A DNA stretch of 40,875 bases, from positions 2,144 through 43,018 of the forward strand of contig MEZD01000027.1 of NCBI GenBank assembly GCA_001775955.1, read 5' to 3'. Below, piece by piece: positions 1 through 40,875 of the stretch; positions within the stretch are counted from its first letter, which is position 1, and each line of letters begins with the position of its first letter. Under the pieces are notes generated by a model. It searched no databases. It was given only the letters and a program-made list of their open reading frames with translations, and was not told the origin of the DNA. This DNA is from Candidatus Bathyarchaeota archaeon RBG_13_38_9 (lineage in GTDB: Archaea > Thermoproteota > Bathyarchaeia > 40CM-2-53-6 > RBG-13-38-9). A program made the position numbers and the translations under genes.

Positions 1-685
1 GTACAGGTTCAGCTCCAATATCAGTAGTCATCGCTGCTAGGACAAGACTATTAATTTCTACGATCTTTCCTTCTTGATTATTGGAATCTAGAGATGTGAG
101 CTCATTTCCTGTAGAAAGGATCCCAATTTTCGGTTTTTTAAATACTTCAACCGATCTGATTCTGAGGGCTCCCAGCATACCGATGTCCTGGGGCTTCAGT
201 TTCATTCCCTTTTTTAAAATTAGTTCTCCTTGTTTGACATCTTCTCCTTTCCAAGATACATCTTCACCTGGAGGTACGGATTTGCATATTTGGATCATAC
301 CAGGCTGAATCGCATCTGTATATTCCACCATAACAACGGCATCCGATCCTTTTGGTATTGAAGCTCCAGTAGGAACATAAGTTGCCTCACCCGAAGTAAT
401 GGTGAATTCCGAATTAGTAGCTCTGGATTTCAACCGAAGAAGTATTGGATTGCTTGGTGATGCATTGAATGTGTCTATCGCAGATACTGCGTAGCCGTCT
501 ACAGCAGATTGATTATTCTGAGGAAGATCATATTTTGCCTTAATATCGCATACGAGAACTCTATTAAGAGAGCTTTTGATTGGTAGAATTTCAGAATCAA
601 GAATATTCATTCTAATTGATCCGTAAAGCATCTCCAAAGCTTCATCAATTTTTACCATCTCACAAGATTTTATGTGTGATGTCAT
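1..685 (-). CDS. moeA: Molybdopterin molybdotransferase MoeA, N-terminal part (runs off the left edge)
   Basis: Minus-strand reading from ATG at 685: MTSHIKSCEMVKIDEALEML...AVDGYAV...PTGASIPKGSDAVVMVEYTD...PPGEDVSWKGEDVKQGELILKKGMKLKPQDIGMLGALRIRSVEVFKKPKIGILSTGNEL. Classic MoeA motifs. Open at the window edge; absent from the ORF track. Confidence 0.93.
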   Translation of the reverse strand, partial: MTSHIKSCEMVKIDEALEMLYGSIRMNILDSEILPIKSSLNRVLVCDIKAKYDLPQNNQSAVDGYAVSAIDTFNASPSNPILLRLKSRATNSEFTITSGEATYVPTGASIPKGSDAVVMVEYTDAIQPGMIQICKSVPPGEDVSWKGEDVKQGELILKKGMKLKPQDIGMLGALRIRSVEVFKKPKIGILSTGNELTSLDSNNQEGKIVEINSLVLAAMTTDIGAEPV

Positions 686-781
686 GTTGAATTCTTTTTC
701 CCTTAAATGGTTGAATTAGTTTTGTATAGATGCTTATGTTTCTTAGTTCAATTTGTATCGTATCGTCATAGATGGTATATG

Positions 782-2638
782 TTAACGATTTAATCGAGGA
801 ATTGTGAAAGATAGATCCAATTCTTCTAATTTTTCTTCTTTTGGAATCCCTCTTTCAGTCCACCCTCTTTCTTCATAATAGTTTTTAAGCATCAATTCGA
901 GTTCCACAATTTGTCCTTTACTTCCACCATCGTTAAGAGGTTCTTCTAGAAATCGTTTCGGAAGTGTATCATCTGATTTAGTTGCCCCACAAGTTATGTT
1001 AAACACTCTTTTCAAATTGTAAGTTCTTTCACCAACTTTTAGGAATTCATCCAATTTCATATCCCACCCTGTAACCATGTTAAGCATTGAAAGGACTGAT
1101 GCAGGTGGGAGAAAGGCGAACTTGCACATAATTAAGGAGTCCATTATATCATGCCAGTTTTGGACTGCTATTACCGGAAAGGCTTTGTCATCAGTTGTGA
1201 AGCGTTCATATCTCTTGTGGATGCCTAGGTCTGGTACTCTCTCTCCTTGTTCGATATGATAGACAAGACCTCTAAGGTGACATGCTCCTCTGTGAGATGT
1301 TGCATATTGTAGTCCTAGCCCTTTGAAAGCTCTAGGATCGTGCATAGGTATCTCCAAACCTTTGACATGAAGAGCAAATTCTTCCGCTTCTTTATCAATT
1401 TCTTTTGCAGCTCGTTTGACACCTTTCGCTAGGATTTTGCCGAATCCTTTTGTCTTTCCAATTTGGTGTAGTGTGTTGATTATGGCGTCGCCATCACCCC
1501 ATTTCAATGTGAGGCCTTCCATATTCTCTTTGGAAATCAAACGCTTTTCGTAGCATTCCATTGCGAAGGCTATCACGCTTCCAGAAGATATTGTGTCCAT
1601 TCCATATCTATTACACAGCTCGTTACCAATGGCTATGATGTTCAGGTCATCATTAAGACAGAGTGCTCCTAAGGAGGCGCATGTCTCATATTCTGGACCT
1701 GATCCTTCTTTTCTTGTACCTGATTCATTTCCAGTTATGTGTCTCCCACATGCTATTATGCATCGATAGCATGCCCATTGCTTTTTAAGAATCGATTTTG
1801 CCATGGCTTCACCACTGATTTTTTCTATGCCCTCTGTCCAAGAACCTTTGTTGAAATATTTTATCGGGACGTCTCCGTATTCGTGCATCATGGTCATGAT
1901 TCCGTCAGTGCCATAAGAGGAGTATATTTGGGCAGTTGGATGAGATCTGATTGTTACATATATTCTTCGAAGAAATTCTTTTAACATTTCATTTTTAGCA
2001 GCTGGGATTACATTAATTTTCGTCCCTCTAACGGCTATTGCTTTGAGATTTTTAGATCCCATAACCGTTCCAACACCGCATCTACCTGCGGCACGTCCTG
2101 AGTCGTTTATGATTGATGCGAATAGGACGCCATTTTCTCCAGCTTGACCAATTGATGCAACCTTAAGCGATTGATCTTCCAATTCATTTTTGAGATATTC
2201 TTCTGTTTGATATGTGTCTGTTCCCCATAATTTTGAAGCGTTTCTTAGTTCTATTTTCCCATCGATTATTGATAGGTATACTGGGGTATCCGATCTTCCT
2301 TTGATGATTATCCCATCATACCCAGAGAATTTTAATTCTGGACCCCAAAATCCAGCTGCGTGTGATTCTGCCCATAAACCTGTAAGTGGAGATTTTGTAC
2401 ACACACAATATCTTCCACAAGATGGAGACGCGGTTCCTGTTAATGGGCCAGTCATGAATAACAAAATGTTTTCAGGAGATAGTGGGTCGACCGATGGATC
2501 TAATTCGTCAAAAATGATTTTAGCCGCTAAGCCGCTTCCACCGATGTATTCTTTTAAATCATATCTGTCAAGGTTCTCAGTAAATATTCTTGATTTGGTG
2601 AGATTTACTCGAATTAGCTTGTTTATATGTCCGAACAT
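782..2638 (-). CDS. Aldehyde ferredoxin oxidoreductase (AOR family, tungstopterin)
   Basis: 618 aa. N-terminal GGSGLAAKI...TGPLTGT...GRYCV.TKSPLTG; Fe-S ligands CYRCIIACGR plus a late Cys; RAAGRCGVGTVMGSKNLKAIAVRG. Confidence 0.93.
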   Translation of the reverse strand: MFGHINKLIRVNLTKSRIFTENLDRYDLKEYIGGSGLAAKIIFDELDPSVDPLSPENILLFMTGPLTGTASPSCGRYCVCTKSPLTGLWAESHAAGFWGPELKFSGYDGIIIKGRSDTPVYLSIIDGKIELRNASKLWGTDTYQTEEYLKNELEDQSLKVASIGQAGENGVLFASIINDSGRAAGRCGVGTVMGSKNLKAIAVRGTKINVIPAAKNEMLKEFLRRIYVTIRSHPTAQIYSSYGTDGIMTMMHEYGDVPIKYFNKGSWTEGIEKISGEAMAKSILKKQWACYRCIIACGRHITGNESGTRKEGSGPEYETCASLGALCLNDDLNIIAIGNELCNRYGMDTISSGSVIAFAMECYEKRLISKENMEGLTLKWGDGDAIINTLHQIGKTKGFGKILAKGVKRAAKEIDKEAEEFALHVKGLEIPMHDPRAFKGLGLQYATSHRGACHLRGLVYHIEQGERVPDLGIHKRYERFTTDDKAFPVIAVQNWHDIMDSLIMCKFAFLPPASVLSMLNMVTGWDMKLDEFLKVGERTYNLKRVFNITCGATKSDDTLPKRFLEEPLNDGGSKGQIVELELMLKNYYEERGWTERGIPKEEKLEELDLSFTIPRLNR

Positions 2639-2651
2639 CGATTGAATACCA

Positions 2652-3302
2652 TCATATTTTATAGAGTTTCTTAATCAGCTCTATTTGGTCTGAAGGGATC
2701 TCCTCGGGAGGCCCAAAAATGTTTGCGACAAAAGTCATTATGGCTGCTTCTTCAAGGATTTCAACAGTAGATAGGGCTTCGATAAGATCAAAACCAACAG
2801 TTATGACTCCATGGTTTTGAAGAATCATTGCTCTCTTACCGAGTATGGTATCGCCTACTTGATTGCCCAATTCCTCTGTTCCTGGATATTTGAAGGGTAA
2901 AATGGGTACATCCGCCAGTATGGTTGCGGCTTCAAATGTAATCGGTCGAAGTTTCACATTGGCCAATGCGAGACCCATAGTGAAAGGGCTATGAGTGTGT
3001 AATATGGCGTTAACATCAGTTCTCTTCTTATAAATCGCGGTGTGAAAATACCATTCAATTGATGGTTTGAACATTCCTTCAATAACTTTGCCCTCTAAAT
3101 CTATGTTTACTAAATCTGAAGGATTAAGGTCTGGTTTGTAAAGCCCACTAGGAGTAATCCATGCCTTTTCTTCTCCCATTTGTCGGGCACTTGCGTTTCC
3201 GCCTACACCTGTCATAAGGCCTCTACTATGAAGGGATTTCATGCAATCTATGATCTGTTTTTTCAGGTTTTTTTCATCTAGATTGATGCCCATGTTATTC
3301 AC
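2652..3302 (-). CDS. Class II aldolase/adducin family protein (fuculose-1-phosphate aldolase-like)
   Basis: 216 aa; GGNASAR, ITPSG, HTHSPF, LQNHGVITVG motifs. Confidence 0.88.
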   Translation of the reverse strand: MNNMGINLDEKNLKKQIIDCMKSLHSRGLMTGVGGNASARQMGEEKAWITPSGLYKPDLNPSDLVNIDLEGKVIEGMFKPSIEWYFHTAIYKKRTDVNAILHTHSPFTMGLALANVKLRPITFEAATILADVPILPFKYPGTEELGNQVGDTILGKRAMILQNHGVITVGFDLIEALSTVEILEEAAIMTFVANIFGPPEEIPSDQIELIKKLYKI

Positions 3303-3430
3303 GAACTAACTTCTCATTAGTATTTACTAGGTAAATTAGTTTCACTTTGTAAATCTTCCATATCGATTTATGTTGTAATGTTATCGATAGATTGAAATTC
3401 TCCTTTTCATTCTAACAGAATCGATTCTCT

Positions 3431-4606
3431 TTGATTGAAAAACCTTTGGCTGCAATAGTCTCTGCTGGCCTTTCAAAGTTTGGAAAATTAGATGGCCTTT
3501 CTGCTAGAGAAATTTTTACTTATGCTGCAAAAGAAGCGTTCGATAAATGTCCAAATCTTGATCCAAGGAAAGATGTAAAGGGATTATATCTAGGTCACAT
3601 GACAGAATCTGCAGAACATCAAGGTCATACCGGACCTCTGGTGGCAGATTGGATAGGACTGAATCCTATGCCTGCTGTAAGGTTTGAAAACGCATGTGCG
3701 TCATCTGGTGTTGCTTTAAGGTGTGGTATTCAAGCAATTAAATCGGGATTTGTAGATGTGATTATGGTCGGTGGTGTTGAGAAACTAACACATTTAGCAA
3801 CCTCTGATGCAACCGAATATCTTGCTCTTTCAGCGGATAACTTTTTTGAACAATGGCATGGATTTACATTCCCAGGATTATTTGCTTTGATAGCAAGAGC
3901 CCATATGCATGAATATGATACTACAGGAGAGCAATTAGCTACAATTGCAGTGAAGAATCATCATAATGGTTCATTAAACCCAAAAGCCCAGATGCAAAAA
4001 GAAATTACTATAGAGCAAGCAATGACATCAAGAGTAGTCGCTTCACCATTGAAACTATTCGACTGTTCTCTCATTTCAGATGGTGCATCATGTGTAATCC
4101 TTACAAAACCCGAGCTAGCAAAGAGGTTTTCTGATACCCCCATATACATACAGGGGAGTGGTCAAGCAAGCGATACTATCGGACTTTATGAAAGAGATGA
4201 TCTGACTTCACTGAATGCTGTAACCTTAGCTGCACGAGATGCTTACGAAATGTCTGGAATGAAACCAAAAGATATTGATGTTGCCGAGGTTCACGATTGT
4301 TTTACAATTGCAGAGTTAATTATCTGCGAGGATGTTGGATTCTGTAAGAAAGGTGATGGAGGCAAACTGGTTCAATCGGGTGATACTGCAATTGATGGGA
4401 ACATTCCCATTAATACAAGTGGTGGGCTAAAATCAAAGGGACATCCAGTAGGTGCAACAGGTGTGGCTCAAGCATATGAGATATTTTTACAGCTTACAGG
4501 ACAAGCTGGGGCACGTCAAGTGAATGATGCTGAAATAGGTCTAACTCTGAATCTTGGAGGACATGGGTCCACGGCTGTAGCTCATGTTTATAGCAACACA
4601 ATATAA
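3431..4606 (+). CDS. Thiolase (SCP2/acetyl-CoA acetyltransferase-like), TTG start
   Basis: 391 aa; ACASSGVALRCG nucleophile region, VHDCFT, GGLKSKGHPVGATG, C-terminal LNLGGHGST. Confidence 0.92.
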   Translation: MIEKPLAAIVSAGLSKFGKLDGLSAREIFTYAAKEAFDKCPNLDPRKDVKGLYLGHMTESAEHQGHTGPLVADWIGLNPMPAVRFENACASSGVALRCGIQAIKSGFVDVIMVGGVEKLTHLATSDATEYLALSADNFFEQWHGFTFPGLFALIARAHMHEYDTTGEQLATIAVKNHHNGSLNPKAQMQKEITIEQAMTSRVVASPLKLFDCSLISDGASCVILTKPELAKRFSDTPIYIQGSGQASDTIGLYERDDLTSLNAVTLAARDAYEMSGMKPKDIDVAEVHDCFTIAELIICEDVGFCKKGDGGKLVQSGDTAIDGNIPINTSGGLKSKGHPVGATGVAQAYEIFLQLTGQAGARQVNDAEIGLTLNLGGHGSTAVAHVYSNTI

Positions 4607-4645
4607 ACACAAGATTCCAATTTAGATGAAAAGGAGTTAAAGAGT

Positions 4646-5086
4646 TTGGAAGAAATTACCCTTAACCGAGATAAAAAAGGAGAGATTCTGCCAACTATCC
4701 AGAATTTCTATAGATTCTGTGGACATGGAAGACTCATGGCATTGAAGTGTATTGAATGCGAAAAATTAATAATCCCACCGAGAATTATCTGTCCCAAATG
4801 TTCATCATCTAGATTTAAATGGATCCAATTAAGTGGCAAGGCAAAATTACGCACTTTCTCTTTTATTCACATAGCTCCGAAACAGTTCAGTTCACAAGCT
4901 CCCTACATAATTGGTATAGTGAAACTCGAAGAAGGTTTGTCTTTATCTGGTCGAATAATAGTTGACAAAGATGTAAAACTTGAGATAGGAATGGATTTAA
5001 TTGTTGAGTTTGAAGATACAGTATCTGTAGGGTGGCCACAATGGCCGCGATACTATTTTAGATTGGCTAAAGTAATAGAACAGTAA
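4646..5086 (+). CDS. DUF35-type zinc-ribbon/OB-fold protein, thiolase partner
   Basis: 146 aa; CIECEKLIIPPRIICPKCSS zinc ribbon followed by an OB-fold-like region; directly downstream of the thiolase. Confidence 0.85.
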   Translation: MEEITLNRDKKGEILPTIQNFYRFCGHGRLMALKCIECEKLIIPPRIICPKCSSSRFKWIQLSGKAKLRTFSFIHIAPKQFSSQAPYIIGIVKLEEGLSLSGRIIVDKDVKLEIGMDLIVEFEDTVSVGWPQWPRYYFRLAKVIEQ

Positions 5087-5143
5087 AAATGTAATTCCAA
5101 GTCAGTTGAAGGTCATAATATACGAGCCTAATTTTGAAGATCC

Positions 5144-5770
5144 TTATTGTCCAGAAGTAGGTTTGCCCAAGTAACGGCCACATCTATCACAATAGATAGA
5201 GTCTGGAGGGATATCCTCTTGGCAATGGATGCAGACTCTTTTAGGCGGTTCGGTTGGTCTAGGTTCAGTTACAGGAGATGTAGCTGTGGCTGATACTGGT
5301 TGTTCAGTTGAAGGTTTCTGAGGAGGAGGTTCAGTAGGTCTAGGTTTAGATGTTGGAGGTTCAATAATTATGGGTTCGACGGGTGGAGGACGAGCTTCGG
5401 TTGTTTTCGGTTCAGTCTCTGGGGGCTCTTCAAGGTGTCCAATCGTCTTATACTTCATTAATTGAATTTCGATCGTCCTAACTTTAGTGTCAAATTCTTG
5501 TTTGGTAATCTTTCCAGAAACATATTGTTTCGAAGTGTTTTCTAAATCTGTTTGAAGCTTTTCTAGTTTCAGAGTATCTGTATCAGGCATCTCAATTGGT
5601 TGTGGCCTGACTTCCCGTGGTCTCATCATTATTTGTTTTTGTCGTAGGCGCTTTTTACGTCTCTTGAATAGGATTTCACCTAAAATAATGACTATAACAA
5701 CAGCGACGAAGGGTAGTATTATTAATAGAATCTGCCAGTCGAATGGCATGCTAATTTGCGCTATTACCAT
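5144..5770 (-). CDS. Single-TM protein with short coiled coil, Pro/Thr/Glu-rich linker and C-terminal zinc ribbon
   Basis: 208 aa; N-terminal hydrophobic helix, basic KRRKKRLRQKQ, PPPTE-type linker, C-terminal CIHCQEDIPPDSIYCDRCGRYLG. Confidence 0.7.
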   Translation of the reverse strand: MVIAQISMPFDWQILLIILPFVAVVIVIILGEILFKRRKKRLRQKQIMMRPREVRPQPIEMPDTDTLKLEKLQTDLENTSKQYVSGKITKQEFDTKVRTIEIQLMKYKTIGHLEEPPETEPKTTEARPPPVEPIIIEPPTSKPRPTEPPPQKPSTEQPVSATATSPVTEPRPTEPPKRVCIHCQEDIPPDSIYCDRCGRYLGKPTSGQ

Positions 5771-5872
5771 TTCGCATTCCTTCTGAAGATAATTGTATGA
5801 ATATTCCAGATGGAATGTATGAGCTGATGTATGTGAGGGTCGGGATAACTGGACATTTCTTTATCAATCTAA

Positions 5873-6415
5873 TTATTTCTTAGTCTGTCTTCTAGTTTTT
5901 TCGAGTTCTGATAATATTTCTTGTCTCAAACTTTCAATTTCCGACTCCGCTTCAGTAGTTTCCTTTTTAGATGGAGTTGAGATCTGTCTCTTTTCATATA
6001 ATCCAGAAGATGAAGGAATCGATATGCCAAATTTTTCAGCCATCTCTTCGACTTTATTTCGCTCCTGATTAAGTTGACTTTTTGTTTTATCCAGTCTTTC
6101 AATCAATTCTTGTTGGGAATCGCTCAATAGATTCAATTCTTTATCGCATCTCATAAGATGCTTAATGCTCTGGGTAATTCGTCTGTACTGTTCAGCTTTC
6201 TCATTCGTTTCGCTTAATCTTTGTGAGTATCTCTGATGCAATTCATCATATTGTGTTTCATCTACTTCGCGTCCGTCGCGCATTCTCTCAAGTTCTTCAA
6301 GAGCGGCTCTTAATGCAACCTGCTCTGCTCTATAATATGATGACTGCTTTTCAGCAGACTTTATCGATTTTTCGAATTCCTCTTTACTCAATATAAGGCA
6401 CCCATGTGTCATCAA
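5873..6415 (-). CDS. Coiled-coil protein resembling the CdvA coiled-coil segment, no PRC-barrel
   Basis: 180 aa, mostly heptad-like; ALEELERMRDGREVDETQYDELHQRYSQRL resembles the CdvA segment ALIELRASGDIDESTYDRLKDQYGQAKDEL at 27820-28665. Confidence 0.6.
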   Translation of the reverse strand: MMTHGCLILSKEEFEKSIKSAEKQSSYYRAEQVALRAALEELERMRDGREVDETQYDELHQRYSQRLSETNEKAEQYRRITQSIKHLMRCDKELNLLSDSQQELIERLDKTKSQLNQERNKVEEMAEKFGISIPSSSGLYEKRQISTPSKKETTEAESEIESLRQEILSELEKTRRQTKK

Positions 6416-6475
6416 AATAATTAGACGCTAATATACTCTTCATTATCTGGTCAATATATGCGTTTGTAATCATAG

Positions 6476-6489
6476 GGGTCTATAGACCC
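6476..6489. promoter_or_regulatory. Perfect 14-bp palindrome GGGTCTATAGACCC in a divergent promoter region
   Basis: Direct reading; lies between the minus-strand coiled-coil gene and the plus-strand KaiC-like gene. Confidence 0.45.
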
Positions 6490-6557
6490 GTATACTATTT
6501 TTTTGACTTATTTTCCAATTTGCCAATTATTAAATCCTGAATTGTGTATAATATGTT

Positions 6558-7313
6558 ATGGGAATCTTCATGGCAAATATTGAAAGAGTGAAAAGTGGCA
6601 TTCCTGGTCTAGACGAGATGCTGAATGGAGGCATACCGAAAGGCCGTGTAATCTTAGTGGTTGGTGGACCTGGAACTGGAAAAACTATCTTTTGTACACA
6701 ATTTTTAATCAATGGTATCAAACAATATGGCGAGCCGGGATTATTCATAAGTCTTGATGAGACTGGTTATCACATAAAACGTGAATTGGCTTCTTTCAAT
6801 TGGGACATTGCTCAACTTGAGCGAGATAAAATGTGGACTCTAGTGGATCTCTCTCCCTTTGGACATATGGCTAAAGAAATGAAGCGGTCGAAAATAGCTT
6901 TAGGAAAAAGAGAATTTGCTTTAGAAAAAGCAATAGACGATATTAAGAAAGGAGTGAAATCTGTAGGAGCTAAGAGAATAGTAATCGATACTATGAATTC
7001 GTTAACCTATCAATTTCCTGATTCCCTTCAACGTCGAGCAGTAATACTCTCTCTAATGGAAGTATTCGTATCTACGGGAGCAACAACTCTAATGACTGCT
7101 GAATTGCGAACTTCTGGCTTGGAGAGAGAAGTACAATTAGAAGAATATTTGGCTCATGGTGTAATAATCATGCAAACTCTACAAGTAGGTAAAGCGGCTA
7201 CAAGGATTCTTCAGATAGAGAAGATGCGAGAAACACCAATCGATACTCAAATGAGGCCATATCGAATTAACGAAAAGGGTATTGAAGTCTATCCTAAGGA
7301 AAGTGTTTTCTAA
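6558..7313 (+). CDS. KaiC-like RecA-superfamily ATPase, single domain
   Basis: 251 aa; SGIPGLDEMLNGGIPKG, Walker A GGPGTGKT, RIVIDTMNSL Walker B-like. Confidence 0.9.
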   Translation: MGIFMANIERVKSGIPGLDEMLNGGIPKGRVILVVGGPGTGKTIFCTQFLINGIKQYGEPGLFISLDETGYHIKRELASFNWDIAQLERDKMWTLVDLSPFGHMAKEMKRSKIALGKREFALEKAIDDIKKGVKSVGAKRIVIDTMNSLTYQFPDSLQRRAVILSLMEVFVSTGATTLMTAELRTSGLEREVQLEEYLAHGVIIMQTLQVGKAATRILQIEKMRETPIDTQMRPYRINEKGIEVYPKESVF

Positions 7314-7400
7314 TCTAGTGTTTCGTTAGAATTCTCTCTACTAGAGATGTTGAATGTTCTAGCTCCGCTGGATATGAGCGTCTATTTGGACTAAATGTTC

Positions 7401-7673
7401 TTAGGGCGGATTCTCAGATGTCGAAGCTACTTCCGCCTCAAGTGGAGCTGGTGGTGGTGTGGTAAGCATTGTCCACCCTATCCACATGCATATCAATAGT
7501 GCAGCAATCACGAATAGAAACACTGGAATGGCTATTGCCCACCAGTCAAGCCAAGATGGCCAGCTAGGTATATATGTAGACACAACTGGTGCAAAGAAAG
7601 CTGCTATGTATACAATGGTGATGATTAGCGAGATTAGAAGTATCAATCCACCATAGGTTCGATCTTTATTCAT
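7401..7673 (-). CDS. Small membrane protein with two predicted TM helices
   Basis: 90 aa with two hydrophobic stretches. Confidence 0.5.
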   Translation of the reverse strand: MNKDRTYGGLILLISLIITIVYIAAFFAPVVSTYIPSWPSWLDWWAIAIPVFLFVIAALLICMWIGWTMLTTPPPAPLEAEVASTSENPP

Positions 7674-7765
7674 ATTATATCCCTCTAATAATGCTAAATC
7701 ATAAAGGTTTGTGATGATATATAACTTTTAGAATCGATATGTAACTTTGCTTCTAAACATATATT

Positions 7766-9592
7766 CTACCGGTATCCTGGTCTTGTGGTTAGTAATCTTG
7801 ATAAGGTCATGGATGTGAATGGGTATCCTTTATTCTTTTCACTTAATTCAGTCAACAGCTCATCTACTGTAAAATCGTTAGTCTTTTTTTCATTTCTAAT
7901 TCGAACGGGATATTTTTTGGTTCCTAACTCCTTCTTGCCAATTACCATGATGTAAGGAATCCAGTTTACTTCTGCATCTCTAACTCTTTTTTGAAGTGTT
8001 TCTTCACGATCGTCAATGTCGACTCTGCTCATTTTTTCGAGTTCATCAGCTATTCTATTTGCGTCCGTTAATTGTTCTGAAGTCACTGGAATGATTCTGA
8101 TTTGTGTCGGAGAAAGCCATAAAGGAAGTTGAGGTTTCTTTCCGAGTTTTTCAGCCTTTGTGGCACAGTCAAATATTGTAAACATGTATCTTTCTACGGT
8201 TCCTATAATTGCAGTATGGATTATGACAGGATGTTTCTTCTGCCCATCATGATCTGTATAAGATATATTGAATCGTTCTGCGTTTCCAACGTCTATCTGA
8301 AATGTAGCTATTTCACGAGGTCTATCTAGCTCGTCTATGATTGTATATTCAACATTCAATACCCAGTAGAAGACTCCTTCAGGAACGAAATTGATCAATA
8401 TTGGTTTTCTTTCTACTTTTACGAGCTCCATAAAATAGTCTTTATTGTTTTCAAAGAATTTTTGTGTAGTATTATAGATTGAAACATATTCTCTGTCTAA
8501 AGCTCTTATTTCATCATAGATCTTTTCATGTACTTTATGTGAGACGGTTTTTGCTTCGTCAGTGTCTCTGCAATATATGTGAAGGTCAGGCATATGGAGT
8601 TTCCTAACCCTAAAGCAGAGTAAAAGTTCACCACTTTGTTCCAGTCTATAGCTGTCTGCCAGTTCAAAGGTTCCAAAAGGAAGCTGTTTGTAACTTAAGG
8701 TCCAATCTTTAACCATGGCAAATTGTTGATGGCAGGCTGCATATCGCATTACAAAACGTTTCTGATCCAAATCAATTTCATATAATCTGTCTCCAAATAA
8801 CTCAGCATGTTGTTTGACGGATTCGATGGAAAGATCGAACATGTTTGTTCCTCTTACTTTGAATAGTGGAATGCCTGTCGATTTGGCTTGCGACCATGCA
8901 TGTTCGCTAATCAACTCGAAGAGTAGAGTTCCCTGGGGGCCAAATCGCATATGTCCTACGTCAGAGTAGGGTTCCCATTCAATTCCAAATTTTTTACAAT
9001 ACTCAAGGTACTTAGGTTCTCCTCCATGGAGTGCTTTTTTGAATACTTCTTTTTCAATGAGGGATTTGAATTCGTGATCTTGATAGTTTAGATATTCTTC
9101 GGGGTCACTCAGTTTGCCGTCGGGACTGAAAACCTTAAATTTTGTCTCTATCGGTTTAGGCTTTGACTTGGGCTTTTCAACGCTGATGCTTTTCGATAAT
9201 TCTGCCATGGGGTGTCCTTTACATTCCAATTTGAAACTCTTATAGTAGCCAAAGGGGCTTCTTTTTACATTCAATCTTCGTGAAGCAAGATTCTTCGTTA
9301 ATTGTATTAACAGAGGAATGGCTAAGGATGGAGGTCCTAAGTCATCAGATAAATGGGCATATGGGTACACGAGAATGTTAGTTGTTCCTACGTTTGAGGC
9401 TGTTTTCGATATCTCATCTGCAACCTGAAGAATTAAACTATCTGTATCTTGCTCATCATTACTCTCTATTGTACAAAAGACAATTAGTGCGTCATCGATA
9501 CTGTCTTTTTTTAGTTCCTCTACTAGGGGTTCTGCTGCTTTAATCGCCTGACTTTTCACCTCAAACTCAAAATGGTTGCTATGAATAAGCAA
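7766..9592 (-). CDS. thrS: Threonyl-tRNA synthetase, archaeal type
   Basis: 608 aa; archaeal N-terminal editing-type domain, class II catalytic motifs, C-terminal anticodon-binding domain (IRIIPVTSEQ...RVDIDDREETLQKRVRDAE). Confidence 0.95.
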   Translation of the reverse strand: MLIHSNHFEFEVKSQAIKAAEPLVEELKKDSIDDALIVFCTIESNDEQDTDSLILQVADEISKTASNVGTTNILVYPYAHLSDDLGPPSLAIPLLIQLTKNLASRRLNVKRSPFGYYKSFKLECKGHPMAELSKSISVEKPKSKPKPIETKFKVFSPDGKLSDPEEYLNYQDHEFKSLIEKEVFKKALHGGEPKYLEYCKKFGIEWEPYSDVGHMRFGPQGTLLFELISEHAWSQAKSTGIPLFKVRGTNMFDLSIESVKQHAELFGDRLYEIDLDQKRFVMRYAACHQQFAMVKDWTLSYKQLPFGTFELADSYRLEQSGELLLCFRVRKLHMPDLHIYCRDTDEAKTVSHKVHEKIYDEIRALDREYVSIYNTTQKFFENNKDYFMELVKVERKPILINFVPEGVFYWVLNVEYTIIDELDRPREIATFQIDVGNAERFNISYTDHDGQKKHPVIIHTAIIGTVERYMFTIFDCATKAEKLGKKPQLPLWLSPTQIRIIPVTSEQLTDANRIADELEKMSRVDIDDREETLQKRVRDAEVNWIPYIMVIGKKELGTKKYPVRIRNEKKTNDFTVDELLTELSEKNKGYPFTSMTLSRLLTTRPGYR

Positions 9593-9627
9593 TATTCTCA
9601 GATTTCAAAACACTCCTACATTGAACG

Positions 9628-9834
9628 CTACTTTGACATTCGCCATTTTTCTATGATTCTATCTTTTTTTGTTTTCTTTTTGAATTCCTTATAGTGATCT
9701 TTACATAAGTAGGCTCTTCTTGAGCTTCCAACTTTCAACCCAGCTTTTGTTGCTTTTTCGACAGCTAGCGATCTTAAAGCGGTATTATTGCATCCTGACA
9801 CGCTGCAATTTGTGCCTTTTTCAATCTTGCCCAT
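9628..9834 (-). CDS. Small basic putative zinc-binding protein, conserved archaeal type
   Basis: 68 aa; CSVSGCNNTA...YLCKDHYKEFKKKTKKDR. Confidence 0.55.
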   Translation of the reverse strand: MGKIEKGTNCSVSGCNNTALRSLAVEKATKAGLKVGSSRRAYLCKDHYKEFKKKTKKDRIIEKWRMSK

Positions 9835-9961
9835 TTTCGTCCTCCACCTATCAAGATCATTACATACGATGATTTATTGTTTCATACTTCTTTCCATTTT
9901 TAGCTAACGGCGGTATCTTAATGAGTAAATGTAGAATGGTAAGATCAAGGTCTTATAATCT

Positions 9962-10546
9962 GTGGTGAATCGATTGATCACTACTTTCAGGAATAGGGTG
10001 AACACTGTTCTAACTCGTCTTGCTTTATCACTTGATAATTTGGGTTTTACTCCTAACATGTTGACCGTAATCGGCTTTATCTGTGCTGCGATGGCGGGTG
10101 TATTGTTCTATATGAGAATTAATTGGATGTTTACATACATTATAGCGCCATTACTAATTCTTTTATCAGGTCTAATGGATGCTCTTGACGGTCCATTGGC
10201 TAGGCTTGGAAAAGCATCGAAATTTGGTGGGATTCTTGATTCTACTTTTGATAGACTTGGAGAAATCCTAATCTTCTCAGGAATAATTCTAGGTGAGCTG
10301 GCAAGTCCATTCTGGGGAATTGCCGCAATATCATTTTCACTTATGGTAAGTTATGTCAGAACAAGAACTGAAGTGGAAAATGTTAAGATGGAAAGTATTG
10401 GGATCGCAGAAAGACCTGAAAGAATGCTTGTACTAATTATTTCCTCTTTTCTAGGGATGGTCGAGTATGGACTTGCATTGATAGCAATCTTATCGATCAT
10501 AACGTTTCTTCAGAGAACTGTATATGCCTATCAGCATGTTCGATAA
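9962..10546 (+). CDS. CDP-alcohol phosphatidyltransferase (archaetidylinositol-phosphate synthase-like)
   Basis: 194 aa; DALDGPLARLGKASKFGGILDSTFDRLGE matches the DG-AR-G-D-D family motif; several TM segments. Confidence 0.88.
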   Translation: MVNRLITTFRNRVNTVLTRLALSLDNLGFTPNMLTVIGFICAAMAGVLFYMRINWMFTYIIAPLLILLSGLMDALDGPLARLGKASKFGGILDSTFDRLGEILIFSGIILGELASPFWGIAAISFSLMVSYVRTRTEVENVKMESIGIAERPERMLVLIISSFLGMVEYGLALIAILSIITFLQRTVYAYQHVR

Positions 10547-10569
10547 GTAATAATAAGAATAAGGGCTAA

Positions 10570-10845
10570 TTATGTGTTCCTACGTTCGCCTCTGGCTCTA
10601 ACTTTTGAAACACCAAAATGTACGGCGCATGAAACACAATACTGTTTGAATGTAGATGGTCTTCCTAAGTAGGCTCCGCTTGCTCTCAATTCTCTTGCCA
10701 GGCTTGGATCAACGAGTGAGAACCGACTGGTGACTCGCTTTGCTTTATCTCTGGGAACTAACATGCCGCAGTTGGTGCATTGGACACCTTCACTTCGTCC
10801 TTTGCCACCTTTGCTTCTTCCACTAGATTTTCTCTTTTTCCCCAT
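10570..10845 (-). CDS. rps26e: Ribosomal protein eS26
   Basis: 91 aa; KKRKSSGRSKGGKGRSEGVQCTNCGMLVPRDKAKRVT...YCVSCAVHFGVSKVRA. Confidence 0.93.
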   Translation of the reverse strand: MGKKRKSSGRSKGGKGRSEGVQCTNCGMLVPRDKAKRVTSRFSLVDPSLARELRASGAYLGRPSTFKQYCVSCAVHFGVSKVRARGERRNT

Positions 10846-11021
10846 TGTAAATCTAGCATAATTGCTACAAATAGAGCTCCTTAAACATTACGCCTACAAA
10901 CAGATAAAATTGAGATAGATTGTTAAATAGGTTTTTGTTACACGCACTAAACATATGTGATTATAGCAGAATTGCATTGAAAGAGAAATAGCTAAAACTT
11001 TGTTTTCATAAAATAAGTACT

Positions 11022-11089
11022 GGTAGGCAATGACGAGTCTGACCCAACTGATTGCGTGATTTGGATCTTGAGTGCGAGAGCCTGCCACT
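11022..11089 (+). ncRNA. Candidate structured RNA (H/ACA-like hairpin) followed by a T6 tract
   Basis: 7-bp terminal stem GGTAGGC/GCCTGCC, upper stem GACCCAA/TTGGATC with one mismatch, loop CTGATTGCGTGAT resembling a K-loop, T6 at 11089-11094. No canonical ACA (ACT instead). Confidence 0.3.
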
Positions 11090-11212
11090 TTTTTAAGAGA
11101 TGCTTTTTAGAGTGAATATTTGTTGATCTGGATATGATTCAATTTCTAGATTAGAGTAATATTTTTCATTACACTTGAATAAACTTTTTAAATTCAAATT
11201 CATAAACTCTCC

Positions 11213-11569
11213 TTGGGGTTTATCGGTTTGGCAAATCGATCTCTAATCTTGATAATTGGAATCGTAATTGTTGTCGTAGCTGCTGGAATATATTATATGT
11301 CTACGTCTTCAGGACCTAATGGAGAATACGTGACACCCACTGAAATAGTTACGTCTCCAAAATTTATGAAAGGTGAAGAACTGTATGTGGACTATTGCTC
11401 TAGATGCCATGATGCTAAGGGGGTTGGAGGAGTAGGACCAGCGCTTTCAGCCAGCAATTTGGATAGGAGCGTTATCGAGAATGGTGATCTCGATGAAGGG
11501 ATGCCAGCATTTAAAGAAGAGTTGAGTCCAGAAGAAATTGATGCTATAATCGATTATCTTAGTTCATAG
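11213..11569 (+). CDS. Monoheme c-type cytochrome, N-terminally anchored or exported
   Basis: 118 aa; N-terminal hydrophobic helix, GEELYVDYCSRCHDAKGVGGVGPAL (CxxCH), downstream EGMPAF, IDAIIDYLSS. Confidence 0.88.
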   Translation: MGFIGLANRSLILIIGIVIVVVAAGIYYMSTSSGPNGEYVTPTEIVTSPKFMKGEELYVDYCSRCHDAKGVGGVGPALSASNLDRSVIENGDLDEGMPAFKEELSPEEIDAIIDYLSS

Positions 11570-11665
11570 ACGGTGCACGCTAGATTAATTTTCTGGAATT
11601 GTATATGTTATTTTTTTTTAAGGAAACTTAATGTATCAAATCAAATAATTATCGTGTGACAGATT

Positions 11666-12868
11666 TTGTTCGATCTTACAAAGCGTTTCTCTATTGGGAT
11701 AAATATTGATGATCCTTGGATATATGCTGGAATAATGGCTCCAAAATCGATTATCATTCCTCATCTTTTATTCATCAGACTTCCAGTAGAAAAAGCTCTT
11801 GATAAAATTGATGAACTTGCATTTTAGAAACATAAACATGTTCTCCAAAAAAAATCTGTTTGCATGGATTGTCGAAAAGCTATCATATCATTGGCACAGA
11901 ATCTGGTCTCAGCAAATATACAATTTGTTCGATGTTGATTTCCATGGAAATTATTTGAGCCTATTCTTCCCAGTAAGAACAAACTAGAAATTTTACTCGA
12001 CGAATCATATGAACACTGGCCTCTGGATGATTTAGTTGAGGTATTGACAGATCATGGTGTAGGTATTATTCCGATTGTTGCTTGTGGATATCAACGTATG
12101 CTTCCTCATGGACTAAAAGTTGATTCTGATAGAACGTCTTATGTTAAACGTGCATCAATTCATACAAGACTTTTAGTTCGTAAATATAAAAATAAAATAC
12201 GATTTTGGCAAATAGAAAACGAACCTAATTGGTGGAAGATGCATGCTGCAGGTGGTTGGCGGTCGGGTCTATCCTGGATTGATCCTCATGATTTTGCATA
12301 CCGATTATTAAAAGAGCTTAATGATGCTGTCCATTCAGAAGATTCGAATGCAATTACAATAATTAATTTGGAAGCAGACGCAAAAACAACTAAAGCAAAT
12401 TACTTTGCACCATTATGTGATCTTCTAGGACTTGATTTCTATCCAAATTATAAGGCGTCTTCGCCAATTGATACTTCAATATTTAAAAAAGCTAATCAAG
12501 TAAAAAGTGAACTTGACAGAAAAGTGATAATCTCAGAAACAGGATACCCGAGTGGGCCTTTCTTCTTAGGTTATTCAGCTTCAAAGCAAGCAAAATATGT
12601 ATCCCAAGCATGTTCTGATTCTTCTGATATTGATGCTATATGTGGTATAGGAATATGGCGCTACAGGGACTCTGTGTGGAGGTCATTTCCTTTCCAAGAA
12701 AACCATTTTGGTCTCATTAATAGTATGGGTAATCCAAAACCGGCGTGGAATTCCTTAAAGAATATGATTAGGACGCTGACCTTAAGAATCAAATGGCATT
12801 TAATAAATTGGAAAAATCCAATAGTTCTTGAAAAGAGGATGATCAAATTATTTCAGACATTTCTCTAA
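11666..12868 (+). pseudogene. Glycoside hydrolase (GH5/GH39-like, clan A) frame interrupted by two in-frame stops
   Basis: One frame reads from about 11666 to 12868 with TAG at 11825-11827 and TGA at 11936-11938. Coding-like sequence continues in the same frame: SLAQNLVSANIQFVRC*FPWKLFEPILPSKNKLEILLDESYEHWPLDDLVEVLTDHGVG...FWQIENEPNWW...VIISETGYPSG. The intact 3' ORF is 12044-12868. Confidence 0.65.
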
Positions 12869-12962
12869 GCAGTAGCCTTTTTGATCAATGAATGCACAGT
12901 AAACTAGGCTAGTGACAAATCTAAATAGGAATGCGCATCAGACTACCTCAAAGGTTTGAGCA

Positions 12963-13976
12963 ATGGTTTTCCAGGTAGGTAAAATTCCTTCTGAGATTCT
13001 TAAGAGCATCGTTTTTAGAAATCTAGGAATGGCCAATGATAGACTTTTAGTTGGACCTGGAATTGGAGAGGATGCCGCAGTAGTGCGATTTGGGAATAAA
13101 GCATTAGTTCTTTCAACTGATCCTATCACTGGGACCGCTTCTAATGTCGGCTGGTTTTCTGTGCACATAAATGCGAATGATGTTGCTACGTTCGGAGCGA
13201 AGCCAAAATGGTATCTGTGCTCAATAATGTTGCCGAAAGGTTCTAGAAAGAATGTTCTGCGCGGGATCATGAAGCAGATTGATTCTGCATGTACCGAATT
13301 AGGGGTGACAGTAATAGGCGGTCATTGTGAGGTTACAACGTTTTTAAAGAAGCCAATACTTGTAGGATTCATGCTGGGTGAGACCCGTCTTAATCGATAT
13401 GTGACGTCAGGAGGTGCTTCTGTGGGAAATGTGCTAATGTTGACTAAGACTGTGGGAATCGAGGGAACTGCGATTCTGGCAACTGATGCAGAAAACATAT
13501 TGAGAAAACATCTGAAGAAAGGAGTAATAAGACGAGCCCAGAATCTTTATAAAAAAATTAGTGTTGTCAAGGAGGCGCTCATGGCTATGGAAGTCGGTGG
13601 AGTAACTGCAATGCATGATCCTACTGAAGGTGGAATTCTGTGTGGTATATGGGAATTGAGTGAGGCATCACATCTCGGAGTTAGGATTTACCAAAATAGA
13701 ATTCCTATATCTTCTGAAACTAGGAGTATTTGTAAAATATTGAAAATTGATCCTTGCAGACTAGTGAGTTCAGGTTCTCTTCTTATTGCGGCGAAGAAAT
13801 CCTTTGCACCTAAAATTATTAAGGAATTATCTGGGAAACGGATTCCTATTTCTGTTATAGGTGAATTCACAAAAAGAAAACATGGAAGAAAGCTTTTATC
13901 GATTGATGAAAGCGTCATTGAATTGAAACCGCCTTTTCCGGATGATGTTTATAATGTGTGTTCTAAATTGAGATAG
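12963..13976 (+). CDS. AIR synthase-related protein (PurM/HypE superfamily)
   Basis: 337 aa; GPGIGEDAAVVRFGNKALVLSTDPITG, VIGGHCEVT, MHDPTEGGILCGIWE. Confidence 0.85.
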   Translation: MVFQVGKIPSEILKSIVFRNLGMANDRLLVGPGIGEDAAVVRFGNKALVLSTDPITGTASNVGWFSVHINANDVATFGAKPKWYLCSIMLPKGSRKNVLRGIMKQIDSACTELGVTVIGGHCEVTTFLKKPILVGFMLGETRLNRYVTSGGASVGNVLMLTKTVGIEGTAILATDAENILRKHLKKGVIRRAQNLYKKISVVKEALMAMEVGGVTAMHDPTEGGILCGIWELSEASHLGVRIYQNRIPISSETRSICKILKIDPCRLVSSGSLLIAAKKSFAPKIIKELSGKRIPISVIGEFTKRKHGRKLLSIDESVIELKPPFPDDVYNVCSKLR

Positions 13977-13990
13977 ATGCTCAAGCAATA

Positions 13991-14533
13991 TTGGATATGA
14001 TCAGATTGGTTCTTTTTAAATTTCGTTGGTTACTGATGGCCTCTATATCAGGCATAATTGCTTTGGCTCTAGCTCTCTATAGCATACGATTGCATCCTTC
14101 TCCCACTGTCTATGGAGAACAATTTATTTTGAATGAGTGGGCGCCTATTCCGTTCATACAGTTTAAACCAATTACTCTAATCTTTGTTTTTGTCTTTCTG
14201 TTCTATACCTTTTTAGTTCAACATTTTGAGAATAAAATTGCGAAGCTGAACCGTGATATTCATCTGTTTCTATTTATCGTCGCCTTTTTGATGACAGTAG
14301 GCTCTCTTTACGAATTATTTTTTAATTTTACACTTTGGGCGGCTTTGATGTCAACTACCGGCGTTTCAAACCCAGATATTCTAGTTAACAAATTTCCAAA
14401 TCCGGAAACGGCTGTCTCACTTGTATATGCAAGCAAATTGGTGATTTTGATCTTTGCTATGTCCTCATACTCTGTGTTTTTCTTACATAGACTTGATATG
14501 GCTCGGCACTTTAGGTCTAATAGAGCGCATTAG
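13991..14533 (+). CDS. Membrane protein of unknown function, about 4 TM helices
   Basis: 180 aa with four hydrophobic segments. Confidence 0.6.
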   Translation: MDMIRLVLFKFRWLLMASISGIIALALALYSIRLHPSPTVYGEQFILNEWAPIPFIQFKPITLIFVFVFLFYTFLVQHFENKIAKLNRDIHLFLFIVAFLMTVGSLYELFFNFTLWAALMSTTGVSNPDILVNKFPNPETAVSLVYASKLVILIFAMSSYSVFFLHRLDMARHFRSNRAH

Positions 14534-14643
14534 AATTCGTTTTAATAGGTTTTATTTTACTTTCGATGATCTCTACCGTTTATATCCGTTAGAATGTACA
14601 AGAATAGTTACTGTTTGCGAGTCCCCATGAGGGGTGATGCTAT

Positions 14644-15894
14644 ATGGTAGGTAAACCTGCAAAAATCAGAGATGACTTGATACACCAAGTTTTACTCCGT
14701 CCGACCGTCTTCGAAGATGAGACGCCGCTATCCCTAGAACATATTCCAGGAACACTGCCTCACAGAGAGAAACAATTAATTTTTCTAGCACAATTATTCA
14801 GATCACTCATTGAGAAGCCTGGTTCAACAAGCCAGAGGGTTTTGATAACAGGTCCTGTAGGAACTGGAAAGACGGTAATGGCTCAACGATTTGGACTGGA
14901 CCTAGTCAAAATCGCAAGAGACAGAAAAATAGGCCTGCGCTATATCCATGTTAACTGCCGCGAGTGTAAGGGAAGTTTGTTCGCGGTTCTGAGAAAGGTA
15001 ATGAATGAATTTGAAGAACAATTCCCCAAGAGAGGATTCTCATCAGAGGAACTATTGCAAGCAATAATGCGCATTTTGGATGAGAAGAATCTTTTCTTAA
15101 TACTAGCTCTAGATGAACTTGAGGCTTTACTCGAGGCCGATAACTCGGCACTCTATGCTCTGACCAGAGTTCAAGAAGACAGAGCAACCTCTCCTGTACG
15201 CCTTTCACTAATATGTATGCTCAGAGAACTAAAATATCTGGAACTTCTTGACAGAAGTACAGTGAGCACACTACAACAGAATTTGATCGAATTAAATCCC
15301 TATGTATCCAACGAACTCTTCACTATTCTGAAAGATCGAGTAACTCTAGCGTTCAAAGAAGGGGTAGTCCAAGACGAAACAATAGAATTGGCGGCTGATA
15401 TAGCCTCATCAAGCGGTGATGCACGATATGCCATAGAACTTCTTTGGAGGGCTGGAAAATACGCCGACTATGATGATAGTAAAGATGTCAAGCCTGAATA
15501 TGTCAGGAAAGCTGCTGGGACCGTATATCCAACCCTGAGAGACGAGTACTTGAGAACTCTTTCTCTAAATGAAAAACTGTTTCTCCTTGCTCTATCAAGA
15601 TATCTTGAAGATAATAACGCGGCCTATGCAAGTATGGGTGAAATTGAAGAAGCCTACAAGGTCGTCTGTGAAGAATACAATTCTCAACCTAGAGCTCACA
15701 CACAATTTTGGAAGTACATGAGGCTCTTGAGTGCAACAGGATTGATCTCAACAAAGCTCTCAAGCAAAGGTGCCAAAGGAAGAACCACCATGATAGGCTT
15801 ATCCTCAATATCTGCTTCAACAATGAAAAAATGTATTGAAGCTGCTCTGGAAGTGTTCTCCACAGATGTCGCTAGAAACAGTCGTACCACTTGA
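14644..15894 (+). CDS. cdc6: Orc1/Cdc6 family replication initiator
   Basis: 416 aa; HREKQL...ITGPVGTGKTVMAQRF (Walker A), LILALDELEALL (Walker B), GDARYAIELLWRAGKYA, C-terminal winged-helix region. Confidence 0.9.
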   Translation: MVGKPAKIRDDLIHQVLLRPTVFEDETPLSLEHIPGTLPHREKQLIFLAQLFRSLIEKPGSTSQRVLITGPVGTGKTVMAQRFGLDLVKIARDRKIGLRYIHVNCRECKGSLFAVLRKVMNEFEEQFPKRGFSSEELLQAIMRILDEKNLFLILALDELEALLEADNSALYALTRVQEDRATSPVRLSLICMLRELKYLELLDRSTVSTLQQNLIELNPYVSNELFTILKDRVTLAFKEGVVQDETIELAADIASSSGDARYAIELLWRAGKYADYDDSKDVKPEYVRKAAGTVYPTLRDEYLRTLSLNEKLFLLALSRYLEDNNAAYASMGEIEEAYKVVCEEYNSQPRAHTQFWKYMRLLSATGLISTKLSSKGAKGRTTMIGLSSISASTMKKCIEAALEVFSTDVARNSRTT

Positions 15895-16162
15895 TGAGAT
15901 TCTTTCTTGTCGAGGAAAGACCAGAATTCTGATGCTCCTCTCAGAAGCAAGAGAACTGAACATAACAGAAATAGCAAAAAATGTTGGGTTAAATCACTCT
16001 ACGATAAATAATCATCTAATACAATTAGAAAAAACAGGGCTTATTACTGAAAAGAGATTCGGCAGAATCAGAATCTATAAGTACTGTGAAGAAGACCCAA
16101 GAGCACAAGCAATAAAAAACCTCATCAAAGTCTGGAATGATCAGAATAAGAAAAGGATGTAA
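15866..16162 (+). CDS. Winged-helix transcriptional regulator; start could be 15836
   Basis: MSLETVVPLDEILSCRGKTRILMLLSEARELNITEIAKNVGLNHSTINNHLIQLEKTGLITEKRFGRIRIYKYCEED; overlaps the cdc6 3' end. Confidence 0.82.
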   Translation: MSLETVVPLDEILSCRGKTRILMLLSEARELNITEIAKNVGLNHSTINNHLIQLEKTGLITEKRFGRIRIYKYCEEDPRAQAIKNLIKVWNDQNKKRM

Positions 16163-16193
16163 AGAATTGTTTAAACAGCCAAGCAAGTTTAAA

Positions 16194-16625
16194 ATGGTTG
16201 ACATTTCGCTAAAAGATGCTGTCGAAAGAGAAGCCACAGCTATCGGCAAACTAAAACTGAGAAATGAAACCGCCAAGAAGCTAAGAGAAGGTAAAATCGA
16301 AAAAGGAGATCCTATATCGATTTCTGAGGTAGCTGCTACGCTGGCTACTAAAAATACTAGTCAACTTATTCCAATGTGTCATAACATCCCGATTTCTAAT
16401 GTTGAGACGGCAACACGATTCGGTGATGATTATGTTGAAGTTGAAGTTCGTGTCAAAGCAATCGCCAAAACTGGTGTTGAAATGGAAGCCCTCACAGCCG
16501 TTTCAATATATCTATTAAATGTCTGGGATATGGTCAAAAAACTAGAAAAAGATCGTAATGGTCAATATCCAGATACTTGGATAGAATACATTAAAGTGAA
16601 GGAGAAGCTGAAGGCCACTAAGTGA
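16194..16625 (+). CDS. moaC: Cyclic pyranopterin monophosphate synthase MoaC; upstream in-frame start at 16137
   Basis: MVDISLKDAVEREATA...LIPMCHNIPISNVE...TGVEMEALTAVSIYLLNVWDMVK. Confidence 0.95.
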   Translation: MVDISLKDAVEREATAIGKLKLRNETAKKLREGKIEKGDPISISEVAATLATKNTSQLIPMCHNIPISNVETATRFGDDYVEVEVRVKAIAKTGVEMEALTAVSIYLLNVWDMVKKLEKDRNGQYPDTWIEYIKVKEKLKATK

Positions 16626-17158
16626 TGAGCAAGACATCAAGACTCCATCGAGAAGGAGCCGGAAAAAGTAAAGGGATCCTTATAATTACATGCAGTTCCT
16701 CAAGAGCTGTCCTTGCAAATTCTGGAAAGGCCTTTTCGGATCCATCTGGCGAAATGATTGAGAGAATGATGAAAGAGAATGGGCATCATGTTTATGAAAG
16801 AAAACTGATACCCGATGAAAGTGAAACAATTAATGCCATATTAACTGAAGCACTTCAAAAAGATGTTATAGATACAATAATCGTGACTGGTGGTACAGGC
16901 ATATCGGAGAAGGATGTAACCATAGAAGTGGTGCAGAAGCTTATTGAAAAGGAGCTTCCAGGATTTGGTGAAATCTTCAGAAAAATAAGCTATGATGAAA
17001 TAGGTGCAGCAGCTATTTTGACTAGAGCTATGGCCGGTATAGCTTCAAATAAACCAATATTCTGCATTCCTGGCTCACCAGATGCGGTAAAGAGATCACT
17101 TGATAAGCTAGTTCTGCCTGAACTTCCGCATATCCTGAAGCATGCACAAGGTTGCTGA
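16622..17158 (+). CDS. moaB: MoaB/Mog family molybdenum cofactor protein
   Basis: 178 aa; TIIVTGGTGISEKDVTIE, FGEIFRKISYDEIGAAAILTRAMAG, IFCIPGSPDAVK. Confidence 0.94.
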   Translation: MMSKTSRLHREGAGKSKGILIITCSSSRAVLANSGKAFSDPSGEMIERMMKENGHHVYERKLIPDESETINAILTEALQKDVIDTIIVTGGTGISEKDVTIEVVQKLIEKELPGFGEIFRKISYDEIGAAAILTRAMAGIASNKPIFCIPGSPDAVKRSLDKLVLPELPHILKHAQGC

Positions 17159-18108
17159 ATCCAGGCTTGACTGCTGACAAATATGGTCGCCCAATAGTAA
17201 ATTTTAGGATCTCATTAACTCAAGAATGCGACCTAGAATGCTTCTATTGCCATAGGGAAGGACAAGAACATTCACATTCTAATGATCTTATGACGCCTGA
17301 TGAGATTATTAAAATAGTGAAAATTGGAACTGAATTTGGAATAAAAAAGGTCAAATTAACTGGTGGTGAGCCACTAACCAGAAAGGACCTGAGTGAAATA
17401 GTACAACGTCTCTCTTCTCTATCTCAGATTGATGAGATCTCTCTTGTTACCAATGCTCGACAACTATCATTGGATAGAGCTGTTGAACTCAGACTATCAG
17501 GACTAAACAGAATAAACGTCAATCTTCCATCGGTAAATAAAGATACCTATAAAAAAATTGTTGGAAAGGATATTGAACCAGCTTTAGCAGGTATAAATTC
17601 AGCCATGGAAGCGAAAATAAATCCAGTTAAAATCAATATGGTCCTCTTGAAAGGATTGAATTCTGATGATGTTAAACCAATGATGCATTTCGCAGAAGAT
17701 ATTGGTGGAATTCTGCAAATTATTGAGCTCGAACCTCTCAAGAAAGCTGAGGAATTCTATAAACAATATCACTATCCTCTTGATGACCTCGAAAAGGATT
17801 TCTCCGCAAAGGCGAGTAACGTTACAGTAAGGAAGTCTATGCAAAATAGGAGAGTCTACACGCTGGGAAACCTGAAAGTGGAAATTGTTAAACCTGTTGA
17901 AAATTCTGATTTTTGCATGCACTGTACGAAACTCAGGTTAACAAGTCATGGAAAACTAAAGCCTTGTTTAATGAACCAAGAAACAATCGATGTTATAACT
18001 CCAATCAGACGTGGGGAACCTCCAGAAGTTGTACAAGGTCTTTTCAGAAAAGCGATAAGCCATAGGAAACCATATTACACAAGTATCGGAATTCCAGCTG
18101 TCGAATAA
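17152..18108 (+). CDS. moaA: GTP 3',8-cyclase MoaA (radical SAM), TTG start
   Basis: 318 aa; ECDLECFYCHREG (CxxxCxxC), KLTGGEPL, C-terminal DFCMHCTKLRLTSHGKLKPCL. Confidence 0.94.
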   Translation: MLNPGLTADKYGRPIVNFRISLTQECDLECFYCHREGQEHSHSNDLMTPDEIIKIVKIGTEFGIKKVKLTGGEPLTRKDLSEIVQRLSSLSQIDEISLVTNARQLSLDRAVELRLSGLNRINVNLPSVNKDTYKKIVGKDIEPALAGINSAMEAKINPVKINMVLLKGLNSDDVKPMMHFAEDIGGILQIIELEPLKKAEEFYKQYHYPLDDLEKDFSAKASNVTVRKSMQNRRVYTLGNLKVEIVKPVENSDFCMHCTKLRLTSHGKLKPCLMNQETIDVITPIRRGEPPEVVQGLFRKAISHRKPYYTSIGIPAVE

Positions 18109-18156
18109 TCCTTTCCAAAGAATCGAGTTCCTATCTCGATATTTAACGAATATTAA

Positions 18157-19905
18157 TCATACATGTGAATAATAGAATCGAACAAACTCATCTTCAATAT
18201 GATCTATCCTGGCAAATCCAAACCGAACTAATTGGATTGTATTATCTGATTTTTCATCAAACATTGGTTCTACTAATCCAGATAGTCTTTTTGCATCAGG
18301 CATAATGATCTCGGATTTGATATTGCCTTCTACAGGTAGCCAATGAATTAGTGGGGCGCCAAGTTTTCTAGCCTCATTATGGTCTTTGCTATGAAACTTG
18401 GTATAAACTGTTTTTTCATCTGAACTTATGTATTCTATATTGAAAAGTCCTATTAAACGAGTATGACCTTTCGTACAGATTTCATGATCTTTTCTTGAGA
18501 TCAATAACTTTACAGAATTATTTTTAGGTATAATTCTGAGTGTACGAAAACCTTTGGATTTATCATTTGGATTTAAAAGTAGATTCGCAATTTGTGATTC
18601 ATTAACACCTTTGACAATGAGCTCTATCGAATCATCAATGAAGAAGTACCTGTTTGAAGTAGGATCTATGATTTTACGATTTATTGCAAAAATATTCTCC
18701 CAACTCAATGTCGCATCTACTGGTCTTGGACCTACTTCATAAGCAATTGTTCGCAAAGCATCAGGGGTTATTCCTCTCCTTCTCAAGGCAACAAGAGTCG
18801 CAAGTCTAGGGTCATCCAAACCATCTACGGTTTTTTCATTGATCATAACCATTATTTTGGATTTGCTTAACGTTGTTCCTTCAACTTTTAGTCGACCATA
18901 ATGGATTGACTCGGGATATATCCAAGAAAGATGCTTGTACAAGTAGAGCTGCCTATCCCTGTTAGTTAGATGCTCTTTACCTCTGATAATGTGTGTAATA
19001 CCTAAAAGGTGGTCATCAATTCCTGCCGAAAAATTGTATAGAGGCCAGACTGAATACTTTTCACCTACCCTTGGGTGTGGCGTCTTTTTCATATCAATTA
19101 TCCTTAGCGCAGGCCAATCTCTAATGGCAGGATTGGGGTGATCTATTTCTGTTTTAATTCTGACAACTGCCTCGCCTTCATGATATCCGCCATCAAGCAT
19201 TTTGTTCCATCGTGATAAGTTGTCAATTGTAGACAATGTTCTACATTCACAATTTTTCTTAGCAAGTATTTTTTCTCTGAACTTTTCGGGTTCACATGTA
19301 CAGACATAAGCTCCACCAATTTCAAGCAATTTTCTAGCATGTTCATAATAGATTTGAATTCGATCGCTCTGAATATACTCAGAATTCCACTCGCATTTCA
19401 ACCATCTCAAGTCATCTCTGATCATATCATAAAATTCTAGTGAAGATTTCTTTAGACGAGGGTCAGTATCCTCGAATCTAAGAATAAAATCTCCATTGTA
19501 CATTTTTGCATAATCATGAGAAAGTACTATTGCTCTAACGGAGCCAAGATGTAATGTGCAGTCTGGATTTGGTGAGAATCGAGTAACGATCTTTTTAAAT
19601 TTTTTAACATTCTTCAGGGGTGGAAGAGTCTTTTGCTGTTTTTCCTCAGTAACTTGTATTGAATCTGGCCATTTTTCTGTTAAAAGTGACATTTGTTCTT
19701 CGATGGTAAGCTGATTTATTTCAAAAACGATAGTTGATACAAATTCTTTCAATTCTTTAGCCTTTTTTCTTAACTCAGCTCTTTCTCCTAAAACTCTTCC
19801 AAGGACAACACCAACATTTGCTTCTCCTTCATGAGATGTTGCATTGATAAGTGAATGTTTCTTGATGATCTCTCTAATTTTATCTGTAAAGTTCAAAATA
19901 ATCAC
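18157..19905 (-). CDS. gltX: Glutamyl-tRNA synthetase, archaeal type
   Basis: 582 aa; RFSPNPDCTLHLGSVRA (HIGH-equivalent), FILRFEDTDPR, TTLSKSK (KMSKS-equivalent). Confidence 0.94.
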   Translation of the reverse strand: MIILNFTDKIREIIKKHSLINATSHEGEANVGVVLGRVLGERAELRKKAKELKEFVSTIVFEINQLTIEEQMSLLTEKWPDSIQVTEEKQQKTLPPLKNVKKFKKIVTRFSPNPDCTLHLGSVRAIVLSHDYAKMYNGDFILRFEDTDPRLKKSSLEFYDMIRDDLRWLKCEWNSEYIQSDRIQIYYEHARKLLEIGGAYVCTCEPEKFREKILAKKNCECRTLSTIDNLSRWNKMLDGGYHEGEAVVRIKTEIDHPNPAIRDWPALRIIDMKKTPHPRVGEKYSVWPLYNFSAGIDDHLLGITHIIRGKEHLTNRDRQLYLYKHLSWIYPESIHYGRLKVEGTTLSKSKIMVMINEKTVDGLDDPRLATLVALRRRGITPDALRTIAYEVGPRPVDATLSWENIFAINRKIIDPTSNRYFFIDDSIELIVKGVNESQIANLLLNPNDKSKGFRTLRIIPKNNSVKLLISRKDHEICTKGHTRLIGLFNIEYISSDEKTVYTKFHSKDHNEARKLGAPLIHWLPVEGNIKSEIIMPDAKRLSGLVEPMFDEKSDNTIQLVRFGFARIDHIEDEFVRFYYSHV

Positions 19906-20078
19906 AATAGGTCTCTTTTAATTCCAATATCAAAACTGATTATGGATCATATGTGATTTAAAGAGTCGACTGATTCATTTGCCTTTATTGGAATTGCTGT
20001 TTTTTGATGTGATTGTTTAAACTTAAATTTGTAGTCTAGGTATTAATACGTTGAGTATAATTTCTCCACCTGAAGGAA

Positions 20079-20927
20079 GTGGTGGGATTGCGAAAAATAA
20101 TCCTAAGAAATATTTCTTTTGCATTTTTGTTATTGTATTTTCTTTTCAGCTTCTGTAATTGTTTGGGGGAAGAAAAGTCAATTTTGACCAATGGAGATTT
20201 TGAAGCTGGTAGATTAAGGGCATGGGGTGTAGAGGGACCGGCTAAAGTTGTTAAAACATATATCGTTTGGGGAAATATTTCACAGATGGAAGCAACTGAT
20301 TTCCCAGCGGCTGTACCTCACTCTGGGGAATATTTTCTAGTTCTTGGAGATGAGAATGTTGCTGGAACAATATCGCAAAGTGTTAAGATTCATGAAAATG
20401 CAACTCGGGCTGTAATATCGTTCTGGTATTCTTGTACTCCAACTACCGGTTCGAAACTGAGTTTCTGGATAAATGATGAGGAAGGAATGCCTGTGAGATC
20501 TGTAAACTTTATTGGAATAATGGCTTGGAAAGAACTTACATATGTTATTGATCCAAAATATTTTGGTCAAAAATTAACAATCGGTTTTCAAGGTGAGGGT
20601 ATAACAAATTATCAAGCAATGGCTGATGAGCGTATGAGATATGAGTGTTTGATGCTTCTTGATGACGTCTCTTTAATTGTTGACGAGCCAATTTCGACAC
20701 CAACTTCAACTGCAACGACTACCTCCACTAAGATCACGACAACAACGCCTTTGACTGAAACTCCTCCATCAAGAACTGGGCCTCCAATTGGATTATTTTT
20801 GAAAGCGCCAGGTCCTTTCGAAATAGCTATTATTCTATTGGTATCCTGGACTCCAATCGCGATAGCGGTATTATATCGTTCAAGAAAGATGCGTGAACAA
20901 AAAAGCCGTGTCAAAGTCAATAGCTAG
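20079..20927 (+). CDS. Secreted/surface protein: signal peptide, NGDFE-type beta-sandwich (CBM-like), Thr/Ser-rich stalk, C-terminal TM
   Basis: 282 aa; SILTNGDFEAGRLRAWGV..., STPTSTATTTSTKITTTTPLTETPP stalk, C-terminal hydrophobic helix plus basic tail. Confidence 0.72.
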   Translation: MVGLRKIILRNISFAFLLLYFLFSFCNCLGEEKSILTNGDFEAGRLRAWGVEGPAKVVKTYIVWGNISQMEATDFPAAVPHSGEYFLVLGDENVAGTISQSVKIHENATRAVISFWYSCTPTTGSKLSFWINDEEGMPVRSVNFIGIMAWKELTYVIDPKYFGQKLTIGFQGEGITNYQAMADERMRYECLMLLDDVSLIVDEPISTPTSTATTTSTKITTTTPLTETPPSRTGPPIGLFLKAPGPFEIAIILLVSWTPIAIAVLYRSRKMREQKSRVKVNS

Positions 20928-20961
20928 TTGTATTGTTTGTAAGAGATTATGAATTGCATTT

Positions 20962-21510
20962 CTAAATCAAATCATTTCTAATCAGTTCTTCTGTAGTTGG
21001 CTTGTGTATTTTTAGCAGATCTAGACTTTCAAGTGTTGCTATGTGGCTTTTTTCGGAAGGTGATGCACATGCGTCGCATGGTACTATAAGTTCATATCCT
21101 AATTCAAATGCGTCAAGAACTGTTTTCAATAAACAGAATTCAGTTCTTACCCCCGTAATAATTAATCTTTTAACTTTTTTTTGTCTGAGGGTGAAGTCGA
21201 GGTCGCTTCCAAAGAAGCCGCTCATCATTCTCTTCTCGACAATTATATCGTCTGGTAGTGGGGCCAAATCATTTATGACTTTTACTCCTTCAGTCCCCTT
21301 TATCGTGTGAGGTTTTCTTCCAAGTTTATCAAAGAGCGAATCGTCAGTGTATCTGCTGTCGCATGCATATATCACTGGTATCTTTTTCTCTCTTGCTTTC
21401 GCTATGAGTGATTTTATGTTAGGAATTATCTGTTGACAATATCTGCCAACATTATCTTTCTGCATATCCACAATCAACAGAGCGCTGGTATCTTGATTCC
21501 ATTTACTCAA
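20962..21510 (-). CDS. Isochorismatase-family cysteine hydrolase
   Basis: 182 aa; LLIVDMQKDN, VEKRMMSGFFGSDLD, LIITGVRTEFCLLKTVLDAFELGYELIVPCDACAS. Confidence 0.9.
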   Translation of the reverse strand: MSKWNQDTSALLIVDMQKDNVGRYCQQIIPNIKSLIAKAREKKIPVIYACDSRYTDDSLFDKLGRKPHTIKGTEGVKVINDLAPLPDDIIVEKRMMSGFFGSDLDFTLRQKKVKRLIITGVRTEFCLLKTVLDAFELGYELIVPCDACASPSEKSHIATLESLDLLKIHKPTTEELIRNDLI

Positions 21511-21527
21511 TTTGAAAATCTCTTAGG

Positions 21528-22115
21528 TTATTTTGTAGAGAATCCGTGTAATCCAATTTTCTTGTTTAGGCTCCAATATTCTCCTTGATTATACACAAAT
21601 GGTGAAGCTTTAGTGAAATCTATGACTCCCTTGTCGTCAAGAATAGCCTTGTCTACGTGAACTTGGACTATTTCACCTAAAAATAAATGATGACTGCCCA
21701 AAGGGATTTTGCTTTTTGTAATGCATTCCATATTGACTGGGCATTCTTTGATGAGAGGTGGTTTAACATATTTCGAAGGTTCAGAAGTAAGCTTTGTTTC
21801 AGAAAATTTGTCTATATTCTCACCAGAAAAAACTCCACAATAATCCGTTTCCCTGAGGATCTTTGTAGAAGGGATGTTGACGACAAATTCACCAGAATCT
21901 TCAATGAGTCCACAGGAATAGCGATGTGGACGAATGCCTATTGCTATGGTGGGGGGCTCGGAACAGACAATTCCATTCCATGCCAAAGTGATGATGTTCG
22001 CTGTTCCCTTGGAATCTGTGCAAGTAACAAGAACAACAGGGCAAGGATATAACGCGGTCCAAGGACTTTTCAATATTTTCATGAATTTCACTTCTGTTGT
22101 GTTGATTCTTAACAT
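21528..22115 (-). CDS. Flavin reductase domain (flavoredoxin-like) protein
   Basis: 195 aa; YPCPVVLVTCTDSKGTANIITLAWNGIVCSEPPTIAIGIRPHRYSCGLIEDSGEFVVNIP. Start may be the internal Met at about 22082. Confidence 0.88.
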   Translation of the reverse strand: MLRINTTEVKFMKILKSPWTALYPCPVVLVTCTDSKGTANIITLAWNGIVCSEPPTIAIGIRPHRYSCGLIEDSGEFVVNIPSTKILRETDYCGVFSGENIDKFSETKLTSEPSKYVKPPLIKECPVNMECITKSKIPLGSHHLFLGEIVQVHVDKAILDDKGVIDFTKASPFVYNQGEYWSLNKKIGLHGFSTK

Positions 22116-22202
22116 TTGCTGATTAGATTTGGAAAATTTCAGATGGTTATAACGTCGTTATGCTTATATTTTTCAATATGTCTCAATCGATATAGGCACA
22201 TC

Positions 22203-23183
22203 ATGATTGCGAATAACATGTTGGAACTCGTCGGCAACACACCTATGGTTAAAATCAATAATATGATGTCGAAGCCTCGAATTGACATATATTTAAAATT
22301 GGAAAAATTCAATCCTGGCGGCTCAATTAAAGACAGAATCGCGAAATATATGATCGAGCATGCCGAGAGAGAAGGTGTTCTAACAAAGGGCAAGATAGTA
22401 ATCGAACCCACAAGTGGGAACACAGGAATAGGTTTGGCGATTGCATGCGCTGTTAAAGGATATGGCCTTGTGCTTGTTATGCCTGAGACAATGACTATGG
22501 AAAGACGAAAGATCCTAATGGTTCATGGAGCACAGATTATACTCTCTCCAGGTTCAAGAGGAATGAATGGAGCAGAGGACTTGGCCAAGAAAATTCTTGA
22601 TGAGGATCCAGAAAAATATTTCATGCCAGATCAATTCTCTAACAAATATAATGTGTTAGCTCATCAGGAGACCACTGCTGAAGAAATATGGAATGATACG
22701 AAAGGAAAAATTACGCACTTTGTCGCTGGAATAGGAACATCTGGAACTCTCATGGGGGTGTCAAGTAATCTTAAGAAAAGGAATCCAGCGATTAGAATGA
22801 TTGCAGTAGAGCCCGACGCAAATACTCCAATTCAAGGCCTTAAGAATCTTGAGATTCAATATGTTCCTTCCATATTTGATAAAGCTGGTATAGATGAGAC
22901 TCACCATGTAAAGTTAACTGATGCTGAGGAGACTGCCAGAGTTCTTGCTTTGAAAGAAGGAGTATTTTGTGGGCCAAGTACCGGAGCAATTCTACATGTT
23001 GCTTTGAATAAGGCAACACAATTGGAGGAAGGAGTTATGGTTGCGATGGCTCCTGATGGTGGTGAAAAGTATCTTAGCACAGAATTGTGTAATATTGACA
23101 GATGCCGCGAATGCATTCAAAAACATGGTGATCCATGTGCCTTTATGGATAAAGACATGAAGCCCAGTACGATTCAGAAATAA
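22203..23183 (+). CDS. cysK: Cysteine synthase (O-acetylserine sulfhydrylase family); ORF is open from 22116
   Basis: MLELVGNTPMVKINNM...KFNPGGSIKDRIAKYMIE, EPTSGNTGIGLA, GIGTSGTLMG, FCGPSTGA. Confidence 0.93.
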   Translation: MIANNMLELVGNTPMVKINNMMSKPRIDIYLKLEKFNPGGSIKDRIAKYMIEHAEREGVLTKGKIVIEPTSGNTGIGLAIACAVKGYGLVLVMPETMTMERRKILMVHGAQIILSPGSRGMNGAEDLAKKILDEDPEKYFMPDQFSNKYNVLAHQETTAEEIWNDTKGKITHFVAGIGTSGTLMGVSSNLKKRNPAIRMIAVEPDANTPIQGLKNLEIQYVPSIFDKAGIDETHHVKLTDAEETARVLALKEGVFCGPSTGAILHVALNKATQLEEGVMVAMAPDGGEKYLSTELCNIDRCRECIQKHGDPCAFMDKDMKPSTIQK

Positions 23184-23185
23184 GT

Positions 23186-23210
23186 ACACAATATCATTTT
23201 TTTATTGTGT
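23186..23210 (+). terminator. Hairpin ACACAATA/TATTGTGT with T-rich loop just after cysK
   Basis: 8-bp perfect inverted repeat three bases after the cysK stop, between convergent genes. Confidence 0.4.
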
Positions 23211-23368
23211 GTGCCATAGCTGGTGAGAGCATACAAGTTTGTAAAAATATTTTTTTAATACTGAATTCAGAAGTGAATAGATTCGACTACAAATAGAAAT
23301 GACCTATCGCGATTATTTTTACTAGTAAAAGAATATGGGTTAAAATTGTGCTAGCTAGTGTGCAGTTT

Positions 23369-23551
23369 CTATTCTTCTACTGTGATTGCTTGGGTTGGGC
23401 ATTGTGTTTCGCAAGCACGACATACTATGCAGGCATCTTGATTGACAGGCACTGATTTCTCATTCTGCATTTCAAAAACGCTAACTGGACAAACGCTTAC
23501 ACATATTCCGTCCCCATTACACTTGTCTTTATCAACTGTTACTTTTGGCAT
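23369..23551 (-). CDS. 2x[4Fe-4S]-type ferredoxin; ORF is open to 23593
   Basis: MPKVTVDKDKCNGDGICVSVCPVSVF...CIVCRACETQCPTQAITVEE. Confidence 0.92.
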   Translation of the reverse strand: MPKVTVDKDKCNGDGICVSVCPVSVFEMQNEKSVPVNQDACIVCRACETQCPTQAITVEE

Positions 23552-23651
23552 AATTCCCACCTCTCTGATTTTGGTTTGAATTGAAAATATCATGTCCTAT
23601 ATATTTCTTTAATCAAAAGAGAAGAATGCGTTAAATAGATGAAATAGAATC

Positions 23652-24905
23652 TTAGGTGCCCGTTTCCCAACTTTTCAGATACTTTATCTGCTCTTCAGTT
23701 AGAGCATCGATTTGTATTCCCATGCTTTCAAGAGCCATTTGGGCTACTTTCTTATCGATCTCTTCAGGGACTCGATGGACTTTCTTATCTAAACTATGAC
23801 CTTCCTTTGCAATGTATTCTGCGCAAAGTGCTTGATTGGCAAATGACATCATCATTACTTCACAAGGGTGACCTTCAGCAGCGCCTAGATTTACCAATCT
23901 GCCCTCTGCTAAAAGGTATAATTTATTTCCGTTTTTTAGAGTATATTCTTCAACATTTGGTCTAACCAACTCTTTCGATGTAGATATGGATTCCAATTCA
24001 TTTACCTTGACTTCGATATTGAAATGGCCTGAATTTGCTAAAATTGCGCCATTTTTCATTAATTGCATTTCTTTTTTTGTAATTACCCCTACGTCACCTG
24101 TTGCTGTGACGAATATGTCTCCAATCTTTGCTGCTTCTGTTATGGGCATAACTCTGAATCCATCCATAACCGCCTCGAGAGCTCGAATTGGATCAATCTC
24201 GGAGACAATTACATTTGCGCCCATGCCACGTGCTCTGGTAGCTATTCCTCTTCCGCCCCAGCCGTAACCGCCCACTACGAATACTTTTCCTGCTATGAGA
24301 AGGCTTGTTGCTCTTAGGATTCCGTCTATTGTGCTTTGACCCGTTCCATATCTGTTATCAAAAAGATATTTTGTGTAAGCATCATTGACAGCTATTATTG
24401 GATATCTCAATTTTTTAGATGTTGCCATTGCTCTGAGTCTGATTACTCCGCTGGTAGTCTCTTCTGTTCCTCCGATTACGTTTTCTATAAGTTTCTTCTC
24501 TTCAGTATGTAACAGGCTAACTAGATCTGCTCCATCGTCTAAGGTAATATATGGGGCATATTGAGATACTTGTTTTAAACACCAATAATATTCTTCATTG
24601 GTTTGTCCACGCCAAGCATATACGTGAACTCCAGTCTTAGATAAAGCGGCGGCCACATCGTCTTGTGTTGAAAGAGGATTTGACCCACACAAAGCAATTT
24701 CTGCTCCTCCAGCGGTTAAAGTATTGATTAACACTGCTGTCTCTTTCGTAACGTGTAAACATGCACCTATTTTCAAATCTGCCAACGGTTTACTTTTCTC
24801 AAAATCTTTTCTAATATTAGTTAAAACAGGCATGTGTACTTCTGCCCATTTGATGGATTTCAAGCCGGACTCTTGAAGTCCTTCATCTTTAATTTTGTAT
24901 TCCAT
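23652..24905 (-). CDS. ahcY: S-adenosylhomocysteine hydrolase
   Basis: 417 aa; [67 protein letters not shown]. Confidence 0.95.
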
Positions 24906-24925
24906 ACTTATCGTGCCAGCCTAAA

Positions 24926-26053
24926 TTAATTTGGTTCTTTTTCAATATACGACTCTAAACTATCAGAATTAAACTCTTTATCATTGATCACGTTTAGTAT
25001 GAAGTTGAAAATCTTTTTTCTCTTGAATGTTTCAAGATCTGGGTAGTAAAGTGGGTGTGCAATTACTGTTCCTCTAAACGCATAAAATGGGGGGATGTAT
25101 CGTAAGATGTCTTTATCTTTTGTTTTGTTAATGTATTCGTCTAAAAAAATTCTGAAAAGTTTTTCGAAATGAGGTGTTAATTTTCCATGTTTCCATATGC
25201 TGAAAAAAAGATAATTAATGCTCATTCCAGCGACATCGTCAGCTGGTTCTCCAAATTTTTCTCTGGACATATCTAATGCAAGAATAGAATTGTCACTTTT
25301 AAATCTCAAATTTCCAAAAGGATGAACGTCTCCATGTATTCTCGAACATCGTTCAGAAGAGTATTTGATTCTATTTCTCCAGCGGACAGTTTCGATCTCT
25401 ATTCTTTCCAGCTCTTCAATTGATGTGAAATCTAAGTTATTCGCAGGTGGATATGTATCTATAACTCCCATTAACATCTCACCGTGCCCAATCAAATCTC
25501 GAATGTGCCTGGAGTATAAGTTTGGATTTTGATTCTTTTGCGAATGTAGTTTCGCCAAATATTCAGCTATGACTCTAGCACGGAGTATATCATTATCTGA
25601 TAAACTCTGTTTCTCAGCGATTTTGAAAAGATCTTTTGAGTAAGGAGAACTTTCTGATTCAGGAATTTCATCGACAAAATGTAAAAATTCTATAGATTCT
25701 CCAATAGATTTGATTGTCCCATCTGACATTAATGCTGCAACATCAAAAGATTCTGAACAAGTTCCAACAGGAGCACTTCTCAGTAAACTATGTTGAAGCA
25801 GTAGTACAGAAGAATGGTCAGATAAATAATCGTGGCCCCATCCAGTATCGCCACGGACAACTCTCATAACAATTCTTTTTATCTGATTGCTAATTGAAAG
25901 TATGATTAGAAAACCTGCGTTATGAAATCCTTCTCCAATTTTTTCGATCGAAATAAATTTTATAGGCGCACCAAAAAGTGTTCCTAGATAAACCTCGATT
26001 TCATTAGAATCTATCTGAAAAGATTTTGAGCCAACCAAGATTTCATTTTTCAA
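24926..26053 (-). CDS. Aminoglycoside phosphotransferase-like (APH/ChoK superfamily) kinase
   Basis: 375 aa; RIHGDVHPFGNLRFKSDNSILALDMSREKFGEPADDVAGM resembles the HGDxxxxN...D catalytic loop. Confidence 0.75.
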   Translation of the reverse strand: MKNEILVGSKSFQIDSNEIEVYLGTLFGAPIKFISIEKIGEGFHNAGFLIILSISNQIKRIVMRVVRGDTGWGHDYLSDHSSVLLLQHSLLRSAPVGTCSESFDVAALMSDGTIKSIGESIEFLHFVDEIPESESSPYSKDLFKIAEKQSLSDNDILRARVIAEYLAKLHSQKNQNPNLYSRHIRDLIGHGEMLMGVIDTYPPANNLDFTSIEELERIEIETVRWRNRIKYSSERCSRIHGDVHPFGNLRFKSDNSILALDMSREKFGEPADDVAGMSINYLFFSIWKHGKLTPHFEKLFRIFLDEYINKTKDKDILRYIPPFYAFRGTVIAHPLYYPDLETFKRKKIFNFILNVINDKEFNSDSLESYIEKEPN

Positions 26054-26184
26054 AGGTTATTCGCTCTCTTCTCTCAGTGTTACCCTTAAGAAGATGATAT
26101 GACCTGTTAGAAAGGGCTTCGATTTGAATATCAAGTGTTTCTCTTATTAGGCGCTTAAGAAAGCACTTAGTATGGGGTTTTTTA

Positions 26185-26736
26185 GTGAGGGTGAACGGCT
26201 GGACAATCTGGATTACTGGATTGCCTGGTAGTGGGAAATCCATTGTGGCTCGTACCTTAAAACAGAGACTTTCAAACGAAGGTATACGATCTCAAATAAT
26301 CTCTTCTGATCAACTTCGAAGGATTCTAACCCCCGATCCAGTGTATTCAGAAGATGAGAGGGATATGGTCTATCAGACCTTAACTTATATTGTAGAAGTT
26401 CTTATCCGGAATGGTGTAAATGTAATAATCGATGCAACTGGAAACAAAAGAAAATACAGAGACGATTGCAGAGGTAAAGTTAAACACTTTTTTGAGGTTT
26501 ATCTAAGATGTCCTCTAGACACATGCGTTGAAAGGGAGAGTTCAAGAAAAGAAACCTATATGGCTCCTAAACACATTTACGTGAAAGCTCATGAAAGTGA
26601 ACGCAACACTGTTCCAGGAATGGGCGATCCATATGAGGCTCCAAAAACACCTGAAGTGCTAGTTGACTCTAACATGTTGTCTCCAGAGGAGATATCCAAA
26701 ATAATAGTCGAATATGTCCAAAAATCCAAATTATAG
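26185..26736 (+). CDS. cysC: Adenylylsulfate kinase (CysC-like)
   Basis: 183 aa; GWTIWITGLPGSGKSIVARTL, VNVIIDATGNKRKYRD, DPYEAPKTPEV. Confidence 0.88.
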   Translation: MRVNGWTIWITGLPGSGKSIVARTLKQRLSNEGIRSQIISSDQLRRILTPDPVYSEDERDMVYQTLTYIVEVLIRNGVNVIIDATGNKRKYRDDCRGKVKHFFEVYLRCPLDTCVERESSRKETYMAPKHIYVKAHESERNTVPGMGDPYEAPKTPEVLVDSNMLSPEEISKIIVEYVQKSKL

Positions 26737-27081
26737 ACTGAAATATCTGTATTTGATGATAAAAAACTAATATTTCCAAATAGAATGGTTAATATGATGC
26801 GTATTACTTCAAAAGCGACATTCTTGAGTGCACTTCATTTACTCTATCTTCGAAACATTTTGAACTTATGAAATAACACTAATCGTACAGACAGAATTCT
26901 CTGGAGAAATCAACTTAGAGTATTTAATTCCTACGTTTCCACTGCAGATGAAAAGAAGTAGATTTGTGTCTATTTACAATCAAAAATTAACTATCTATGT
27001 TCAGATGTCATCATGAAATTATGGTTTTTTACAATTTTCTTATACAAATTTTCAAACATCTCAATGAAGTATGTGTTTCTT

Positions 27082-27112
27082 ACAAATTAGTTTGTAGAAT
27101 ACACAAATTGTG
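27082..27112. promoter_or_regulatory. Two adjacent inverted repeats (ACAAAttagTTTGT and CACAAaTTGTG) just upstream of the first ESCRT-III gene
   Basis: 27082-27095 and 27102-27112; centres about 18-19 bp apart; immediately before the ATG at 27123. Confidence 0.4.
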
Positions 27113-27122
27113 GTGCGAAAAA

Positions 27123-27791
27123 ATGGTGCGTGAAATAATAAAAAACTGGGACAGTAGCAGTAGAGAGTCAGTCGTTTCATTCTCACGTATATCGGGACAT
27201 ATCCGTTCTCCTTCCCCTATTAAAGAGAGGATCAATAAATCGATAATGCGTTTGAAAATTCAAGAGGGAAAGATTGAGAACTCCCTGATGAAATTGCAAA
27301 GGCATGACAAGAATCTGTTCAACAAGTGTGTTACCGCAAGGATTGGCAAAGATAGTTCTAGAGCAGCTATGTACGCTAGTGAGTGCGCAGAAATTCGAAA
27401 AATGGCTAAGACGACGCTAGGTTGCCAGTTAGCGCTTGAAAAGGCTGTCATAAGACTAGAGAATATTTTGATTCATGGAGAGAGTCTAAGTGCTATGGGT
27501 CCAGTCGCTGAAGTGGTCAAAGCAATTAAATCACAAATTGGCGGAATTATGCCTGACATCTCATATGAACTTGGACAAATAATGGAAAATCTAAATGAAA
27601 CCGCAATGGAAATGGGTGAAGTTACAAGCCAAACATATTATGAAGATACGCCAACAGCTGAAGCGCAAAAAATACTTACTGAAGCAAGTGCTGTCGCAGA
27701 TCAAAGAATGAATGAAAAATTCCCTGATTTACCAAACAGTTTTGCGGGTCCGATAAGGGCCAGATACGAAGAACCAGGTTCAAGTCAATAA
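27123..27791 (+). CDS. cdvB: ESCRT-III-like CdvB paralogue, no winged helix; ORF is open from 26997
   Basis: Snf7-like helices: SPIKERINKSIMRLKIQEGKIENSLMKLQRHDKNLFNKCVTA...ASECAEIRKMAKTTLGCQLALEKAVIRLE; MIM2-like KFPDLP near the C-terminus. Confidence 0.9.
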   Translation: MVREIIKNWDSSSRESVVSFSRISGHIRSPSPIKERINKSIMRLKIQEGKIENSLMKLQRHDKNLFNKCVTARIGKDSSRAAMYASECAEIRKMAKTTLGCQLALEKAVIRLENILIHGESLSAMGPVAEVVKAIKSQIGGIMPDISYELGQIMENLNETAMEMGEVTSQTYYEDTPTAEAQKILTEASAVADQRMNEKFPDLPNSFAGPIRARYEEPGSSQ

Positions 27792-27819
27792 TCCAATAAT
27801 TACTAATTGGTGTCTGATC

Positions 27820-28665
27820 ATGAGTCTTAATATGGATGATCTCTCAACGAAAATTGGAGAAATGGTCAAGGATTCTTCAGGAAAAGAACTTGGAAAACTG
27901 TTGGGTATTACTTCGGATGTCAAAGGCCATATCAGTAGTGTAACTGTTGAATTAGTGCATGGTGACTTTGTTAATATACCCAGTAATCGTTTAACAATGA
28001 AAAATAACTCTCCTATGGTTCTCCAGGATTGGATCGTTGAGGCAGAGGAGATCTCTCGAGAACTAGATTTGTTGAGAAGAAGAGATCGTGCTTTGATCGA
28101 GTTACGAGCTAGTGGTGATATTGACGAGTCAACTTATGACAGACTTAAGGATCAATACGGCCAAGCTAAAGATGAACTCTTGAAAAGGAGTGAAACTGTT
28201 ATCGATAAACTTGCAGAACGAGTTAAACAATTGGACGATCAGATTAAAACAGTTCAATCCTTGATGGCCAACAATAAGATGCAATATACCTCTGGAGAAA
28301 TAAATGAGAATGTTTACTGCAATGCAAATGAATCTATTCAAGGGGCATTAAAACGCTTTCACTTTGAGAGAGATGAACTTCTCGGAAAAATAAACGTGTT
28401 AATTTCTTCAAGAGATAGTGCAGAGGAACCTGTTCATCAGCAATATGAAGAAAAAGAACTTCCTATTATAGAACAAGTTGAATTGGCACCTACGGCTCAT
28501 CAGCAATATGAAGAAAAAGAATTTCTCTCTATAGGAAGTGTTGAATCAATAACTACGGCTCCACAGAAAGTTAACGTCAAATCAACAGAAGTAAATGGAA
28601 ACTCAAATGGGCTAACTAAAGTTCATAATCCAAGAGATATAGTAGTTGTACGTATGGAGCCCTGA
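27820..28665 (+). CDS. cdvA: CdvA-like protein: PRC-barrel, coiled coil, repeated linker and C-terminal ESCRT-binding-like tail
   Basis: 281 aa; GKELGKLLGITSDVKGHISSVTVELVHGDFVNIPSNRL (PRC-barrel), long coiled coil, tail NPRDIVVVRMEP. Confidence 0.87.
   Translation: MSLNMDDLSTKIGEMVKDSSGKELGKLLGITSDVKGHISSVTVELVHGDFVNIPSNRLTMKNNSPMVLQDWIVEAEEISRELDLLRRRDRALIELRASGDIDESTYDRLKDQYGQAKDELLKRSETVIDKLAERVKQLDDQIKTVQSLMANNKMQYTSGEINENVYCNANESIQGALKRFHFERDELLGKINVLISSRDSAEEPVHQQYEEKELPIIEQVELAPTAHQQYEEKEFLSIGSVESITTAPQKVNVKSTEVNGNSNGLTKVHNPRDIVVVRMEP
28435..28560 (+). repeat. Tandem 63-bp in-frame duplication in the CdvA linker
   Basis: HQQYEEKELPIIEQVELAPTA / HQQYEEKEFLSIGSVESITTA; catcagcaatatgaagaaaaagaa is identical in both copies, 63 bp apart. 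Confidence 0.85.
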
Positions 28666-28683
28666 TAGAGGTCAGATGTTCCC

Positions 28684-29514
28684 TTGCCCAAATGGAAAGG
28701 TTTGGGGTCCAGAGTCCAGCCTTCCATGAATGAAATTATTCCTGAAATTCGTTATAAATTAGGTAATCAGAAAGAGAAGTTAGAGGACGTAGCGGAGAGA
28801 CTATACCAACGTGATAAAGAAATATTGCAAAGATGTGTTGGTGCCCAACTGTGTGGCGACGATGATCGTTCTAAGATTTTTGCAAATGAATGTGCCGAAA
28901 TAAGAAGAATGTATACTACTGTAAAGGCCGTTCAAATTTCATTAGAAAAAGTAATAATAAGATTCGATTCAATATCTCTATTCGAAGATGCGTTTGTTCA
29001 AATAAAGCCAGTAATGGAAATAGTTAGGAGTATGAGAGGAGATGTTGAGGGATTAGCGCCTGAAGTAGCTAAAGAGCTAGATGGAATAAATTCAGTCCTT
29101 GAAGATATTCATTCTGGAACTGGGCAAGTTTCTCCGATTAATTTTGAATTAGATCTTGCAGGTGAAGAGGCTACACGGGTGCTGGAAGAATCGAAGTTAG
29201 TTGCAAGCCAAAAGGCAAGTGAGAGATTTCCTGAACTCCCAATACAATCAAAGGGATTGGAGCAGAAAGATTTAACAGAAATTCTCAAGGATTCTGAAGA
29301 TGTTTTACATGAGAATGGTGAGGAGAAATTTATACACTCGAAGTCTGAATCTATGGTTCTGGAAGAAGTATTATCCTATATCAAGTCAAAAGAAGGTCGA
29401 TTATCAGTGAAAGATTGTGCGAACTCTCTTTCAATCCATACGAATGATGTCCTTACAGCAATTGACAGTCTAAAAGAACAAGGAAAGCTTGTCATTGAGA
29501 GAGAGGCAGAATAG
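28684..29514 (+). CDS. cdvB: ESCRT-III-like CdvB with C-terminal winged helix, TTG start
   Basis: 276 aa; ESCRT-III core ...KEILQRCVGAQLCGDDDRSKIFANECAEIRRMYTTVKAVQISLEKV; MIM2-like RFPELP; C-terminal SMVLEEVLSYIKSKEGRLSVKDCANSLSIHTNDVLTAIDSLKEQGKLVIE. Confidence 0.9.
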   Translation: MPKWKGLGSRVQPSMNEIIPEIRYKLGNQKEKLEDVAERLYQRDKEILQRCVGAQLCGDDDRSKIFANECAEIRRMYTTVKAVQISLEKVIIRFDSISLFEDAFVQIKPVMEIVRSMRGDVEGLAPEVAKELDGINSVLEDIHSGTGQVSPINFELDLAGEEATRVLEESKLVASQKASERFPELPIQSKGLEQKDLTEILKDSEDVLHENGEEKFIHSKSESMVLEEVLSYIKSKEGRLSVKDCANSLSIHTNDVLTAIDSLKEQGKLVIEREAE

Positions 29515-29543
29515 TTTAATTTGTAAATTTTAGGTGAAGTACT

Positions 29544-30695
29544 TTGTCTGCAACAGAAGAATTAGAACAAATTGCCGTAAAATATGCAACCGAGGCTATC
29601 AGGCTTGATAAACAAGGATCCAGAGGACTTGCAATAGTAAAGTATCAAAAATCAATCGAGATTTTATTCAAGTTATGTTCTCTTTATCCAAATTCCTCTC
29701 AAAATCATGTGTATATGGAACATGTTGAATCATACAGAAAAAGAATCAAAGAGATCCAAAATAAAGTAAATCATCAAGAACCTGTAGAGAGTGCACCATC
29801 TGGTAGTGAAGCAAAATTTGAGCAACTTGTACTAACCGAAAAACCAGATGTCCGATGGGAAGATATTGCAAACTTGATTGAAGCAAAAAGAGCTATTGAA
29901 GAGTCCATAATATATCCGGTGAGGAGATCTGACCTCTTTCCTTTGGGATGGCATAGGGGTATACTCTTCTTTGGGCCGCCTGGATGTGGTAAGACGCTAT
30001 TAGCAGCTGCAATTGCGACAGAGATCAATGCTTCGTTCTTTTGTGTCGATGCACAATCAATAATGTCAAAATGGCTTGGGGAATCTGAAAAAAACGTAGC
30101 CCATCTGTTTGAAGAGGCGAGACAAGTAAGCTCACAAGGAAAGCCAGCGATAATATTTATCGACGAAATCGATTCGTTAGTTGGAATCCGATCTCAAGAA
30201 GTTGGTGGTGAAGTAAGAACTAGAAATCAGTTTCTAAAAGAAATGGATGGTGTAGTTGATAAGAAGAAAAATCCTCAAATATATGTAATTGGAGCGACAA
30301 ACAAGCCATGGGCTTTAGATGATCCATTTAGGAGAAGATTCCAAAAGAGGATATTCGTACCCTTACCGGAGGCAGATGCAAGGCTTGAAATGTTAAGGAT
30401 TTTTTCGAGAAAGCTTGGGAAATCTCTAGCCCTTTCTGAAGATGTGGACTTTGACTCCCTTGTAAAAATGACTCAAGGCCATTCTGGTAGCGATATTTTG
30501 AATAATTTCCAAGGCGCTCAAGCAATAGTGGTCAGAGAATTTTTTGAGAACGGAAATCCTAATGATGAACAGGCTAAACCTAGACCAATAACAATGAAAG
30601 ATTTCAACGACGTTCTTCGTGTTAGACGTCCCAGTGTAGATCAAAGCTTGATAGTTAATTATCTAAAATGGTCTGAACAATATCAGGCTGCATGA
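29544..30695 (+). CDS. cdvC: CdvC / Vps4-like AAA ATPase with N-terminal MIT domain, TTG start
   Basis: 383 aa; MIT-like helices (YATEAIRLDKQGSRGLAIVKYQKSIEIL), Walker A GPPGCGKTLLA, Walker B IIFIDEIDSL, DPFRRRFQKRI. Confidence 0.95.
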   Translation: MSATEELEQIAVKYATEAIRLDKQGSRGLAIVKYQKSIEILFKLCSLYPNSSQNHVYMEHVESYRKRIKEIQNKVNHQEPVESAPSGSEAKFEQLVLTEKPDVRWEDIANLIEAKRAIEESIIYPVRRSDLFPLGWHRGILFFGPPGCGKTLLAAAIATEINASFFCVDAQSIMSKWLGESEKNVAHLFEEARQVSSQGKPAIIFIDEIDSLVGIRSQEVGGEVRTRNQFLKEMDGVVDKKKNPQIYVIGATNKPWALDDPFRRRFQKRIFVPLPEADARLEMLRIFSRKLGKSLALSEDVDFDSLVKMTQGHSGSDILNNFQGAQAIVVREFFENGNPNDEQAKPRPITMKDFNDVLRVRRPSVDQSLIVNYLKWSEQYQAA

Positions 30696-30710
30696 GGAGA
30701 AAATGTTATA

Positions 30711-31217
30711 GTGAAAACAATCAATTCAAAAGACCTGAAAATCCTTTCGGAGTTAGTTCATAATTCAAAAGCAACATTAACAAACCTAGGCGATAAACTT
30801 GGATTACATCCAAATGTGGTCGCATATAGAATAAATAAACTTGAGAATCTTGGAATAATACGTGACTATACAGTAAATCTTGATCTTGAGAAACTTGGTC
30901 TATTTGAACAAGTCTACTTAGGAGCAAGTTTTCCCGCAAATTCTAAACGTGACACAGTAATAAGACAAATTTCTGATCTTCCACAAACAATTACAGTAGT
31001 AAGTTCTTTTGGATCGCCAGAAGTCATCTTTCATCTTATTGGTAAAAGTAAAGAAGATATTGACAAAGTCATAACAAAACTTAGAGAATACAATGTCAAG
31101 ATAGATTATGCAGCATCAGTTATCAAGACATATCAAAATGGAGGTATTGGCGGCTTTCTGAAGAATATGGCTGACGGAATAGAGACGGATGTTAGGGGTG
31201 AAACTCAGGATGGCTAG
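30711..31217 (+). CDS. Lrp/AsnC-like transcriptional regulator
   Basis: 168 aa; N-terminal HTH DLKILSELVHNSKATLTNLGDKLGLHPNVVAYRINKLENLGIIRDYTV and a C-terminal RAM-like domain. Confidence 0.85.
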   Translation: MKTINSKDLKILSELVHNSKATLTNLGDKLGLHPNVVAYRINKLENLGIIRDYTVNLDLEKLGLFEQVYLGASFPANSKRDTVIRQISDLPQTITVVSSFGSPEVIFHLIGKSKEDIDKVITKLREYNVKIDYAASVIKTYQNGGIGGFLKNMADGIETDVRGETQDG

Positions 31218-31701
31218 TTATACACTATTATTGAAATTATTTAGCAAACCAGAATATCGTTCATTTCTATCTGTAGTAATGATTTCTGTTCTTACGATAA
31301 TCATGTGGTTCGTAATAGCGAAAGAAATCGGACATTACGTAAGATCCATCATGATGGTGACGATATTTGTGGCAATCTCGGCGTTGGCACTTAACGAAAC
31401 TGTTGCTAGTTTCACTAATAGAAGACGAGACATCGCGATATTAATTGCTGTGGGAATATGGAAGCACCTAATTGGAGGAATACTGCTTTTAAAAACAATC
31501 GTGTATACGTCAATCGGCTGGACACTCGGAATGATTATAGCATATCTCCTGGGATGGCTAGGAGGTATCTCTAACAACATTGTACTCCAACAAATTGCAC
31601 TATTTGCAACAGTACTCGTCTTAGGGCCAACTATTGTGGCTGGAATCTCTTGTATATTTCATACATCTCGATTTAATGTTCCGGAGGTTCTCAGACAATG
31701 A
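31210..31701 (+). CDS. Minimal FtsX/MacB-type ABC permease, about 4 TM, no large extracellular loop; ORF is open from 31189
   Basis: About 163 aa; four hydrophobic segments; FtsX-like signature SFTNRRRDIAILIAVGIWKHLIGGILLLKTIVYTSIGWTLGMIIAYLLGW; stop overlaps the start of the ATPase gene (ATGA). Confidence 0.75.
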   Translation: MASYTLLLKLFSKPEYRSFLSVVMISVLTIIMWFVIAKEIGHYVRSIMMVTIFVAISALALNETVASFTNRRRDIAILIAVGIWKHLIGGILLLKTIVYTSIGWTLGMIIAYLLGWLGGISNNIVLQQIALFATVLVLGPTIVAGISCIFHTSRFNVPEVLRQ

Positions 31702-32393
31702 CTGATGATCGTAAAAGAACTGCTGTTTCTGTGAGAGACCTTCACAAAAATTTTGAAAGTGGTTATTCAGAGACACGTCTATTCAATGGATTAAGTTTCG
31801 ATATTAATGAAGGGGATTTCGTTGCCATTACAGGATCGTCTGGAACAGGAAAAACGACTTTGATGAATCTTATTGCTGGCTTGGATAAACCGACGAAGGG
31901 CACAATAAGAGTGCTGGGTAAAGAACTTTCTTTACTTAATGATCGAGAGTTAACTGCACTGAGAGCGGAATCAATTGGTATTCTCTTCCAAACTTTTGGA
32001 TTACTGACTGATTTGAACGTTAAAGAAAACATCAAGGTTACCCAGATGATCACTGGAAAGAATAATTCGGACAGAGAAAGATATTCAGATGAATTACTAG
32101 AATTCTTTGGTCTTAACAATAAAGCTGATTTCAATCCTTCCAGCCTGAGTGTTGGAGAAGCAAAAAAAGTTGGAATAGCAAGAGCCCTTTCGACTGGACC
32201 TCAGGTACTTCTTTTGGATGAGCCGACAGGTAACCTCGATCCCCAATCGGTTAATGTTCTTTTACCGATTCTTCGAGGATTAAGACACATCTATGGAAAA
32301 ACGATCATTATGACTACAAATACACCTCGTGCTGCTAAAATAGCCAATCGTGAGATCCACATTGAAAAACCAAAAATAATTCCAATTATGTGA
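31698..32393 (+). CDS. ABC transporter ATPase, LolD/FtsE/MacB type
   Basis: 231 aa; Walker A GSSGTGKTTL, LLTDLNVKENI, signature LSVGEAKKVGIARAL, Walker B VLLLDEPTGNLD. Confidence 0.93.
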   Translation: MTDDRKRTAVSVRDLHKNFESGYSETRLFNGLSFDINEGDFVAITGSSGTGKTTLMNLIAGLDKPTKGTIRVLGKELSLLNDRELTALRAESIGILFQTFGLLTDLNVKENIKVTQMITGKNNSDRERYSDELLEFFGLNNKADFNPSSLSVGEAKKVGIARALSTGPQVLLLDEPTGNLDPQSVNVLLPILRGLRHIYGKTIIMTTNTPRAAKIANREIHIEKPKIIPIM

Positions 32394-32394
32394 T

Positions 32395-33021
32395 GTGATA
32401 AAAATGTTCAGGTATAAACCATCTTGGAGTGAAAGGTTTAAGGAAGCAATACACCCAACTCCCATGAAGCGCAGACTCAATAATGCGATTCATAGGATAT
32501 CCGTTCAGATGCGGCGAATTGATTCTCAGACTAATCGTCTAGAATCTCGAGAAAAAAATCTATACACAAAATGTGTTGGAGCAATACAAGCAAAGGATAA
32601 CACGAAGGCATCAATGTATGCTGATGAATGTGCTGAACTTAGAAAAATGGTTCTTAACACATTAAAGAGCGAAATGGCTCTTGAACGAGTCAGCCTAAAA
32701 CTTACAAGAGTCAGAGATTTTGGGGAATTAGCGTATAATATGACTTCTGTAGGAGCCATAATGAAACAGATCAAAGATGGCATTCAGAATATAATGCCTG
32801 AAATATCTATGGAGCTTGCAAATGTCAACGAGACCTTACAATCTATTTGCCTCGAAGTCGGTGGAGTTACCGAACAAACAATAGATTATGATACCCCAAC
32901 AGAAGAATCAGAAAAAATTCTGAAAGAAGCTGCATTAGTAGCTGAACAGAAGATGCAAGAAAGATTCCCAGACATGCCTATAATTCCTTCTCCAGAACCA
33001 GATTCTTCTGTACAAGACTAG
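32395..33021 (+). CDS. cdvB: ESCRT-III-like CdvB paralogue, no winged helix; start GTG 32395 or ATG 32404
   Basis: 208 aa; closely resembles the product of 27123-27791 (ADECAELRKMVLNTLKSEMALERVSLKL; IMPEISMELANVNETLQ); MIM2-like RFPDMP. Confidence 0.9.
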   Translation: MIKMFRYKPSWSERFKEAIHPTPMKRRLNNAIHRISVQMRRIDSQTNRLESREKNLYTKCVGAIQAKDNTKASMYADECAELRKMVLNTLKSEMALERVSLKLTRVRDFGELAYNMTSVGAIMKQIKDGIQNIMPEISMELANVNETLQSICLEVGGVTEQTIDYDTPTEESEKILKEAALVAEQKMQERFPDMPIIPSPEPDSSVQD

Positions 33022-33633
33022 GTGAATAAAATGATGACTGAACTTTCTGAGCCAGAATTGAAAGGTTTTCTTGGTAAACAAATATCGGATACATACGGCC
33101 GGAGATTAGGAACTATCATAGGTGTGACGTTAAATGATTTTGGTGAGATGCAATCCTTAGAACTTGAGAAGGGAAACAATGAATTACAACGATTGTCATT
33201 CGATCAAATCTCGATGGATAGAGATAAAATAATAGCTGTTTCAAAATGGAAGATACAAATAGAATCACTACTAAAAGAGATGGATTCGGCACAACGAAGA
33301 TTGGTCGCATTAAGTGACCTTCTTAAGCGCAAAGAGATCCCGAGAAATCTCTATGATGAATTAACACAAAAACATGAAGAAGCAATAAAAAATCTTAAAT
33401 CAAAGAAAACCGCGACCATAGAAATAATTCAAAGTAGAGAAAAAGAATTGGATAGACAGATAGAAGATTTGACGAAAATATTAATTGAATTAAAAGCTGG
33501 AAAATGGTCAGATGAGTTCTCTACTAAAGTCTATGAAGTGGCTTCAAATTCGATAGAACCAAATCTCGAATATGTGGCCAAAGAAAAGAGGGACTTGGCA
33601 GATCATATTGCCGAATTAACTAAGTTGTTTTGA
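33022..33633 (+). CDS. cdvA: CdvA-like protein (PRC-barrel + coiled coil), short form
   Basis: 203 aa; LKGFLGKQISDTYGRRLGTIIGVTLNDFGEMQSLELEKGNNELQRLSFDQI plus coiled coil; lacks the C-terminal tail seen in the first CdvA. Confidence 0.82.
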   Translation: MNKMMTELSEPELKGFLGKQISDTYGRRLGTIIGVTLNDFGEMQSLELEKGNNELQRLSFDQISMDRDKIIAVSKWKIQIESLLKEMDSAQRRLVALSDLLKRKEIPRNLYDELTQKHEEAIKNLKSKKTATIEIIQSREKELDRQIEDLTKILIELKAGKWSDEFSTKVYEVASNSIEPNLEYVAKEKRDLADHIAELTKLF

Positions 33634-33656
33634 AGAAAGTTTTATCTCTAGGCTAA

Positions 33657-33978
33657 ATTTTCGATTTCCCTATATTCTCCATCGTATCCAGCTGAGATTT
33701 TTATCTGATTATTTCTGAGTTTGATGATTGAATTGGTCAATAAAAGATTAGTTGCTTTCTTTAACTGTTCCTTTAATGCAAAGACTAGTATCCGATTTTG
33801 ATTTGAGACATGTTTTTATTTCTTTCATCCAAAGCGGATGTGTAAAATGACCTGTTCCTATTACTGAAAGGCCTTTCATAATGGCGAATCGTTCAATTTC
33901 TTGGAGATTCATATTCTGGCTCGTTGAACGGCTAAACTTAGAATGAACATGCAGATCTGCAATGACTCTCAATTTCAA
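33657..33978 (-). pseudogene. Internally deleted PHP-domain phosphoesterase remnant
   Basis: N-terminus MKLRVIADLHVHSKFSRSTSQNMNLQEIERFAIMKGLSVIGTGHFTHPLWMKEIK; past the stop, another frame reads IIKLRNNQIKISAGYDGEYREIENLA, resembling the C-terminus of this family. Confidence 0.65.
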
Positions 33979-34160
33979 TCACTTCTAGATTGAGACATAA
34001 TTCGATTTACCCCAGATTGTCTATGCAACTCTAATTCCTTATTGAAATATGAGCAAAGCGAGAATTCTTATTTTAGAGTTCCCCAGATAGAATGCCAATA
34101 AGTTGGTATTAATCAATCGTTTGTTTAAGAATCAAAAAATAAGGATAATAGTGATTTGCA

Positions 34161-35609
34161 ATGAGCGTGAAAGATGTCGGTATCACAGTTTCAAAGGATA
34201 AGGATTTCTCTGAATGGTATACTCAAGTGATATTGAAAGCCGAGTTGGCGGATTATTCGGCAGCGAAAGGATTCATGGTTCTGAGGCCCAACGGCTATGA
34301 GATGTGGGAGAAAATTCGTGAATTCATTGATCCGAGGATAAAGAAAACAGGCCACAGAAATGCATACTTTCCATTATTAATTCCTGAAAGCTTAATAAAA
34401 AAAGAAGCGGAGCATTTTGCAGGTTTTACTCCAGAAGTTTTTTGGGTCACACATACCGGCAATAATGAAATTGGAGAGCGCTTAGCTACACGACCAACAT
34501 CAGAGACAATAGCATATCACTCTTATGCAAAATGGATCCAGAGCTGGAGAAACCTTCCTCTCTTGTTGAATTTCTGGAACTCAGTACTTAGAGCTGAAAT
34601 CACTGGGACAAAGCCATTCATTAGGACAAGTGAATTTCTTTGGCAGGAGGGTCATACAGTTCATGAGAACAAGGAAGATGCCGACAAGGAAGTTTTTATG
34701 ATTTTAAATCTTTACAGGGAATTGATAGAAGATATTTTAGCTATTCCTGTAATTTTGGGAAAGAAGACTGAACAAGAAAAATTTGTTGGAGCTCTCTATA
34801 CCACTACTTTGGAGGCTATTATGGGGGATGGTAAAGCGCTCCAAATGGGAACTTCACATAATCTTGGTCAGAATTTCTCAATCCCATTCGGTATTAAGTA
34901 TCTTGGACGTGATGAAAAGGAACATTTTGCTTGGCAGGCCTCTTGGGGAGTCTCTTGGAGATTAATAGGCGCGGTAGTTATGGTTCACGGAGATGACAAA
35001 GGATTAGTACTTCCACCAAAAATTGCGCCGATTCAAGTAGTTATAGTACCTATCTTCTTTAGTGACGATGATAAGAAGAACGTCAATAATATGGCGATCG
35101 AAGTACAAGAAAAACTTGAAAAAGCAAAAATTGCATGTTTCAATGATTCTAGGGAACAATTTACACCTGGATGGAAATTCAACGAATGGGAGCTTAAAGG
35201 CATACCATTGAGGATAGAGATAGGGCCTAGAGATTTTCGAGAAGGCAAAGTCATTCTTGTAAGAAGAGATACTAATGAAAAGTTATCAATTAAATATGAA
35301 GAATTAATCGACAACGTTAACAGCACACTTGAACAAATTCAAAAGAATCTTTTTGATAAAGCTAAAAAATTTCTAAATGAGCATACTGAAAAAATACAAA
35401 ATTATGATCAATTCAAAAATGTTCTTATAGAGAAAGGAGGGTTTCTTAAAGCATGTTGGTGTTCCAAACAAGAATGTGAGGATCAAATCAAAGATGAGAC
35501 AGGTGCGACCATTAGGGCAATACCGTTAGAGGAGGAACCGATCTGGTCAAACTGTGTATATTGTGGCAATAGATCAAATCAAGTAGCTTATTTCGCCAGG
35601 GCATATTGA
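34161..35609 (+). CDS. proS: Prolyl-tRNA synthetase, archaeal/eukaryotic type
   Basis: 482 aa; class II motifs (RPTSETIAY, FIRTSEFLWQEGHT), C-terminal zinc domain CWCSKQECEDQIK...CVYCGNRSNQVAYFARAY. Confidence 0.96.
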   Translation: MSVKDVGITVSKDKDFSEWYTQVILKAELADYSAAKGFMVLRPNGYEMWEKIREFIDPRIKKTGHRNAYFPLLIPESLIKKEAEHFAGFTPEVFWVTHTGNNEIGERLATRPTSETIAYHSYAKWIQSWRNLPLLLNFWNSVLRAEITGTKPFIRTSEFLWQEGHTVHENKEDADKEVFMILNLYRELIEDILAIPVILGKKTEQEKFVGALYTTTLEAIMGDGKALQMGTSHNLGQNFSIPFGIKYLGRDEKEHFAWQASWGVSWRLIGAVVMVHGDDKGLVLPPKIAPIQVVIVPIFFSDDDKKNVNNMAIEVQEKLEKAKIACFNDSREQFTPGWKFNEWELKGIPLRIEIGPRDFREGKVILVRRDTNEKLSIKYEELIDNVNSTLEQIQKNLFDKAKKFLNEHTEKIQNYDQFKNVLIEKGGFLKACWCSKQECEDQIKDETGATIRAIPLEEEPIWSNCVYCGNRSNQVAYFARAY

Positions 35610-35647
35610 AAAAATATTGACGAGTGTCTAAAAATAATTATGTTCGC

Positions 35648-36712
35648 CTAGCTTTCCTGTTTTGTGCCACATTGCTCACAGAAATCACTTATAGCCTCTA
35701 TAGTTGCACCGCAATTCATGCAATATTTTGTTGATTCCTTTTTATGTTGCGATTTTTTTCTAACAGCAATAACTAATATCGTAATAATTATCAAGGCAGT
35801 TATGATGATGAGTCCATAGTTATCTGTTAAAACGTTGAGTTGATTTTCTTCTATAGGTGGAGATGTAGTGTAAGGTGTCGAAGTTGTGGACTTTGATGGG
35901 TCAAGTGTTGGAGTAGAGGTTATAACAGGTTCTGAGGGCTCAGGCTTTGGAGTGGAGGTTATGGGGGGTTCTGGTTGAGATGTCTCAGTTTCTACTATCA
36001 GGCTAATTTCATCCCAAAAGGCGTCAGGCGTTTGGAGATGTGAAACAGTAGTTAGTTCAAAGCTTACCACGAGTTCTTTCAGGATTATGTTTTGAGGATT
36101 TCCATGTTTAGAGGAGAAATCATTACTTAAGTTTCGTTTAATGAAAGTCCATTGATGAATTCCGCTTTCTGGTTGTGGAGTCTGTGGGTCGGGCATTGGG
36201 GTAATATCTTTCATAGATTCAAGTAGAAAGAAAATTGTGTTGTCGGAAGTGTTGTATAGAAACTCGCCCACAGCGGGAGGTGCCCATGCGACATAATAAG
36301 ATAGATTGATTGAGCGACCATCTTCTAATTTCATATGAATTATGGTTCTAATATTCGTATGGTCGTTACGACCGGCAACTGCAGGTAGAACCCAGAAGCT
36401 AAGAATCATATCAAGATCTTTGATGTTGCTCTGGACTATTTGGGTGGCTCCACCACCTCTCTTTAGTGTATAGGTGCTTTGAGGAATTGGGTCTGCCCAA
36501 GTTCTTACGCTCTTAGATCCAGAGTGCTTTGTACCTGCTGTAATTGCTATGTTTCCATGTGTTTCATGATAAACATATGGTTCCCATTCATTCAAATTGG
36601 ATTCGAAATCCCCATTTACTATCAACTCTGTTTTTGAAGAAGCGGATACTAAATATGGTTCATAAACTGCTGTTAGTATTAGCAATATGAGAACAAATTT
36701 GAATAATTTCAT
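35648..36712 (-). CDS. Surface protein: signal peptide, NGDFE-type beta-sandwich, Pro/Thr stalk, TM, cytoplasmic zinc ribbon
   Basis: 354 aa; ELIVNGDFESNLNEWEPYV..., STPKPEPSEPVITSTPT stalk, hydrophobic helix, CMNCGATIEAISDFCEQCGTKQES. Confidence 0.75.
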   Translation of the reverse strand: MKLFKFVLILLILTAVYEPYLVSASSKTELIVNGDFESNLNEWEPYVYHETHGNIAITAGTKHSGSKSVRTWADPIPQSTYTLKRGGGATQIVQSNIKDLDMILSFWVLPAVAGRNDHTNIRTIIHMKLEDGRSINLSYYVAWAPPAVGEFLYNTSDNTIFFLLESMKDITPMPDPQTPQPESGIHQWTFIKRNLSNDFSSKHGNPQNIILKELVVSFELTTVSHLQTPDAFWDEISLIVETETSQPEPPITSTPKPEPSEPVITSTPTLDPSKSTTSTPYTTSPPIEENQLNVLTDNYGLIIITALIIITILVIAVRKKSQHKKESTKYCMNCGATIEAISDFCEQCGTKQES

Positions 36713-36791
36713 GTCTGCACTTCGATTTTTTATGTAATTTTGAAATTATTGTGTTGGTTAATAAAGGGAACGAAGCTAAATGTTTATACAA

Positions 36792-36809
36792 GAATCTTAC
36801 GCAAGATTC
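36792..36809. promoter_or_regulatory. Perfect inverted repeat GAATCTTacgcAAGATTC downstream of a TATA-like gtttataca
   Basis: 7-bp arms, 4-nt loop, upstream of the ATG at 36851. Confidence 0.4.
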
Positions 36810-36850
36810 ATATTCTCCAAACTCTCACTTATTTGACTATTCGAGGTAAA

Positions 36851-37180
36851 ATGATAATGTCTTACTATATGATTCCGAGGCCATCAATAATATCATCATA
36901 TATTCCTCCACCAGAACAATATATGGTTCCATATGTGGTTCAGCCACCTCCAGTACCTTATGTAGTACCTCAGCCCCCAGAAGTATATTATCAGCCACCG
37001 CCCCAACAAATGGTTATTCCTCAACCACCTCAAATAGCGTTTTATCAACCACCTCCCGTACAATATTTTATTCAACCTCCTCCACAGCCCGCAGCATATC
37101 TTCCTCCGCCACAAGAATACTATGTTCCAACACCGCCTTTGACTTACTTTACTCAATCTCCGCTTCTCCTAGTAGCCTAG
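36851..37180 (+). CDS. Pro/Tyr/Gln-rich low-complexity protein
   Basis: MIMSYYMIPRPSIISSYIPPPEQYMVPYVVQPPPVPYVVPQPPEVYYQPPPQQ...; almost no charged residues. ORF is open from 36740 but the promoter-like signal favours 36851. Confidence 0.55.
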   Translation: MIMSYYMIPRPSIISSYIPPPEQYMVPYVVQPPPVPYVVPQPPEVYYQPPPQQMVIPQPPQIAFYQPPPVQYFIQPPPQPAAYLPPPQEYYVPTPPLTYFTQSPLLLVA

Positions 37181-37309
37181 TATTAATCTAATCCCGATTT
37201 TTCTGCTATTTGATAGCGGAGCAGATGTTCGATGTGACTTGATTTTAGAGCCACGCTGTACACTAAACTCTCTGTTTCAAGAAATTGGTGTAGTAATATT
37301 TTTCATAGT

Positions 37310-37369
37310 TAACTTGTTTTTCTTTATTTATTGGATTAAATAAAGAATGTAAACGGTTCTAACAAGTTA
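37310..37369. repeat. Nested inverted repeats in the intergenic region upstream of the glycosyltransferases
   Basis: Outer arms TAACTTGTT (37310-37318)/AACAAGTTA (37361-37369); inner arms TTCTTTATTTA (37320-37330)/TAAATAAAGAA (37337-37347), loop TTGGAT. Confidence 0.6.
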
Positions 37370-37442
37370 GTAATGAATAAATTTGTAATGAAAGAGCTCT
37401 TGCTAATATTTTGTAAAATAATACTTGTAAGGTGCAATTTGC

Positions 37443-38312
37443 TTGAAAGGCGTATCAGCGGTATTGGCTACAAAGAATAACGAAAAAACTATCGATCAAG
37501 CATTACATAGTGTTATTGTAAACGGCTGTGAAGAAATAATACTCGTTGATGGGAATTCAACTGACAGAACTGTGGATAAAGCATCAAAATATCCTAACGT
37601 AAAGATCATTAGAGGTATTCATGGTATAGGCAAAGGAAAAGATATTGGTTGGAGATCTGCAAAAAATGAATTGGTATTATTCCTAGATGCTGACGCCTAC
37701 ATTGATAAGGATACGGTCCACAAACTGGCATTATGTCTTGGAAATAGTGATGTTGCTGGAGTATCCTGTCGCGTGAGTTGTGCAAATAAAAACAGACTGC
37801 TACCACGTCTCAAGGATTTTTATTTTCAACAAATTTATGATAAGCAATTTCAAGGATCACATGTTATTGAATCTGATGCAGACCCAACGATTTGTGGATT
37901 GTTCAAAAAATCTTTACTAGAGTCAATAGAGGGTTTCGATGTGAGTTATCCTTATGCTGAAGATCTTAAACTTCTTCAAAAATTTCAAAAAAGAAAATTA
38001 AGAGTACTCATGACTTATGATCCTGTAGTGTATCATTATCACAGGGAAACCTCAAGCGGGGTCTATGTTCAACATTATTGTCATGGATATGGAAAAGGAT
38101 TACTGGATTATGAGTTAGGCTGTGAAACAAATAAGACAATATCCTTCAGCAATATGGTGGAATATGTGAATAGAATAACTAGACAAGCAACAAAAGATCT
38201 ATTTGCATTCATCCTTTATCCAGCTTATCTTGTCTTTATAGAATTCGCTTTCAGACTTGGTTACAATCGTGGATTACGTCCAATCGAAAACAATCAATTA
38301 GGTTCTAATTAA
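37443..38312 (+). CDS. Glycosyltransferase family 2
   Basis: 289 aa; VSAVLATKNNEKTIDQALHSV...EIILVDGNSTDRTVD...LVLFLDADAYID. Confidence 0.9.
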   Translation: MKGVSAVLATKNNEKTIDQALHSVIVNGCEEIILVDGNSTDRTVDKASKYPNVKIIRGIHGIGKGKDIGWRSAKNELVLFLDADAYIDKDTVHKLALCLGNSDVAGVSCRVSCANKNRLLPRLKDFYFQQIYDKQFQGSHVIESDADPTICGLFKKSLLESIEGFDVSYPYAEDLKLLQKFQKRKLRVLMTYDPVVYHYHRETSSGVYVQHYCHGYGKGLLDYELGCETNKTISFSNMVEYVNRITRQATKDLFAFILYPAYLVFIEFAFRLGYNRGLRPIENNQLGSN

Positions 38313-39451
38313 TGAAAATATTATACCTAATACAAAGATTCCTGCCATATATCGGAGGAGCAGAAAATCATCTCCATCAAATTGCAAAAAGACTGCCATC
38401 TAATTATGAAACATCAGTAATTACCTTTGGCCCTCACAGTCAGAAGTATCAGGTTAGCAAAATCCCAGTCAGATCATATCGAGGCTTTCGAATTCATTGG
38501 GGAACTGGATTTACAACAATAAGTCATGGAATGTTCAAAGACCTACTTAGAATGAAGCCGGACATAATTCATGCCCATACCTATGGTTTTGCACACACAG
38601 ACTTTGCGTCATTTATCGGCAAGATGAAGAATATCCCGTTAGTTGTAACCACTCATTATGATCGAAGTAAAACAGATGAAGTAAGTAAACTTGTGCTGCG
38701 AGAATTATATGATAATATAATTGGTCGTATGACTCTAAGTCTAGCAAATAAGATATTAGCAGTGACTGATTATGAAAAAAAATTTCTCGTATCAAAATTT
38801 TCTCTCAATAATGAAAAAATATCTGTAGTTCCAAATGGTGTTGAAGTCGATAAATTCAGGAATCTTCCTGATCCCCAGTCTATAATTTCACGATATGGCC
38901 TAAAGAAAAGTAGGGTGGCATTATTCGTAGGACGTATAGAGAGAAAGAAAGGAATACAATATTTACTGGGGGCTGCTACTAAAGTAGCGTCAGAATTCCC
39001 TGATTTTAAAATTCTTCTTGTGGGTCCAGATTGGGGATACCAGAATGAGCTAAAAAAAATCGTGAAAAAGAATAAAATAGAAAATATAGTTATCTTTGCG
39101 GGGCAACTTAACGAACTTGATCTGCTTAAAGCATATAACCTGAGTGAATTTTCGATTTTACCATCACTTGGAGAGGCGACAGGACTTACAATCCTCGAGT
39201 CAATGGCCGCGGGTAGACCAATAGTGGCTTCAAGACTTCCAACAATTTCTGAATTTGTAACACACGAAAAAGATGGAATATTATTTGAACCTGGAAATCC
39301 TGAAAAATTGGCGAATTCGATAATATCCTTAATGTCTAACCAGAAACTTAGAGAAAAATTGATTCAGAATGGAAAAATTATCTCTAAACAGAGAGATTGG
39401 TCCAAAATAGTAAAAATGATTACTGATATCTATCAGACGGTTAATCATTGA
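38312..39451 (+). CDS. Glycosyltransferase family 4 (GT-B)
   Basis: 379 aa; YLIQRFLPYIGGAENHLHQIAKRL, VVPNGVEVDKF, LFVGRIERKKGIQYLL, LPSLGEATGLTILESMAAGRPIVAS. Confidence 0.92.
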   Translation: MKILYLIQRFLPYIGGAENHLHQIAKRLPSNYETSVITFGPHSQKYQVSKIPVRSYRGFRIHWGTGFTTISHGMFKDLLRMKPDIIHAHTYGFAHTDFASFIGKMKNIPLVVTTHYDRSKTDEVSKLVLRELYDNIIGRMTLSLANKILAVTDYEKKFLVSKFSLNNEKISVVPNGVEVDKFRNLPDPQSIISRYGLKKSRVALFVGRIERKKGIQYLLGAATKVASEFPDFKILLVGPDWGYQNELKKIVKKNKIENIVIFAGQLNELDLLKAYNLSEFSILPSLGEATGLTILESMAAGRPIVASRLPTISEFVTHEKDGILFEPGNPEKLANSIISLMSNQKLREKLIQNGKIISKQRDWSKIVKMITDIYQTVNH

Positions 39452-39614
39452 TTTAATTGGCAGGATACCACACACAATTTTTAAGGAAATGATAAACGAT
39501 GCTATGTTTTCAATTATAAAATCGCTTGGTTTGAAAAAAGTACATGTTATTTTAGAATATTGTTGATGGTAACTCGAAAAATTATTATCTTACGCATGGA
39601 TTGGGCATAACCAG

Positions 39615-39944
39615 ATGATGATGGATCAAATCATTACGGAAATTTTAAAGGCGGAAGAAAAGGCGAATGAGGGGATATCAGAGGCTTCTATGAAAGCGGA
39701 GCGAATGAAAGATACAATAGAAGTTCCACAAGATGAACTATACGATAAAAAAATAGCGGCTTGCAAGGAAGAGGCAAAAACAATTAATGAATCTGCTAAA
39801 CAAACCGCTTTAGAGGAATCAAAGAAGATTATGGAAGAATGTGAGGATGAATTGGTCACATTGGAATTTCAAGCCAGGAAACATATGCGCAAGGCTGTAG
39901 AGACGATTGTGAAAGAGATTTTGCACGGTGATGTAAAAACTTGA
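39615..39944 (+). CDS. A-type ATP synthase subunit H (peripheral stalk)
   Basis: 109 aa Ala/Glu/Lys-rich coiled coil ending KHMRKAVETIVKEILHGD; overlaps the subunit E gene. Confidence 0.75.
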   Translation: MMMDQIITEILKAEEKANEGISEASMKAERMKDTIEVPQDELYDKKIAACKEEAKTINESAKQTALEESKKIMEECEDELVTLEFQARKHMRKAVETIVKEILHGDVKT

Positions 39945-40588
39945 GTGATTCGCCTGCGAGCAAACTGGTCTCAAAAATATTGAAAGACTCTGATGAACAA
40001 ACAAAGATAATTATCAATGAAGCTAGAATTTCATCCGCAGGTTTACGTGAAGAAAGAGTTAAAGAGATCAAGGAAAAAGCAGAAACAAATTGTGAAAAAG
40101 TATTAAACTCTGCTAAATTAGAAGCAGCCATTATTATTCGTCGTGAAACTGTGAATGTTAAAATTAAAACGCGTTGGAAAATTCTTTCACAAAAACGAAA
40201 TTTTATAGATGAAGCCTTTAAGAAAGCTGAACAACAATTTGAATCGAGTACCAAACAAGAAACTTATGGGAAAATGCTTAGTTCTCTTATAATCGAAGCG
40301 GCTAAAGCCGCCGGAGGAGGAAACTTGGAAATTCTTCTAAATGAGAGTGATGCAAAAAGAAAACTTCCGGTTAAAGAACTATCAAAAACAGTTAGTTCAG
40401 AATTGGGTACTGACGTAAATATTATGATATCGAGAAAGAAGATTGGCGTCGTTGGTGGTGTACTTGTTCAAACTGCTGATGGAAAAACGAAAATTGATAA
40501 TACGCTAGAGGCAATACTTGAGAGGTCAAGAAAAGATCTAGAACCAAAAATAAGTGAAATACTTTTCAAGGATGCTGTCAAGAAGTAG
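39941..40588 (+). CDS. atpE: A-type ATP synthase subunit E
   Basis: 215 aa; N-terminal coiled coil; C-terminal KIGVVGGVLVQTADGKTKIDNTLEAILERSRKDLEPKISEILF. Confidence 0.88.
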   Translation: MSDSPASKLVSKILKDSDEQTKIIINEARISSAGLREERVKEIKEKAETNCEKVLNSAKLEAAIIIRRETVNVKIKTRWKILSQKRNFIDEAFKKAEQQFESSTKQETYGKMLSSLIIEAAKAAGGGNLEILLNESDAKRKLPVKELSKTVSSELGTDVNIMISRKKIGVVGGVLVQTADGKTKIDNTLEAILERSRKDLEPKISEILFKDAVKK

Positions 40589-40657
40589 AATATTCTTGTT
40601 GTATCTGTCATAAATGCTTAGCTAATATTTTTAGATGATGTTTTTTTGCTTGCTGAT

Positions 40658-40875
40658 ATGCTAGTAAAAGGAGTAGTACAAGGAGTTGGTTTCAGGCCTT
40701 TTGTTTATAGACTTGCTATCGAGAAAGGACTATCAGGATTTGTACAGAATAGAGGCGATGCAGGAGCAAAAATAGTAGTCGAGGGTGAAGCTTTACAAAT
40801 AGATAGTTTCATCAATGAACTTAGAACCAAGAAACCGCCGTTATCAGAAATAGATGATGTTATTATTGATTATAG
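40658..40875 (+). CDS. hypF: HypF carbamoyltransferase, N-terminal acylphosphatase domain (runs off the right edge)
   Basis: MLVKGVVQGVGFRPFVYRLAIEKGLSGFVQNRGDAGAKIVVEGE; open to the window end. Confidence 0.88.
   Translation, partial: MLVKGVVQGVGFRPFVYRLAIEKGLSGFVQNRGDAGAKIVVEGEALQIDSFINELRTKKPPLSEIDDVIIDY

Follow-up and report, generated by a model that had tools for sequence, protein, structure and literature searches.

Gene content of the Cdv locus

The window, a stretch of 40,875 nucleotides from Candidatus Bathyarchaeota archaeon RBG_13_38_9 (contig MEZD01000027.1), carries on its forward strand an operon-like run of genes in the order CdvB-CdvA-CdvB-CdvC/Vps4-Lrp-mini-FtsX-ATPase-CdvB1-CdvA2. 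The run opens with a CdvB-type ESCRT-III protein (27123..27791), which has 222 aa as in its relatives and lies in a frame open from position 26997. It is followed by CdvA with its coiled-coil domain (27820..28665), by a CdvB ESCRT-III protein whose C-terminal region weakly matches winged-helix families (28684..29514), and by the AAA ATPase CdvC/Vps4 with an MIT domain (29544..30695). An Lrp/AsnC-like regulator (30711..31217) lies directly 5' of the mini-FtsX permease (31210..31701) and its ABC ATPase partner (31698..32393); we refer to these last two genes as the cassette. Downstream are a CdvB1/B2-type ESCRT-III protein (Snf7) of 205 aa when read from the conserved ATG (32404..33021; a GTG at 32395 is a possible start) and a second CdvA-like protein, CdvA2, with a PRC-barrel and a coiled coil (33022..33633). 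With three CdvB-type and two CdvA-type paralogues in a single run (26997-33633), this is an unusually complete Cdv cluster. As in the known Cdv system of Thermoproteota, CdvA, CdvB, CdvB1/2 and CdvC are all present.

The mini-FtsX gene

The initial annotation had placed a short permease and its ATPase at 31189-32393. The open reading frame of the permease proved to be real, but its start was revised: the likely start is the ATG at 31210, which gives a protein of 163 aa, and the in-frame ATG at 31189 (170 aa) is less likely. The downstream start was preferred because GGGGTGA, which resembles a ribosome site, lies just 5' of it, and because a relative (L010) starts at the equivalent position. 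The first 8 nt of the permease gene overlap the end of the Lrp gene, and its last 4 nt are shared with the start of the ATPase gene (ATGA at 31698). Within the genus the dN/dS of mini-FtsX was 0.22-0.32, which marks it as a coding gene under purifying selection.

Two irregular cases were seen among the relatives. A variant in L061 (4136-4570) and L147 has an open frame, but no ATG, GTG or TTG start that would cover TM1; an unusual start codon is possible. The G016 bin holds two differing mini-FtsX genes (C92:5819-6280 and C85:6452-6883, frames of 155 and 144 aa), which represent either a second cluster or contamination.

Predicted fold and the missing outside domain

The permease has four TM helices; in the hydropathy profile the first (TM1) spans residues 19-37 and the second (TM2) residues 43-61. 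The gap between them, in the AKEIGHYVRS region, is about 5-10 residues, which bears out the earlier statement that only some ten residues separate the two helices. The genome also encodes ordinary FtsX-like permeases, and in two of them, of 424 and 412 aa, the same method gave about 240 and 250 residues between TM1 and TM2.

The Pfam family FtsX (PF02687) matched residues 47-147 of mini-FtsX with an E-value of 5.4e-5 and 23.7 bits, just below the curated cut-off of 25.5 bits, and matched 10 of 20 members of the mini-FtsX family (best E-value 1.2e-11). When the family profile was compared with PDB sequences, it matched HrtB, LolF, YtrF and MacB with E-values from 1e-6 to 1e-3, HrtB being the best; it also matched many ordinary FtsX-like permeases in related genomes. 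Classic permease motifs were found at the coupling helix (NRRRDIAILIAVG) and at the C-terminus (SRFNVPEVLR).

Two AlphaFold2 models gave the same order of helices: N-terminal helix, TM1, TM2, coupling helix, TM3, TM4 and C-terminal helix. A type VII permease is defined by a PF02687 core of four TM helices in which a coupling helix lies on the cytoplasmic side, after TM2 and before TM3. The model of the window protein was moderate (pLDDT 70, pTM 0.52), and its best PDB fold matches were LolE, YtrF and HrtB. The best model was obtained for family-2 members (pLDDT 80, pTM 0.78), and its four best PDB matches were all bacterial FtsX, from three structures (8x61, 8tzj and 8hd0). Foldseek gave no E-value below 1e-3 for these models, which is not surprising for a membrane protein of four helices, but the best matches were consistently type VII permeases. 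The comparison with FtsX, LolC/E and MacB proposed by the initial annotation returned FtsX, LolE, HrtB and MacB. Pfam, the PDB profile matches and the predicted structures agree in assigning mini-FtsX the FtsX/type VII ABC permease fold without an extracellular domain, as that annotation had suggested. The name FtsX denotes the fold here and does not imply orthology with FtsX, which is not proven.

The outside domain might instead be supplied by a separate gene. Some type VII systems leave the work outside the cell to an accessory protein, as FtsEX does with EnvC. However, no gene for a separate extracellular domain was found in the Cdv cluster of any genome examined, that of the window included, and so short a hairpin of TM1 and TM2 offers little surface for docking. 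It is therefore very improbable that the pair belongs to a complete FtsX-like system with its extracellular part encoded by an unlinked gene.

The initial annotation considered the short loop to fit an organism without peptidoglycan. The absence of peptidoglycan was supported, since neither FtsW/RodA nor a transpeptidase was found in 38 genomes of the order. As the cause of the loss it was not supported: the same cells have ordinary FtsX-like permeases with outside domains of about 240 residues, so the lack of peptidoglycan is not by itself a sufficient explanation.

The ATPase partner

The partner gene encodes an ABC ATPase of the FtsE/LolD/MacB type with 231 aa, as judged by profile scores and motif reading. 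It scored 185 bits with LolD, 183 with MacB and 175 with FtsE (TIGR02673, 174.6), all far below the equivalog cut-offs (264.85 bits for FtsE, TIGR02673; 307.75 bits for LolD, TIGR02211). Because it fails the equivalog tests for FtsE, LolD and MacB alike, the module was not classed as FtsEX proper.

The window ATPase keeps Walker A, the Q-loop, the signature (LSVGE) and Walker B, but the switch histidine of the H-loop is replaced by Asn208. This histidine was missing in all 26 distinct Cdv-linked ATPases, which keep the other nucleotide-binding motifs; its place is taken by Asn in nine (families f1 and f6) and by Ala in 17 (family f2). It was present in 25 of 25 ABC ATPases with a readable site from other fetched loci, mostly neighbours of ordinary FtsX-like permeases. 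The Cdv-linked ATPases formed a single clade (support 94/93), so the loss was probably one old event; it has been maintained in the clade, while the replacement residue has changed since. The sister of this clade was the ATPase of genome G213 (support 99/97). Neither the missing histidine nor the Cdv/ESCRT-III operon setting had been mentioned in the initial annotation.

Mutation of the H-loop histidine to alanine leaves HlyB with less than 0.1% activity, and an H-loop mutant of MsbA retains 8%, but Pdr5 without the histidine keeps its ATPase activity, so hydrolysis is not always abolished (PMC6222333). Slow or conditional hydrolysis is likely in the Cdv-linked ATPases.

These features bear on whether the pair could be a small lipid or amphiphile exporter, like LolCDE, YbbAP or HrtBA, that aids membrane bending by ESCRT-III by extracting or flipping lipids where the cell divides, with its place in the operon reflecting the same time and place of use. 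The top scores of the ATPase were with LolD and MacB, and the solved relatives of the permease include the HrtBA heme exporter and LolF; YbbAP is reported to extract hydrophobic compounds from the membrane (PMC12646458). However, the permease has no outside domain for passing on cargo, there is no partner gene, and the catalytic switch histidine has consistently been lost, which speaks against a turnover pump. We therefore regard an exporter as rather unlikely.

Distribution and conservation of the cassette

The order CdvC-Lrp-mini-FtsX-ATPase-CdvB1 was found in 28 genomes from three Bathyarchaeia families, intact in 25 and cut by contig ends in three. Family f1 contributed eight intact and one cut, f2 16 intact and two cut, and f6 a single intact genome. 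The gene order persists although permease identity falls to about 10-30%, and the Cdv-linked permease frames span 144-189 aa. Strong divergence caused the f2 permease to be missed by the first profile; it was recovered as the open reading frame between Lrp and ATPase.

Within the class Bathyarchaeia, all mini-FtsX matches with E-values below 1e-35 were frames of 144-189 aa inside the Cdv operon. The remaining matches were nearly all about 380 aa or longer, the exceptions being a 169-aa frame in G213 and a few cut or broken stretches. Across 398 sampled genomes of the phylum, strong matches occurred only in this Bathyarchaeia order, and the others were mostly full-size permeases.

At the other intact Cdv loci of this taxonomic order, in families f3, f4 and f5 and in genome G029, CdvB1 follows directly after Lrp or CdvC and leaves no room for the pair. 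Since these sister families divide with the same Cdv core, the cassette is an accessory and not a core part. When its presence was mapped on the CdvC tree, at least two changes were needed; L087 sat on a long, unsure branch.

Another possibility is that the pair is a passenger: a functionally unrelated ABC cassette, for instance one tied to the Lrp regulator, that was caught in a highly expressed operon. Its absence from f3-f5 and G029, where the Cdv core is visibly undisturbed, would fit this, as would the occurrence of a related pair outside the Cdv cluster in G213. Against it, the slot between Lrp and CdvB1 has been kept in three families despite great divergence, with translational overlaps, and, of the sequences compared, only those in the Cdv-linked clade show the change in the ATPase. 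On this evidence a passenger is unlikely.

The G213 pair (L162:6044-7421) consists of the 169-aa mini-FtsX and an ATPase whose H-loop region is masked, and it adjoins two pilin-like genes and a TadC/FlaJ-like gene. Two apparent irregularities of the cassette were rejected. Its absence from G020 and G022 was not accepted, as their contigs stop before the slot. A 452-aa frame in G001 that would fuse ATPase and CdvB1 crosses masked N bases, and G002, of the same genus, has ATPase and CdvB1 as two genes.

Proposed role in ESCRT-III division

The pair at 31210-32393 is, with fair probability, a minimal type VII ABC module, similar to FtsEX, that is now part of the Cdv (ESCRT-III) division machinery of one Bathyarchaeia lineage. 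At the level of sequence and predicted structure, the analysis establishes that the permease has the type VII fold and lacks an outside domain, that the pair holds a lasting place in the Cdv operon, and that its ATPase has consistently lost the switch histidine but none of the other nucleotide-binding motifs. For the Cdv role we counted the same gene order in f1, f2 and f6, the one ATPase clade, the histidine loss in 26 of 26, the translational overlaps from Lrp through permease to ATPase, and the PDB fold matches. Against it we counted the pTM of 0.52 for the window model, Foldseek E-values that never fell below 1e-3, the Pdr5 precedent, the missing cassette in sister families and the G213 pair outside Cdv.

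The best reading is that the pair binds ATP and serves ESCRT-III division as a membrane switch or anchor, by a mechanism that we infer, and it is probably not a transporter. Two permeases and two ATPases would assemble as a membrane complex. ATP binding would close the ATPase dimer, the ATP-bound state would be long-lived, and hydrolysis would be slow or triggered by a partner. The change of state could then work at the inner membrane face, where it would anchor, load or release the neighbouring CdvB1/CdvA2 filaments in constriction. Such a module would be comparable to bacterial FtsEX, a signalling ABC complex coupled to the division ring, but would face the cytoplasmic ESCRT-III ring and not outside wall hydrolases. 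More tentatively, and with somewhat less than even confidence, we propose that it is a membrane clamp that binds ATP, hardly hydrolyses it and ties ESCRT-III assembly to the membrane, so that an FtsEX-type complex controls an ESCRT-type ring. A mini-FtsEX inside an ESCRT-type division operon suggests that one branch of the uncultured Bathyarchaeia has brought together two toolkits for division.

Relation to known systems

Like bacterial FtsEX, the pair has the permease fold, a separate ATPase gene and a tie to the division apparatus, which for the Cdv pair is operon membership. Unlike FtsEX, it has no extracellular domain and no switch histidine in the ATPase, it scores below the FtsE equivalog cut-off, and its partners are Cdv/ESCRT-III and not FtsZ; control of hydrolases, a mark of FtsEX, does not apply in a host without peptidoglycan. 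With LolCDE/LolDF it shares permease core motifs and the top ATPase score, but LolC/E have a large periplasmic domain, and 185 bits is well short of the LolD cut-off. The four-TM type VII core is also that of HrtBA and MacB, whereas HrtB has 344 aa and MacB about 650 aa with a fused ATPase, compared with 163 aa for mini-FtsX.

Literature searches found no paper describing an FtsX-type permease as a Cdv component or in a Cdv operon. A TM protein and an ABC ATPase have been reported in some Asgard snf7/vps4 operons, in one sentence of a main text that gives no family, size or catalytic residues (PMC11237479). There too an ABC ATPase and a membrane protein adjoin archaeal ESCRT-III and Vps4 genes, a likeness of description only, and this sentence somewhat lowers the novelty of the Cdv-linked pair.

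It is still an open question how archaeal ESCRT-III rings are attached to the membrane and controlled there, and a study of Cdv domain architectures left ancestral membrane tethering unclear (PMC8970359). A membrane protein and an ATPase conserved in the division operon of a lineage are a concrete candidate. If the proposed role is true, an FtsEX-type switch can serve a division machine that has neither an FtsZ ring nor a cell wall, and its essential part is the membrane core, not the outside domain.

Other genes associated with the Cdv locus

FtsZ-like tubulin genes were present in many f1 and f2 genomes, and none was found in f4, f5 or f6. A link between cassette and FtsZ was rejected: the correlation was weak, and the tubulin was not found in the cassette-bearing genomes G005, G006 and G037. 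The contig of the window itself encodes a divergent FtsZ-like tubulin (G000:C27:389-1207, about 0.9-1.8 kb upstream of the window start) in a frame of 459 aa, which scored 116 bits against a cut-off of 295. The Lrp/AsnC-like gene stays beside the Cdv genes even in genomes without the cassette (G029, G030, G031 and G036), and its product may be a regulator of the Cdv division operon.
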